Part shown: positions 1 to 64,000 of the stretch, one piece after another
Layout of the letters: the number at the start of each line of letters is the position of its first letter
Numbering within the stretch: position 1 is the stretch's first letter
Assembly (NCBI GenBank): GCA_013215685.1
Contig: JABSQU010000002.1
Location: 1-64,000 of the forward strand
Source: Mycoplasmatales bacterium
GTDB lineage: Bacteria > Bacillota_I > Bacilli_A > Mycoplasmatales > Metamycoplasmataceae
DNA: 64,000 bases
Reading direction: 5' to 3'
The notes under the pieces: model-generated
The model's input: only the letters and a program-made list of their open reading frames with translations
Database searches by the model: none
What the model was told of the DNA's origin: nothing
Position numbers and translations under genes: made by a program

Positions 1-149
1 CATAAGTGATATATCTATCATTAAAAAAATTCAATAAATAAATTGATTATTTTTTAATTAACATTAGAAATAATAATTAGCGGCAATTTGTTAATTACAC
101 AAGAGACAAATATAATTAATTCCTATGATAAAATGTTTAGTAGGATAAT

Positions 150-1061
150 ATGGAAAAAATAACAGAACATATCACTTATAAAAAAAAGGAATTACCTGTC
201 AGGGTGCATATTGGAAATAACCCAAAATTCATTTTCGTGACTCATCACGGATTACTTTCAAACAACACTTCTTTTAGATATTTGGAAAAATGAGTTGGTG
301 AATCTGGAATTGTTGTCAATTATGACGCAAGATCTCATGGATCAAATAAAATGAAAGCTTCTAGATTCGGCTTTACATATGTAAATGATTTTAGAGATAT
401 AGTGAGATGAACAAAGAAAAGATTTCCAAATATTCCCATAATTACAATAGGGAGTTCTTGAGGAGCATCAATAGTTGCTGGGTATGCAAAAAAATATGGA
501 GTTACTGAAGTATTTAAAAATGTCGCATGGTCAATCCCGTATAATTTCTTATTTTCTGAAGAATCAAAAGAAGCTCAGAAAAAAGATAAAGATGAAATTG
601 ATCAGTACAAAAAACTTCAAATTAAAAAACCAACAATTTTTTCATGAACATGAAAAATGATAGTGGTCATTTTAACCAATTTTAATACCAAAGAATATGT
701 TAAATTAGATTTGCAAAGAACCGCTAATAATGACACATTAAATAGAATGAATAAAATTAATAAACCAAAACCAACACCAGTTAAACTTTTTTACTCTGCA
801 GGAAAATTAATTTTAATATCCAATAGAAGACTTAAAAAAATAAACAAAAATGAGAATGCAGAATTTCTTTATATTCAGTCAACAATGGATACATATTTAA
901 CAAAAAATAAATTAAAACAAGTCAAAAAATGAACTGGCAAAGGTGTTGAATCAATGTTTTTAAATGAAGGGAAACACGCCTTTCAATGAGAAGTAAAAAA
1001 CAATTTAAATGAAAAAGTTTTTCAAATTGTGGTTGATTGAGCTACAAAAAAAAGAAAGTAA
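150..1061 (+). CDS. alpha/beta hydrolase (serine hydrolase)
   Basis: A 303-residue cytoplasmic protein, read with TGA as Trp. An early THHG segment fits the oxyanion-hole HG motif of alpha/beta hydrolases. GSSWG at residues 101-105 is the nucleophile elbow (GxSxG), making Ser103 the likely catalytic residue. A late GKHAF segment can supply the catalytic His. Size and motifs match the lysophospholipase/S33-type hydrolases common in mycoplasmas, which probably act on lipids or esters; the substrate cannot be read from sequence. It stands alone, convergent with the licD gene. The ATG at 150 is preceded by a poor Shine-Dalgarno sequence (TAGGATAAT). Bases 1-149 hold only A+T-rich promoter-like sequence. 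Confidence 0.85.
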
Positions 1062-1071
1062 GTAGAATAGC

Positions 1072-1821
1072 TTATTTTCTTTTTACTTTTGTTATAGAAA
1101 TTGCATTTATGTGTTCTATTGATCGAGCATTTTTGTTTGGTGTTTTATAATCTTTTCCATATTTTTGAATTAAAATATCATTATATTCAACTGGAATGTC
1201 AACTAAAAAATTTTCAAATTTTGCCTTTTCTGTTTTTCTAGAAAGTGCTTTTTGCCAATTGATTTTAAGTGGGTCAATCGGATTATCGATTGTGAAATAT
1301 CCATCTGCATTTTCTTCATCAACTTTTAAAAGATTAATAGCTCAATCAATAGTTAATTTTTTAGGAATTTTTTTGAAGGGCCACGAAATAATTTTGAATA
1401 ATTTAGAACCAAAATTGAAAGGAATTCAGTCAGAATGAATTGTTTGCATTGCAAATCTTGTCTTATTAATTAAGTTTCTATATTTTTTTACATTTTTAAT
1501 GTTTGTCGGCACAACTACAAAAATATCAACAAAAACAGCAGAATTTAAATATTCCTTTTTGGTTTTCATAAATTTAGGAATTAATAACGGATATCCATTT
1601 GTGTCTGTGTCAATAACTCTTTCAGGGAACATTTCTTTTAGTTCTTTATATGATTCAGGAGTCATCATTACATCAAAATCATCATCTCAAGGAATCATAC
1701 CTTTTTCTCTGACTGCCCCTAATAGCGAACCATTATCTGCTGTATATCAAATATTTTCTTTTTCGCATATTTCAACAAATTCTTTTGCAAGCTTTATAAC
1801 ATCAGGTCTATCTTTAAACAT
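1072..1821 (-). CDS. licD: LicD family phosphotransferase
   Basis: This 249-residue protein has the full LicD signature at residues 30-50: NGSLLGAVREKG followed by MIPWDDDFDV. LicD enzymes transfer phosphocholine from CDP-choline to cell-surface sugars; in mycoplasmas this would be glycolipids. The acidic cluster D46-D48 and D50 is the metal and catalytic site of this nucleotidyltransferase-like fold. The C-terminal YGKDYKTPNKNARSIEH matches the usual LicD tail around its YG motif. Genes for a LicC-like cytidylyltransferase and a LicA-like kinase lie within 4 kb, supporting the function. The acceptor is unknown. The ATG at 1821 is the first start in the frame. Confidence 0.9.
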
Positions 1822-1939
1822 AAGAAAATTATACTATTAAATATTAAAGTATTGATTCTTATTTAAATTAATAAAATGCTCTATAAAAATTTCATTTATC
1901 GCAATAAAAATTTCGTTTATATGAGATATAATTATTATT

Positions 1940-2608
1940 ATGAAGATTAATTTTATAATTCTAAAATTTTTAAGAAATGCTATACCTTTTAAATGAATAA
2001 CTGCATTTGTTGAAGAAATAATTAAAAACAAAAGAAAAAGAAGAGTTAGACGTCATGCGAAATACATTTTTGATGTTTTAAATAAAGTTTTTAAAAATGA
2101 CTATTCGTTAGTTCTCGGAGGACTTATTACTCTCTATAGAGATGGAAAAATTAATGATGATGATTTAGATCTTGCAATTGATAGAAGAATAACTCAAAAG
2201 GATTTAGATGAATTATTAAAGTATAAAATATATCTTGCCGGATCATATTACTTAAAAGGGGAAATTAAACAATATGTACTTAAATATAAAAGAGTTCAAA
2301 TCGATTTGAATATCTATGAAGAAAGTGAAAATAAATATAAAATTACATCTTTTAGGTGATTAGGAGCTAAAACATATACTGTAACTAAAACTAACACTAA
2401 ATATAAGTCTGTTTTAAAGAATTTAAATGGTTTAGAGGTTATGGTGCCAAAAAATGAGGAAAAATTAATTGCAGAATGATATGGACCAAATTGAAAAACA
2501 CCAATAAATCAAAAAGAAGCAAACAAAGTTTATAGCTCGTTAAAAAACACAACTCTTGTGGAAAACGAAAAATTTGAAGACGTTAAGTTTTTAAAATCAA
2601 TAAAATAA
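1940..2608 (+). CDS. divergent LicD-like nucleotidyltransferase-fold protein
   Basis: A 222-residue protein with a basic N-terminus (KNKRKRRVRRH around residue 30). Its core LGGLITLYRDGK then INDDDLDLAI aligns with the G-LLGA-R-G-IP-DDD-D pattern of LicD proteins, keeping the acidic cluster. The C-terminal EWYGPNWKTPI resembles the YGKDYKTP tail of the neighbouring LicD. I therefore read it as a distant LicD paralogue, probably an active transferase on another surface acceptor. TATAAT at 1927-1932 lies 7 bases before the ATG with no Shine-Dalgarno sequence, so the message is probably leaderless. A general nucleotidyltransferase is the alternative. Confidence 0.65.
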
Positions 2609-2627
2609 AAAAGCTGATGCTTTTTTT
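2607..2627 (+). terminator. Rho-independent terminator
   Basis: Stem AAAAAAGC / GCTTTTTT around loop TGAT, followed by a T-rich run, sits between two convergent genes and can serve both strands. Confidence 0.7.
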
Positions 2628-3468
2628 ATTTTCCTCCGCTGAATAAAGCAACTTGAATTCTTTTTCCTGAATCATATTTTGCTGCCCCCGTGATGCCTAC
2701 TGCTCCAGCTGTATCTAAATATATTCCTTTTTTTTCTAATTCTTTCATTATTTTTAACAATTCGTCTTCTTTAACAGAAATATTTTTATATGAATATTTT
2801 TGTATTATTGGAAAGGTTGTTTCACCAGGATAACTTGTCGCAATACCATTTGCAATTGTTTTAGTAATATTAATCTTGGTAATTTTCCCATTTTCAATTG
2901 ATTTCTGTAAAGAGTTAGTTTTATTTGTTTCTACAGTAATAACTCTTACATTTTCAAAATTTGAAAAATATTTACATGCAGAGGCGGCGATAGATCCACC
3001 TCCAACAGGAACAAACAAATCAATTTCTTTATCTAAGTAAAAATCTCTATCTTCTTTTCAAACGCTCATATTTCCTTCTGTAATGTCGTCGTGGTCATAA
3101 GGAGGAACATATAATGCATCTCCTGTTCCTTTTGTTTTTGCAATCTCTATGGATTCACTAAGTTTTTTATTCAAAACAATAACGTTAGCTCCAAATGATT
3201 CCATTCTTTTTATTTTTTCTTTTGAAGTCATTTTGGGTAGATAGACAGTTATTGGTATTCCTTTTTTATTTGCAAGATAAGAAGATTGTACTCCGTGATT
3301 CCCAGAAGAAGCTATAACAATTCTTTTGTATTTATCGGTGAAATTTTTTTTAATAAAATTAAGAGAGCCTCTAATTTTAAAGGATTTATTAATTTGAGTG
3401 TCTTCTCTTTTTACATATATTTCCTTATTTTCTATTTTGATTTTTTCTATTTTTGTTTTAATAATCAT
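2626..3468 (-). CDS. PLP-dependent threonine/serine dehydratase or racemase
   Basis: A 280-residue fold-type II PLP enzyme. NKSFKIRGS carries the Schiff-base lysine as in IlvA/serine racemase (SFKxRGA). SSGNHGVQ is the asparagine loop, VGGGS the phosphate-binding glycine loop and SGGK the C-terminal part of the cofactor site. There is no ACT regulatory domain, so it is a short catabolic dehydratase or racemase (Thr to 2-oxobutyrate, Ser to pyruvate, or L/D-Ser interconversion). It is somewhat shorter than the usual ~320 residues. Its start overlaps the end of the LicC-like gene by 11 bases, making it the third gene of a licA-licC operon, an unexpected partner. Confidence 0.8.
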
Positions 3469-4300
3469 TTAAATTTATTTCAACCTTTCTTTCACTGTTG
3501 TTTATCAAATTTTTAAAATTAACTGAGTAAATGTTTTTATTTATTTTTTCAATATTATTGATTTGAACATTGTGTGTTTCTATTAAATTAAAATTATTAA
3601 CTAAAAATGTTTTTATAAATCCTTCAATGTTTTCTTCATTTATTTCATATGATGGGTCAAGTTTGTTTAAATCAACAATATTATCTATGTCGTGTCCTTT
3701 AAAATCGCTGCTTGAATTTATGAATAGTTCATCTGATAATGATGATAAAGTTAGAAAAAGATTTCTTTTTGTGGGTCCTTCTGAATAAAATCTTTTTTGA
3801 AGAATTTCTCCATGTTCTTTTTCAATAAAATAAGCCTCCACTATTTGATTTTCTGTTTTTTGGTCTGTATATATTTTTGTAACTCTATCATTATTAATTT
3901 CTACTGTTCAATTATCAGGAGATTTATTTAAGAATGAATAGACTGTTGTTTTGTTTGGAATCGATTCACCGATTTTACTTAAAACTAAATCAGCATTAAC
4001 AATAAAGTGTCCTCCTGGATAATCGATAAAAGATTTCATATATGAATAATAAGTAGAAGTTATTTCGTAATAATCATTCCTGACAAGATTAACACCATAC
4101 TTTTCTTTAAGGTATTCAAATTCTTGAAATCTATATCCAACAACAACATTTATTCTATCTCAGTTGAAGTTATTCAAATTTTCAATAATAGACTCAATCA
4201 TTCTTTTTCCATTGATTTTTATCAGGGGTTTAGGTGTTTTTTTTGTTAATTTACCCATTCTGCTTCCTTGTCCCGCAGCTAATATTGTTAAAATTTTCAT
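3458..4300 (-). CDS. licC: LicC-like CTP:phosphocholine cytidylyltransferase
   Basis: A 280-residue sugar-nucleotidyltransferase-fold protein opening with ILAAGQGSRMGKL and KKTPKPLIKI, the nucleotide-binding and Lys motifs of LicC/GlmU-type enzymes. LicC makes CDP-choline from CTP and phosphocholine. VNADLVLS in mid-domain matches the usual acidic metal-binding strand, with ND in place of the stricter GD. The start at 4300 has Shine-Dalgarno AGGGAG 7 bases upstream and lies inside the end of the kinase gene, so the two are translationally coupled. Kinase plus cytidylyltransferase plus LicD nearby supports phosphocholine activation; the exact alcohol (choline, ethanolamine) is inferred. Confidence 0.8.
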
Positions 4301-5043
4301 GTTTTCATCTCCCTTAAAAATTTTCTAATACCATATGTGGCGTCTCTTTCTAATAAATACTCTTCTCTATTATCTCTTCAAATTCATTCTAAGAGCTGAA
4401 GTTTTCCAACTTGCTCACACATTCAAATTAATTTCTCTGGTTTAATTTTCATATGATTAGAAGCTAATATGATGTCTTCTCTATTTTGCATTTCTCTTGT
4501 TGAAACAAACATGTGCGCATAATCATACCAATAAGGGGCATAAACGATTGAATCTAAATCAATGAATTTATAAACATTTTCTGAAAATATAATATTTCAC
4601 ATATGCACATCCCCCATATTCAGTACATGGTCTTTCGCTAATTCGTCAAATAATTTATCATCAAGATTTAAATCCATATTTTTAGATCATTTTGGCAATT
4701 CCATATATTTTAAAATTTGATAATCCATGATTGAATTTAATTCAAAATTAGGTTTTAATTTTGCGAATTTATCGATTGTCTCAAAAAGGATTTCCTTATT
4801 TATTTCATTAAAATGATTAAATACACTTTCTCTTATTGAAATATGATAATCTTTCCCGTATTCAATAATATTGAAAACAACTTCACTATTCATTTTAGAA
4901 AGAGCGACTTGGTTCTTAATTATTGTTTCATCATCAAATTTATTGTAAGCAAAAATTTTTGATTTCTTTGTGTAATATTTAATAACATGTTTCTTATCTT
5001 CAGAAATTTTATTCCATCTATTCTGCTTTATAATTTTGAACAT
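4288..5043 (-). CDS. licA: LicA-like choline/aminoglycoside-family kinase
   Basis: A 251-residue APH/choline-kinase-fold protein. LNMGDVHMWNIIF is the catalytic loop (normally HGDxxxxN), keeping the Asp and Asn but with Met-Gly-Asp instead of His-Gly-Asp. KFIDLDS is the metal-binding DFE-like motif. LicA phosphorylates choline with ATP as the first step of surface phosphocholine decoration. The downstream gene is the matching LicC-like enzyme. TATAAT at 5050-5055 is exactly 6 bases before the ATG at 5043, which points to a leaderless transcript; the in-frame ATGs at 5058 and 5061 overlap or precede this -10 box and are unlikely starts. Confidence 0.78.
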
Positions 5044-5132
5044 AAAAAAATTATACATCATTATAATTAAATTAAATTGATAATATATTAATAGTTTTTA
5101 TTATGAATTTTGGTATATTTATAAAAATTTTT

Positions 5133-6008
5133 TTAGATAATTTTAGGGGGTTCAAAATGAACAAATTTCACTAATCCGTTTTCTTTGATTAGTGAATGTT
5201 TGTCATTTAATTTAAAAGATTTTCCTCCGTTTGGACTATCTATAAAAAGAACAATATTTTCTATCTTTTTTGAAGATAAATTTACATTTTGAAAATTATC
5301 GTTTATAAATTCATATATAACTTCTTCTTTAAATTTTATTTCTCTGAAATTTCTAATTTTATATTCAGAATGTTTTCATCTTTTATAAATAAAATCAACT
5401 TTTTTGAACTTTTTCACCAATATTTTGTTTGACATTTTGAATCACTTAAAAATGTCGTTTTTTTCCTTTTTTGTTTTTTTGTTTAGTTCAATTCTAATTT
5501 TATTTCTTTCAAAAATAGGTTTAGAATTTGTTGAATCAATAGCATATGAAATACCATCTCCTGAAAGAGATTTTAATATTTCTGATTTCCAATATAAAAA
5601 TAAAAAAGGTCTATAAATATTCATTTCATTTATGAAATTTCTTTTTTTTATCCCGAAATATCTTGGAAATCTACCCGATTGTTGTTGCATTATTGCCGTT
5701 TCTAGAAAGTCATCTTTGTGATGCCCCATTAATAGCTCGTCACAATTATATTTATCATATATTTTTTTAAAAAATGAATATCTGATTTCTCGTGCTCATG
5801 CTTGAAAATTACCTGAACTTTCTTCATTAACAACAAGTGTTTCCAATTTAATATTATTTTTTTTACAAAAATTTTTGACGATATTTTCATCATTTTTAGA
5901 ATCTTTTCTTTTGTTGTAATTAACATGTGCTACTACAATTTTCTTTTTTTTATATCAATTGAGAAGAAACATTGAATCTGGTCCCCCACTAACTGCTAGT
6001 AATTTCAT
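5133..6008 (-). CDS. tilS: tRNA(Ile)-lysidine synthetase
   Basis: A 291-residue protein beginning MKLLAVSGGPDSMFLL; SGGPDS is the PP-loop ATP-pyrophosphatase signature. MGHHKDDFLETAIMQ is the second conserved TilS motif. The enzyme converts C34 of tRNA-Ile(CAU) to lysidine so that AUA is read. The C-terminal domain is short, typical of mycoplasma TilS. It lies next to pth, a common mollicute arrangement. TATAAT at 6015-6020 is 6 bases before the ATG, so it is predicted leaderless. Confidence 0.93.
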
Positions 6009-6067
6009 AAAAAAATTATATATTTTTTAGGTAAAAAATAAGCTTTTTCTTTTAATTATTATCATAT

Positions 6068-6610
6068 TTACGAATTTATTTTTTTATTTGCACTTTCAAC
6101 TCCGCCCTCAATAAAAGCTTCAATTGTATCAGTTAATTTATCCTTTATTTTATTTAATTCAGAGATTTGAAGTTTAGTAAAATTGCCTAGAACATGATTT
6201 CTAGAATGGTTTTTAGATCTCCCAATTCCTACTTTTAATCTAGGAACCTCTTCAGTGCCAAGTCTTAAAATAATATCAGACATTCCATTGTGTCCTCCAC
6301 TTGATCCTTTTGATCGAATTCTTGCAGAGCCAACTGGAAGATCCATATCATCATAAACAATCAAAATATCTTCAGTTTTTATTTTGTAAAATTTAGCAAT
6401 CGGTTGAACAAAATTTCCTGATAAATTCATAAAAGTTAGTGGCTTTGCCAAAATAAAATCCTCCCCTTTATAATAAATTCCAGTATATTTTTTCTTTTTA
6501 AGTTTTAATCCATGTTTATGAGAAAAAGCATCTATTACTTTAAACCCTAAATTGTGCCTTGTGGCCTCGTATTCTTCACCAGGATTCCCTAGTCCTACTA
6601 TTAATTTCAT
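6068..6610 (-). CDS. pth: peptidyl-tRNA hydrolase
   Basis: A 180-residue protein with KLIVGLGNPGEEYEATRHNLGF at its start, including the catalytic His of the RHN motif. LAKPLTFMNLSG, VYDDMDLPVG and GSSGGHNGM are all conserved Pth motifs. It releases peptides from peptidyl-tRNA and recycles tRNA. The start is placed at 6610 rather than two codons upstream because TATAAT at 6617-6622 lies 6 bases before this ATG and overlaps the earlier one. Its length matches the family. Confidence 0.96.
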   Translation of the reverse strand: MKLIVGLGNPGEEYEATRHNLGFKVIDAFSHKHGLKLKKKKYTGIYYKGEDFILAKPLTFMNLSGNFVQPIAKFYKIKTEDILIVYDDMDLPVGSARIRSKGSSGGHNGMSDIILRLGTEEVPRLKVGIGRSKNHSRNHVLGNFTKLQISELNKIKDKLTDTIEAFIEGGVESANKKINS

Positions 6611-6652
6611 AAACACATTATAAATTAAATAAACGAAAAAAAATAGGACTAC

Positions 6653-6955
6653 CTATTTTGCTTCTTCTATTTTTGACTCAATTACATTTTTAGGTACAAA
6701 GCCCATAATTTTTTCTTTAAGGGTTCCATTATTGTAAACAAGTGTTGTTGGAACTGCTTTTATTTGCATTTTTGCTGCATATTCTGGATTTTCATCAATG
6801 TCAATTTTGAAAGTTTCTGTTTCCTTTGAAATTTCTTCCAAAATTGGAGCCAACATTTTGCAAGGACCACATCACGTTCCAAACACATTAACAATTTGTA
6901 TTCCTTTATTTAAATGTTTCTCAACTTCTAATCCTGATATATATTTTACTGCCAT
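6653..6955 (-). CDS. trxA: thioredoxin
   Basis: A 100-residue thioredoxin with the WCGPC redox site near residue 30 (FGTWCGPCKML), the conserved DIDENPEYA strand and cis-proline AVPTT. It is the general cytoplasmic disulfide reductant and protein-repair partner. A strong Shine-Dalgarno AGGAGG lies 5 bases upstream of the ATG, unlike its leaderless neighbours. The promoter region (about 6965-6995) contains TTACTAGTAA, a perfect 10-bp palindrome just after a TATAAT-like box, which could be an operator. Confidence 0.95.
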
Positions 6956-6995
6956 AAGACCTCCTAATTATATTACTTACTAGTAATATTATACA

Positions 6996-8423
6996 CTAAT
7001 ATGCTCTCGCAAAAACAACAAGTCTATTAGTTTCTTTTCCTGTTATGATACATTTTCTCATATTTTTTTTGTCTCTATCAAAGGGAATAACTCTTGCTGT
7101 TGCCCCTGTTTCTTTTTGAATTTTTTCTTCGTCTTTTGAATTTCCCGCAAAAGGAACTACAACAAATTTCTTATTAGAAATTTCCTTTTTTAATTCATCA
7201 TAAGTATTTTTATAAACAACATTTTTTTCTAATCTCATTAATGCATTTTTGTATAAGTCATTTTGAATTAATTTAAGAAGTGATTCAGCTTTTTTCTTCA
7301 CATCAACCAATTTAACTTGATATTTTTCAAGTGTATCTCTTCTAACCAAAGTAACAAAATCATTTTTTAAGTCTCTAGGACCCACTTCAATTCTTAATGG
7401 CGTTCCTTCTATTTCGGATTTTCCTGCTTTAAAGCCTGGATTTTTATCACTAGAGTCTAGTCTTACTCTAAATTTCTTAGAAAGTTCTTTGCAAAGCTTT
7501 TTAGAAATTGCTTTAACATTTTCGTTTTTGCTTGCAAAAAGTTCTAAAATATCAATTTGATAATGGGCTATTTTAGGAGGAATAATAACTCCTCTATTAT
7601 CAGAATGAGACATTATAAGAGCACCGATAAGTCTTGTCGAGATTCCTCAAGAAGACTGATACGCATATTCACTTTCATTATTAACATTTGTAAATTTAAT
7701 ATTGAAAGCTCTTGAAAAATTTTGTCCAAAATAATGGGACGTTCCAGATTGAAGCGCCTTTCCATCTTTCATCATCGCTTCAATTGTATATGTTGAAACA
7801 GCTCCTGAAAATTTTTCTCTTGGTGTTTTTTTACCAGATATGACAGGAATTGCCAGGAAATCTTTAAGAAACTTTATGTAAATTTTAAGAATTTTCCGCG
7901 TCATTCTTCTAGCATCAATTGCAGTCGAATGAACAGTATGTCCTTCTTGTCACAAAAATTCTCTATTTCTTAAAAATGGGTTTGTTGTTTTTTCTCACCT
8001 AAGGACATTTGCTCATTGATAATATTTAATTGGGAGATCTTTGTATGATCTTACTTCATTGGAAAACAAATTTCCAAATAGCACTTCTGATGTGGGCCTA
8101 ATCACAAAAGGGTCTTCTAATTCCTTTGAACCTACCTTTGTAACAGTAGCCAGTTCTGGGGCAAATCCCTCAACATGCTCCTTTTCCTTTTCGATGTAGG
8201 AAAACGGAATTAACAAAGGTAAATAAACATTTTCGATATTATTTCTGGAAAATATTTTATTTATTTCGTTTTGAATATTTTTTCATATTCCAAACGAAAT
8301 CGGCTTATAAATCATTGATCCTTTTGATGGTCCATATGATATTAAATTGCCTTGTTTAACAATGTCTTGATATCATTTTGCAAAATCTTCTTCTTGTGGG
8401 GTAATTTTATCTAATATTTTCAT
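6996..8423 (-). CDS. proS: prolyl-tRNA synthetase (archaeal/eukaryotic-type)
   Basis: A 475-residue class II aminoacyl-tRNA synthetase. VIRPTSEVLFG is motif 2-like for ProS, and [20 protein letters not shown] with EGHTVH are typical of the short archaeal/eukaryotic-type ProS used by mycoplasmas, which lacks the bacterial editing insertion. The C-terminal ~200 residues form the anticodon-binding domain plus the extra domain ending in FARAY. TATAAT at 8430-8435 is 6 bases before the ATG, predicting a leaderless message. Confidence 0.95.
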
Positions 8424-8479
8424 ATTGTAATTATACAAAAAACATAAAAAAACATAATCATTTATTACATATTTAACTT

Positions 8480-10033
8480 TTATATTTTGTAATAAAATTG
8501 CATGCCTATGTTTTTTGCTGTTTTTTTGTCTATCATTTCAGGTGGATTTTCATAAATAACTTTTATTTTTTCGGATTGGGCAACTTTTTTAATTGTCAAT
8601 AAAGTAATGTATAAGTTTGAATCCGAAAGACCTTCCTCTCCTCATATAATTCCATCAACAAGAATGAACTGAGGATTTGTTTGTTTAATCAAAATTCCAA
8701 CCATTTCTGTAAATTTGGTTATTCTTATTGCAAAAACAAATTCTTCTTTTTGCAATTTTTTTATCGTTTCCATCAAGGTGTTGTAACGTAGTTGAGAATT
8801 TAAATTAACTACATAAATTGCTTTTTTGTATTGCATTCTACTCTGGTTTTTTATTAATCAATGAGAATTTACATCAATAAGAACTGGTGTATCAATTTTT
8901 TTATTAATTCCAATAATTTTTGCCTGTGCATCCATTAATTCGATTTTATTATTACCATTAGATAAGACTTTTTTTAAGATATTGTTGTTTAAGTCCGATA
9001 CTCCTGGATGTGCATATCTTATTATTTCTCTATTATTACTTTTTCTTCTAACTGGTTTGTATGTTGTTGATATTCTCCCGGTTCTTGTTGCAAATCTGAA
9101 AATCCTAACAGCTTTAGAATATTTTTTATATTCTTCTGCATTGTATTCTTCAGTCTGATTAGAAATGAATTCCTTGTTTAAATCAATTGAAAGTATTATA
9201 AAAAAGTCAAGAGCTCTTATTGCTTGATTCAAACTTTTGTGAGTGTAAATTTCCTGTAAAGTAATGTATCCTGAACCATTGAAAAACATATTATAACCAA
9301 CGCTTTTTCCTCTTTTTCTTATTTTGGAAATAAATGACAAAATTTGTCTATTAACGTTTTTCATAGATGGTCCATGAAGAACAATTATAAGAACATCATT
9401 ATTTTTAAAATATGTTAAATCTTTATTTATTGTTAATTTTAATAGTTTTATGAATTTATTAGTAGAGTCATTGATTTTTTGGTTAATATTAAAAGCAATA
9501 AAACCTTTAAATTTAGAATTTATATTAATGATATGTTCTCTATCTACATAATTTACCTTAATTTCTTTTCCTGATTTTTTATTTACTTTTTTTCTTCATG
9601 AAAGAATCATTAAATAGTCAGCACTATTGTCACTTTTATAAAAAGTGATTTCAATAAAATAAAGATTCTTTTTTGAAACTTGATTAAGTTTGCCTTCGAA
9701 ATTCAAAGAATACTGGTCCACTCCACTGGTTATTTTCACCATTGCTTCTCTGAATTTTCTCTTTATAGATTGACTATTGTCAAATTGATTTAAAAGATTT
9801 TTTAGCGGAATAGCGTCTTTTTTTCCAATTCCCTTAAAAATGCTTTTTTGCTTTTTTGTGGATTTGAATTGTCTGATTTTTTTTGAATATAAATCCAAAT
9901 TAAAAATATGAACACCTTTATGATGGTGTTTGTTTCTTTCGTTGTAAAAATATAAATATAAAAGATATAAACTAAAGCTTAATATCGTTAAAATTGGTAA
10001 TAGTGTTGCAAATAATATTTCAACAGCGCTCAT
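8480..10033 (-). CDS. membrane-anchored protein resembling a degenerate GGDEF-EAL protein
   Basis: A 517-residue protein conserved among mycoplasmas (I believe of the MHO_4530 family). One N-terminal membrane helix (about residues 5-28) is followed by a basic linker. Residues about 220-285 look like the end of a GGDEF fold (VGYNMFF...YTHKSLNQAIRALDFFI). Residues about 310-517 follow the order of EAL-domain strands: TYKPVRR for the QPI strand, PVLIDVNSHWL for the NLS strand, FAIRITKFTEM where DDFGTGY would be, FILVDGII for the KID strand and KVIYENPP for the AEGVE strand. The catalytic EAL and DDFG residues are not kept, so an enzyme is unlikely and a ligand-binding or scaffold role more probable. 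The start abuts the helicase stop (TAAATG). Confidence 0.6.
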
Positions 10034-12145
10034 TTAACCAATCCTTTCCAATGACTTATGATTTTTCATTAAAGTCTTGTTTCCGTGAGGTGATTTGAAT
10101 GCAATTTCAATAATGTCGTTTTGAACATTGACAACTACTCCTCTACCAAATTTTACATGAGCAACCTCGTCACCTTCTAAAAAAGTTCTGTTTTTTATAT
10201 AGTTTTCTTCGGTTTTATTTGGTGCTATAAATTCATTTGTAAATGACCTAACATCAATTCCCATCTCTGTAATGAATCTAGATGGTTTTCTTTGAAATCT
10301 ATGGTCAATTGAAAAACCTCTTGCATCTGTAATAAATAGTTTATCCATCGCTCTTGTAATAGCAACATAGGCAAGTCTTCTTTCTTCTTCTAATGCTGCT
10401 TTACCACCTTCATCTAGTGCTCTTTTAGATGGGAAAATCCCTTCGGAGAATCCAATTATAAAAACATTTCTATATTCCAATCCTTTAGCTGAGTGAGCAG
10501 TCATTAAAGAAACATAATCAGACCCGAAAGAATGATCAGACTTCTCTGTATATAATGATATTTCTTCAAGATAATCATGAAGCCCTTTATTTGGATTTTG
10601 TTTTTCTCAATCTTTAATTGACTTAATTAGTTCCTTTATATTGTCAATTCTCCCAGCATCATTAACAGAATCTCACACACTGTAGTAGTTTACTTCAATA
10701 AGAAATTTTGATAAAACAAGTGAAATTGAATTTGTTTTTGTTGCTCTTCTGTATTTATTTATTAAATTCATAAATTTTACAAGTTCATTTTTAACAGATT
10801 CTGAAAGAGGAATTTTATCAAAGTGTTTCATGATTGCATCATAAATTGATAATCTAAAGTTTGAGGAAAAATTAACAAGTTTCTCTAAAGCGACTTTACC
10901 TATTTTTCTAGAAGGAATATTAATCATTCTCCTCATGGCAATTTCATCTCCGTTTGCAATTATTTTTAGAAACGAAATAGAATCCTTAACTTCTTGTCTT
11001 TGGAAAAATTTGACACCTCCGAAAACAACATAATTTATACCAGCATTAATTAAAGCTTTTTCAATTGGGGCAGATAGGTAATTAGCCCTATAAAGTATTG
11101 CAATATTTTTTAATTGCATTCTTTCTTTTCTCAGTAAATTAATTTTTTGTATTACCCATCTTGCTTCGGCGTCTTCAGAAAAAGCATGATGGAATTCAAT
11201 AATGTCACCCTCTCCCTTTGAAGAAATAAGTTTTTTGTCGATTCTGTGCTTGTTATTTACAATAAGTTTGTTTGCACCATCTAAAATAGTTTTTGTTGAT
11301 CTATAATTTTCCTCAAGTTTTATTATTTTAGAATTTTTGAAATACTTTTGAAAATTATTTATTAAATTAACATCTGCTTGTCTTCAAGTATAAATTGTTT
11401 GATCAGGGTCACCAACAATTGTTATATTATTGTGTTGTGATAGCATTTTTATAATTTCGTATTGAATTCACGAAGTATCTTGAAATTCGTCAACCAAAAC
11501 ATAATCAAATTTGTCTGATCATTTTTTTGCAATTTTAGGATTTTCTTTAAATATCTTGTGCACAAGAATAAGTAAGTCATCAAAATCTACTGATTTGATT
11601 TTTCGAATTTGATCAGAATAGTCTTTATAAATGTTAGCTATTATTTTGTCATTATCTTTTTTAGCATCTTCAGCCATTGTTTCCGGAGAAATTCCCAAAA
11701 TTTTGTTTTTTGAAATATAAGAAATAACAGAGTTATAGCTATGAGTTTTTGGTGATAAACCATATTTTTTATATAAAGGAGATAAAATTAATTTTTGATC
11801 AATGTTATCAAGTATATTAAAGTTTTTTGGATATCCAAGAGCAGATATCTCTTGTCGCAAAATTCTAGCTCCTAGAGAATGATATGTAGAAATTGTGATA
11901 GGTTCTGCCTTTTCTTCTATCATTCCCTCTAATCTTTCTTTCATTTCTGTTGCTGCTTTATTTGTAAAAGTTACCGCAAGAATTCTCCTCTGATTTATTT
12001 TTTTCTCGTTAATTAAATAAGAAATTTTGTGAGTTATTGTTTTTGTTTTTCCAGAACCCGCTCCCGCTATTATCGCAAGAGGTCCAGTTGTTATTAAAAC
12101 AGCTTTAGTTTGATTTTTATTTAAATTTTCTAAGTAATCTTTCAT
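10034..12145 (-). CDS. pcrA: ATP-dependent DNA helicase, PcrA/UvrD family
   Basis: A 703-residue superfamily 1 helicase. Motif I is AIIAGAGSGKTKT near the N-terminus; ILAVTFTNKAATEMKER is motif Ia; DEFQDTS motif II is read between the visible fragments; later TAHSAKGLEY and RRLAYVAITRA are motifs V and VI. The short C-terminal tail is PcrA-like. It unwinds DNA 3' to 5' in repair and plasmid/rolling-circle contexts. The ATG at 12145 has a GGGGG-rich Shine-Dalgarno sequence; a GTG at 12151 overlaps it and is less likely. It lies third in a four-gene operon with RDD and glycosyltransferase genes upstream. Confidence 0.93.
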
Positions 12146-12155
12146 TGACACCCCC

Positions 12156-12809
12156 TTAATCTACTCAAATAACATCGATGTTATTTACTGGTTTTGGTTT
12201 AATTTTTATTTTTTCTTCATTGTCTTTTTTATAAATTTTATTTATGTATCTATTGATCCAAACGGTTTCAGTTTTAGATTGGGCATCATGTAGCCCGTTT
12301 TTTTCTCCTCTAATAATTATGGAGATTATAAATATGAATTGAATTATAGATAAAATTGATCCAATAGATGTGATGATTGTTATTCTAAATTTTTCTCAAT
12401 TAGTAAATTTTATTGCGCTCTTGTCTGTCAGAGAAAATTTAATTATTAGCGTGTGATTTATTATTAAGCAAACAAGTATTGTTAAAGAAATTCAACTAAT
12501 AGAAAAAAATAATTCTCTGATGATAATTGATTTCATTTTATTATTATCTTTAAATTTAATTTTGGTCCTTGTGATAAACATTCCTATCGTTTTTCCATCT
12601 CAAAAAAATGGAATAACCAAAAAAACGGCAGCTAAAAGTAAAATAATTTCAACTATTCATATATAGAACATTCAGTTTTCTTTAAAGTGCCATCCATCAC
12701 TTCTTTCTAACATCCCAAATGCTGAAGCAACAATTATGGCTGATATAAGAATTAAGTCAATCAGTCTTCCTAACAACCTTATTCAAAATCCTGCTTTTCT
12801 GTTTATCAT
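12156..12809 (-). CDS. RDD family membrane protein
   Basis: A 217-residue polytopic protein. The first helix holds RLLGRLIDLIL, matching the Arg-Asp pair that names the RDD family. GKTIGMFITRTKI and, near the end, GLHDAQSKTETV match the family's conserved turns. About four to five transmembrane segments are visible. The family's function is largely unknown; some members have been linked to ion exchange. The ATG at 12809 directly follows the stop of the glycosyltransferase gene (TAAATG), so the two are translationally coupled. Confidence 0.85.
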
Positions 12810-13772
12810 TTATTTCTCAAGCTCCTTGTATGCTTTATACATTGAACCTGGAGAAATATGGGATAATAAAACGCTTTTTTCCTTAGGCATTAAAATGGCA
12901 TATTGATTAACATCTAAAATATTTATAAATTTCGTTTCTTGGCGTTTTTGAATTTTATCTTTAAATTTTTTAAGAGATGCTTTATTTTTTGAAGATTTCA
13001 CAAATGGAGCCGCAAAAACAACTTCAGTAAAATATTGAGCATAAAGATATCGATCAATTGATTCAAATTTAGGAGATTTAGATATTAAGTCTACAACAGC
13101 ATCAAAGTGTCTTACGAAATGAATGTAATTAAATTGTGATGAATTATTAACTCTAGATTTAACCAATGTTTTTAATGAAGTTGAATATGTTTTTGCAACA
13201 GAAAGAGAAAAGTATGTTATGCCAATTGAATATCGAGAATTGAAATTAACAGGCATTTTTACTCTGCCCACTTCTGATAGAACACTGGTTTTATATATTT
13301 TATTAAAATCAAATGGATATGTTCAAGCAATTATTTCTGGATTATCTTCAATTTTGCTGCTTGTTTTAAATTGTTTTCTTATTTTTCCTTTTAATTTTAT
13401 TGGTGAGTTAAATGCTGCAGAAAATTCTATAATATCCGTACCTTTTTCTTCAGCTAGTGCAATAACATTTTTTACCAACGAAGATGAAAATTCATTTCTG
13501 ATTGATAAAACAATTGAATATTTTCCTTTTGCAATTTTTGCTCCCTGGCCAATGCTTTTAAATCTTGAGTTTCTCTTTGAATTAAAAATTATTCTCAAAT
13601 CGCCATTTATTTTTTCTCTGTATTTCTCTACTACTTCTAAAGTTTTTTCTCCATTTGTATCAATTATTAATATTAATTCATAATTATTAGAATTTTGTGT
13701 GCTAATTTTAGATAAAAATCTATCTAATCTTTTTGCCTCTTTATAAATTGGTGTTATTATTGATAATTTCAT
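12810..13772 (-). CDS. family 2-like glycosyltransferase, probably DXD-deficient
   Basis: A 320-residue protein with a GT-A N-terminus (MKLSIITPIYKEAKRLDRFL) typical of family 2 glycosyltransferases. The strand that normally ends in the metal-binding DXD (GxYIxFLDADD) reads GKYSIVLSIRNEF, so the canonical acidic triad is replaced by Arg-Asn-Glu. Either it uses another metal site or it is a non-catalytic paralogue. There are no transmembrane segments. It heads the RDD-helicase operon. Shine-Dalgarno GGAGAGAG precedes the ATG. Confidence 0.72.
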
Positions 13773-13813
13773 CCACTCTCTCCTTGTTTGTAGTGATTTT
13801 TTTGCATCTCATA

Positions 13814-14028
13814 TATAATATATTGTAACATTATATTAATCAAAATTCCTTTTTTTGATTGTATAAATCTTTTTATTTTCATGGTTAGAAACAAATTTAT
13901 ACAATTGCCTCTTGGCTGCCAAGTTGCCTTTTTGTGGGATTTTCCTTAAATGTAAATAACTTTTCCACAAAATCACTAATGATGGTTTGTTTTTTAACAT
14001 ATAAAAAAACCCTGAGGTTTTTTGGTTT
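13814..14028 (+). ncRNA. candidate structured RNA in intergenic region
   Basis: The 257-base gap between two minus-strand genes holds a TATAAT box (13814-13819), three successive perfect inverted repeats and a terminator hairpin. The repeats are 13858-13868 with 13895-13905 (11 bp), 13911-13915 with 13919-13923 (CTTGG/CCAAG, loop CTG, flanked by TTGCC on both sides), and 13930-13937 with 13965-13972 (TTTTGTGG/CCACAAAA). On the plus strand this would give an RNA of about 200 bases. On the minus strand the same repeats would instead form a long leader or control region for the glycosyltransferase operon. I recognise no known RNA family in it. Confidence 0.3.
14003..14023. terminator. bidirectional Rho-independent terminator after asnS
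   Basis: Stem AAAAAAACC / GGTTTTTT with loop CTGA lies just past the asnS stop. It has a T run on both strands, so it could also end a plus-strand transcript from the intergenic region. Confidence 0.75.
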
Positions 14029-14029
14029 T

Positions 14030-15355
14030 TTACATTTTTAAATTTCTTGGGGTTCTAGGGAAGGGAATTGAGTCTCTTATATTTTCAACACCAGTTACAT
14101 ACATAACTAATCTTTCAAATCCAAGTCCGAATCCAACCGACATGAATTGACCAAATCTTCTTAAATCCAAATATCATTGAAGTTCTTTTTGATCAAGCCC
14201 TAGTTCGCGAACTCTGTTCTCGATTTTTTCATAATCAGTTTCTCGTTCTGACCCACCAGCAAGTTCGCCTATTCCAGGAACAAGAATATCAAATGCAGCA
14301 ACAGTTTTTCCATCGTCATTTTGTTTCATATAAAAGGCTTTAATATCTTTTGGATAATTTGTAACAGCAACAGGGCCTTTAAAAATTTCTTTTGCAAGAT
14401 ATTTTTCGTGTTCTGTAGCTAAATCTAATCCAAACTCAATGTTTTTTTCTTCGAAAATATCACTAACTTTTTTAAGTTTTTCAATAGCGTCTGAATATGT
14501 GATTTTTTTAACTCCTGTTGAGATAAAATCTTTCAATCTTTTAATTAATGTGCTATCAACGTGATTTTCTAAAAAAGCAAATTCCTCTGGATGTTTTTCA
14601 ATTGTCTTTGAAATTACTTTTTTCAAAAGATCATCAGCTAAAGCTATTCCGTCATCGATACCTTTAAAAGCCATTTCTGGTTCAATCATCCAAAATTCTG
14701 CAGCATGTTTTTTTGTATTAGAATTTTCTGCTCTAAAAGTAGGCGCAAAAGTATAAACATCTCCAAAGCCATTTGCATATGACTCTGCTTGTAGCTGTCC
14801 AGTAACTCCAAGAGTTGCCTTTTTACCAAAGAATTCTCCTTCTCCTTCATCATCAACAACAAAAGCTTCGCCAGCACCTTCTCCATCGTTAGAAGTTATT
14901 ATAGGAGATGACACATTTAAAAAATTGTTGTTTCTAAAATAATCATGAATCTCTTGTGTTAAAGTTGATCTTATTCTCATCACTGCCCTGAAAAGGTTTG
15001 TTCTGTGTCTTAAATGAGGAATTTCTCTAAGAAATTCCATTGACATACCTTGTTTTTGAAGTGGATAATCTTCATCTGTGTTTTTTAAAATTTCAACATT
15101 TTCTGCAACAAGTTCTGCTTCTTGTTTACCGCCAGGGGTTAATTTTAAAATTCCTTTAGCTAAAATAGCAGAACCCATTCTGGCCTTATCGATTTCTTCA
15201 GCTTGGTTTTTTATTACAATTTGTAAATTTTTAAATGTTGATCCATCATTAATTACAAGAAATCTTATTTTGTTGTTTCCTCTGTTTGAAACCACCCATC
15301 CTTTTGTGGTTATTTCTTCTTCTTTTTTTCTAGTAAATATATCTTTTATAGTCAT
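14030..15355 (-). CDS. asnS: asparaginyl-tRNA synthetase
   Basis: A 441-residue class IIb synthetase. An N-terminal OB-fold anticodon-binding domain (about residues 1-110, [11 protein letters not shown]) is followed by the catalytic core. [21 protein letters not shown] is motif 2 with the AsnRS-type signature, and [15 protein letters not shown] with IPFPR is motif 3. It charges tRNA-Asn. It lies downstream of dnaN in the dnaA-dnaN-asnS minus-strand block, with a clear terminator after it. Confidence 0.96.
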
Positions 15356-15407
15356 TTTATCATTATAAATGAAAATAAAGTTAATAACATATTAAAGTTA
15401 GAACAAA

Positions 15408-16505
15408 TTAATAAGTTCTGTGAGGTAAAACCAATTGAGTTAATTTAACATTTGATTCACCCTTTATAACAATCGGGTCGTGAGGTCCGTTAAAAGCAAT
15501 CGCTACTCTTCCATGAAATTTGTTAATGGCATCTTTTAAAAATAGAGAATTTAGTGCGATTGAAAAGTCTCCAGAATTTCATTTACATTCTCTCGTTCTA
15601 ACAATTGAATCCCCCATCTCTCTCTTTTTAGATTCTATTGTTAGCTCCCCATCATTTAATGACAGTTTAATAACTTTATTTCCGTCATCTGAAACTACAG
15701 TTGCTTTTTCAATTAAACTTGATAAGGTTTTTGAGTCAATTGATAAAACGGATTGAAATTTCTTAGGTATAAGTCCATCTACTTTTGGATAAAACCCGTC
15801 AATTAATTTAGAAAGAATTGTTGTTGAATTATATTTTGTAATCACTTTAGATTCATTAACATTAATCGTTAAGGGTCCTTTGATCCCCTTTGGAATAAAA
15901 TCTTTTAAGTTTTTTGATAATATTGTCACATCAAAGTTTACATTTGAATCTACCTCAACTTTTTCTTGGGCCAATCTGAAGGAGTTGGTTGCTGTTGCTG
16001 TTAAAGATCCATTTAAAGATTTTAAATTTACTCCGTTAAGAATTATTCTTTTGTCATTTTCAGCCGCAGCAAATGAAACATTTTTTATTAAATGTTCAAT
16101 AGCAGAACCATCTACTATTAAATCTTTACCCATAGTATCAAAATTTATTGATGGGTAATCTTCCACATTCATTAATTGAAGTGTTGTTTTTGCCCCTTCA
16201 GATTCAATGTTGATTGAATTTTTTGTTGTGTTGAGAGTAATTTCTTGTCCTTGTTTCTTTATAACATTTTTGAATAAGGATCCTGGAACTAGTATTTTTC
16301 CTGGTTCAATTACTTCCAAAGACCCATCATGACCAATAACTTCTTTAATTGATAAATTTCCATTAGAAGCTAGTATTTGTGTGTTGCTTTCTGTAGCGGT
16401 TATGACAATTCCTTGAAGTGCTGGAAGTGGCGAATTACTTTGTATTGCCTTTCCGATCGATTCTAAATGTTTTTCGAATAATCTTTTTCTAATTTTTATT
16501 TTCAT
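15408..16505 (-). CDS. dnaN: DNA polymerase III beta sliding clamp
   Basis: A 365-residue protein matching DnaN in length (about 370) and pattern, with three repeated clamp domains; LPALQGIVITA and ATNSFRLAQEKVEV are typical segments, and the C-terminus LTQLVLPHRTY corresponds to the conserved ILPMRL end. It tethers the replicative polymerase to DNA. A good Shine-Dalgarno AGGAGAAA precedes the ATG. It is downstream of dnaA, separated by 121 bases that show a degenerate DnaA-box-like TATCCAC on the minus strand and no gene. Confidence 0.96.
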
Positions 16506-16626
16506 CCTATTTCTCCTTTTAAAAGTTTAGTTAGTTATTAAGTTTATTATTATTAATAGCGTGGATATGTGGTGTAACTTGGTTTTAGCCCTTAAACGAG
16601 CATTTTTATGTGTTGATTATATGTTG

Positions 16627-17970
16627 TTAAGTTGCTGTCTTAACTCTTTGCTCGAGAGAGGAGATAGCAAGTTTTAGTGCTTTATCAATTTTCATGGATC
16701 TATCAATTGATTTGACTGCCGAAATTATTGTTGAGTGATCTCTTCCTCCGAAATATTTACCTATTTCTGTGTATCCTATGCCAATTATTTCTCTAATTAA
16801 ATATATTGCTATGTGTCTTGGGAGCACTAAATCTTTTTTTCTTGATTTTCCAGTTATATCTTTTTTTGTGATTCTGTAATAAGATGCAACTATATTTATT
16901 ATTCTTACAGGCGTTAATTCAGAAGGATCAATTGCTAAATCTTTAAATATATTTGACACTACTACATAAGTGTATTTAACGTGCTTGTCATTTTCTGTGT
17001 AAAAAGCAATTCTTTTTACAGCTCCTTCTAATGCTCTTATTGAAGAAGTGTTATTTCTTGCTATAAATGAAAGCGCTTCATTTTCTCATTCTTCTGGCCT
17101 CATTTCTTCTTTTTCAAGTTTTTTCTTTAAGATCATAATCATATCGTTAGTATTTGGTTCTTTTATTTTAGATGATATTCCTGATATAAATCTTGTTATA
17201 AATCTACTTTCAAATCCCGAAAGTTCTTGCGCAACTTTATCCGAAACAATAATAACTTGTTTTCCATTTTCAATTTGATTGTTAATGATTTCGAACAAAA
17301 CCTTAAGAGTTACTGATCTATCTCCTAGGTTTTGTATGTCATCAAAAAGAAGCACATCATATTTTTTGTATGAGTCAGCAAAATTTGAGATAGCATTCCC
17401 ACCTTCTTGTGCTGCTTTTTGAACATCTTTAGTGAACCTATTTGGCTCAATGTATATTGCGCTTTTGCCAATTTCTATTATTTTGTTTCCAATTGCATGT
17501 AATAGGTGAGTTTTTCCTAATCCTGATTTAGATGCAATATAAAAAGGAGAATATTTCCCTGGGTTTTCCGCAACTCTAGTTGCCATTTCAAAGACTTCTG
17601 AATTAAATCCTGCTTTCACATAATCTTCGAAAAGAAATTTTTTTGATATGTTTTTTGAAACTGCAACACTTTCTTTTTTTTCAAACAACGAGACTTCTCT
17701 CCCCAGCACAAATTTTGCACTTAAAGGCTTGTTGAAAACACTTTCAACAGCTTGTAAAATTGCATTTTTATATTCTTTTTCTATGATTTCTTTAGCGTGT
17801 TCTGAATTAACTTGGAAGATTACTGAAGTGCTGTTTTGGCTTATTATTTCCATGTCTCTTATAAAAGAGTTTAAAACCATTTCATCCCCAATTATTCCGT
17901 CCAAATAGCTAACTATCATAGCCGTGTTAGATTTGTTTATTATCTCAACGTTACTCAAATGATTTACCAT
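16627..17970 (-). CDS. dnaA: chromosomal replication initiator DnaA
   Basis: A 447-residue protein. Domain III carries Walker A (SGLGKTHLLHAIG, about residues 149-161), Walker B (YDVLLFDDIQ) and the AAA+ sensor segment FESRFITRF. Domain IV has the DNA-binding signature GGRDHSTIISAVKS. It binds the TTATCCACA boxes just upstream of its start and unwinds oriC. It is transcribed away from rpmH, so oriC lies between divergent genes. Its length fits mycoplasma DnaA. Confidence 0.97.
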
Positions 17971-18226
17971 ATTTTTAGTTTACTCTCAAATTTTATAAAA
18001 AACACACTTTTTTAATATATCTACTAAATAATCTACATTTATTTCATGGTTATCCACAGCAAATCATATATAATATGAATATTTAGATAGTTATCCACAA
18101 TAAAAACCAACATTAAATAAAAAACATGATTAATGTGGAAAAATAAATTTTAGGCAAACATGAAATCTTTTTTATAGCGGTTTTTGATATACTATATATG
18201 CTAACTAGAAACACAAGGAGAATATA
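17971..18226. other. replication origin (oriC) region
   Basis: The 256-base gap between dnaA and rpmH has two perfect DnaA boxes TTATCCACA at 18050-18058 and 18091-18099, and one near-perfect reversed box (TGTGGAAAA) at 18134-18142. A+T-rich unwinding-type sequence surrounds them. Gene orientation switches here (minus to the left, plus to the right for about 11 kb), as expected at a bidirectional origin. The rpmH promoter (TATACT/TATATG, about 18187-18200) lies at the right edge. Confidence 0.9.
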
Positions 18227-18370
18227 ATGAAAAGAACATATCAACCAAACAAAAGAAAACATGCTAAGACACATGGTTTTAGAGAAAGAATGAAATCAGC
18301 TTCAGGGCGTTTGATATTAAAAAGAAGAAGGGCTAAAGGTAGAAAGCAACTGACAGTTTCTGATAAATAG
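18227..18370 (+). CDS. rpmH: ribosomal protein bL34
   Basis: A 47-residue, highly basic protein: [18 protein letters not shown], then [15 protein letters not shown]. This is the near-universal L34 sequence. It has Shine-Dalgarno AAGGAG before its ATG and is followed 3 bases later by rnpA, the classic rpmH-rnpA-yidC order next to dnaA. Confidence 0.98.
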
Positions 18371-18373
18371 AAA

Positions 18374-18697
18374 ATGAAAAAAGAGAATAGATTAAGAAAA
18401 AATCACGACTTTCAGAAAATAATCAATTCAAAAAATTCTGTGGTTTCTAAATACTTAGTCATTTACTATAGGGAAAATAATTTGAGTAAATTGAGAGTGG
18501 GAATCTCAGTTTCTAAAAAATTTATAAATGCAGTTGGTAGAAACAAATTAAGAAGGCAAGTTAGATCAATAATGGATGAACTATCTATTTATAATATGGG
18601 TTTTGATATAGTGTTGATTTTAAGAAAACCATTTATTAATAATGATTTTTTATTCCAAAAGCAGTCAATAAAAAAATTAATGCAAAGGATAACATAG
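18374..18697 (+). CDS. rnpA: ribonuclease P protein component
   Basis: A 107-residue basic protein. RLRKNHDFQKIINS, RVGISVSKKFINAVGRNKLRR and the VGRNxxKR-like RNA-binding helix identify RnpA. It helps RNase P RNA mature tRNA 5' ends. The stop TAG is immediately followed by the yidC ATG. Confidence 0.95.
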   Translation: MKKENRLRKNHDFQKIINSKNSVVSKYLVIYYRENNLSKLRVGISVSKKFINAVGRNKLRRQVRSIMDELSIYNMGFDIVLILRKPFINNDFLFQKQSIKKLMQRIT

Positions 18698-20584
18698 ATG
18701 TCATACGGAAACAGATCAAAGCAATACGATTGATTCAAGGGGAAAAACGACAAAGAAAACAAAACTCCTAAATCAAGATTGAAAACAATATGAAGATTTA
18801 CAAAAATATTTTTAATGTTTTCACTTTTCTTCATATCAATGTGAGGTCTTGTGCAATCATTTGTGATTGTATCAAACACAACTGTGGGTAACGGAGTTGA
18901 ATTTTATAATTCAGAAGAAGAAATTGCACCACATGTAACTCGTTTTTCATTAACGGAATCTCCTGAAGGAATTTATTCGTTTGAAAAATCAAAAGATGTT
19001 ATTTGATTGCATCATGAGGATAAAGACAGACCAGGACAATTAGATGATGTTAATAAACAAATTACTAACAAGGACTCAGCTAATCAAATAAAAATGTCTG
19101 ATGCATTTAAAGGAACAAATGAAGCTGTTTCTTTGAAAATAATTGATAAAGACGGAAACACAAGTGACCCATTGATGTTTGAAAACAATGGCAAATATTC
19201 AAAATCAGACTCTGACAAATTTTTAGCATTATCTTCTCAATCTGAAGTTTATCCAACTCCTTCAAACACTCTTAAAAAAATATATGTTAATAATGTTGAA
19301 TTTAAAATTAGTTCTGACTTATCTTCAATTCCAAAAGAAGAGGCAAGACAAAAATTTTCAGAAGATTTTTTATACAAAATCGACAAAAACGTTTTAGAAA
19401 CATTGAAAAAATCTGACAAATACAAAAGTTTCTTCGCAGGAAAAACTTCACTGATAGGAGAAAAAATTACTCCTATTTTAAAGGAAGATGCTGCAAAACT
19501 TACAGAAGATGAAAAATTAATTAATAGCGCTTATGTTATTCAACAACAAGTTGTAAAAAACGCATTTTCTTATTTAAATGTAGTATCTCCAAATAATTAC
19601 TCAATTCTTAATTTCGATTTTTCTAAAAATCCAGACACAAGCATAGACAAATACAAATCAGGGGATATAATTTTAAATAATAGTGATAACTCTTGATATA
19701 AATCAAATGGAACAAAATGAGTTAAAACTGATGATATTCCTTCGATAAAATTTAATAAGAATTTATTAACAGGAACAAAATATGTCCCAATAATATCATG
19801 AAGTCAAGCATGAACAAGAGGTTTTGGTCCTTTTTACGGTATCTTCGTATGACCAATATCTAAGTTGAGTGTTACTTTAACTGACGGAATACCTATTATG
19901 AGTGGATGAGAAACTCTTATAGCAATTGTTATGATTGTCTTTATTCTAAGAATAATTGCTTTTGGATTAACATTTAAATCTGTTCTTCAACAAACAAAAC
20001 AACAAGAGATTCAAGCTAAAAAAGCTGTTATAGATGCTAAATACGCTAACTATAAAGGTAATAAGCAAATGGAACAAAGAAAAAGGCAAGAAACCGCTGC
20101 CCTTTATAAAAAAGCTGGAATTTCTCCATTAGGAGCACTTGGTTCGGCCTTTATAGGAATGCCTATATTCCTATCGGTTTGGAGAATAATTGGAGGTATA
20201 CCTCACATTAAAGCCACAATTTGAATGGGGATTAATTTCTCTGCAACATCCTATAAAGAACTGTTTGCTGGAGAGTGACAATATCTACCATTAATTTTAC
20301 TCGCCGGAATCGGAGCCGCCTTCCAAAATATTTATCCTCGGCTTCTTACCAAAAGGCGAGATAAGAACAGAACGAACGTTCATCAACAGGCTGCAATGAA
20401 GAAAAACAACAAAACACAAAATATAATGATGGGTATCTTTGTGTTTATGGCGGTAATATTCAGTGCTGGTCTACAGATTTACTGGATCGTCGGAAGTATA
20501 TGGCAAATCATTCAGGTCACAATTACTCATAACATTCTGGTTAAACATAAAAAGAAAAGCAAAAAGAAAAAAATTAGGGCATAG
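18698..20584 (+). CDS. yidC: membrane protein insertase YidC/OxaA
   Basis: A 628-residue protein with an N-terminal membrane helix (about residues 33-58), then a large extracytoplasmic region (about residues 60-370) rich in Lys and Asp, and a C-terminal insertase core of five helices. The core begins near SQAWTRGFGPFYGIFVWP, includes QQTKQQEIQAKKAVIDAKY as the cytoplasmic coiled hairpin, and continues with KKAGISPLGALG. A Lys-rich tail (KHKKKSKKKKIRA) probably contacts ribosomes. It folds membrane proteins with or after SecYEG. The big outer domain is common in mycoplasma YidC and less conserved. Confidence 0.95.
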
Positions 20585-20614
20585 CTTTGATTTTTTTTAT
20601 TTTATAATATATTT

Positions 20615-21928
20615 ATGTTTGATACTATAGCTGCAATTTCAACAGGGGGAATGACCAACGATCCAATATCCATAATAAGACTATCTGGAGCAGATGCCTT
20701 TGGTGTTGCAAAAAAAATTTTTAATGGCAAAATTGGAAATGATAAATCAATAACATATGGATTTATTAAAGACAATAAAGAAGTAGTTGATGAAGTCTTA
20801 GTTGCCTGATTCAAAGCACCAAATACCTTTACTGGTGAAAACATTGTAGAAATTAATGCTCATGGAGGTATAGTAAACACAAATAGAATATTACAATTAT
20901 TGCTTGCAAATGGAGCTAGGCTTGCTGAAAGAGGAGAATTTTCAAGAAGAGCATTTTTAAACGGTAAAATGGATTTAATAAAAGCTGAAGCAATTCACGA
21001 TTTAATATTTGCAAAAACAAAAGAACAAGCGGATCTTTCGGTTAAAAAATTTGATGGAGAAACTTCTAATTTAATTGAGAAATTAAAAAAGAAAATTTTA
21101 AATATAATTGCAACAATTGAAACAAATATAGATTATCCTGAATATGATGACGTGGAAAATCTTACCAATAAAAAACTTTTGCCAAGATTGAATAATGTAA
21201 ATAGTGATTTAGAAGAAATATTGACATCTTCAAAAAAATCTAAATATATATACGAAGGTGTAAAAGTTGCTATTGTGGGTAAGCCAAACGCAGGAAAATC
21301 TTCCCTTTTAAATGCATTTTTGAATGAGGAAAAAGCTATTGTAACTGAAATTCCAGGAACAACACGAGATGTCGTGGAAGGTTCAATTCAAATTGGACAA
21401 GTTTTATTAAATTTTAAAGATACAGCCGGTATTCACACAACAAACGATAAGATTGAACAACTCGGTATTCAAAAATCTCTTGAAAAAATTAATGAAGCAG
21501 ATTTAATTATTCATGTAATTGATGGAAGTAAAAAAGAAAGCAAAGATGATTTTTTGATTGAGCAATCTTCAAAGATAAAACCATATATAAAAGTTTATAA
21601 TAAATCTGATTTAAAACAAAGAGACGGAATATCAATTAATGCAAAAAACAAAGAAATTTCAAATCTTACAAAAGAAATCAAAAATATATTTAAAGATATT
21701 GATTTAAATAATGAAAAAATTATAAATAATACTAGGCAACTTTCATTAATAGATTCTGCAAAAATTAATATTAATGAAGCCATAACAGGGCTTAAGGAAG
21801 GCATGCTTCCTGACACTGTTATTATTGATATTCAAAAGGCTTGAGAAGATTTAGGTAATATTCTTGGAAGAGCTGAAGCTACTGATTTACTTGATGAAAT
21901 GTTCAAAAATTTCTGTCTTGGTAAATAA
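20615..21928 (+). CDS. mnmE: tRNA modification GTPase MnmE
   Basis: A 437-residue protein with an N-terminal tetrahydrofolate-binding domain ([11 protein letters not shown]...ISIIRLSG), then a helical domain interrupted by a Ras-like G domain. G motifs: [20 protein letters not shown] and NKSD. The C-terminal FCLGK carries the conserved Cys-x-GK end. With MnmG it modifies U34 of tRNAs. TATAAT at 20603-20608 lies 6 bases before the ATG; there is no Shine-Dalgarno sequence. Confidence 0.96.
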
Positions 21929-21943
21929 TTGTATAATATACCT

Positions 21944-22705
21944 ATGAAATACATTGATACACACTGTCATCTTAATTCTAAAGAATATAAAAATGATTAT
22001 TCTCTTTATGTAAAAGAGGCAAACAATCATGGCGTAGAAAAATTAATTATCCCAGGAACTTCAAAGGAAGATTCTCTTTTAGCAATTGAACTTTCTAAGG
22101 AATTTAGCAATGTTTTTGCAATGGTTGCGCTTCACCCTAGCTATTCTTGAAAATTAGAAGACATTGATTGACTTAAAACTATAGATGGAAATTTACTGAA
22201 AGGCGTAGGAGAGACTGGAATTGACTTATATTGAGAATCTAATCCACCACTGGATGTACAAACAGAAATTTTTAAAGAACATTTAAGATTCGCTCTTAAA
22301 TATGATTTACCAGTCGCAATCCACACTCGATCAGCAGAGCAAGAAACTTTTGACGTTTTAACCGATGAAGAATTTAAAGGAATAAAATTTTTAATTCATT
22401 GTTCAACCATGTCAAAAGAATGAGTAATGAGATTTGTTGAAATAGGAGGGTATATTTCTTTTTCTGGAATTGTGACCTTTAAAAACGCAAATTTCATAAA
22501 AGAGGCCGCACTAGCAGTTCCTATTGATAGAATTCTTTCTGAGACTGACGCTCCTTATTTAACACCTGTTCCTTTTAGAGGGAAAATGAATAAACCTGAA
22601 TATGTAAGATTTACTGCAGATTACATTGCAAAAATAAGAAAAGAGAAAGACGAAGATGTTCTTAAAGCATTGTATAACAATGCTAACAGGATATTCAATA
22701 TATAA
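21944..22705 (+). CDS. tatD: TatD family metal-dependent hydrolase
   Basis: A 253-residue TIM-barrel hydrolase. YIDTHCHLN provides the two metal-binding His, GVGETGIDLYW the bridging Glu, PVAIHTRSA and FLIHCST further His ligands, and SETDAPYL the catalytic Asp. Members act as 3'-5' exonucleases or deoxyribonucleases in DNA repair. The start is the ATG at 21944, 6 bases after TATAAT (21932-21937); an upstream TTG at 21929 would precede the promoter. Confidence 0.93.
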
Positions 22706-22712
22706 TTAACTC

Positions 22713-23513
22713 ATGTGAAGTAAAGATGAAATTTTAATAATTTACCAAAAATATAATATTAAGGCATCAAAGAGATTTGGGCAAAATTTTTTGATTGATC
22801 AAAATGTTCTAAAAATCATTAGAGAGATTGCTAATATAAAGAATAAAGAAATTATAGAAATTGGTCCAGGACTTGGTTCATTAACAAAATATCTTCTAGA
22901 ATCTGCTAAATCTGTTATTGCTTATGAAATTGATGATAACATGGTGAAAGTTTTAAAAAATGAAATTAAAGATGAAAAATTTACATTAATTAATGATGAT
23001 TTTCTAAAAGCAAATCTAGATTTCAATAACAAAAAAACAGTTGTTGCAAACATTCCTTACAATATCACATCAGATATCATTTTTAAATTCTTTGAAAATT
23101 CTGACAAAATTGATAGAGCAATAATTATGGTGCAAAAAGAAGTTGCTGAAAGAATTACATCAAAAGCTGGCTCTAAAAATTATGGCAAACTCTCAGTAGT
23201 AGCACAACATTTCGCTGATGTTAAATACAATTTTACTGTTTCTCGCCAATCGTTTTTTCCTGCTCCAAAAGTTGATTCAGCAGTTATAACTTTTGATTTC
23301 AAAAATATAGATTACAATGAATCTATAAAATTTTTAAAATTTGTTAAACAGTGTTTTGCAATGAGAAGAAAAACGTTATTTAATAACTTAAAAAATTTTT
23401 TAGGGGCAAATAAAGCGAAAGAACTTATCATTAGTTTAGATAAGAAAGAAACTATAAGACCACAAGAACTTTCATATAATGATTTTATAAAACTTTTTAA
23501 TAATGTAAAATAA
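22713..23513 (+). CDS. rsmA: 16S rRNA dimethyladenosine transferase
   Basis: A 266-residue methyltransferase. KASKRFGQNFLIDQNVL is the KsgA/RsmA N-terminus, EIGPGLGSLTKYLL the SAM-binding motif I, and VANIPYNITSDI the NxPY catalytic motif for adenine dimethylation of the 3' end of 16S rRNA. TATAAT at 22701-22706 is 6 bases before ATG 22713; its second codon is TGA (Trp). Confidence 0.95.
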
Positions 23514-23519
23514 TTGTAT

Positions 23520-24485
23520 ATGAACAATAAAACAACAAAAATATTCGCCATGCCAAATGTTCAAGAACTTGGACAAAAAATAGCAGAAGAACTTGAAATG
23601 AAACTATCTAAACTAACTCATATACAATTTGCTGATGGAGAATCAATTTTATCAGCAAATGAAACCGTGAGAAATAAAAATGTTTTCATTGTGGCATCAA
23701 CGTCAATACCTGTGAATGAAAATGTTATGCAACTTTTACTATTTGTTGATTCATTAAAAAGAGCATCAGCAAAAACAATCACAGTTGCATTATCATATTA
23801 TGGATATTCGCGTCAAGATAGAAAAGCAGCAGGAAGACAACCAATAGGAGCAAAGTTGTTTGCTGATATTTTAGAAAAAGCAGGAGTAACAAAGGTTATA
23901 ACTGTCGATTTACACAACGCATCAATTCAAGGATTTTTCAATATCCCTCTTGATGATTTAAAAGGACAATATATTCTTGCACAAGAAATTAAAAAAGCAG
24001 GAAAATTCACAATTGTTTCACCAGACCACGGAGGAGCAGTTAGAGCAAGAGTTTTAGCGGAACTTATTTCAAATACAGTTGATATAGCTATAGTTGATAA
24101 AAGAAGAACAGGAACAAATACTGCTGAAACCATGGGAGTTTTAGGAAATGTTAAAAATAGAGATGTAGTAATTCTCGATGATATGATTGATACTGGTGGA
24201 ACAATTATTAAAGCGGCAGAATCAATCAAAAAAGAAGGAGCAAGATCAATATTTGTTGCTGCAACTCATGGAATATTTACAAAAGGATTTGACATGTTTG
24301 ATAATTCTAAATATATCGATAGAGTCATTGTTACCGATTCAATTCCTTCTGTAAGCAAAATTAATTCTAAGAAAATTACAATTGTTTCACTTGCTAGTTT
24401 TTTATCATTAGCAATAAAAGCTACTGCTGAATCTCATTCAATATCTCACCAATATAATTTACTTAAGAAAAGAATTAAATATTAA
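23520..24485 (+). CDS. prs: ribose-phosphate pyrophosphokinase
   Basis: A 321-residue PRPP synthetase. ALSYYGYSRQDRKA binds ATP, VITVDLHNASIQGFF is the conserved metal/Phos loop, and VVILDDMIDTGGTI is the PRPP-binding loop. It supplies PRPP for nucleotide salvage, on which mycoplasmas depend. The start at ATG 23520 follows the rsmA stop by 6 bases; no Shine-Dalgarno sequence or TATAAT is evident, so it may be read with rsmA. Confidence 0.95.
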   Translation: MNNKTTKIFAMPNVQELGQKIAEELEMKLSKLTHIQFADGESILSANETVRNKNVFIVASTSIPVNENVMQLLLFVDSLKRASAKTITVALSYYGYSRQDRKAAGRQPIGAKLFADILEKAGVTKVITVDLHNASIQGFFNIPLDDLKGQYILAQEIKKAGKFTIVSPDHGGAVRARVLAELISNTVDIAIVDKRRTGTNTAETMGVLGNVKNRDVVILDDMIDTGGTIIKAAESIKKEGARSIFVAATHGIFTKGFDMFDNSKYIDRVIVTDSIPSVSKINSKKITIVSLASFLSLAIKATAESHSISHQYNLLKKRIKY

Positions 24486-24512
24486 TTTTGGTTTTTATTT
24501 TATAATGAATAT

Positions 24513-24725
24513 ATGAAAATAACAATTAAAACTGATTCAATTAAAATTGGTCAATTACTAAAAAAAATTGGAATCATTAGTTCTGGTGGGCAAGCAAAAT
24601 CTTATTTGCTTGATAATGAGGTAAAGATAAATGGGCAGCTAGTTCGTTCAAGAGGGATTCAGGTAAAGAATGGTGCCACATTATGAATTAATGATGATTT
24701 ATATCAAGTTATAAAAGAGGGATAG
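24513..24725 (+). CDS. S4-domain RNA-binding protein (YaaA type)
   Basis: A 70-residue protein made almost entirely of an S4 domain: KIGQLLKKIGIISSGGQAKSYLLDNEVKINGQ. The YaaA/RlbA type commonly sits near dnaN, recF or gyrB close to the origin, and likely binds structured RNA on the ribosome. TATAAT at 24501-24506 is 6 bases before the ATG. The stop codon lies inside the loop of the downstream terminator. Confidence 0.88.
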
Positions 24726-24736
24726 CCTCTTTTTAT
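24713..24736 (+). terminator. Rho-independent terminator
   Basis: Stem AAAAGAGG / CCTCTTTT with a GATAG loop and T tail; it overlaps the end of the S4-protein gene including its stop codon. Confidence 0.8.
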
Positions 24737-24837
24737 TTCGTTTTTAACATGTTTAATAAAGAAATGCAAATAAAGAAGATTTGAGCGATTTTTTTGATAA
24801 ATAGGCAAATCATTTAAAAAGCAATACACACAGCCTT

Positions 24838-24860
24838 AAAGCCCATAAAATGGGTCTTTT
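24838..24860 (+). terminator. hairpin upstream of gyrB promoter
   Basis: GCCCAT / ATGGGT stem with loop AAA followed by CTTTT. It lies just before the gyrB -10 box, so it probably stops read-through rather than attenuating gyrB. Confidence 0.6.
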
Positions 24861-24864
24861 GTGG

Positions 24865-24870
24865 TATAAT
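24865..24870 (+). promoter_or_regulatory. gyrB -10 box (TATAAT)
   Basis: TATAAT preceded by an extended-type TGTGG sequence; it leaves a leader of about 20 bases that includes Shine-Dalgarno GGAGG, in contrast with the leaderless genes. Confidence 0.7.
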
Positions 24871-24898
24871 TTAATAAATAATAGCAATTGGAGGTATT

Positions 24899-26806
24899 AT
24901 GTCAGAATATAGCGCTAGTAACATACAAGTACTCGAGGGTCTAGAAGCCGTAAGAAAAAGACCGGGTATGTATATTGGTTCAACAGGAATTAGAGGCTTG
25001 CATCACATGGTTTGGGAGATTGTTGATAATTCGATTGACGAAGCAATGGCAGGATTCGCAAATGAAGTTAAAATTACAATAACAATTGACGGTTGTGTCA
25101 TTGTTGAAGATGATGGAAGAGGTATCCCCGTTTCTCTTCATCCTAAAACAGGAAAATCCACAGTTGAAACAGTTTTAACTGTTCTTCATGCTGGAGGAAA
25201 ATTTGATAGTGATTCATATAAAGTTTCTGGAGGACTTCATGGTGTTGGTGCATCCGTAGTTAATGCATTATCAGATGAATTGGAAGTTTGAGTTTCAAGA
25301 GATGGAGAACTTAATTACTTAAAATTTAATAATGGAGGTATTCCAAATGGCAAAATGGAAGTTATTGGACCTGCAAACAATTCAGGAACTAAAATAAAAT
25401 TTCATCCAGATTATTCAATTATGGACAAAAATGAATTTGATTTTAATGTTATTGCAGATAGAATGAGACAAACTGCTTATCTTAATAAAGGACTTAAATT
25501 AATTGTTGAAGACCAAAGAATTAATTCAAAAAAAGAATTTAATTTTGAAGGTGGTATTGTTGAATATGTAGCTGAATTAAACAATGGTAAAAATATAATT
25601 GGCGACGACATTATTTATGCAGAAGGAAAAATTCCTGGTGACGATGGAGAAATTATCGTTGAGGTTGCTATGCAATATAATGATGGATATCAATCAAATG
25701 TTGTTTCTTATGTAAATAACATTGCCACAATCGAGGGTGGAACCCATGAACAAGGATTCCAAGATTCTCTTACTCGTATTTTTAATAATTATGCTGGTGA
25801 AAACAAAATGTTTAAAAATGAAAAAGAAAAATTGTCTAGAAACGATGTGCAAGAAGGACTTACAGCAATTATTTCTATAAAACATATTGATCCAATTTTC
25901 GAAGGACAAACAAAAGGAAAATTAGGTAATAAAGATACCAGAATGGCAACAAACAAAGTAATTTCAGAAGCTCTAGAAAGATTTTTGATGGAAAACCCAA
26001 TTCAAGCTAAAAACATTGTTTTAAAAACTTTACTAGCACAAAGAGCAAGATTTGCTGCTCAAACAGCAAGAGAAGCAACAAGAAGAAAAACTGTATTTGA
26101 TATTGGCTCTCTTCCTGGAAAGCTTTCTGATTGCTCATCAAAAAATGCAGAGGATACTGAAATATACATTGTCGAAGGAGATTCCGCTGGTGGATCTGCT
26201 AAATTAGGTAGAGATAGAGAAATACAAGCAATTTTACCATTAAGAGGTAAAGTAATAAATTCAGAAAAAGCAAGAATTGACAAAGTTTTTGCAAATGCTG
26301 AAATAGGAGCAATGATAACTGCCTTTGGTACTGGTGTTGGTGACGATTTTAATATTAATAAACTCAGATATCATAAAATTGTAATTATGACTGATGCGGA
26401 TGTTGATGGATCTCACATTAGAACACTGTTATTAACATTCTTTTATAGATATTTAAGACCACTTGTAGAATATGGATTCGTTTATATAGCTCAACCACCA
26501 CTTTATAAAATAACTAACGGGAAGAACTCTGAATACGTTTATACCGAAGAAGAAAAAAATGATTATATTAATTCACTTGAAGATGATTCAAAATTACAAA
26601 TACAAAGATATAAAGGTCTTGGAGAAATGGATCCAGATCAATTATGAGAAACTACAATGAACCCTGAGCAAAGAAAAATGTTGCAAGTGCACATAGATGA
26701 TTTAGCATCAGCAGATCTTACTTTCTCTATTCTTATGGGAGACGATGTTGCTCCACGTAGAGAATTCATTAATGAAAATGCAAAATATGCGGAAATAGAT
26801 GTTTAG
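24899..26806 (+). CDS. gyrB: DNA gyrase subunit B
   Basis: A 635-residue type II topoisomerase ATPase subunit. [17 protein letters not shown] opens the GHKL ATPase domain; [19 protein letters not shown] and [15 protein letters not shown] bind [15 protein letters not shown] and [11 protein letters not shown] form the TOPRIM site. The C-terminal [20 protein letters not shown] is the GyrB/ParE signature. It partners the adjacent gyrA to introduce negative supercoils. Shine-Dalgarno GGAGG. Confidence 0.98.
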
Positions 26807-26814
26807 GAGAAATG

Positions 26815-29508
26815 ATGACAGACAAAGATAAAAAATTAAAAAAAGATAATGATGCTAAAAAAGATGATTCTAAATATTATGTAGAAGAAGAAAAAATGGA
26901 AACTGTTTTTCATGATCCAAAAAAGGAAAACATTGGTAATGACGACGATGAGTTTGCTCCCCAAGAAAAAGAAGGATACGAAGTAAAATCTCAATTAATA
27001 ACTGAAGAGACAAAAAGACTTGCTCCAATATCTGTTTCTAGTGAAATGAGAAAATCATTTCTAGAATATGCAATGTCAGTTATTGTTTCAAGAGCTCTTC
27101 CTGATGCAAGAGATGGTATGAAACCCGTTCACAGAAGAATTTTATATGGAATGCATGAATTGGGTTTAACTTCATCTGCAAAACATAAAAAATCAGCAAG
27201 AGTTGTTGGAGATGTTTTAGGTAAATATCACCCACACGGAGATTCATCAGTGTATGAAGCGATGGTAAGAATGGCACAAGATTTTTCTATGAGATATCCA
27301 ATGGTCGATGGACAAGGTAATTTTGGTTCAATTGACGGCGATGGAGCAGCAGCAATGCGTTATACAGAAGCTCGTATGTCAAAAATTGCTGGAACAATGG
27401 TCGATGGAATTAAGAAAAACACAGTTGATTTTGTTGACAATTATGATGGGTCTGATAAAGAGCCTTCTGTGTTGCCTTCAAGAATTCCAAATTTATTAGT
27501 AACTGGCGCAACAGGTATTGCAGTTGGAATGGCTACAAACATTCCTCCACATAATCTAACAGAAGTAATAAATGGAGTCATTCAAATTGCTAAAAATCCC
27601 GAGATTTCAACTGAAGAATTAATGCAATATGTTACTGGGCCTGATTTTCCTACTGGAGGAATTATCTTAGGTTCGGCAGGAATTAAGCAAGGTTATTTAA
27701 CTGGTAGAGGTTCAGTTGGGGTAAGATCTAAAACAAGAATTGAAGAATTAAAAAATGGTAAAACTAGAATTATTGTTGAAGAAATACCTTTTATGGTTAA
27801 TAAAGCTAATATGGTTGAAAAAATTGCACATCTTGTTAAAGATAAGGCAATTGAAGGAATAACTGATCTTAGAGACGAATCATCTCGTGAAGGAATAAGA
27901 GTTGTTATTGCTCTTAGAAGAGATGTTGTACCAGAGGTAATACTAAATCAATTATTTAAATTAACACAACTTCAAACTAATTTTTCTATGAATATGCTTG
28001 CTTTGGTCGACGGAGCACCTGAAACTTTAAGTCTTAAAAGAGCCCTAGAGGTTTATTTAAAACATCAAAAAGAAGTTGTTTCAAGAAGGTCAAAATTTGA
28101 TTTAGATAAACACGTTGCAAGAGCACATATTTTAGAGGGATTAAAAATCGCTATTGAAAATATTGATGAAACCATTCAAACTATAAAATCATCACAAAAT
28201 GACATGGATGCTCAAAAGCAATTAGAACATAGATTCAATTTAAGTCCCGAACAAACAAAAGCAATTGTGGACATGAGATTAGGAAGATTGACAGGTCTTG
28301 CGATTGAAAAAATGAATTCAGAAATAAAAGCACTTAATATTGAAATTGAAAGACTTAGAAACATTTTAGAAAACGAAGACGTTCTATTAAGTTTAGTTAT
28401 TTCTGAACTTGAAGAAATAAGAGACAAATTTGGCGATTCAAGAAATTCAGAAATAATAGAAGGTCTAGGAAATATTGCTGATGAAGATTTAATACCGCAA
28501 AAAGATATTGCTATTACAATGTCTTCAAGAGGCTATGTAAAAAGAATTCCTTTAGAAGAATATCAAGTTCAAAATAGAGGGGGCGTTGGTTCAAAATCAA
28601 TGTCGACATATGAAGACGATGGGGTTGAAAAAATAGTAACAACCAATACTCATACAGATTTATTAATTTTTACTACATTAGGAAAAGTTTATAGAATAAG
28701 AGCTCATCAAATTCCGGAATTATCTAAGCAAGCAAAGGGAGTGCCCTTTATAAACATTATTTCTATTGAAAAAGGAGAAAAAGTTATTTCATTGCTTTCA
28801 GTAGATTCTTATGATAAAGGAGACTTTTTGATTACTGTTACTAAAAAAGGAGTTATTAAAAAGACGCCTCTTAGCGAATATTCTAGAATCAATAGAAACG
28901 GTAAAAGAGCTCTAGGATTAAAAGAAGGAGACATGTTAGTAAAAGCCATGACTGCCAATGATGCTGATGAAATTATTATTGGTGGATCTACAGGTAAAGT
29001 AGTTAGATTTGATGCATCAGAAATTAGATCCATGGGAAGAACAGCAACTGGTGTTAGAGGTATAAATCTTTCAGATGACATCAAAGCCAAAGTTGTTGGA
29101 GCTTCAATTCCTTCGGAAGGATCATATGTTCTTTCAATTGGACAGGATGGTTTTGGTAAAAAAACCCCTGTAAATGAATATAGAAAAACTAAACGTGGTG
29201 CAAAAGGTGTTAAATCAATTAATGTTTCAAAAGCAGGTTATTTAAAATTTGTTGAAACCGTTCACGGTGGAGAAGATATATTAATAATAACTAAAAAAGG
29301 AATTACAATAAGAACACAACTATCTCAATTATCAACTTCTGGTAGAGGCGCAAAAGGTGTTAAAGTAATTTCATTAAGAGATGGTAATTCTATTAAATCA
29401 ATTGCTATAATTGATAATAATGATATTCAAGAAAAAATTGAAGAAGCAATTAGAAAAACACAAGAAATATCTTTAGATAAAATAAAAGAGATTCAGGAAA
29501 ATAATTAA
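26815..29508 (+). CDS. gyrA: DNA gyrase subunit A
   Basis: An 897-residue breakage-reunion subunit. [17 protein letters not shown], then [19 protein letters not shown] (quinolone-resistance region; Ser and Glu at the usual hot-spots) and [10 protein letters not shown] with the catalytic Tyr. The C-terminal beta-pinwheel has repeated RGxKG turns; QNRGGVG stands where the GyrA box QRRGGKG is expected. Unusual is an N-terminal extension of about 55 Lys/Asp/Glu-rich residues before the normal start. Of two adjacent ATGs, the second (26815) has the better spacing from AGGAG at 26805-26809; 26812 is possible. It follows gyrB by 8 bases. Confidence 0.96.
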
Positions 29509-29515
29509 CAAAACA

Positions 29516-29538
29516 AAACCGACATCATCGGTTTTTTT
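29516..29538. terminator. terminator after gyrA
   Basis: AAAACCGA / TCGGTTTT stem with loop CATCA and a long T run; it lies between convergent genes and may act on both. Confidence 0.85.
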
Positions 29539-30097
29539 ATAATAATCTTGCTTTGGCAATTTTTTTTGATATTAATTTCGCTTCCACTAAATCTTCTAAA
29601 TATCTATCAACAACATCTTTATCAAAAAAATCTTCACCAATTTTAATTTTTTTAATTGTCGAATATATTGTTTTTTTCAGAATGTTATTTAATTTTTTAG
29701 GGTATTTAAATTTTTTAGAATTTCTTTCATATTCTTTTCTATCCACCACTTTTATTGGAGAATCGGGATATGCTTTAATATCCAAATCATAATCAATAAA
29801 TTTTAGTGTTGAATCTTCAAAGATTGGTGTAGATGCTAAGTTAGTATAAAAGTATGTTCCTGAAGGTCTGATTAAACCAGTAGTATTATAAAATTCTTGC
29901 TTAGGAAATCATCATAAAATAGGTTCTCTAACAACTCATTTTTGACCCCATTTTTCTGCAACTTTAGTTTTATACATAAAAAGAGTTATCATTTCGGGGG
30001 AATTTTCTAAAACCTTTACTCCATTTCACTGTCTATAAAGAGTTCCATCATGCTTGTAAGCTTGAACATTTATTATTGAGCCATTAATTAATTTCAT
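29537..30097 (-). CDS. DUF402 family protein (nucleoside phosphatase-like)
   Basis: A 186-residue protein with the DUF402 pattern: KHDGTLYRQWNGVKV, VVREPILWWFP, the Tyr/Asn strand FYNTTGLIRPSGTYFYTN and YDLDIKAYPDS with its acidic metal-binding residues. Characterised relatives (Staphylococcus Ntdp type) hydrolyse nucleoside di- or triphosphates. Its start at 30097 overlaps the end of the metalloprotease gene by 10 bases, so the two are probably coupled. Confidence 0.8.
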
Positions 30098-31767
30098 GTG
30101 CCCCTCGATATTTTTACTATTCCATTATCATTTACTGCTTCGTAGTATGCGGATTGAATTTGTTGTGGAGCTCTAGGGAAATAATTAGATGTTCTACCTA
30201 ATTCTCCGCCTCTTACGCTTTTTAATGGAGTTACATTTGTTATATTGCCGTCTTGTGTACTTGCAAAATATAATTTTTTATTATTTATTTTAGTTGCATC
30301 AATAAAATCTTTAGTTGTATAGAAAAAGTTTTCTGGATATTCTGTTGAAATTTCTGTCTGTGAGACAAAACTATTTTTATATTTATAAGAAAATTCACTT
30401 GTTTTAATTTCATATCCATGGAATGTTCCATTTTCTAAATAGCCAATTAATTTATATTTTTTCGCTTCTTCAGGAGTTAAATATCCTCCAAATTTGATTA
30501 AATTAGCATCACCGCCAGGAATATATTTATTGTTTGATGAAACGGTTGAAGTATTTTTGGAAATCATAAAACTTATGTCAGAGCCATCTTTTTGTCCCAT
30601 TTCTTCAACCATATCATTGTACATTTTTTTCGAATTACCAGGTAAGCTATCTCCATTTTCATTCATTCCATATGGAGAATCTTCTAGTGTTCTAAAGTTT
30701 TCTCTTTTAAAGTTTTGGCTTTCATTATTATTTTTAGGTTTTCTCATTCCTGCTTGAATTTTTGACACGTCTTCCAAGTAAGGCGTCGGAAAAACAAGAG
30801 TTCTTCCTTGATAAGGTTCTATAAACAATCCACTATCTGTCATTTTAAATCCGTCACCATAGTCTTTTTGAGGCACAACCATTCTTAATAATTGGTATTT
30901 TCTAGTATATAATTCATCCATGCTGTAATAATACTCTAAATTATCTAATGATAATTTTCTCTGTTTAAAATATCAATATTGATTATTGTAAAAGCCTATT
31001 GTTCCTAATTTTCCGGTGTAAGAAGCATTACCTAAATTTTTAAATTCAGGCTTTTCTTTTCCATTTGATATATCAAAAATTTCTTTCGCATTGTAAATTG
31101 AACCAAGAGCTTTATAATCAGAAAAGCTACCATTTTGGTATAGAGGAGTGTCTTTGTCATAGTTTAGATTGGATTTAAATTTTTCAACGAAATTTTTATT
31201 CCAATTCTGTTGATTTCTGGAATCATTTGCTGACGTTGAATATATGTTTGCTATGTAACTTTCTGATGGTTTATTATTAGTTAGGTAAACAGATGATATA
31301 TAGTGTCCATATTCATGGAAAACTATTTGATAAGCAAGTTCCACTTTAATTGCCATTGGAGCATCTATTGGTATTGTTTGTCTTAATACTCTTGTGTTAA
31401 GAAAAATTTCTTTTGTTGCTGGGTAAAAAACTCCATTTGCATTTCTATCTATAAAATACCCATCTGTAATATAAATTCTATTAATTCCTGCTATTTCTGG
31501 ACCATATCCCATTTCATTTTTTATTTTTTCGTGTAACAGCTTTATTCCTTCTTCTCCTAAATAAGGAGCATCATTATAAAATTCTTTCATCGAAAATCCG
31601 TAATCATCATCAATATATCTTTTTGAAGCATTTACAGGGTATGTATCTTCTGTTTCTTCATTATTTGAACTAAGAATTTTATAAATTACTGTCGAAAAGT
31701 ATGCTGTTGACGAAACAACAATTACTGATAATCCTACTCAACCTAAGTTCTTAAACTTTTTTTTCAT
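30088..31767 (-). CDS. surface zinc metalloprotease (HExxH)
   Basis: A 559-residue protein with an N-terminal signal-anchor helix (about residues 7-30) and an extracellular domain. FHEYGHYIS at residues 150-158 is a zincin motif, with His151 and His155 as zinc ligands and Glu152 as catalytic base; the third ligand is not obvious. It appears to be the mycoplasma metalloprotease family typified by a M. pulmonis protein (MYPU_1760, from memory). It probably cleaves host or surface proteins. TATAAT at 31774-31779 is 6 bases before the ATG. The reading frame runs through a TGA (Trp) two codons before the true stop. Confidence 0.82.
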
Positions 31768-31795
31768 AAATCAATTATAAGTTATTATTATCTAT

Positions 31796-32401
31796 ATGAG
31801 ACTAAGAAATAATCCTAATGCAATGAGTGAGTTAGAAGAATCAAAATATTTAATTAAAAATTTTCCATTTAAATTAAATTCTAAAACAGTTTTAGAATTA
31901 GGAATGGGCAAGGGAGATATGTTAACAAGCCTAGCAAAAAACAATCCCGAACTAATTTATATAGGATTGGAAAAATTTGCCACTGTTGCAAATATTGCAA
32001 GAAAAAAAGCTGAATTATCAAGGCTAGAAAATATCAATATTGTTGTCGATGACGTTAAAAACATTCCAAGTATTTTTATTGGAAAAACTGAAACAATATG
32101 ATTAACTTTTTCAGATCCTTGGCCAAAAAATAGACACGCGAAAAGAAGATTAACACATATGAATTTTATTAACATTTATAAAAAAATATTAGATAAAAAT
32201 GGAACTATAAAATTTAAAACGGATAACGATAAATTTTTTGAGTGAACCGTGGAACATTTAAGAGAAAATGGCATAAAAATGAGGAATATTACAAGAGATT
32301 TCCATTCTCACAAATCATCAATTGACAATATTAAAACTGAATATGAAATTAAATGGTCTTCTCTTGGAAAAAAAATAAATTATTTAGAAATTTATTTCTA
32401 A
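31796..32401 (+). CDS. trmB: tRNA (guanine-N7)-methyltransferase
   Basis: A 201-residue methyltransferase. [16 protein letters not shown] is the SAM-binding motif and [17 protein letters not shown] the TrmB signature; [12 protein letters not shown] is also conserved. It makes m7G46 in tRNA. It diverges from the metalloprotease gene with only 28 bases between the two starts; a TATTAT box 7 bases before the ATG suggests it too may be leaderless. Confidence 0.95.
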
Positions 32402-32418
32402 TTTTTTATAATTGATTT

Positions 32419-32949
32419 ATGAAATTATTATTAGATATGGTTAATAAAGACTTTTTTATGTCTATTATAAACAATGATAAAACAATCGTTTTTGAACATT
32501 TAGAGAATTATCTAAAAAAATCCGATTTAATTCCCTCTGTTTTTCAAAAATTAATTAGTAAGGCAAAAATTGAAACCAAAGATATTAAATCTATTTATGT
32601 TGTGAACGGGCCAGGATCATTCATGGGAATACGTGCAGGAATGGTTTTTGGAAAAACCATTGCACTCTTAACTGGAGCGGAATTTTTCTCTATTAATAAT
32701 CTTGTATACATATCATTGGGATTGGATGGAACTTATTATACAGATGCTAAGGGCAAAAAATCTTACCGAGCAATAATTAAAAATAAAAAATTTAAAATTG
32801 ATATAGTTGATTATGAAAATGATTCAATAATTGACTATGAAGAAATAATTAATAATCCTAAAAAAGTATTAAATTTATTTTCAAAAATCGAAGATATTGT
32901 TAATTTTAAATCTGAATATTTTAAAGAACCACAAATAGGGGCAGGATAA
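32419..32949 (+). CDS. tsaB: tRNA t6A biosynthesis protein TsaB
   Basis: A 176-residue ASKHA-fold protein; VVNGPGSFMGIRAGMVFGK is the TsaB signature. It works with TsaD (next gene, 1-base overlap TAATG), TsaE and TsaC to make N6-threonylcarbamoyladenosine at tRNA A37. It is shorter than the usual ~220 residues. TATAAT at 32407-32412, 6 bases before ATG. Confidence 0.9.
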   Translation: MKLLLDMVNKDFFMSIINNDKTIVFEHLENYLKKSDLIPSVFQKLISKAKIETKDIKSIYVVNGPGSFMGIRAGMVFGKTIALLTGAEFFSINNLVYISLGLDGTYYTDAKGKKSYRAIIKNKKFKIDIVDYENDSIIDYEEIINNPKKVLNLFSKIEDIVNFKSEYFKEPQIGAG

Positions 32950-33872
32950 TGAAAATATTAGCCATTGAAACTTCACATGATGACACTTCAGTCTCATTAT
33001 ATGAAAATAGAGAAATAATAAAAGAAATAACAATTTCACAAACAGAATTTCATAAAAAATTTGGGGGTACGCTTCCAGAATATGCTTCAAGACACCACGC
33101 AGAAACAATTGTAAAAATTTTAAAATTATTCTTAGAAGAATTTGATTTAAATGAAATTGATAGAGTTGCCTACACGGAAAAACCAGGATTAATTGGTTCT
33201 TTACATGTTGGTAGTTTATTTGCACACGCTATTGGTTTTTCATTAAATAAACCAGTAATAGGGATGAATCATATGCATGGACATATTTTTGCTTCGTTAT
33301 TTGATAATGAAATTATATATCCTGCAATTGCTTTGATTGTTTCAGGAGGCCATACACAACTATGATATTTAACCTCTCCTAAACCATCCGATATTAAATT
33401 ATTAGGCGGAACAAAGGACGACGCTGTTGGAGAAGTTTTTGATAAAGTAGCAAGAAGGCTAAAATTAGGATTTCCAGGCGGACCAATTATTGATAAATTG
33501 GCAAAAAAAGGAAATCCAATATATGATTTTGGAATAAAAAATGACGATACATATGATTTTTCATTCTCAGGATTTAAAACTAAAGTTATAAATTTTATTC
33601 ACAATAGAGAGCAATCAGATAAAGAAATAAATTTAAATGATATTTCAAGAAGTTTTCAAGATTATATATTTAAGCCTTTACTAATAAAAACAAAAAAAGC
33701 AATTGCTGAATTTAATCCAAAATCAATTATTTTAGGAGGTGGAGTATCTGCAAATTCTCAATTAAGAGACGAATTCAAAAAGCTTCATCAAAATTCACTT
33801 ATTCCTTCAATGAAATATACAACAGATAATGCTTCAATGATTGCCATAGCATCGCACGTACAAAAACCATAA
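32949..33872 (+). CDS. tsaD: tRNA t6A transferase TsaD
   Basis: A 307-residue enzyme. ILAIETSHDDTSVS opens the ASKHA fold; GMNHMHGHIFAS provides the HMxxH-type metal ligands; GGTKDDAVGEVFDKVAR and SGGHTQL are conserved. It transfers the threonylcarbamoyl group to A37 of ANN-decoding tRNAs. It is translationally coupled to tsaB. The C-terminal end (TTDNASMIAIAS) matches the family. Confidence 0.96.
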
Positions 33873-33900
33873 GTTTTTGTTTTTTATATATAATTTATTC

Positions 33901-34725
33901 ATGAACAAAATTGATAGTAAGATAAAAGCTTATTTTATAGATCTAGATGGAACACTCTTAGATGTTAAAGAAAAGCATTCTCACAAAATTTCAAAAATGA
34001 ATTTAGAGGCATTAGAAAGAGCTAAAAAAAGCGGAAAGGAAATCGTCATTTCTACAGGTCGTTCTGGAAATCAAGCGAAAAAATATTTAGAAATGGTTGA
34101 TTATACATATGCCGTTACTGGAAATGGATCAATAATTTTGAAAAAAAATGAAATTATTCAATCAATTAAGATATCTTTAAAAGATTCTCTTTTACTTATT
34201 GATTTTGCAAAAAAGCATGGATTGATATTGAAGGTAGATGATTCAAGAACGGCATACGGTTCTTTTGGTAAATTTCAAACCTTTTTAACTAAAAGAATAA
34301 GATTTCACCCAGTTAAACATTTTAATATTGAAATGCATAAGCAATATAACAAAATAGTTTTATGGGGGCTATCTAAAGTAAAAATGAAAAAAGTTCTCAA
34401 ATTACTAAGAGAAAAATTACCAAATCTTTCAATAGTTTCTATGGGAAGAGGCTACGTTCTTGAAGTTTCTGATATTACTGCTACTAAAGGACTAGGCAAT
34501 ATGTTTGTTGCAAATAAACTAGGACTTAAAAGCGAAGAAATCATTCATATAGGTGACTCAATGAATGATTCAACGGTTGTGCCTCATATGAGATTAATCG
34601 CAATGGGGAATGCTTCGAAAGAACTTAAAAAAATGGCGGACTTTATAGGTCCAAATTATAAAAACGGCGGAGTAGCCAAAATATTAAATGGTGATTACGA
34701 AGTTAATATTGAAAAAGAAAGTTAA
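33901..34725 (+). CDS. HAD-superfamily Cof-type phosphatase
   Basis: A 274-residue hydrolase. FIDLDGTLLD is HAD motif I with the nucleophile Asp; STGRS is motif II; the late GDSMNDS is motif IV. The cap is of the Cof (C2B) type. Members dephosphorylate sugar phosphates or nucleotides. The start is ATG 33901 because TATAAT at 33889-33894 is 6 bases before it. It ends 4 bases inside the convergent membrane-protein gene. Confidence 0.92.
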   Translation: MNKIDSKIKAYFIDLDGTLLDVKEKHSHKISKMNLEALERAKKSGKEIVISTGRSGNQAKKYLEMVDYTYAVTGNGSIILKKNEIIQSIKISLKDSLLLIDFAKKHGLILKVDDSRTAYGSFGKFQTFLTKRIRFHPVKHFNIEMHKQYNKIVLWGLSKVKMKKVLKLLREKLPNLSIVSMGRGYVLEVSDITATKGLGNMFVANKLGLKSEEIIHIGDSMNDSTVVPHMRLIAMGNASKELKKMADFIGPNYKNGGVAKILNGDYEVNIEKES

Positions 34726-36137
34726 AATTTAATTTTACTTTTTCTAAATCTTAATGGAACAAATAAAATTAATGGCATAAAAAGCGAAATAGAAATAGGG
34801 CTAAACTGATCATATATTTTAGTATTTTCAATAACTGCCCTAATCATGAAGTTATATCCAAGTAAAAACATGGTCAGCGATAAAATTACAACAATCCTTT
34901 TGTTTGTTATATTTTTGGCTTTTATTATATATCACACTGTAATAATTAAACATATAAATTCAATTACATACATCAAGTATGACTGTATTTTTTCTCAGGT
35001 CAAATTATTAAATGAATCAACAATTGCATTTTTATATAAGAAATAATTTTTTATGCTATTTTCAGTTGTTGACATAATTACAACAGAATATACAAAAATA
35101 CTTAAATAAATAATTAAAATTATTGCTCATAAATACTTATATATAAATTTCTCCATTTTTTCGAGCAATTCAATTCTTCCTGCACTTATCATAAAGAGAT
35201 AACTTATAACGGTTATAATAACTAAAAACAAAGCTCCCGTGTTAGAAATTGTATAAAGTCATAATGAAGAAAGAATAATAGAAGGAGATATTAATTGTAC
35301 TCAAAATAATGAAGCTTTAGGTTTTTTTAAAAATGTATATATTAAAGAAGTTGAAATTGATAAAACAAGATTCACTAAAAAGAGAGATGGATTAAAAAAT
35401 CAAGATGCAATGACTGTAAAACCAAACATTATTGCATATCTTCTTCGGGACTTCATAATTATGTTTACTGAAAGTTGAATGGCAAAAAGAATTAAAAATG
35501 AGCCAATTATATATTCTATTCTTATTCCTAATCCAAAAAGTAAAATTAACCCAATAGTTGCAAGATAACTAATTATCCCATCAATAAAATTTTTTCTTTT
35601 TGAAAATCTATAAACAAATGAAGCAACTATATTAAATATAGTTATACTTGCAATCATTGAAAGAATTCATTTACTTACAATTTCTTCATTTATTTGACTA
35701 AATTTTTCTATTGCATCTTTATAAATAAATCAAGATTGAAAATCATTAGTTTGACTGAGTGCTTTGTTTGGAATAATTTCATAAAACCCATAATTAAAAA
35801 TTAATGGTATTGTTATCATTGAAAAAATAGATAAGATAATATGTTTTCAATTAATTTTCATTCCAAAAAACGTTTCCCTTTTTAAAAAAAGGAAAGTTAT
35901 TTGGAATAACTCTTTTATTAAAAGAATAACTGCAAAATATACATTTGAAGGTTTAACTCAGATAAAGAAAAAGAATGTTAAAAATGTTACAAAAAAGTAT
36001 GTAACCGCTCCAACAACAAAGGATCCATATTCATTATCCTCGAACAATTTATTTGTTTTAGAAATATATTTACCAATAAAAAAAATTTCTACAGATATAA
36101 ACAAAGTAATTATTATAATAATTATTACATCTAACAT
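34722..36137 (-). CDS. polytopic membrane protein of unknown function
   Basis: A 471-residue, very hydrophobic protein with roughly ten to twelve predicted membrane helices and short basic loops (KRETFFGMK, KSRRRYAIM). It ends in a basic tail (LRFRKSKIKF). I do not recognise a family with confidence. There are no transport-type motifs such as Walker or EAA. It is monocistronic: TATAAT at 36145-36150 lies 7 bases before the ATG. Many positions that are hydrophobic are Phe or Ile from A+T-rich codons. Confidence 0.8.
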
Positions 36138-36189
36138 ATCTATTATTATACTTAATATTATTTATCTTTTTTTACAAATGTTTTGCTAC

Positions 36190-36246
36190 ATTTTATGAAA
36201 AATTTGCTATTTTATTTTTATCATTTTTTTGATTTTATGAAAAATT
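36190..36246. repeat. 15-bp direct repeat pair
   Basis: ATTTTATGAAAAATT occurs at 36190-36204 and again at 36232-36246, in the 189-base gap upstream of the tRNA promoter. Otherwise the gap is A+T-rich with no gene. Confidence 0.6.
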
Positions 36247-36301
36247 ATTAAAAAATTACTAAATTAGTTAGAATAATGAACTTTAAAAATAAATATACTT
36301 G

Positions 36302-36307
36302 TATAAT
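36302..36307 (+). promoter_or_regulatory. tRNA operon -10 box (TATAAT)
   Basis: TATAAT 20 bases before the first tRNA-Cys base. No terminator separates the two tRNAs from the kinase genes, so all may be co-transcribed. Confidence 0.6.
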
Positions 36308-36326
36308 AATTGTATATGGAATTTTT

Positions 36327-36401
36327 GGCGCTATGGCCAAACGGCTAAGGCAGTGGTCTGCAACACCATGATTGCCGGTTCGAATCCGGTTAGCGCCTCC
36401 A
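36327..36401 (+). tRNA. trnC: tRNA-Cys(GCA)
   Basis: Acceptor GGCGCTA pairs with TAGCGCC; anticodon stem GTGGT/ACCAT (one G-T pair) with loop CTGCAAC gives GCA; T-arm GCCGGTTCGAATCCGGT. CCA is encoded. Confidence 0.97.
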
Positions 36402-36404
36402 TTT

Positions 36405-36481
36405 GCATCCATAGCTCAATTGGATAGAGTGCTCGGTTACGGCCCGAGAGGTTGAGGGTTCGACTCCTTCTGGATGCGCCA
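36405..36481 (+). tRNA. trnR: tRNA-Arg(ACG)
   Basis: Acceptor GCATCCA pairs with TGGATGC; anticodon stem CTCGG/CCGAG with loop TTACGGC gives ACG; T-loop GTTCGACTC. CCA is encoded. It lies 3 bases after tRNA-Cys. Confidence 0.97.
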
Positions 36482-36516
36482 AATGTAAAAAATACACCAA
36501 AATTAGAGGAGGATAA

Positions 36517-37149
36517 ATGGATTTATTTACTAATACAATTGTTGTAGGTGGACCTATAGCAGCGGGGAAATCGTCATTAGTAGGGTCCCTTCCATTCATT
36601 CCTGTTCAGGAATTAGATCCAAACGATGAATTGCAAAAAATATTGCTCTCAAAATTATATGAAGGAGACATGATAGCTGCTCAAGTTTTTCAACTTGACA
36701 TGATGCTTTCGAGATTTGACAAATATAAAAATGCCTCTGAATCAGATGAAATTCATGTTTTTGACAGAATGATTTTTGAAGATAAATTATTTGCTTTCAT
36801 GCTTTTTGGACATTTAGAAAATGTTTGAGAATATTATGATTCAATTTGAAAAGATAAAGTGAATGAACTTATAAAAGAAATTGGGAAACCAAAACTTTAT
36901 ATTCTTCTTTCAATTTCTTGAGATACATTTGAAAAGAGAATTTTTGAAAGAAACAGACATGTTGAAATTGACAATTTTGAAAAAAACCGACCTTATTTTA
37001 ATAAGCTTATAAGCATGTATGATTCATATGTAATTAATATGCTTGAAGAATATGATATTCCATTTGCAGTTATCGATACAAATAACTTGAGCAAAATGGA
37101 TGTTGTCAATAAAACTAAGGAAATGCTTGAACAAAGAGGCATTATTTAA
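36517..37149 (+). CDS. deoxynucleoside kinase (paralogue 1)
   Basis: A 210-residue P-loop kinase of the dNK family. GGPIAAGKSSL is the P loop; FDRMIFEDKLFAFMLF corresponds to the DRSxxED substrate/base site; ERNRHVEIDNF is the Arg-rich lid. It phosphorylates deoxyadenosine, deoxyguanosine or deoxycytidine for nucleotide salvage; specificity cannot be read. Shine-Dalgarno GAGGAGG. It is the first of three tandem, divergent copies. Confidence 0.9.
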
Positions 37150-37751
37150 TGATGGCAAATATTATAGTTGTTGGTGGTCCTATATCTGTTGGTAAGTCCA
37201 CCCTTGTTTCATCTTTAAACTACCCTATAATAAATGAATTGGATGAAAATGATGAAGTTCAAATGATACTTTTAGAGCATACATATAAAAAAGGAAGAGT
37301 GGCGCCCGAAGTTATTGAACATTTTTTTCTGCAAATAAGAAAAAATAAATATTCAAATCATGCAAACAAAGAAAAAATCCACGTTTTAGACAGATCGATA
37401 TTCGAATCATTATGATTCGCTCAAGGAAATTTAGGCGGAAAATCCCTAAAATATTTTAGAAAATTATGAGAAAAAGAAATTAAGGAAATAATAAAAAAAT
37501 CGGGTAAACCTTTGTTGTATATATTGTTAACAATGAAATGATCTACTTTTAAGGAAAGACTTTTTAATAGAGGGAGAACTGTTGAAATAGAGAATTTTAA
37601 AAATAATGAGAAATTTTTTAAAAAGCATATTGCTGAATATGAAAAACATATGACAGATGTCTTTAAATTATTTGGAATTAATTATATAAAAATAGACACA
37701 GACAATCTTTCAACAAATCAAGTAAGAGAAATTGCAATCAAAGAAATTAAG
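37149..37751 (+). CDS. deoxynucleoside kinase (paralogue 2)
   Basis: A 200-residue paralogue. P loop GGPISVGKSTL, then DRSIFESLWFAQ where the ED pair of the other copies is ES, and lid FNRGRTVEIENF. The loss of the Asp suggests altered substrate choice. Its ATG overlaps the preceding stop (TAATG), with a second ATG next to it. The frame ends at TAA 37749-37751; bases after that carry the Shine-Dalgarno AGGGGG of copy 3. Confidence 0.88.
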
Positions 37752-37761
37752 GGGGTGATTA

Positions 37762-38403
37762 ATGCGTAAAGAGGCAAACTTAATAATTATTGGAGGAACT
37801 ATAGCTGCTGGTAAGTCCACTTTAGTTGATGGTATTTCAAAAAGGAGAGGCTATTACCCGGTACCAGAATTAAGAGAAGGAGATGAAGTTCAAGAAATAA
37901 TTCTTAAAAAACTTTACGAAGGAAAAAGAATTCACAATGCAACTATCCAATTTTATTTTATTGCAAATAGATATAAGCAATACAAAGATGAATCTGGCGG
38001 AATGATTACCTCTATTTTAGATAGAGGGATTTGAGAAGATTGATTTTTTGCTTTACTTCTTATGGCAAACGAAAAAAGATCATATGAACATTTCAAATTT
38101 TTATGAAAAACAACTATAAAGAAAATTCTTGATATATATGGCTATCCAAAAGCTTATATCTATACAAAAGTGGGCTGAGAAAATTTTAAAGAAAGAGTTT
38201 TTTTAAGAAACAGAAATGCTGAAGTAGCTAATTTCTCACAAAATGAAGAGTATTTTAGGAAGTTATTAAATGAATACAACAATAATTTTGAAAGTCTATT
38301 AAAAGAATGAGACATCGAACCAATAATAATTGACACAAATAATATTAATAAAGATCAGGTTCTTGAAATTGCTTTAAAAGAATTAGAAAAAAAAGGCTTA
38401 TAG
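37762..38403 (+). CDS. deoxynucleoside kinase (paralogue 3)
   Basis: A 213-residue paralogue. P loop GGTIAAGKSTL, ILDRGIWEDWFFALLL as the DR-ED site, lid FLRNRNAEVANF. The three copies share the spacing of motifs but have diverged widely, so the duplication is old. It is followed by a weak A/T hairpin at about 38390-38415 and then serS, which has its own promoter. Confidence 0.9.
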
Positions 38404-38437
38404 TCTTTTTATTTATCAATAAGTATATAATTGTAAT

Positions 38438-39706
38438 ATGTTAGATTTAAAGAATATTATTAGTGATACAGAGAACGTTAAAAATGAACTAAAAAAGAGA
38501 AATTTTGATACAAAAAAAATTGATGAAATTGTAAATATTTCAAAAAACAGATCTAAATTAATGTCAGAATTACAAAACTTTGAAGCGGAAAGAAACTCCT
38601 TATCAAAACTTATTGGACAATATAAAGCACAAGGGAAAAACTTTGAAGAAGTTATAAAAAAGGTCGAGAAAATTAAAAAGTCCATTTATGAAATTAAGGA
38701 AAAAGAAAAAGATGTTAATAACGAAATTCGTAATTTGCTTCTTTATGTTCCGAATCTTCCTTCTTTTGATGTTCCAGTTGGCAAAGATGAAAACGATAAT
38801 GTTTTAATCAAAGAGCACGGAGACATTGGCAGATCTAAAGTCACAAATGTTAAGCCTCATCATCAAATTGCTGTTGAATTGGATATAGTAGATTTTGAAA
38901 GAGCTGTTAAACTTTCAGGTTCAAGATTTTGATCTTACAAAAAACAAGGAGCGAAACTTGTAAGGGCATTAGAAAATTTTATGTTAGATACTCACATTCA
39001 AAATGGATATATAGAATGAAGACCTCCTGTTATTGTGAAATCAAATATTTTAGAAGGAACTGGTCAACTCCCAAAATTCAAAGAAGATTTATTTAAAATT
39101 GAAGGTATGGATTCTTATTTAATACCAACTGCAGAAGTCCCTATCACTAATTTACATAATGGAGAAATAATTGATTTAAAAAACCCTATAGCTTACACAG
39201 CTTTTACTCTATGTTTTAGAGCTGAAGCCGGCTCTGGTGGCAAAGATATGAAAGGACTTATTAGAGCACATCAATTCAATAAAGTTGAATTAGTTAAATT
39301 TGTTTCTGAGAAAGATTTAAATTCAGAATTTTCAAAAACCTTAAATGATGCAAAAAACATTTTAGAAAAACTAAAGATTCCATATCAAGAACTAATGCTT
39401 TGTACTGGAGATCTTGGATTTTCTGCTGAAAAAACAGTAGATTTAGAAATTTGGATGCCATCTGAAAATAGATATAGAGAAACTTCCTCAGTCTCATCAT
39501 TTGGAGATTTCCAAGGTAGAAGGTCATCAATTAGATATAAAGATGAAAACGGTAAAAATAGACCTGTTTATACCATAAACGGATCTGCATTAGCTATTGA
39601 TAGAGTTGTTGCATCTATATTGGAAATTTATCAAAATCCTGATGGAACAATTACAGTTCCTGAGGTATTAATCCCTTATATGCAAACAGATATAATAAAA
39701 AAATAG
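38438..39706 (+). CDS. serS: seryl-tRNA synthetase
   Basis: A 422-residue class II synthetase. The N-terminal ~110 residues form the long antiparallel coiled coil that grips the tRNA-Ser long arm ([15 protein letters not shown]...). [34 protein letters not shown] (motif 2) and [16 protein letters not shown] (motif 3) are diagnostic. TATAAT at 38426-38431, 6 bases before ATG. Confidence 0.96.
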
Positions 39707-39720
39707 GATATCCTATTTTT
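39699..39720. terminator. palindromic bidirectional terminator
   Basis: AAAAATAGGAT / ATCCTATTTTT is a perfect 22-base palindrome. It contains the TAG stop of serS on one strand and the TAG stop of the P60-like gene on the other. Confidence 0.85.
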
Positions 39721-41062
39721 CTTCAATAAATTTGAAACCATGTTCAATTGCATTTTTTCTTAATAGATCTACTTCAATTTTTAATTTAATTGGATCTTTT
39801 TCTCTATTAATAAAATATTCTACAGCACTTGAATAGACTGAGTTAGACAGAGATAGGTTTAGTGCTAATCTTTCTAATCTTTCATTTGTTCAAACTGCGC
39901 TATCAAATGAAAGGTAATTGTTACTGAATGTAGGCATAAGACCCAATACTCTTGTTACTTTTACGGTTTTACTTCCTTTTGGAATAAATGGAATTTTATC
40001 TTTTTCGAATTTACCATCAACAACATATCCTGTTCAATCGTCTTTGGTAGTTGCTAATTTAATATCTTCTGTGCCTAGTGATAGAACACCTTCTTTTCCT
40101 TGGAAAGATGAAATACCCTTGTATCCAATGTAAGTTTTTTGTCCACTATCTGCAATTAATTCATTTAATTGATCTTCAGCTATTGTATATTTAGTCGTAT
40201 AAGTTGTATCGTTATACAGATCAGCATTTTTTTCTAATAACTTGTCCATTTCTGCTGCGGTTCTAATACCAGCTGCATCTCCTTCATCATAGTTATATTT
40301 TCCTGCCATTTTATTTTCTGGCACTGAAACTTCTCATTTTATAAAAAGGTGTTGCTTGATTGCTTCTGCTATTAATGCAAAATTAACATCTTTATTAGGA
40401 TTAATCAATTTTTCATTTTCACTCATAGTATTTGCATTATTTTCACCATAAAACACATGCTTATATTCATCTTTGTTTACTGTTTGTTTTTCATTAAATA
40501 GATATTTCATTGACATAACACTTTTGTAAACATCTCTTTGTATATCTTTGAAATTTTCAAATATGAATTTTTTAGCTTCTGGTTTTATTTGAGTTTCTAA
40601 TAATTTTTTAATAGTATCATAATTATTATTTTGAGTATCTACACCAATAAATATTGGCCTATTTAATCCTCAATAAGTTAGCAATTCTGTTGGGTCTTTT
40701 TTTCCTTCTTTTTTTGCTAATTCTTGGAATTTTTTCATATCTAATAATTTTTCATTAATTGTTCTTAAATAAGTATTTGATTCAAATATTTTTCTTGCTA
40801 CATATAAATTGAACATATCACTGAATGTCTTATTTGCAAGAGGGTTATCTTTATCGTAAGAATTCATTTCACTTGTTAGAACTTTATTTCATCATATTTC
40901 TTCAACTTTATCCATAGAAGTTGTTGATTTAAGTTGGTTTCTAATTTCTATTTCTTCTGATGTTACTTCTTCTACACCACAGGAAATTACAATTGCAGCC
41001 GGAGCAGCAACCATCATTAAAGATCCAAATGTTAGAAATGCCTTTTTTCTTTTACTTAGCAT
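39713..41062 (-). CDS. P60-like surface lipoprotein
   Basis: A 449-residue lipoprotein. A basic n-region and hydrophobic stretch end at AIVISC, so Cys28 would be lipidated and the rest faces outside. Beyond that the protein is hydrophilic with no enzyme motif. Position directly after the P80-like gene, with overlapping ends, matches the P60-P80 pair of M. hominis-group species, where the two membrane proteins form a complex that binds HinT. Family assignment is from context and size. The start is ATG 41062 or the adjacent 41065. Confidence 0.72.
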
Positions 41063-43220
41063 CATCTCCCCTTCCTATTTTCAATGCGGCATTGTATATG
41101 TCTATTGGAGAACTAGTTGCTTCTATTTCTAGTGTTCCTTGATCATATCCGCCAAGCATATATGTTTGAATTCCGTTGCTCAAAATTTTATATGCTTTTT
41201 CAAGTCCATCAATTTGTTCTGCTTCTTTTATTTCTTCTTGGAAAATTCCATTTGAACCAATTAGTTCTGATCATTTATATTTTTCATCAGTATCTGGATT
41301 TTTTTGATCTGGTAAGTCGAATGGACCTTTGTCATCAGAATCTTTTTTATATCCTTCTTCTAATTCTTTTAAAAATTCTTGGTTTGATAAAAGAGTTTCA
41401 AATTTTGATGCATCTGTATAGAAGTTTTGGAATAGAGATGGGAAGTCAAGTAAGCTTGTATTGTCCTTTGGATCATTAGCATAAGATTGTAAATCTTTTT
41501 CAATATTATTTACTATTTGTTCAGCAACAGTTTTTCCTCCCTGAGAATTATATTTATCAAGGTGAGCATAGTGAATTCCATTTGCTGAAAAGACGATGAC
41601 TCCATTTGTTGTTCTATATGAAAGTTTGTGTGCTCCATTTGTTGAAAAGGAATCTCTAAACATTGAACCAAATTTATCATTTATCTCTTTATCTGTCATT
41701 TTTTCAACTTCATTTTGAATGTATTGATTAGTATTATTTCCTGCAAAAGTCTTGAACTCTTTAATAAGATTATCAATCATTGCATCTCCAGGTGTTCCTG
41801 CTGCTTTAATTTCATTATCAATTAACCCAAGAGCAAATCCAGGGTTTCAGCCACTGAATACATCTGCAAGTTTCCCGGTTTTCAGAAGCCCTGATTTTGT
41901 TTTGGATGAAGCATTATCTGTCGCATTTGCAATAAAGTTCTTAGTTTTTATTTTGTATTTTTCATTTTCTTTTTCATCTGTTGATTTTTTATACAATGTT
42001 TTAAGTTCTTCTATTCTAAGGTGGTTTCCAGTTGTGCTTCCATCAACTTGTCCTGGTTTAAATTCTAATAATTTTTTTATTAATTCTTTTTTTACTGTTC
42101 ATGGTGATGTGGGATCTTTTGCATCAGCTTTTACGTCAAATAAAGCGTGTTGTAATGTCGCGAAGTGTCCTTCAGCAACATTTTTAATAACTTCTTCATC
42201 TTTTGAAATCTTTTTAAATATTTCTGCAGGAATTTTAGATTTTGAACCAATGAAATAAACTCTTGCTGAAAGTTTTTCATTTACTTTCTTCTCATCTTTT
42301 TCTGTATCAACATCAATGTTGTCATATTTATCTGAGATTTTTACATCTGCTTTTCCTGAACTATTTAATTTAAATATTTTATCATTTCCGGTATATATAA
42401 GTTTTCCATCATACTTAGCTATTGTTTGTTCAAAAGTGTAATCAGAGTTAATACCAATTTTTCAATTATTTTCAGCTATGGAATTAACAGTTGGGACAAC
42501 GCTATTTTTAGCAGCTTCTTCATTACTTGATGCTCCGTTGTATTTTTTTCTTAATTCTTCTATCCAGTCTTTTTTTCAGTCACCTTGTTTCCTATAATTT
42601 TTTCCAAATGCAGATTCTTCTTCATCAATTTGAATTTTTTTATCTTTTTCAAGTTTATCAATTGGCATAATTATTTTAGGATAATCTTTGCTAAATGATG
42701 AATCTTCATATTTTAGTTCATCCGGCTTTTCTAAAATTTCAATCAAATTCTTTGTTTTATCATTTTCTTTTTTGTTATTATCAATCTTATCTTCATTTGC
42801 TTTTATTTTTTTGTCTAAGTCTTCTATTAAGTCCTTTTTATTAGGATTATTTGTTTTTTGAGTTTTATAATCCTCAATTTCCTTTTCAAGTTTTTCAGTT
42901 TCTTTTTCTTTCTTATAAAATTGATATTTTAAATCCATTTTTTGTAGTTCAATAGAACCTATTTGTTCTTTTTTATAAAGGAAGTAAGATTGAGCATTTT
43001 TTGATTGCTTTATAAAGTTTGTAGTTACTTTTTCGTCTTCTTTGTTTTCTTTTATAAAGTCTCCAACAACACCATCAAAAAGAGGATCTGTAATTTTAGG
43101 TGCTTCATCGCTGTAAACTTCTTGTTTGGAGTTGACTGATATAGATACCGGAACGGCTATTGCAGTTGTGACACCCGCCAGAACAACAACTCCCAATGTG
43201 TATTTTGTGATTTTTTTCAT
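41052..43220 (-). CDS. P80-like membrane protein
   Basis: A 722-residue protein with one N-terminal membrane helix (about residues 7-28, GVVVLAGVTTAIAVPVSI) and no lipobox cysteine. Residues about 80-190 contain Lys/Glu/Asp-rich heptads (KEKETEKLEKEIEDYK), a probable coiled coil; the rest is an extracellular domain with no recognised fold. It lies upstream of and overlapping the P60-like lipoprotein gene. hinT, usually the neighbour of this pair, is not next to it. A TATAAT lies about 20 bases before the ATG. Confidence 0.72.
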
Positions 43221-43298
43221 ATTGCCCCATTTCTTTTTTTATTATACATTAATAGCCCAAAAAATTTTTATGTTATGCCCAAAGTGTATAATGATACT

Positions 43299-43985
43299 AT
43301 GAATAATAAGAAAAAGGATTTGTCATTTATTTTTAAAGAATTTATAGAATTTGCTTCAAAAGAAGACATTTGATTTTCTATGGATTCATATTCGTTGCTT
43401 GGAGCAATAAAGTATTCGGGATTTGTCCCATCAGAAGAAAAAAACCAAATTATGATGACAGTTGATTCATATAATAAATTAAGAAGATTAGCACCCTCTA
43501 AAATAGTTTCTTCTTTGAATGATAAAACTATTAAGAAATTTAAATCATTCTATGTAAAAGATAATAAGTCGTCTTTTTATAATCAACCATTCATCGAAAT
43601 AAGAATTTTATGCCCAACAACTATAAAAAGAATTAAAAATTTCTACTCTTTTAAGAGTAAAACAAAAGACTTTTTTAAAAGAAAAATAAGGAATTTGAAT
43701 AAAGCAATAAATGATTTGCAAGACCAAAAGTTTGAAGGGTATCTACTTCTTGAGAGTGAGAAGCAAGATATAAATAAAAATTGAATTCAAACACTATCTT
43801 TTAAAACTGTTAATAAAAAATTTAATGGCTTAAGTGTTCCAGTTATTCAAGAGTATGAGGAAATACTTTCAAAGCAATTCGGAGCAAATTATATGAATTC
43901 AGATGTTTTGAATGTATCCGAAACTAAAGATGAGTTATCAGAAAAAAAAGAAAAGGAAAACAAACAATGAAAACAGGAAATATAG
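43299..43985 (+). CDS. LicD-family homologue lacking the acidic motif
   Basis: A 228-residue protein whose first 60 residues align without gaps to the intact LicD at 1072-1821. FKEFIEFASKEDIWFSMDS, then YSLLGAIKYSGFVP match EFVEICEKENIWYTADN and GSLLGAVREKGMIP, but the catalytic WDDDFD becomes SEEKNQ. It is thus probably not a phosphotransferase, yet the frame is intact, arguing for retained function. TATAAT at 43287-43292 is 6 bases before the ATG. Its end overlaps the S1-protein gene by 19 bases and it heads that operon with pgi. Confidence 0.75.
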
Positions 43986-44296
43986 AAATGGGAATTATTT
44001 CATCTGTGAAAAAAATACACGTTTTAGTAGATTTTGATGATGGATATAAAGGAATTTTGCACATTTCAAATGTATCCGACTATTTTGTTTCTAGTTTAAA
44101 CTATATATTTAAAAAAGGAGCTGAATATCAATTTAAGATAATTAGTGTGGATGCTATGAATAAAAGAGTGAAATTAGATTGAAAATCTATTCATCCTAGA
44201 TTTCTAAGAAATCCATTTTCATATAGTATTAAAGAAACTAATAATGAGTTCAAAAATTTATATAATAAAACAATGAAGGAGATAAATAATGATTAA
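43967..44296 (+). CDS. S1-domain RNA-binding protein
   Basis: A 109-residue protein with one S1 fold: EMGIISSVKKIHVLVDFDDG, GILHISNVSDYF, AEYQFKIISVDAMNKRVKLDWK. Small single-S1 proteins of this kind bind RNA and often the ribosome. It is coupled to both neighbours: it starts inside the preceding gene and ends 8 bases inside pgi. Confidence 0.85.
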
Positions 44297-45569
44297 ATTG
44301 AATATTAAAAATGCAGTAACTGAAAATGCAATTAAAAAATATTCTAATGTTGTTAAAAATATAGCAACTAAAATGGAAAAATTAGAAACAGACGGTTTTG
44401 AATATTTAGGTTGGAAAGATTTGCCGGCAAATTACAATAAAATCGAATTTAAAAAAATAAAGAACACCGTTAAAAGATTAGAAAGGGAAAAAGTTGATAC
44501 TCTGGTAGTTATTGGTATTGGTGGTTCTTATGCTGGAGCAAAAGCTGGAATTGAAATGATTCAAGGGGAATTCCCTTCAAAGAGAAAAATGGAAATAATC
44601 TATGTTGGTGAATCAATATCATCAACAAATTTATCTCAAAAATTAGTTTATGTTGAGGACAAAAATTTTGCTATTAATGTTATATCAAAATCCGGAACAA
44701 CTACTGAACCAGCAATTGCATTCAGAATGTTTAAGAAGATTTTAGAAAAAAAAGTCGGAATCAATAATGCATCCAAATTTATTATTGCAACAACAGATGC
44801 AAACAGAGGTTCACTATTGTCAATGGCAAAAGAAAATAATTTTACAACATTTTCAATACCTGATAATGTTGGGGGAAGATTTTCTGTTTTAACACCTGTT
44901 GGCCTATTTCCTCTTGCGGCATCTGGGGTTAATATTGACAAAATTATGAAGGGCGCTTTAATAGCTCATAAGAAATATAGTAGTATCGATTTGGAAGAAA
45001 ATGATGCTTATAAATATGCTGTTGCAAGAGTGATTTTATCTAAAAAATTACCAGTCGAATTAATGGTTCAATATGAACCACAAATGAAAGCATTTAATGA
45101 ATGATGAAAACAACTTGCTGGGGAATCTGAAGGGAAAAACCATAAAGGAGTTTTTCCTTCATCAGCAATATTTTCAACTGACCTTCATTCATTAGGTCAA
45201 TTTATTCAAGATGGTTCAAAAATACTTTATGAAACAGTTTTAACTGTTGCACAGCCAAATTTTGATGTTTTATTAGAAGAAAATGAAAGTAATGTTGATA
45301 ACTTAAACTATTTGGCGGGAAAAACAATTTCAGAAGTAAATAATGTTGCATTTCAAGCAACAACAGATGCTCATGTAAAGGTCGGAAAAGTTCCAAACAT
45401 ACACATTGAATATGAAAGAATGGATGAGCTATCATTTGGAGAATTAGTTATTTTCTTTGAAAGGGCAGTTGCAATGACAGCGTACCTTTTAGGGGTGAAT
45501 CCGTTTAATCAGCCTGGTGTTGAAGTATATAAACAAAATATGTTTAAATATCTTGGTAAACCAGAATAA
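44289..45569 (+). CDS. pgi: glucose-6-phosphate isomerase
   Basis: A 426-residue glycolytic enzyme. [17 protein letters not shown] and [16 protein letters not shown] bind the sugar phosphate; [16 protein letters not shown] and the [13 protein letters not shown] segment are conserved; VQPNFD... is followed by the C-terminal catalytic Lys region VEVYKQNMF. It interconverts glucose-6-phosphate and fructose-6-phosphate. Shine-Dalgarno AAGGAG. Confidence 0.96.
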
Positions 45570-45653
45570 TTGAATAAAATTTTGGTTAATTATAATTAAC
45601 TATGTATAATTTTAAATAGTTAGTTATATAGTATGGAATTTTAAGGAGGTATA

Positions 45654-47759
45654 ATGGCTCAAGCAGGTCAAACCAACAAACCTAAACCGTTTAATTGAGT
45701 AAGATTAATTATTGTTTTACTAATTATTGCGACTGCTTCTGTCTTAGCATGATGAATTTTTCATGGATTTGGCGGAAGTGATAACAAGGAATATATTTCA
45801 TTGGCGGAATTAAAGGTTAAATTAGTAGATCCTCAAAACAAAGTTAGATCGGTGGTCACGGATATCGATCAGCATAGGATAATGTCGGAAATAATTTCCG
45901 GAGGCAAAACTCATCATTATGTAGTTGACGTTAATGCGGCAACCTTATCAAAAGAGTTGCAATTACCTGAAAATAATAGTAATGTAACTGGACTTTGATT
46001 GGGAAGAGAAATATTGGGTGAAACCAATTTAATTAAATGAGATAGCGATCCAAAATTAAAACATAAATTTATTAAAGATGCCGGATTGTATATGCCGGAA
46101 GGAAGATCAATTTGAATTTCATTACTTCTCTCATTACTACCAGTATTATTATTTGGTGGAATAATGGCTTATTTCGTATTGAGAGGAGCAAGAGGAATTG
46201 GTGGTGGAGATGGAATAATGTCCACTGGAAGATCTCCAGCTAAAAAAATTATTTCCAAGAAGAGATTCTCTGATGTTGCTGGACAAGAAGAAGCAAAAGA
46301 AGAGGTTAAAGAAGTTGTTGACTTCATGAAAAGGCCTGGTAAATATAAAACAGCAGGAGCAAGAATTCCTAAAGGAATAATGCTAGGAGGACCTCCAGGA
46401 ACAGGAAAAACTCTTTTAGCAAAAGCTATTGCTGGTGAATCTGGAGTGCCATTTTACTTTATATCTGCTTCAAACTTCGTTGAAATGTTTGCGGGTATGG
46501 GTGCAAAAAGAGTTAGAGAAATGTTTAAGGAAGTTCGTAAAAATTCTCCTGCAATATTATTTATTGATGAAATGGATGCTGTTGGTAGAAAACGTGGTTC
46601 TTCATTATCTGGTAATGATGAAAGAGAACAAACACTTAATCAAATTCTTGTTGAAATGGATGGTATTGTTGAAACAAACTCAATATTAGTAATTTCTGCA
46701 ACAAATAGACCAGATGTTCTAGATCCAGCCTTAACAAGACCAGGAAGATTTGATAGGACGATTACAGTTAATTTGCCAGACATTAAAGAAAGAGAACAAA
46801 TTCTATTATTACATGCAAAAGGTAAGAGAATTGATTCGCGTGTTGATTTTAAAAATGTAGCAAAAAGAACTCCAAGATATTCAGGAGCTGATTTAGAAAA
46901 TGTTATTAATGAAGCGACACTGTTATCAGTTAGAGAGGATACTGATGTTGTGACATTGCCTCAAATTGATGAAGCTATAGATAGAGTTATGGCTGGACCA
47001 GCTAAAAAACATAGAGTTATAACTGCTGAAGAAAATAAACTTGTAGCAATTCATGAAGCTGGACATGCAGTTGTTGGTCTTAAAGTTAAAGACGCAGACA
47101 TTGTTCAAAAAATTACTATTATTCCTCGTGGAGACGCTGGTGGTTACACATTATCAACTCCTAGAAAAGAACAATATAACTATAGAAAATCACAATTAGA
47201 AGCCAAAATCATGGGACTTCTTGGTGGTCGTGCAGCGGAGCAAGTTTACTTTGGAGAAGGAGAAGTTACAACTGGCGCAAGCGATGACATACAAAAAGCA
47301 ACTAACATTGCAAGGGCAATGGTTACTCAATATGGTATGTCCGTTCTTGGTCCAATCGCTTATGAAAAACCTGAAGGATCACAATATCTTGGAATGGATA
47401 GAAAAACAAAAGAATATTCTGATGCATTAGCACAAAGAATTGATGAAGCTATTCGTGTGCTTGTTAAAAGTGCAGAAGAAAAAGCTATAACAATAATTAA
47501 AAATAATAAACAATTATTGGACTTAATTGTTGAAGAATTGATTGAAAAAGAAACAATTGTTATTGAAGAAATTGACTTCATTAACAAACATTTAAAGAGA
47601 CCTCCTAAAAATTTAACAAAGAAATCTAAAGTGAAAAAGAAATCTCTAGATGAGATTATAGAAGAAGTTAAAAAAGAGAAAACTGTTAAAAAATCTAAAT
47701 CAAAGACAACAGAAAAAAAGAAACAAACTAAGCCCAAAACAAAAACAGATAAAAAATAG
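45654..47759 (+). CDS. ftsH: ATP-dependent zinc metalloprotease FtsH
   Basis: A 701-residue membrane protease. Two N-terminal helices (about residues 18-38 and 150-172) flank a small extracytoplasmic domain. The AAA domain has GGPPGTGKT (Walker A), LFIDEMDAVGRKRG (Walker B) and the SRH segment TRPGRFDR. HEAGH holds the zinc site. It degrades membrane and regulatory proteins. The C-terminal ~75 residues are an unusual Lys-rich tail (KKSKSKTTEKKKQTKPKT). Shine-Dalgarno AAGGAGG. Confidence 0.97.
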
Positions 47760-47767
47760 AAAATCAT

Positions 47768-47798
47768 AACAAACAGCATATGCTGTTTGTTATTTTTT
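47768..47798 (+). terminator. terminator after ftsH
   Basis: A perfect 24-base palindrome, AACAAACAGCAT / ATGCTGTTTGTT (47768-47791), followed by a T-rich tail. Confidence 0.88.
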
Positions 47799-47814
47799 AT
47801 ATTATAATTCTTTT

Positions 47815-49275
47815 ATGAAACAAAAATGATTTATAAAAGACATTTGATTTATACCCAAAAAAGTCAAGAAAAAGCGAAAAGGAGTAACGTTGCTTGAATT
47901 GTTCTTTGATTTAGTTTTTGTTGCATTTTTAGGTGGTATCGTTCACAGAATGGTCCACATGTTGGAAAATAATTTACATCATTTTGACAGCTTTGAATTT
48001 GCTTTTGTGTCTTTTTCACTATTTACAATGGTAATTTTTTGAGAAAATATGAATATTTATAATTCTCGATTCGAAGAGGGTGAGAATTATAGACATAGAT
48101 TCTTCATTTTTTTAATAATGTTTGGATTCATTCTTATAACTGCGTCACTATATATTGATTTTGGACTTGAAAAGAATCAATTTGCAAACTTTGAAAGCAT
48201 ATTAACAATTAATATAATTGGATATTCAATATCTTTTTCATCTTTGTTTTATTTATACTTTTCTGCTTGATTAGCTCAAAGCGATAAATATGAAAGAGAA
48301 TTCTTATCAAGAAACTTTGTGGGAATATTTTTTGCTATTCTTTTTTGAGCCTTACCAATGGGCATTAGTTATTCATTAATTGATAAATCAAATACAATTC
48401 AATTATTGATAACAACACCCTTGTGAATCACAGGATTAATTTTATGAATGATATTTGAATGGAAATCTAGATCAACAAGAATATCAGCAAATACTGTTGA
48501 TGCATCGCTTAGTCACATCCAAGAAAGAGTTAGTATTATTTTCATAGTTTTTATAGGTGAATCAATTGTGCAAATTGTTGTTAGCTCTCCTGACATTTTG
48601 AAAGACAATATACCGATTGCAATTTTTAACATTCTTGCAGCATTTTTAATATTATTTGGCTGATGATGAATTTTTAATGACATGGTTAATTTGCCAGACA
48701 TTAAAAATCACCCCAGAACCATAAATCTATATAACTTTTCAATGGGAATTATGCTTTTTTCATTTGCTATAGAAGCGGTTGGACTTTCTTTAATAATAAA
48801 AGACGACCCATTTATGCATGGTAAATATATGCTTTTATCTGGAAATATAATTTGGTCAATTGCCAATGCAGGAGCCAACTATTCTCTTAAAAGTTATAAA
48901 ATAAAAGAAGGAATATTCTTTCCCAAAAAAGCAAAATATATTAGTTATATATCACCAATTTTTAATATGATTTTTATGTGAATTGGACTCGCTTCTTTCA
49001 TTACACCACATTTATTTATGTATATATTATTAATTTTGACATCTTTATTTGTCTTGCTCCCAATATCAATAAGAATTTCACAGAAAAGGAGTCTTTCTGA
49101 AGAAATTATAGCTAAAACAATAATTGAATATTATGAAAAAGAAGATGAATGAATTAAAAAGAATGTTGTAAAATTTCTTGATCATGATCACCATGCAAAA
49201 TATGGATACAAACTTAATCATTATTCAAAATATATAAAAATAGAGGAAAAGGAACCTTCTAAAGATCAACCATAA
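47815..49275 (+). CDS. LtrA-like (low temperature requirement A) membrane protein
   Basis: A 486-residue protein with about twelve membrane helices. The opening KKRKGVTLLELFFDLVFVAFL matches the LtrA family signature (xxLELFFDLVFV). IGESIVQIVV is a second family motif. The function is unknown beyond cold-growth phenotypes in Listeria. The last ~60 residues are a charged, His-rich cytoplasmic tail (LDHDHHAKYGYKLNHY). TATAAT at 47803-47808, 6 bases before ATG. Confidence 0.85.
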
Positions 49276-49294
49276 TTTTCTTTATAATGATATT

Positions 49295-49960
49295 ATGACT
49301 TTTAAAGAAAAAACAAAAAACCTTGTCTCAGAACAAGCATTTAAAAACCTAGAAAAATACGTCTATTTAATAGAAGAGAAAAATTTAGTTATGAATTTAA
49401 CTGGATTTAAAGGTGATAAATTATGAGGAGAAGGAATATACGAATCAATTCTTTTATTAAAAGAATCTTTTGGTATAGTCAATAATAAAAAAATTCTTGA
49501 TATTGGATCTGGAGCAGGATTTCCTTCTGTTCCATATTTAATTGCATTCCCCAATAATGAATTAACAATATATGAGCCTCAAAAAAAGAGAACAAAATTT
49601 TTGTCAATAGTAAAAGATACTTTAAATTTAAATATGAGAATTTTAAATATTAGAGCTGAAGATTCTAAAGAGGAAGAATATTTTGATTTTATTACTGCAA
49701 GAGCAGTTGCAAATTTTAGTATTATGGCGGAAATTTCCCATAAACCTGCAAAAATTGGAGCAAAGTTTTCATTTATTAAAGGACCAAAAGCGGAGGAAGA
49801 AATTAAAGAATCGTTAAATATTTCAAGGCAATTGAATTTATTTCCAGAATTAAAAAAAATTAGTATTAATGGGAAAAATAATATTTTAATTATATATTCT
49901 AAAAATGAAAAAACCCCAGAAAGATTTCCTAGAAAATGAACTGAAATAATTAAGAAATAA
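49295..49960 (+). CDS. rsmG: 16S rRNA (guanine527-N7)-methyltransferase
   Basis: A 221-residue SAM methyltransferase (GidB). KILDIGSGAGFPSVPYLI is the SAM-binding motif, followed by YEPQKKRTKFL and the catalytic-region ITARAVANFS (family pattern DxVxARAVA). It modifies G527 of 16S rRNA. TATAAT at 49283-49288, 6 bases before ATG. Confidence 0.94.
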
Positions 49961-50020
49961 ATTCAGTTTCATAGATGTTTTATTTTAATTAATTAAAATA
50001 TAATTTGCTATAATTTATAC

Positions 50021-50440
50021 ATGAAATCTTTATCTTTCGCATTTAAAAAAAGAGTAGTGAATGAATTTCATAGCTTATTAAAAGATAAGTTATTGGGTTC
50101 ATATTTTAATTTAGATACTCTACATTATCTTTCTAAAAGAAAAGTTTACAAGCTTTTAAAATTATCTTTTGAATCCGAAGGAAAAAAGTTTGATAAAAAA
50201 ACTTTAAAAGATATTGCGCTGTTGTTGTCAAAAGTAAACTTCAATTCACTTTCTAAATCAGATGTTAAAAATATCTATAAAATTCTTCTGAAAAGAGACA
50301 TATATTTCCTTATCAATGACATGATAGGAAATATATACTTTATTTTTTTCAATTTAATTCAGTTTAGAGAAAAGAATGAAACAAAATCTAGTAATTTTAT
50401 TTTGGAAATATTTAAACAAATGAGAATTTTAATAATATAA
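50021..50440 (+). CDS. small helical protein of unknown function
   Basis: A 139-residue, Lys/Leu/Phe-rich, apparently all-helical protein (KLLKLSFESEGKKFDKKTLKDIALLL). No signal peptide; a hydrophobic stretch (NDMIGNIYFIFFNLI) near residue 100 could be a buried or membrane-associated helix. I recognise no family. Support for a real gene is the TATAAT at 50009-50014 exactly 6 bases before the ATG and its place in a gap between two genes with no competing frame. Confidence 0.65.
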   Translation: MKSLSFAFKKRVVNEFHSLLKDKLLGSYFNLDTLHYLSKRKVYKLLKLSFESEGKKFDKKTLKDIALLLSKVNFNSLSKSDVKNIYKILLKRDIYFLINDMIGNIYFIFFNLIQFREKNETKSSNFILEIFKQMRILII

Positions 50441-50474
50441 ATAATCCTTCTTTTTGAAAACAAAGGAGGGAAAA

Positions 50475-51557
50475 ATGGATGACAAAAAGAAAAGAGCCCA
50501 TAAACAGGCAAAAAACGCTAAAAGATTATTAAAATCTGAGAAAAAAGATTTTAATTCCTCAAATCATAATAAGACAAAAGAACAAAAATCTATTAAAAAT
50601 GATTTTAAGCATTTTGAAAAAGAAGAAAAAAATAATAAGAAAAAAATGCTACTCGATAAAAAACGAGAAAAAAGAATTAGTCAAAAACGAGAAAAAATTT
50701 TATCTACAAAAAACTCAAAAATACTAAACAAATTTGAAAATAGACAAGAAAAAAGAAAATTAAAAAGAGAAATAAAAGAAATTGATAAATTAAATGTGGA
50801 ACCAAAGGGACAAAAATTTATTCCTAATTCTTCAAAAGATATAATTATAGAGGTTAAAAATGTTGTAAAAGCATACACAACAAAAACTCTTATTTTTAAA
50901 GCCTTAAACAATATTTCCCTTGAAATTAAAAGAGGAGAATTTGTAGCAATATTGGGTCCATCTGGATCTGGAAAATCTACACTTTTAAATATAATATCTG
51001 GTCTTGATAGACCTACATATGGTGAAATAATTATTGATGGCAACAACGTCGCTGCATTAAGCGATAAAGAAATGACTTCTTTAAGACGAGATAAAATAGG
51101 TTTCGTTTTCCAATCTTATAATTTGCTTCCAACCTTAAATGTTTCTGATAATGTTGAAATTGGAAGATCGCTTCAAATGAATAAAGAAAAAAGATTAGGG
51201 ATAAATGATGTTTTAAATAATATGAATATGTCTGATCAAATCAAAAAAAGAACATATGAATTATCTGGTGGACAACAACAAAGAGTTTCAATAGCCAGAG
51301 CAATAGCAAAATCACCAGACATTTTAATTGGAGATGAACCAACAGGTGCTCTAGATACAAAATCAAGAATACAAGTTTTTAAAATTTTTCAGGACTTAAA
51401 TAAGAAAAAGAAAACCACTGTAATAATTGTTACTCATAATCATGAAATAGCGAAATTAGCCAATAAGATCGTAAATGTGGAAGATGGCAAGATAGTTAGC
51501 ATAAAAATTAATAAGAAAGTTTTAAAAGCGGAAGATCTAGGTAAATCATATGAATAG
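50475..51557 (+). CDS. ABC transporter ATP-binding protein (MacB/LolD type)
   Basis: A 360-residue protein. The C-terminal ~230 residues form the ATPase: LGPSGSGKSTLLNIISGLD (Walker A), FVFQSYNLLP (Q loop), ELSGGQQQRVSIARAI (signature), LIGDEPTGALD (Walker B) and VTHNHE (switch His). These are features of the MacB/LolD/FtsE exporters. The N-terminal ~125 residues are an extra Lys/Glu-rich region, probably coiled coil, absent from usual members. Shine-Dalgarno AGGAGGG before ATG 50475. It overlaps the permease gene by 8 bases, forming an efflux system. Confidence 0.92.
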   Translation: MDDKKKRAHKQAKNAKRLLKSEKKDFNSSNHNKTKEQKSIKNDFKHFEKEEKNNKKKMLLDKKREKRISQKREKILSTKNSKILNKFENRQEKRKLKREIKEIDKLNVEPKGQKFIPNSSKDIIIEVKNVVKAYTTKTLIFKALNNISLEIKRGEFVAILGPSGSGKSTLLNIISGLDRPTYGEIIIDGNNVAALSDKEMTSLRRDKIGFVFQSYNLLPTLNVSDNVEIGRSLQMNKEKRLGINDVLNNMNMSDQIKKRTYELSGGQQQRVSIARAIAKSPDILIGDEPTGALDTKSRIQVFKIFQDLNKKKKTTVIIVTHNHEIAKLANKIVNVEDGKIVSIKINKKVLKAEDLGKSYE

Positions 51558-54500
51558 ACACCTTTGAAAATCAACATTTAAATCTTTTTTCAAAAATAAA
51601 GTAGGGATAATTTTATTAACCCTAATTATTTTCCTGACAGCAACAGTCTTTACATTGTTGCAATCAACATCAAATTCCTTTAGTTCTTCATATAGCAATG
51701 TTGTTAAAAAGGGAAACTTACATGATTTTACTGTCAAAGAAAAATATTCAAATTCTGGAGACCTTATTGCTGACATAACGACGTCTCAAAAGAGGCAAGA
51801 AGAAATTTTTAATAATCAAAATGCTTCAGAAATTTATGGTGAAAACACCAAAACTAAAGAAAAATATATTTATTTGTTTGGGAAAAATTCTCCATTAGAT
51901 TTAGTTTATACAGAATCAAATCATCCAGAGAAAAATAAAACTATCAATAACTTACCAGTAAGAATTAAGTTAAATGATATATTAGATAATGGAATTGATA
52001 CTAACGGTGATGGTAAAAAAGATTCTTTAAAAGCGAATTTTGACTTAAACTTTGAAGTCGCAGGAGGAAATAAGAATGTAAATGATTATTATAAATGAGG
52101 AATTCTTAATCACCCTGGATCAGATGAAAATTATATGTGCTTTTTTTATAATACAGATCAAGCATATTTTGACACAATCAATAAGAATTTAGTAAATTCA
52201 CAGGATGATGTTAATTATTTCATTTCCAGTCAAAATTGAACTAATTATTCTCATACCTATAATGCAAATCACTCTTTTAATATTTATGAAAAAAAGGCAA
52301 GTTTTTTTGATTCAAATCACATTAAAGGGAATATTGTCTACAAAGAAAGTTTATCTGATTTAAGTAAAAGAGTTTTTACTGAAATATATCAAAATATGTT
52401 TGAGAAAAAAGACGTTGTAGATTTAAATATTAAATTTAATGAAAATAAATCTACTGCAGATATTAAAAATTATTTAAGACTTTATCCACAAGCTGATATT
52501 GAAATTAAAAGCCAGCCATATCATCCAGACGTAAATGGTAAGGCTTATGACTATTCTAATGATCCAAATGTTTTTGAAGTTTTAAAGAAAAATAGAAATG
52601 ATATTCTTAATAAAATACAAGATGAACATTCTAAATTGTACAAAGAAGAATTAAGCAATGCTGTTTATGGAAAAAATTCAAAGGGAGAATTAGTTTTTGA
52701 TGTTCCATCTGCAACAAATCCAATTTCACAAATGTATCCAGATGGAATATTTGTAAAAAGTAGATACTACGATGAAAATGACAATCAAATGGTAGAAATT
52801 GAAAAAAGTACAAAATCCATATCAATTGAAGATTTTGGAAATGCATATAAAGTCGTCGATACAATAAATAATTACCAAGATATTAATTCGTTAGTTTTAT
52901 ACAAAGGAAGTTCCATTGATAATTCTATTTCCAATAAAGCTCTTGAAGAGGAAATAAAAACTAAACAAGATGCAGTTTCTGGCAATCCCAAGTGAACTCC
53001 TGTGGACAAAACTAAAAAATGGAAATATTCATCACAAGGAACTATTTCTGATATTTTCTCAACTAAAACAATTCCTTCTGTCTTAGCTGTTGACCCATCA
53101 TCTTTTGAAATAATAGTTTCTCCTTCATTTGCATCAGAATATAAACTTAAGCCAGTCTCTAATAGAAATTCTTGATACACAACTATTGATGGAAAGAAAG
53201 AATTTGACAAGAATTCAGATTTTTACAAAATGGCTAGTGAAGTCAAACCCGGATTAGCTACCCAGAATTTTATTAATAAAAATAAAAATTCTTATGTCAA
53301 AATAGGCAGCATGGTTTTTGCTGTTGTTGGAATAGGAACTTCTCCGGATTTTGCTTATCCTATTGTTGATGAAAAAAATCCAGTTCCAAATTCTAAGAAT
53401 CAAGCCATTTTCTTCACAAATAGAAATGGATTTTCAAGAGTTTTTGATTCATTTAGAACAAATCCAAGAGAAGATTATTTATCTTTTAAATTCAGAAATG
53501 ATTTTAAAGGAGACAAAGAAGTTGTGATGAAGGGAATTGAAAATATTTCAAGAAAAAATATGAGCTGACCACCAAGCATCAAAATTGTTTCTGGGTATAA
53601 TGACACTAATGAGAAAATTCTTTTAGTTCCTCAAAGAATTGCCTTTCTTGAAAAATTAAATACAACAATAAAAGCTATAACCTGACTTGTTGTTTCATCA
53701 TTAATGATATTGACTACTCTAATAATTGTTTTGATATTAAAAAGAAATATTGCTTCTCAAAAAAGAAATTTAGGTATTCTCCATGCTAATGGATTTACGA
53801 AAAAACAGATTGCTTCATCATTTATTCTTGTTGGTCTTATTGTAACAGGATTGGCCACTATAATTGGTCACATACTAGGGTACTCGCTCCAGTTTGCTTT
53901 CATTTATATGTTTAAAAACTACTGGACAATTCCAATATTTGAACATAGCTTTTCTTGGTTATCATTTATTTTTACAGTTGGAATACCAATAATTTTAATA
54001 ACAATTTTAATCTATTCAATTGCCATCTACGAAATGAGGGGCAATGTGTTACAAAATATGTTAGGAGATAAATCTTCCAAATTTGGTGATTATTTATCGG
54101 CAAAAGCAACACATAAATTAAAATGATTTGGGATTAAAAGTAAATTCGCTTCTTCATTAATATTCTCAAACTTAAGTAAGATGATGATGATATTTATTGC
54201 AACAACCGGAGCCGTCACGGCCTCTACAATAGCAATAACTACATTTGGTAAATTCGATAAGGCAATTTCATCAACAGCCGACTCTCACAATTATAATTTT
54301 GCTGTAGATTTAGTTTCACCAACTATTGAAGGAGGACAATATACACCGGTAATCCTTGAGAATAAAAATAAATATACTCAAAATAGTAATGACCCATATA
54401 GAATAAGGGCAGGATGAACTGGCCCTAATGGAGAAGAAAAAGGTCCTCAAAATTCTATAAAAACAGCCAAAGATTGAGGATCAATGATGCAATTTCCTTC

Positions 54501-56103
54501 AAGTGAAGATGCTGTTGCCAAAAAAACAACAGGATCCCAATTTACAACAGAAGGATGATCTAAAAATAATTATAAATTAGTACCTGAAGCTGCAAAATAT
54601 TTAGATAAAAGAGTTCAAACTCAACTTCCATTTAGAGTAATAATGGGAGGATCTTCGGTTCCCTGAGAAGTCGCTGAATCATTAATGCCATCTAATCAAA
54701 TTTCTAAATCAAATCAAGATTTACTTGATTACATTCCAAAGTTAGTTGCATTCGGAAGCAATAACACTAAATACAATAATCTAGAATGGTATAAAGATTT
54801 AATTCTTATCAATGAAGATATCAATAACGATAGACCAATAAATGCGAATCTTCAAAAATTTGGTAATGATGTTGGTTCAGGAATATTAGGATTAAATTCT
54901 GAACTGAAAAAAGATTTTCAGGAATTTATTAAAGAATCTTGAGATGCAGGAATATATCCTTATTTAATTACATACAATCAAGTTACCACTAACTTAGATG
55001 ATGAGCTATATACCTCGATAAGAGGAGAAACTATTTTAAAAGATAAAAAAGGAAATGTCGAAAATATTCATTTATCTATTAAAGGAATTAAGGCAGACTC
55101 TAATTTCATAAAAGTAAACAACATCAATGATCTTACCAAATTTAACAAGCCTGGAATCATTCCAGTAATTATAAATAAATACACAAGTGAATTTTTTGAT
55201 TTATCGGTCGGGTCACAATTTAAAATGAAAGTTGAAAATACAACAGACAGATTTATCCGTAAAATAAAAAAAGAAGACTCAATGGAGAAACAATTTGAAG
55301 TAGTTGGATATATGAATTCATATTCGGGAATTGAAATGTATACATTAAGAACTACTGCAAATGAACTTTTAGGTCTTGATAAAACACAGGGCTTTAATGG
55401 ATTATTTTCTCATGAAGATAAACCAAGAGTTTTAGATAATATTAATCTTTATTCACCGTCTGGTTTTTACCCTGGTTTTGATACTGTTATTAGTGGTGGT
55501 GAATCAGAAGAATTACTTACACAAACAATTAAACAAAAAGTTCTATTTCAAAATGTTCCAAATCAAGATGATAAACAACTATTAGAAAATCTAGATGTCG
55601 AACAATTTGTAAATACCTATAGTAAATCAATATATGAGGCTGCAATATCATATGTTGATTGAGCAAAAATGTCTCAATTTACATTTAAATCTGTCAATGA
55701 ACTGTCATCAAATCTGATATGACTTTCTGAAGGACTTGCTTTAGTTATCGCCGCAATATTCATTGTCATTATCGGATCAATGATGGTTGAATCCAATAAG
55801 AGAAATATCGCTACATTAAAAGTTCTTGGATATAGAAATAAGGAAATTAGAAATGCATTTATAAAATCATTTATTCCATCTCTTTTAATCGGAACAATCA
55901 TAGCTATTCCAATTATATTTGCAATCCTTCTTGCAATAAAAGTTTCCATAATGAGTTTTGGAGCGGTTCTTATACCGTTAAATATGCTAGGATGAGAACT
56001 TATATCATCCGCGGCTATTGTTGTAGGAATTTTTGTATCTATATTCATATATTCAATTAGATCTCTTAATAGTCATTCTGCCTTAGAAGCATTTAAACAA
56101 TAA
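51550..56103 (+). CDS. giant FtsX/MacB-type ABC permease
   Basis: A 1,517-residue protein. One N-terminal helix (about residues 14-40) precedes a long extracellular domain (to about residue 690), then a FtsX-like helix set with KRNLGILHANGFTKKQIASSF; next is a second helix and a second extracellular domain (about 890-1370), then a final helix set with KRNIATLKVLGYRNKEIRNAF. The two Arg/Lys-Asn-hxx-LxxxGYxxxEI motifs are the cytoplasmic coupling turns of this family, so it is a fused double permease. The large outer domains are rich in Asn and Lys with no enzyme motif. It probably exports lipid, peptide or lipoprotein. Confidence 0.9.
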
Positions 56104-56115
56104 TTTAATTTATTA

Positions 56116-56135
56116 AAATCATTTAAAAATGATTT
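56116..56135 (+). terminator. possible A/T-rich hairpin after ABC permease
   Basis: AAATCATTT / AAATGATTT stem, with no G+C-rich part and only a weak T tail. Confidence 0.35.
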
Positions 56136-56174
56136 ATATATGAGAAAGTTTAATCAAAAATATATAATATGTTT

Positions 56175-56999
56175 ATGAATAATAAAATAAAGAGACATTT
56201 TTATAATGGAGAACATTATTTAATAAATGAAGAGAATAAAACAGTTGAAATTCTTCCGGAGTTTTATCAAAAATTAAAACAAAAAAAATTATGAAATAAA
56301 TTTGGGTTTAAAAAAATTGGAGGATCATCAATTGGCGATGTTCTTCTTGTAGATCAATACAAATCTCAATTCATAGCATTTTGTAGAATGATGTGAATAG
56401 GAATTCCAATTTTAGATAGAAAATATGTTGATGCTGGGATAGCTATAGAACCCAAAGTAATTAATGTAATTGAAAAGATATCTAAAAAATCTGTTGAAAC
56501 ATTTGATCCAGTTGAATATAATTATGATTTTTTTAGTGATAAAGATGATGTTGTGGGCGGATTGCCAGATGGCTTTATAAAAGAAGACAATCTTTTAATA
56601 GAAATTAAAACTACAGGCATTAAAAATTTTGAAAAATGAGAAAAATGAGGTATTCCAGCAGCTTATCACAAGCAAGCACAACTTTATTCTTATTTAATGG
56701 GAGCAAAAAAATATGCAATAGTGGCAACTTTTTTAGAAGAAGAAGATTATTTGAATCCATCTGAATTTCCCATTAACAAGAGAATGGTCAAATCATGGAA
56801 ATTTGATTTAGACATCACCAAAACTGAAGACGATATTAAAAAAGTAAAAGAATGATATTATCAATTTACAAATCAAAGAATTTCCCCATCTTATGACTTG
56901 AAAGTTGATTCTGATATGCTCGAATGATTAAAGCCAAGAAACGCTAACGAGTGAGAAGAATTAAAGAATAAGTGAATTATGGAGGGAAAAATACAATAA
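56175..56999 (+). CDS. putative YqaJ/RecB-like nuclease
   Basis: A 274-residue protein of the mycoplasma MAGa7180-like family (from memory). KIGGSSIGDVLLV, AFCRMMW, AGIAIEPKVI, VGGLPDGFI and LLIEIKTTG follow the pattern of the YqaJ/lambda-exonuclease PD-(D/E)xK fold: Asp of LPDG and Glu-Ile-Lys form the metal site. It probably acts on DNA in recombination, or as a phage-derived exonuclease. TATAAT at 56163-56168, 6 bases before ATG. Its stop overlaps the next ATG. Confidence 0.8.
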
Positions 57000-58639
57000 T
57001 GAAAACTATAATTATCGGGGGAGTAGCGGTTGGAGCAACCGCAGCAATGAAACTCAGAAGAAACAGTCCAGAAAATCAAGTAATTCTTTATGAAAAAGGA
57101 TCTGTTGTTTCTTTTTCAAATTGTGGACTACCGTATGGAATTTTTAATGATGAAATTTCCTCAAAATTGGCCCCAAAAGATACAAGCAAATTAACAAAAG
57201 CAGGTATTGAGGCTTTTGTAAATCATGAAGTTATAGAAATTAATGAAAAAGAAAAAAAAGTTGTTGTTCGAAATTTAATAAATGGAGAAATTTTTGAAGA
57301 TAATTATGACAAATTAATTTTAGCAATGGGAGCAAAATCTCTAAATCTTCCAATAGAAGGTTTAAAAAATGAAGAAAATGTGTATTCTTTAAGAACATAT
57401 GATGATCTAAAATTAATTAATAAAAAAATTAATAATAGAATGAGAAATGCCCTTATTATTGGAGCGGGTTTTATAGGAGTAGAAGTTGCAGAAACACTTG
57501 TTAAAAATGGCTTAAATGTCACAATAGTTGAAATGAGTAATAATACAACTGGTTTTGATATTGATTTTTCTTCATTAGTTGATGATACTTTAAGAAATAA
57601 CGGTATTGACTTAATAAAGGGTGATTCATTAAGTAATGTTGATTCAAAAAGAAAAATAGCAACAACAAATAGTGGTATTGAAATTAAGTATGATTTTATA
57701 ATAACGTCTGGAATTAAGCCGAATATTGATATTTTATATGGCACAAGTTTAGAATTAGAACACAACAGATTTATAAAAACTAATAAATACATGCAAACAT
57801 CAAATAATGATATATATGCAGGAGGAGATCTTACTTTGACGCCGCACTTAATTACTGGAGAAAAGTCATATCAGCCATATGCTCTTAATGCAAAAAATAA
57901 TGGTAGATTGATTGCTGATCATATTTCAGGTCTTAAAACAAAAGGGCAATTTCGTTCTTCAGGAGCGTCAATTTATAAGGTTTTCGGAGTTCCATATGGC
58001 AAAGCAGGAATAACAGAAAATGAAGCTAAGAAATATAATATAAGTCATAGGATCATAATGCCTACTGTTAATTCATCTGCATCATATTTAAATGGAACAA
58101 AAAAATTAATCTTTAAACTTATTTTTGGTAGCGAAGATAAAAAACTTTTAGGAATACAAGCGCAAGGTGAGCATGCTGATAGATTAATCGATTCATTTGC
58201 TGTGGCAATATACTCAAACTTAAAGATTGAAGATTTAGAAGAAATGAACTTTTCATATCAACCACATTTTTCAACAACATTAAGCCCTCTAAATATAGCG
58301 GCTCAAATTGCTAAAAAAGAAGATGAAGAAGGATTCATTTCTGTTTGTCCTTTCAATATTCCTAAAGAAGAAGTGATTGTAATCGATGTAAGAAGTCCAG
58401 AACAACACGAAAAAGGAAATGTAAGAGGTTCAATAAATATACCCTTCAATGATTTTTCTGAAAAAACTTTGCCTCAAAATAAAAAAGCAAATATATATGT
58501 TCATTGTAATTCTGGATTTACTTCTACTCTTGCAGCTGCAAAACTAAAAAAAATGGGTTACAAAAATGTTTTCAATGTTTATGGGGGAAATAATTTGTAC
58601 CAATCCATGTACCGAAACTTAAAACCAAAAAAACGCTAA
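56999..58639 (+). CDS. CoA-disulfide reductase with rhodanese domain
   Basis: A 546-residue flavoprotein. KTIIIGGVAVGATAAMKLRR is the FAD-binding Rossmann motif; SFSNCGLPY carries Cys42, the single redox cysteine of CoA-disulfide reductase. A second Rossmann, ALIIGAGFIGVEVAETL, binds NAD(P)H. Residues about 450-546 are a rhodanese domain: VIDVRSPEQHEKG and VHCNSGFTST with active Cys503. It reduces CoA disulfides or persulfides and may handle sulfur stress. The start is ATG 56999 (TAATG overlap); a GTG at 56972 would lie inside the nuclease gene. Confidence 0.94.
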   Translation: MKTIIIGGVAVGATAAMKLRRNSPENQVILYEKGSVVSFSNCGLPYGIFNDEISSKLAPKDTSKLTKAGIEAFVNHEVIEINEKEKKVVVRNLINGEIFEDNYDKLILAMGAKSLNLPIEGLKNEENVYSLRTYDDLKLINKKINNRMRNALIIGAGFIGVEVAETLVKNGLNVTIVEMSNNTTGFDIDFSSLVDDTLRNNGIDLIKGDSLSNVDSKRKIATTNSGIEIKYDFIITSGIKPNIDILYGTSLELEHNRFIKTNKYMQTSNNDIYAGGDLTLTPHLITGEKSYQPYALNAKNNGRLIADHISGLKTKGQFRSSGASIYKVFGVPYGKAGITENEAKKYNISHRIIMPTVNSSASYLNGTKKLIFKLIFGSEDKKLLGIQAQGEHADRLIDSFAVAIYSNLKIEDLEEMNFSYQPHFSTTLSPLNIAAQIAKKEDEEGFISVCPFNIPKEEVIVIDVRSPEQHEKGNVRGSINIPFNDFSEKTLPQNKKANIYVHCNSGFTSTLAAAKLKKMGYKNVFNVYGGNNLYQSMYRNLKPKKR

Positions 58640-58648
58640 TGCGTTTTT
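58629..58648. terminator. bidirectional terminator
   Basis: AAAAACGC / GCGTTTTT stem with loop TAAT; like the serS palindrome, it contains the stop codons of both convergent genes. Confidence 0.85.
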
Positions 58649-60240
58649 ATTTTTATATTTTCGAGGATAATTTCTCAAATCAACAAATATATTGTAAGGG
58701 GTCAGACATATCCAAATAATTCTTGAAGATATAGTTTTGAATTTAACGCATCAATCTTGCTTCCTAATATCGATGTTCCCATAATTCCTAAAATTAAAAC
58801 AGTTCTTGTAACATTCACAAATAGAAATGCTATATTTGCTGCAGCTTCTTTTGAAATAGAAGGCAAAATATAATATCTTACTCTTCAGATGAAACTATAT
58901 CCTTGTTTCTCAAGTTGATTGATTTTTCTAATTTGAATATTATTTATTGATCTGACAAATTGTTGAGATAGAATTGTTATGCTATGTAAAGAAACTGCAA
59001 TAATCGATAAGCTTATTGGAGATATAAAGTAAGCATTTAAAATTCTAAATATTAAAAATATGGGAATGACTCTGATTATAGAAATTAAAAATTTCACAAG
59101 TAATGCTAAGTAACTATTAACAATTTTTTGACTTGAAAAAGCAGCTACAATTACAGAAAATATTGTAGTTATGAAAACAATTACGTAGCATTGCTTAAAG
59201 ATATCAAATAACATAAATCATGGATTTTCATTTGCACTAGATGAAGACCATGAAGAGATATTCGGATTAAATAATTGTTCTATATAATTATTAAATCCGG
59301 AAATTCTTGAAAAATTTCATTCAAGTTGTGATATTGAATAAATAGCAATTACAACAAAAAATATTGCTGTGATTATTTTTATCATTTTTCTATAATTAAA
59401 TAAATGATATTTTTTAGTAAAATTTGTTGTTTTATCAGACATTATATATTTATTAAACAATCATATTACCATTTCAAAAAATAAAACTACTATCAAGAGA
59501 ACCAACAATGGATATCCGATATTTTCATAATGTAATGGTATATTTGAATTTATGAATTCACCGATACCAATAATCCCAAGTGATCCAAGTAAAGTTGATC
59601 ATCTTAAATTGGATTCAAAACTATACAAAAAAAGTGAAAAAATTTTATCATTGCTTCTTCCAATTATTTCCTTATTAAAAGCAATTAATGGTACTTGACC
59701 TTTTTTAATTGACATTTTATAAGAAAATTTATTCGCAGTTTCAAACATATCTGTTAAATATTTACTACTTCACAATCATGTAAATCAAGACAATATTAGA
59801 GTGGCTGCTAATTCCTTTTCAAAGCCTTCTTGTGTTGCATATATAAAAATAATTACCGGGAAAGCTCTTAAAAAAATTATTATTGCTTTAATCAAATAAC
59901 TAATTTTTCTAAAAATTTCCTTTGTTGAAATCACAGATGTTAAAATTCCCAAAATAAAACCAATTAGTGTTCCTAACGAAACGATTCTAATAGTGACAAA
60001 CATATACTTTATTGAATTATTTAATATTGATGAGGAAGGATAATTTTTATCATAATTATTAAATGAAAATAATTTTGAAATATTTGAATTTATTTTTGAG
60101 CTTGCAAAAGAATTTGTATTTCAATTAAAAGAGGCCAGAAAATAAACAAAAATAAAAAAAGAAAATACAAAAAAAACAATTAACAATTTTGATTTAATTT
60201 TATAATTATTTATTTTCATGTCATGCATTTTTTTATTCAT
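58636..60240 (-). CDS. ABC importer permease (P69/PhnE type)
   Basis: A 534-residue protein with two fused permease units. The first starts near residue 80 (FVTIRIVSLGTLIGFILG) and contains LLGSLGIIGIGEFI; the second starts near residue 343 and contains TVLILGIMGTSILGS. The repeated Gly-rich turn is the EAA-like coupling region. It resembles P69, the permease of the M. hyorhinis P37-P29-P69 operon. It is the last gene of the operon. ATG 60240 follows GAGG by 6 bases. Confidence 0.85.
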
Positions 60241-61396
60241 CATTTACCTCAACAGGAAAATAGTTTTTATTTTTATCAAAAAAATCTTTTTCAACTTTTT
60301 TAATTATTTCTATCATGTGATTTAATTTTTCATCATTGATCGAGAAAATATAATTATTTTTTAAAATAGTTAATTGATTTTTCTCGAGATTGAATTTTCA
60401 AATCAAATGCGCTAAATCTCAATAATAAGAATGAATCATGCTTCATTCAAAATCTATTAAGTAAGCTCTGGAAGTTGAAAATATTACATTTTTTGAATTT
60501 AAGTCTCCATGAGACATGACTTTAATTTCATTATCAAAATAATTATCATATTCATATTCTTCTATTTCGTTTGACAAGTTGATTTTATGTATTTTATTGA
60601 TTTCTTTTATTAAATTTTTGAGATCATCATCAGTCAATTTTTCTTTTCTAGATCCAATATAGAACTTTTTTAAATATGCATTTTTATATTTTTTATAATA
60701 ATCTTTTTTATAATGTGTCTTACTTACAAAATTTAATTCTTTTTCGTTTGAAGAATTATTATTAAAATGAATTTTTAAATGAATATTATTATTTATGTAT
60801 GAAATGTTGGAACCATCATGAATATATTTTCCAAGTTTTGTGCAATTATTTTCTTCAAATATATTTAAAGCTACATAAGTTGATTTTAAAACATGATCAA
60901 AGAAAAGATTTCAAGATTGATTTACTTCGCTTTTATAATTAATTATATTTACTTTGCTCTTTTCAAGAATCTCTTGATATTTCTTTTTATTTAATTCTGA
61001 AATTTCTTTTTTATTTTTATAAAAAAGCGAAAGATTATTTGGAATTTTTTGTAATAAATTTATTTTTCAAGACAAACCAATGATTCATTTAAATTGAGTA
61101 GAATTTTTTACTATAAAATTCATTTGATTTGAAAATGCAAATACATAAATGGGCATTTTATAATTTTTTTTAATATATTCTAGCGAAAGTCTAACTGAGT
61201 CATTTGTCATTTCTCCTACAATAATAGAAGCAACAACAAAATTTTTAATTTGATTATTCTTTAGATGATCAAATATATTTATATCTTCGTTTGATTTTTT
61301 TTCTAAATTAAAAAATAAAAACAATGGAGAATTTTTCCCAATATCTCCTTCTTTTCACATATGTATATTTTTTTCTTTTAATTTTATTCTATTCAT
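60233..61396 (-). CDS. APH-fold small-molecule kinase with extra N-terminal domain
   Basis: A 387-residue protein. Near residue 292, MSHGDLNSKNVIF is the Brenner-type catalytic loop (HGDxxxxN) and YLIDFEWSMIHSYYWDLAH the DFE metal-binding site, as in choline, ethanolamine and thiamine (ThiK) kinases. The first ~120 residues are not part of that fold (FVVASIIVGEMTNDSVRLSL) and I do not recognise them. It overlaps both operon neighbours and is under the TPP riboswitch, so a thiamine kinase role is likely; choline kinase is the alternative. It is longer than typical ThiK (~270). Confidence 0.72.
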
Positions 61397-62096
61397 AAGC
61401 ACCTTTAATCTTATTTAAATTGCTATTATTGAATACTAAATCGAAAAAAATTCCTTTATTTTTTATTGCTAATACTCTATGCCCTTTTTTAATAATCTCT
61501 AAATCATGGGCTACAATAATTGCTGTGCTTTTACTTTTTAAAATAGCATTTATAACATCTTCTGAATTTTTTATATCTAAAGAAGAGGTTATTTCATCGG
61601 CTAAAATTATTTCCGAATTTTTTAAAAATGATAGTGCGATCTGAACTCTTTTTCTTTCTCCACCAGATAATTCTGACATCAAAGTTTGGGCTTTATTTTC
61701 AATTTTTAATTTAGCTAAAGATTTATATATTTTTTTTATATCATCATTTGTTGCTATGCCTAAAAATTTAAGAATTTTATTTTTGGGTTTCATGAGTCTA
61801 TATAAATTATTAAATACAGTTTTATCTTCTATAAAATCATCTATTTGACTTATTAACGATATTTTATTTGAAAGATTTCTTCTCTCCTTTTTGTTTAAAT
61901 TTCCAGTAATTTTATTATTGATTTTAACACTACCTTCTTGATAATTTTTAATTAAAAGACTATCTAAAATTGAAGATTTACCTGCTCCTGATTTTCCAAT
62001 CAAAAATATTTTTTCTCCCTTATCGATTTTTAGATTTATATTTTTAACAATTATTTCATTTTTATATTTTATTTCTAAATTATTTATTTCAATCAT
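61389..62096 (-). CDS. ABC importer ATP-binding protein (P29/PhnC type)
   Basis: A 235-residue ATPase. LIGKSGAGKSSILDSLL (Walker A), ISLISQIDDFI (Q loop), ELSGGERKRVQIALSF (signature), ILADEITSSLD (Walker B) and VAHD (switch His). It corresponds to P29 of the P37 operon and to PhnC. It drives uptake through the permease two genes downstream. Confidence 0.92.
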   Translation of the reverse strand: MIEINNLEIKYKNEIIVKNINLKIDKGEKIFLIGKSGAGKSSILDSLLIKNYQEGSVKINNKITGNLNKKERRNLSNKISLISQIDDFIEDKTVFNNLYRLMKPKNKILKFLGIATNDDIKKIYKSLAKLKIENKAQTLMSELSGGERKRVQIALSFLKNSEIILADEITSSLDIKNSEDVINAILKSKSTAIIVAHDLEIIKKGHRVLAIKNKGIFFDLVFNNSNLNKIKGAYE

Positions 62097-62098
62097 TT

Positions 62099-63226
62099 TT
62101 ACCTCATCACCTTTTCAAATTTTTTATATACTTCATTGTGCGAATCGGTGATTGATTCATAATTATAGTATCCAATTTTAGGTCCATAGGTGTCGTTATT
62201 ATTTTTTGCTAGATTTATGAAAGCTTCAGCAATTATTTTTCCTTCTTCATTATTAAAATTACTTCTAAAAAAACCAACGTCATATTTTATTGGTTCTGTT
62301 ACCATCAAAAGCTCGATTCTTTTATTTTGATCGGTAGTTTGGAATGGTTTATCAAATAATGCTTTATTGGTTCAAACAAATGATCCCTCATCATCAAAAG
62401 CTATTTTGTAATTTTCATCTTTTCCAATATCCTTTGCTTTTCCATTTTTATTTTTGCTAGGATTGTCTAAAAATTCTTGACTTAAAGTTTCAAAGGAATT
62501 TTTTCCAAAATGTTTTTTTAACAATTTTTCTTGTAGTATAAATTTCCCGCCACTTTTATTATTTCCATGAATTATCCCAAAACTTAAGAATTTTTCTCAA
62601 TTTTTATCATCTCAAGACTTTCTTATTTCCTTTAATTCATCATTATTTCCACAAATTAAAATCATCCCTCTATAAAAAGGAGTAAAGGAATTTTGGTAAT
62701 ATTTTTTATAAATTGATCCATCAAATTCAGAATTTGAAATATTTTGATAGTTTTTGAGAGATTCTGTTCCTAAAATAGCTTGTTGGTATAATGGGTCATT
62801 TTCTTTTCCATTTAAGTAATAATTTTCTCCCTTATCTCAAATAAATTTTTTTGTTTCCGTTTGCAAAAGAGGCAATAAATCTCCTTCTTTCGAGAAATTA
62901 TTTATAGAAGCTATAGATGATATTCCAAAGTCATATTTTCTATTTACTACATTATCAACAATTATATAGTCGTCTGATACATTGTTTTGGATATCGATTG
63001 ATACATGGGGTTTATCAATTTTCTTTTCATCAATTATTTTGTTAATTTCATTTTCTAATGCAATTTTAAATGCACCTTTATCAAAATTTAATTGTGTTGT
63101 TTTTAAATTTATTGAAACATTTTTATCTCAATTTGATGATTCTTGATTTGCTGAACACGAGACAATAAAAGCGAATGATGAAATCATTGGTATTGTTGTT
63201 CCAAATTTAAGAATTGTCCTTTTCAT
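62099..63226 (-). CDS. P37/Cypl-like substrate-binding lipoprotein
   Basis: A 375-residue lipoprotein. KRTILKFGTTIPMISS leads to the lipobox FIVSC with Cys24. The rest is a two-lobed binding protein of the phosphonate/P37 type. M. hyorhinis P37 (Cypl) is the closest model and binds thiamine pyrophosphate. Here the gene sits under a TPP riboswitch, which independently supports thiamine or TPP as ligand. Shine-Dalgarno GGAGG is 3 bases from the ATG. It is the first of four genes, each overlapping or touching the next. Confidence 0.85.
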
Positions 63227-63238
63227 TTTCCTCCATAT

Positions 63239-63335
63239 AAAAAGACATAAGCAAAGAACTCACTACGTAGGTATTATCCCAATCAGCTAATTAGAGTGCA
63301 TCTCAACCAGAAAATCTAGTGCCCCTGTCTTTTTT
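63239..63335 (-). promoter_or_regulatory. TPP riboswitch (THI element)
   Basis: The minus-strand leader of the P37-type operon contains, in order, GGGGCA, a hairpin CTAGA/TCTGG, TTGAGA (consensus CUGAGA) and TGCACTC, then GCTGATTGGGATAATACC and TACGTAGTGA, matching the consensus CUGAUCUGGAUAAUACC...GCGUAGGGA. The outer helix AAAAAGACA / TGTCTTTTT (63334-63326 with 63247-63239) encloses the whole aptamer and ends 4 bases before Shine-Dalgarno GGAGG (63234-63230). Binding of TPP therefore probably controls translation of the importer operon. Confidence 0.93.
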
Positions 63336-63337
63336 AA

Positions 63338-63343
63338 ATTATA
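63338..63343 (-). promoter_or_regulatory. P37-operon -10 box (TATAAT)
   Basis: TATAAT on the minus strand; transcription would begin about 63331, the first bases of the riboswitch outer helix. Confidence 0.75.
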
Positions 63344-63429
63344 TCATTTTCATTTGAATAAATTAATTCAAGAAAACAAATTTCCATTACAACAGTTTTT
63401 TAAATATTATTCAGAAATTTACTTATTTT

Positions 63430-64000
63430 TTACAACTCTAATTTTGTCTGATTCAAGTATTTTATTTCGAGACGATGTTGGCCATATAATCATGATAAAT
63501 ATTTCTCGGCTTCTTTTGGTGCATTAATACTGATATCGCCAATTACATATTTTTTTTTAATGAATATTTAAATGGTTTTGATTTTGTACAATATCTATTA
63601 TTTTCAATGTCAAATCCTATTCCATTCTTGAACTAAAAAAATCAGTTATATTAAAAAGAATTGGTGCATCACCAATTAAAACTTCAAAATTTACTTTTGT
63701 AATGATATCTTATTTCACTATAGAAATATGAATATCTATTTTATGACTAATTTTATGAGCATTAATATTACATAGAGTTCCTTCAATGTTTTCTTCCATG
63801 GCAACAGTAAGTGGTTTATTAGCATTTTTATATTGTAACTTCCTTAATATTATTCTTTCAATATCATTAGGGTTTTTCCTAGTATCTATTTCTAAAAGTG
63901 AACAATAAGCTCAAGCTATCTCTATGCTTTTAATGTTCCTTTCTGAATTTTTATCAGGAATGTTTATTACAATTGATGTTATTGCTAGTAACGACATAAT
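63430..64000 (-). pseudogene. broken gene, unidentified (possibly LicD-like C-terminus)
   Basis: Minus-strand reading from the window edge, after ATG 63997, gives about 95 codons (SLLAITSIVINIPDKN...), then a TAA near 63713; the same frame continues with DIITKVNFEVLIGDAPILF to another stop, and a frame change then gives GFDIENNRYC, KKKYVIGDISINAP and KEAEKYLSWLYGQHRLE, ending at TAA 63430-63432. The smooth continuity across one stop and one frameshift is that of a decayed gene. The final PKEAEKYLSWLYG weakly resembles the tail of LicD proteins. It may extend beyond the window. A sequencing error cannot be excluded. Confidence 0.5.

Follow-up and report, generated by a model that had tools for sequence, protein, structure and literature searches.

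Apart from Acholeplasma laidlawii, no mollicute is known to use c-di-GMP (PMC11535214), and an open reading frame resembling a degenerate GGDEF-EAL gene in a member of the Mycoplasmatales raises the questions of whether the resemblance is real and what such a protein would do there. The open reading frame was found as an earlier note on this DNA had described it, at 8480-10033 on the minus strand of the window, the whole stretch of 64,000 nucleotides that was analysed. It encodes 517 amino acids, contains three TGA codons for tryptophan (code 4), and its product matches the record NF045955 (“MHO_4530 family protein”) over residues 8-515 with 130.3 bits against a curated cut-off of 125. This record carries neither a domain nor a function. 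In the only paper among those searched that names MHO_4530, the protein is called hypothetical and its expression was lowered in an infection array (PMC5533444).

Distant homology to EAL proteins

The 517-aa protein searched as a single sequence gave no Pfam match even at E ≤ 10, PF00563 and PF00990 included, and no match in the PDB; thus, the EAL guess could not be confirmed by a simple look-up. A family profile searched against PDB sequences returned only chance matches to a kinase. The relatives gathered from whole genomes were very divergent, with 17-30% identity to each other, and the Pfam EAL profile was matched by two of the 11 relatives searched singly (best E 0.001). A search with a narrower family alignment yielded four related loci. 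When a profile of 28 members was aligned with 21 canonical GGDEF-EAL proteins by hhalign, the match extended over 314 colinear columns with a probability of 96.3, a P value of 1.9e-9 and a score of 84.6, against a score of at most 20.1 and a probability of at most 0.3 for 80 column-shuffled profiles and the reversed controls taken together; the shuffled profiles by themselves reached at most 19.8. GDPD, another TIM barrel used as negative control, gave 0.1. The EAL part alone matched canonical EAL domains over 199 columns (probability 95.8, P 8.1e-9), whereas the GGDEF part alone reached a probability of only 12% and the PAS-like domain had no sequence-profile support. Thus, the EAL assignment comes from sequence and fold together, and the GGDEF and PAS assignments mainly from the fold. 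The protein is an EAL homologue that lies beyond Pfam detection.

Predicted fold and domain order

The AF2 model of the protein (mean pLDDT 79.4, pTM 0.59), for which five relatives were aligned, begins with a single membrane helix, continues with a PAS-like and a GGDEF-like domain and ends, beyond a linker helix, in an EAL-like barrel. The N-terminal transmembrane helix at residues 3-36 (9926-10027, minus strand), which had been anticipated from the sequence, is indicated by the AF2 helix and by the N-termini of the family. Because this single helix is followed by basic residues, the positive-inside rule places the PAS-GGDEF-EAL part probably in the cytoplasm. The predicted PAS-like domain spans residues 39-148 (9590-9919, minus strand) on the basis of AF2 topology and Foldseek, and the GGDEF-like domain spans residues 175-285 (9179-9511, minus strand) as judged from AF2, Foldseek and the colinear hhalign match. 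The earlier note had recognised the GGDEF likeness correctly but only as the end of such a domain; the model has a whole GGDEF-like fold, preceded by the PAS-like domain that had gone unmentioned. The linker helix at residues 299-318 (9080-9139, minus strand, from AF2) is the most conserved segment of the family by mean column score. It is followed by the EAL-like barrel at residues 319-517 (about 321-515 in the AF2 model; 8483-9079, minus strand), assigned from hhalign and Foldseek.

The best Foldseek match in the PDB was the PAS-GGDEF-EAL protein PA0861 (E 2.5e-14, probability 1.00, 563 columns), followed by GGDEF-EAL proteins, DosP, MorA and LapD; FimX was also matched. PAS-GGDEF-EAL proteins were the top targets, aligned over 563-568 columns, and all of the 50 best PDB matches were EAL proteins. 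The TM-scores to single solved EAL domains were 0.50-0.65, and those for the whole chain were low (~0.33-0.39), as would be expected if the angles between the domains differ. Furthermore, the separately modelled structure of a relative with 24% identity (pLDDT 68.8) reproduced both the order of elements and the best Foldseek matches, and it also matched the PAS domains of FixL and ARNT. The models show the domain order TM-PAS-GGDEF-EAL and support an EAL-type barrel fold for the protein. The strand order over the last ~200 residues, which had been read as that of an EAL barrel, was thus recovered in AF2, Foldseek and profile-profile alignment with shuffle controls. The outcome named beforehand as refuting this reading, a predicted structure lacking such a barrel, did not occur, and the best PDB matches of the predicted EAL topology are PAS-GGDEF-EAL, GGDEF-EAL and EAL proteins.

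PA0861 (RbdA; PDB 5xgb, 5xgd and 5xge) has its domain order and fold in common with the protein studied here, but its solved structures include GTP-bound and c-di-GMP-bound forms, whereas the present protein is devoid of both the GGDEF and the EAL motifs. GdpP has a similar N-terminal architecture (TM-PAS-degenerate GGDEF) and carries DHH/DHHA1 in place of EAL. Descent of the N-terminal half from a GdpP-like protein was considered and rejected, as the similarity covers only ~20 columns.

Active-site residues and possible ligands

The residues compared with canonical EAL domains were the glutamate of EAL, the asparagine of INxS, both aspartates of DDFGT, the lysine of KID and the glutamate of AEGVE. 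In place of EALIRWMHP the protein has EIIRYAHP at residues 336-343 (9005-9028, minus strand), where R339 aligns with the arginine of EALxR and the EAL glutamate is unaligned. This arginine occurs in one of the 28 members, the protein of the window itself. The INxS asparagine is replaced family-wide, mostly by aspartate, both DDFGT aspartates are lost across the family and the KID lysine is replaced by isoleucine or valine. In place of AEGVE stands YENPP at residues 494-498 (8540-8554, minus strand), the strand to which the earlier note had given the right position with a wrong spelling (KVIYENPP, not KIYENPP), and its E495 is the only active-site glutamate usually kept (22 of the 28 members). 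In addition, NNDVL (residues 211-215) replaces the GGDEF motif, and no GG[D/E]EF is present. As aligned, the catalytic residues compared are lost across the whole family, with the usual exception of E495. Together with the fold and the hhalign match, these losses bear out the description of the protein as a degenerate GGDEF-EAL. Because the active-site residues are lost, established EAL chemistry makes hydrolysis of c-di-GMP very unlikely and its binding doubtful. Some ligand binding may still be conceivable, as E495 and, in the protein of the window, R339 persist.

The search for c-di-GMP machinery was extended to the genomes of the order. PF00990 had four matches in 198 genomes, all of the GdpP type, which leaves GdpP as the only other GGDEF-type protein found in the order. 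No PF00990 match was obtained in the source genome, this being a profile search to which an unrecognised cyclase could conceivably be invisible, and no PilZ was found in the 56 genomes searched. A diadenylate cyclase domain is encoded in the source genome.

Whether the protein could be a genuine receptor of the LapD or FimX kind, supplied with c-di-GMP either from the surroundings or by a cyclase that has escaped recognition, was weighed against these results. The Foldseek matches to LapD and FimX favour it, and R339 corresponds to the pocket arginine R450 of LapD (PMC3032553). LapD is also alike in being membrane-anchored, with both domains degenerate and a GGDEF-EAL fold (6pwk, 3pjw). A further argument comes from another mollicute, Ca. 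Oceanoplasma callogorgiae, whose membrane protein U1 has an EAL match and is highly transcribed (PMC11535214); the likeness to U1 is one of description, and its authors propose degradation of c-di-GMP (PMC11535214), whereas the MHO_4530-type protein is read here as catalytically dead. However, a conserved c-di-GMP pocket of the LapD type was not found in the family, in which R339 is confined to one member of 28 and the DDFGT aspartates and the KID lysine are gone. LapD has a periplasmic output domain, a HAMP domain and a working c-di-GMP pocket (PMC3032553), none of which is seen in the present protein; in the AF2 model the single N-terminal helix runs directly into the PAS-like domain, with no periplasmic output domain or HAMP. 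As GGDEF proteins other than GdpP and PilZ proteins were not found in the genomes searched, a c-di-GMP receptor appears very unlikely, and the term receptor used in the earlier note, with most ligand-contacting EAL residues gone, fares poorly.

The diadenylate cyclase domain and the pocket-strand residue E495 in 22 of the 28 members would also suit a receptor in which the EAL pocket takes another nucleotide instead of c-di-GMP, c-di-AMP being the most plausible one. There is a precedent in GdpP, since mycoplasmas keep TM-PAS-degenerate GGDEF modules of this protein in c-di-AMP turnover (PMC5508000). Nevertheless, the metal ligands and most of the EAL positions that contact base or phosphate are unconserved, and the N-terminal half lacks a clear relationship to GdpP beyond 20 columns. 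No EAL domain is known to bind c-di-AMP. We therefore regard this account as rather improbable. Its historical version, in which a second-messenger receptor left over from the loss of c-di-GMP in Mollicutes has been rewired to sense c-di-AMP or another nucleotide and would be the last c-di-GMP-type module, is decidedly improbable.

Because no c-di-GMP-making enzyme was found in these mycoplasmas, the MHO_4530-type protein has probably acquired a different role in signalling. With the pocket dismantled as well, it is best read as a scaffold that acts through protein contacts and that the PAS-like domain gates. In other bacteria, degenerate GGDEF and EAL domains are known to act as receptors or as regulators by protein contact (LapD, PMC3032553; E. 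coli members, PMC5635695).

Genomic setting, retention and proposed role

The gene lies directly downstream of a UvrD/PcrA helicase gene (10034-12151, minus strand; NCBIfam match and conserved neighbour), whose TAA stop codon abuts the ATG of the MHO_4530 gene with no gap. This junction makes cotranscription and translational coupling with uvrD probable. On the other side lies proS, for prolyl-tRNA synthetase (6996-8438, minus strand; TIGR00408 and synteny). Upstream of uvrD are genes for an RDD-family membrane protein (12156-12809, minus strand; PF06271, 3.7e-10, and synteny) and a family 2 glycosyltransferase, GT2 (12810-13772, minus strand; PF00535, 5.8e-14). The block asnS - GT2 - RDD - uvrD - MHO_4530 - proS - trx recurs in the family to which the window belongs (f1), and the order of the RDD and GT2 genes (12156-13772 in the window) between asnS and uvrD is conserved across this family. 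The glycosyltransferase, which had been described as adjacent, is thus three genes upstream in a housekeeping block, the direct neighbours being uvrD/pcrA and proS, and the biofilm link drawn from it is therefore rejected. Elsewhere in the window, three open reading frames of 1517, 486 and 389 amino acids (51550-56103, plus strand; 47815-49275, plus strand; 60233-61402, minus strand) had no NCBIfam match at E 1e-15, and 58636-63226 on the minus strand is likely an ABC transporter operon with a PhnE-like permease and a p37/Cypl lipoprotein of the thiamine-pyrophosphate type.

The same slots were inspected in other mollicute families. In family f4 (L129), the position after asnS - RDD - uvrD is held by a protein of 540 aa that carries an EAL signal (Pfam E 1.2e-3; E 5.8e-5 in the genome search for EAL), and in family f5 (L137 and L138) the product of the gene directly before proS has 593-597 aa and likewise an EAL signal. 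They have a degenerate GGDEF-EAL and a uvrD- or proS-adjacent locus in common with the protein of the window. The f1 profile aligned with f4 at an hhalign probability of 89.8% and with f5 at only 9%. Because the f4 protein as sole query over 198 genomes found only itself, this bridge rests on the Pfam matches and synteny with partial profile-profile support. The presence of Pfam-detectable EAL proteins in the same genomic slots (after uvrD; before proS) of two other mollicute families agrees with the EAL identity as an independent line of evidence. In L129 (6569-8675), a short open reading frame after the EAL-like gene resembles, by eye, a response-regulator receiver domain, which is unusual for a mollicute. 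The Spiroplasma-like genomes of family f6 encode degenerate GGDEF-EAL proteins of ~650 aa that score above the Pfam EAL cut-off, but these have a multi-helix membrane domain (7TM-GGDEF-EAL) and a different neighbourhood. In L133, L134 and L139 their genes are followed directly by an MgtE-like gene and trmB (gene names by sequence inspection), and the active-site losses are similar. They perhaps represent a separate repurposing in a different family.

All 29 loci with sufficient sequence beyond uvrD had a member of the MHO_4530 family downstream of it (E ≤ 8e-8, as calculated for these few loci), in a sample made of the 30 best uvrD matches, in which the genera g6, g10 and g13 are absent; g13 gave weak matches to the family in the genome search. 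Three genomes of genus g2 (L121, L122 and L125) have two uvrD-like genes, of which only one was seen beside an MHO_4530-type gene. The dN/dS values in six close pairs of family members were 0.04-0.11. Low identity between members (17-30%) and the complete loss of the catalytic motifs could suggest a decaying relic without function. However, the dN/dS values, the presence of a member at this position in all 29 testable loci and the intact full-length open reading frames in reduced genomes all oppose decay, and a relic is extremely improbable. The gene is under strong purifying selection, and it is kept and functional; the claim that the lineage has kept it stands, and the suggestion of a relic does not.

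The neighbourhood of constitutive housekeeping genes (uvrD, proS, RDD and GT2) and the want of a conserved pocket would also fit a structural function in the membrane or envelope, with the GGDEF-EAL fold as a scaffold only and no signal sensed. We consider such a role unlikely, though deserving some weight, because the PAS-like sensor and the conserved linker helix between GGDEF and EAL are characteristic of signal transmission. The probable role, with some reservation, appears to be that of a signalling scaffold, a catalytically dead PAS-GGDEF-EAL protein that is tethered to the membrane and works by protein contacts without c-di-GMP turnover. In such a scaffold, the PAS-like domain would receive a cytoplasmic or membrane-proximal cue, which the GGDEF-like domain and the linker helix would relay to the EAL-like barrel. 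The barrel would then offer a docking surface by which a partner protein is gated, with c-di-GMP neither made, cut nor needed. The probably cotranscribed neighbours are candidate partners by position only. This mode would resemble that of E. coli CsrD and other degenerate EAL regulators. CsrD, likened here by description, is a membrane-bound degenerate GGDEF-EAL regulator with no c-di-GMP turnover (PMC3032553, PMC5635695), but it has HAMP in place of PAS, and Csr targets are not expected in a mycoplasma.

The family name and the degenerate GGDEF-EAL kind are already known, and what is new is the domain identity of MHO_4530; no paper identifying it as a degenerate GGDEF-EAL was found within the open-access literature searched. 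The NF045955 family is here assigned the order TM-PAS-GGDEF-EAL, so that a hypothetical protein present in many mycoplasma genera, including marine ones, now has a domain identity. The view that mollicutes apart from Acholeplasma possess nothing of the c-di-GMP system is qualified as well. Work on degenerate GGDEF-EAL proteins is usually done in c-di-GMP-rich cells, in which a receptor role is hard to tell from a scaffold role. Because this gene is kept under strong selection and no diguanylate cyclase was found, the reduced-genome lineage offers a clean case for the role of a dead GGDEF-EAL protein.

Follow-up and report, generated by a model that had tools for sequence, protein, structure and literature searches.

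An ABC importer operon for thiamine or ThDP, whose lipoprotein is p37 (Cypl), is known from Mycoplasma. In the parts of the syn3A metabolic model that concern this vitamin, the Cypl protein of M. hyorhinis is said to bind ThDP, which makes direct uptake possible, and direct ThDP uptake is assumed after the deletion of thiamine diphosphokinase (PMC6609329). The thiamine entries of the M. gallisepticum model include added thiamine kinase and TMP kinase reactions (PMC3764002), and the pertinent section on Hepatoplasmataceae MAGs gives thiamine kinase, TMP kinase and TPK as undetected (PMC10928387). Our search of open-access titles and abstracts returned nothing on an esterase or a kinase of the Cypl operon.

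We analysed a stretch of 64,000 nucleotides from a Mycoplasmatales bacterium (contig JABSQU010000002.1, positions 1 to 64,000, hereafter called the window), which harbours an operon of this type with one additional gene. We regard the latter as the likely result of a fusion between two otherwise separate genes of thiamine/TPP importer operons, one for a serine hydrolase of the PF00756 kind and the other for a small APH-type kinase, followed here by decay of the hydrolase half.

The importer operon and its additional gene

The operon runs on the minus strand in the order TPP riboswitch, Cypl lipoprotein, ATPase, fusion gene and PhnE-like permease. The riboswitch aptamer in the 5' leader (63243..63336, minus strand) matches Rfam RF00059 with 54.9 bits for a gathering score of 54.3 (E 5.3e-8). 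The first gene (62099..63226, minus strand) codes for a Cypl/p37-type thiamine (pyrophosphate)-binding lipoprotein, identified by Pfam CypI (6.6e-81), NCBIfam MG289_thiam_LP (315 bits, cut-off 225) and PDB entries 3e78, 3e79 and 3eki (E 1.6e-60). The ATPase (61389..62096, minus strand) matches Pfam ABC_tran (1.3e-26), its best NCBIfam family being PhnC, under the cut-off. The permease, whose gene was taken from the list of open reading frames (58636..60243, minus strand), matches NCBIfam PhnE at 1.8e-35, below the equivalog cut-off. The presence of a Cypl lipoprotein, an ATPase and a PhnE-like permease under a TPP riboswitch identifies a Cypl-type thiamine importer operon.

The fusion gene is a single frame (window 60233-61396, minus strand) of 387 codons plus stop, with its ATG at 61396, which overlaps the ATPase frame by 8 bases and the permease frame by 11. 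Reading TGA as Trp is needed for this frame, in which there are seven TGA codons. Residues 1-176 (60869..61396, minus strand) form an N-terminal domain that, by homology to the corresponding domain of a congener, appears to be a decayed, esterase-like alpha/beta-hydrolase. Residues 177-387 and the stop codon (60233..60868, minus strand) correspond to a C-terminal APH-type kinase, as judged from a Pfam APH match just above the cut-off (23.8 bits for 23.2), from alignment with free-standing operon kinases and from its position in clade A of a kinase tree (see below).

On the opposite strand, the operon is adjoined by a gene for a pyridine nucleotide-disulphide oxidoreductase with a C-terminal rhodanese domain (window 56972-58639). 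A gene for a YqaJ-like viral recombinase-domain protein (window 56169-56999; 24.1 bits, cut-off 22) lies between an FtsX-like permease gene and that of the oxidoreductase. Elsewhere in the same genome (contig C7, L071:3964-8591), a second lipoprotein, ATPase and permease-like locus gives a weak CypI match (E 8.9e-6) and possibly encodes an importer of another substrate.

A separate domain precedes the kinase

The Pfam APH match in the window protein is restricted to residues 294-336, a part of the C-lobe. Because the match spans C-lobe motifs only, and since APH N-lobes diverge, the upstream region might be taken as merely the N-lobe of the kinase. We give this reading practically no chance. 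Free-standing kinases of 227-231 residues (L105, L106 and L107) have BLAST matches to the full window protein only inside residues 179-332, and they align over their full length with residues 177-387 when that segment alone is given to the aligner. As they correspond to residues 177-387, about 176 residues lie outside the kinase and do not constitute its N-lobe. The N-domain of the congener, for its part, has a homologue without a kinase, and both halves thus occur free-standing. An earlier note, made from the DNA alone, had placed the first ~120-140 residues outside the APH fold: it was right about a separate domain, but the alignments of free-standing kinases extend this domain to about 176 residues. 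The two strings that it quoted, FVVASIIVGEMTND and PIYVFAF, are present in the protein, and its proposal of an alpha/beta-type domain ahead of the kinase is borne out by the free-standing kinases and by a separate gene homologous to the congener N-domain.

Relatives of the fusion and of its halves

Eight of the 135 family genomes were matched by the full window protein: the window genome itself, the congener (G001; residues 73-375) and six genomes with the kinase part only. The congener is an uncultured isolate, LS06H_Bin3 (contig CAKNAO010000030.1), and its fusion is of the same make-up except that the N-domain is longer. Searched in turn against 395 class genomes, the congener protein matched 76 of them. 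No listed match outside the window genome begins before congener residue 218, which means that all of these start where the N-domain ends or beyond. The congener fusion gene sits after the permease gene, and the next gene is one that we take, from recognising its sequence, to be uvrB-like. A TPP riboswitch precedes the Cypl gene in this genome, on a contig other than that of the fusion (L070).

We then looked at a sample of 20 Cypl loci, one from each of 20 genomes among the 113 in which Cypl was matched. One of them, that of G055 (genus g10), harbours a separate 225-residue N-domain gene that overlaps the end of the permease gene, in an operon whose Cypl gene is preceded by a TPP riboswitch (L113). 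The product of this gene is 52% identical to the fused N-domain of the congener. In three other loci (G118, G119 and G121, genus g12), the free-standing kinases of 227-231 residues mentioned above are encoded directly downstream of the permease; here, the search for a TPP riboswitch gave nothing at or above the gathering score.

Only three genomes among the 135 of the family carry the N-domain. A three-row profile of this domain retrieved its own three members from them and two further matches at E about 0.015. A two-row profile (G055 and the congener) gave strong matches in 320 order genomes for its own two members only, along with six weak ones (5e-4 to 0.03), and missed the window copy. A pattern search with the back-translated profile yielded 0 relatives in 498 candidate stretches, probably because the patterns held Trp, which is written TGA here. 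PHROGs gave one weak match in the congener kinase half and one in G055 at E 0.06, neither of known function, PADLOC gave none, and the single match among plasmid records was to the kinase half.

Esterase-like features of the less decayed N-domains

The best AlphaFold2 model of the congener domain, built from a two-row alignment, is only moderately confident, with a pLDDT of 60 and a pTM of 0.66, the four other models having pLDDT values of 36-55. A Foldseek search of the PDB with this model returned 155 matches at E<=0.001, with alpha/beta hydrolases on top (lipases, esterases and prolyl-oligopeptidase relatives). The VIA-align 2 Z values were 12.1 for Lpx1, 12.0 for PfeE, 11.8 for IroE, 11.4 for Fes and 11.3 for BES, with an rmsd of about 4 over 185-194 residues. 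As these values are nearly tied, they support the fold and not one particular family.

The family was approached through profile comparison. Aligned by hhalign with 30 PF00756 proteins of the class, the G055 and congener profile scored 42.5 (probability 83, 199 columns), whereas 300 column shuffles averaged 13.8 and reached 22.8 at most, and a kinase alignment used as the template gave 15.2. In G055, the relevant motifs are D39-G40-Q41, S127 in GFSLSG, E168 in GSKE and H201 in KHTFKSW. The DGQ strand, GxSxxG elbow, G-x-x-E and H-x4-W of the G055 and congener copies coincide with esterase motifs, and the Ser-Glu-His triad motifs (GxSxxG, G-x-x-E and H-x4-W) are thus present in two of the three copies. 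Among the 30 esterases, DGQ is found in 18 (25 if the D-G/A-Q/H/E variant is considered), the GxSxG-G/A elbow in all 30, and H-x4-W within the last 70 residues in 28. In the esterase columns aligned to G055, G-x-x-E occurs in 13 and H-x4-W in 15 of 16 rows, one row of this set being in the wrong frame. The elbow is in register under hhalign and shifted under MAFFT. HMMER found no match to Pfam Esterase in the congener or G055 copies, and neither the congener N-domain nor the two-row profile retrieved any sequence from the PDB. Altogether, from the fold predicted for the congener domain and from the profile and motifs of both copies, the congener and G055 N-domains look like PF00756-like esterase domains.

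These features bear on a proposal of the earlier note, namely that a fused domain transferring thiamine phosphate or pyrophosphate would complete TPP synthesis within one operon. Such a domain could be of the TPK, ThiL or ThiE kind. The window genome has three Transket_pyr matches without any match to TPK or ThiL, and some source of TPP must therefore exist. The list of Pfam matches of the N-domain (E<=10) nevertheless contains none of TPK, ThiL and ThiE, bearing in mind that the HMMER filters drop most matches above about 0.1. The thiamine pyrophosphokinase family (PF04263) is matched neither by the N-domain nor in its own genome (0/1) nor in the family genomes (0/135), the same search being positive in 7 of 14 control genomes; for ThiL, with no match in the window genome, all 14 controls were positive. 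The homologues of the domain resemble hydrolases and carry a Ser-Glu-His triad, and TPP might be supplied by direct uptake if Cypl binds ThDP as described for M. hyorhinis in the portion of the syn3A work mentioned above (PMC6609329). We therefore consider a transferase identity very improbable.

Equally improbable is a FAD-synthetase-like (HUP nucleotidyltransferase) domain, which was prompted by a weak Pfam FAD_syn match of the window protein (residues 75-149, E 0.0062, 16.8 bits; E 0.029 with the whole protein). The score is well under the cut-off of 27, the match covers only positions 32-108 of the 158 of the model, and FAD_syn is listed neither for the congener domain (E<=10) nor for G055 (E<=1). 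The identification as FAD synthetase (PF06574) was dropped on account of this score and of the lack of a listed match in the two homologues.

The N-domain of the window protein

The window copy is homologous to the N-domain of the congener, with which its Smith-Waterman score is 108, a value reached by 0 of 1000 shuffles (52.6 +- 9.3). With the two-row profile, it obtained an hhalign score of 27.0 over 24 columns only; 0 of 300 shuffles scored as high (maximum 24.1), and the kinase-half control gave 17.9. HMMER with the same profile missed it. Local alignment with G055 is weak, as 61 of 1000 shuffles (BLOSUM62) and 329 of 1000 (BLOSUM45) scored as high; in global alignments, the corresponding numbers were 0 and 17 of 1000. 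Compared directly with the 30 esterases, the window N-domain gave an hhalign score of 15.5, within the range of its shuffles (mean 12.9, maximum 22.1) and lower than the 18.7 of the window kinase half. An AlphaFold2 model of the whole window protein, from a two-row alignment, has a pLDDT of 36. The window domain is thus connected to the esterases only through one congener, which is the chief weakness of our reading.

The window copy is about 50 residues shorter than its homologues. FFFDGQ is replaced by FFN and KHTFKSW by KSEVNQSW, with SEVN facing KHTF, and the elbow reads AFSNQ. Its catalytic triad is incomplete, the DGQ motif and the His being absent. S89 and E131 align with the Ser and Glu in MAFFT, and the Ser is placed differently by Smith-Waterman. 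Since the domain is shortened and has lost DGQ and the His, it is probably the inactive remnant of an esterase.

Such a loss of the active site could also mean that the hydrolase never took part in thiamine metabolism, an unrelated esterase gene having landed at the end of the operon and been carried along by the fusion, so that the window domain would be decaying ballast. The presence of the N-domain in three genomes only, and its lower identity between the two fusions compared with the kinase (31% vs 40%), point in the same direction. However, in two genera the domain has stayed in frame downstream of a TPP riboswitch, in genes whose reading frames overlap, and two of the three copies have kept the triad motifs. 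We hold this alternative to be unlikely, though well worth considering, and prefer the fusion of two importer-operon genes with later decay of the hydrolase.

The kinase half and its clade

On the strength of its motifs HGDLNSKN and IDFE (LIDFE), both intact, the C-terminal domain of the window protein is an APH-type kinase. That of the congener is under the Pfam APH cut-off, with 19.2 bits. A tree of 35 kinase domains, midpoint-rooted for drawing only, separates clade A (21 rows) from clade B (14 rows) with a support of 100/100 for the split. In clade A, the window and congener kinases are joined by those of the g12 operons, by single kinases from other genera and by the N-halves of the double kinases; clade B comprises the C-halves of the double kinases together with four single ThiK/choline-kinase-like proteins. 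None of the seven NCBIfam families listed for the window protein (E<=1) is ThiK (TIGR02721).

Double APH kinases of 470-544 residues, with an N-half in clade A and a C-half in clade B, are encoded beside the Cypl importer operon in five genomes of genus g11, at L149:5789-7198, L145:2281-3723, L146:1726-3357, L147:2049-3578 and L148:2089-3561; in several of their halves, motif patterns detected no HxDxxxxN or DFE. G020, a genome in which Cypl is not matched, has a clade-A kinase gene next to that of a ThiK/choline-kinase-like clade-B kinase, in divergent orientation (L162:2834-4288). The window genome itself codes for a second APH-type kinase (contig C72, L159:3121-3924), which matches TIGR02721 (E 1.9e-19, 69.8 bits for a cut-off of 299) and also Choline_kinase.

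The genetic environment suggests that clade-A kinases are linked to the importer. Besides the g12 loci, we examined six loci of genus g11, picked because their kinase and Cypl matches lay a few kilobases apart. In five of them (G073, G077, G114, G059 and G090), the double-kinase gene is convergent with the permease gene and adjoins it; in the sixth (G046), other genes lie between the two. Clade-A profile matches at E 1e-14 or better were also found in genomes without Cypl match, among them G003, G020-G023 (G022 excepted, as it does match Cypl), G051-G053 and G122, and in many genomes with Cypl the clade-A profile is matched only weakly. For genus g11, a link of clade-A kinases with weaker Cypl scores was considered by eye only, and it is disfavoured by genus g6, with strong Cypl scores and a kinase. 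In the congener, whose genome is 89% complete, the kinase profile matches once, in the fusion. G055 has no strong match to the clade-A profile (best E 2.5e-4); as it nevertheless possesses the hydrolase, the two halves need not act in one pathway.

Possible roles in thiamine metabolism

In the most likely mechanism, the importer would bring in a thiamine compound, and an intact hydrolase, as in the ancestor, G055 and the congener, would cleave an ester or a related bond of imported thiamine or a related compound, presumably in the cytoplasm. The kinase would then phosphorylate the product, a substrate and an order of action that we infer. In the window organism, the hydrolase site would be dead, the domain persisting perhaps as a shrunken scaffold or as a ligand-holding part, and only the kinase half, probably still active, would be expected to act.

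A broader reading can be envisaged, to which we accord a rather slim chance: in mycoplasmas lacking TPK, the operon would represent an unrecognised thiamine-salvage route, in which a cytoplasmic esterase would free thiamine or its phosphate from an imported ester and clade-A APH kinases would phosphorylate it, possibly from TMP to TPP. These kinases would include the one joined to the esterase in the window, the free-standing ones encoded after the importer in g12, and those that form a double protein with a ThiK/choline-kinase-like clade-B kinase next to the importer in g11. A replacement of TPK by two kinases, clade B converting thiamine to TMP and clade A converting TMP to TPP, was not adopted as our main reading, because the matches of clade-B proteins include choline kinase besides ThiK, because the congener has one kinase-profile match and G055 none that is strong, and because genomes without Cypl match also have strong kinase matches.

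The analysis turns an anonymous N-terminus into a testable enzyme pair in a riboswitch-controlled vitamin B1 importer operon. The published models, in their treatment of thiamine, bridge the TPK gap by assuming direct ThDP uptake or by adding kinase reactions, and the importer-side clade-A kinases provide concrete candidates. The gene also illustrates a fusion followed by the decay of one half.

Comparison with known systems

The esterase-like domain, the APH kinase and the p37 importer operon are each of a known kind, and it is their variant here that is new. Like the Mycoplasma p37 (Cypl) thiamine/ThDP importer operon, the window operon has a Cypl lipoprotein, an ATPase, a PhnE-like permease and a TPP riboswitch; it differs by the hydrolase-kinase fusion gene added between the ATPase and the permease. 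With Pfam Esterase (PF00756), the family of enterochelin esterase Fes, IroE, PfeE and BES, the N-domains share the alpha/beta-hydrolase fold predicted for the congener as well as the DGQ, GxSxxG, G-x-x-E and H-x4-W motifs of the congener and G055 copies. Unlike those esterases, they have no direct Pfam match and are encoded in a vitamin importer operon, adjacent or fused to a kinase, and the window copy is shorter, with DGQ and the His lost. Finally, the window kinase resembles APH/choline-kinase-type kinases (PF01636; ThiK, TIGR02721) by its HGDxxxKN and IDFE motifs and a Pfam APH score barely above the cut-off, but it belongs to clade A, apart from the sampled clade-B domains (100/100), with no ThiK among its listed NCBIfam matches.
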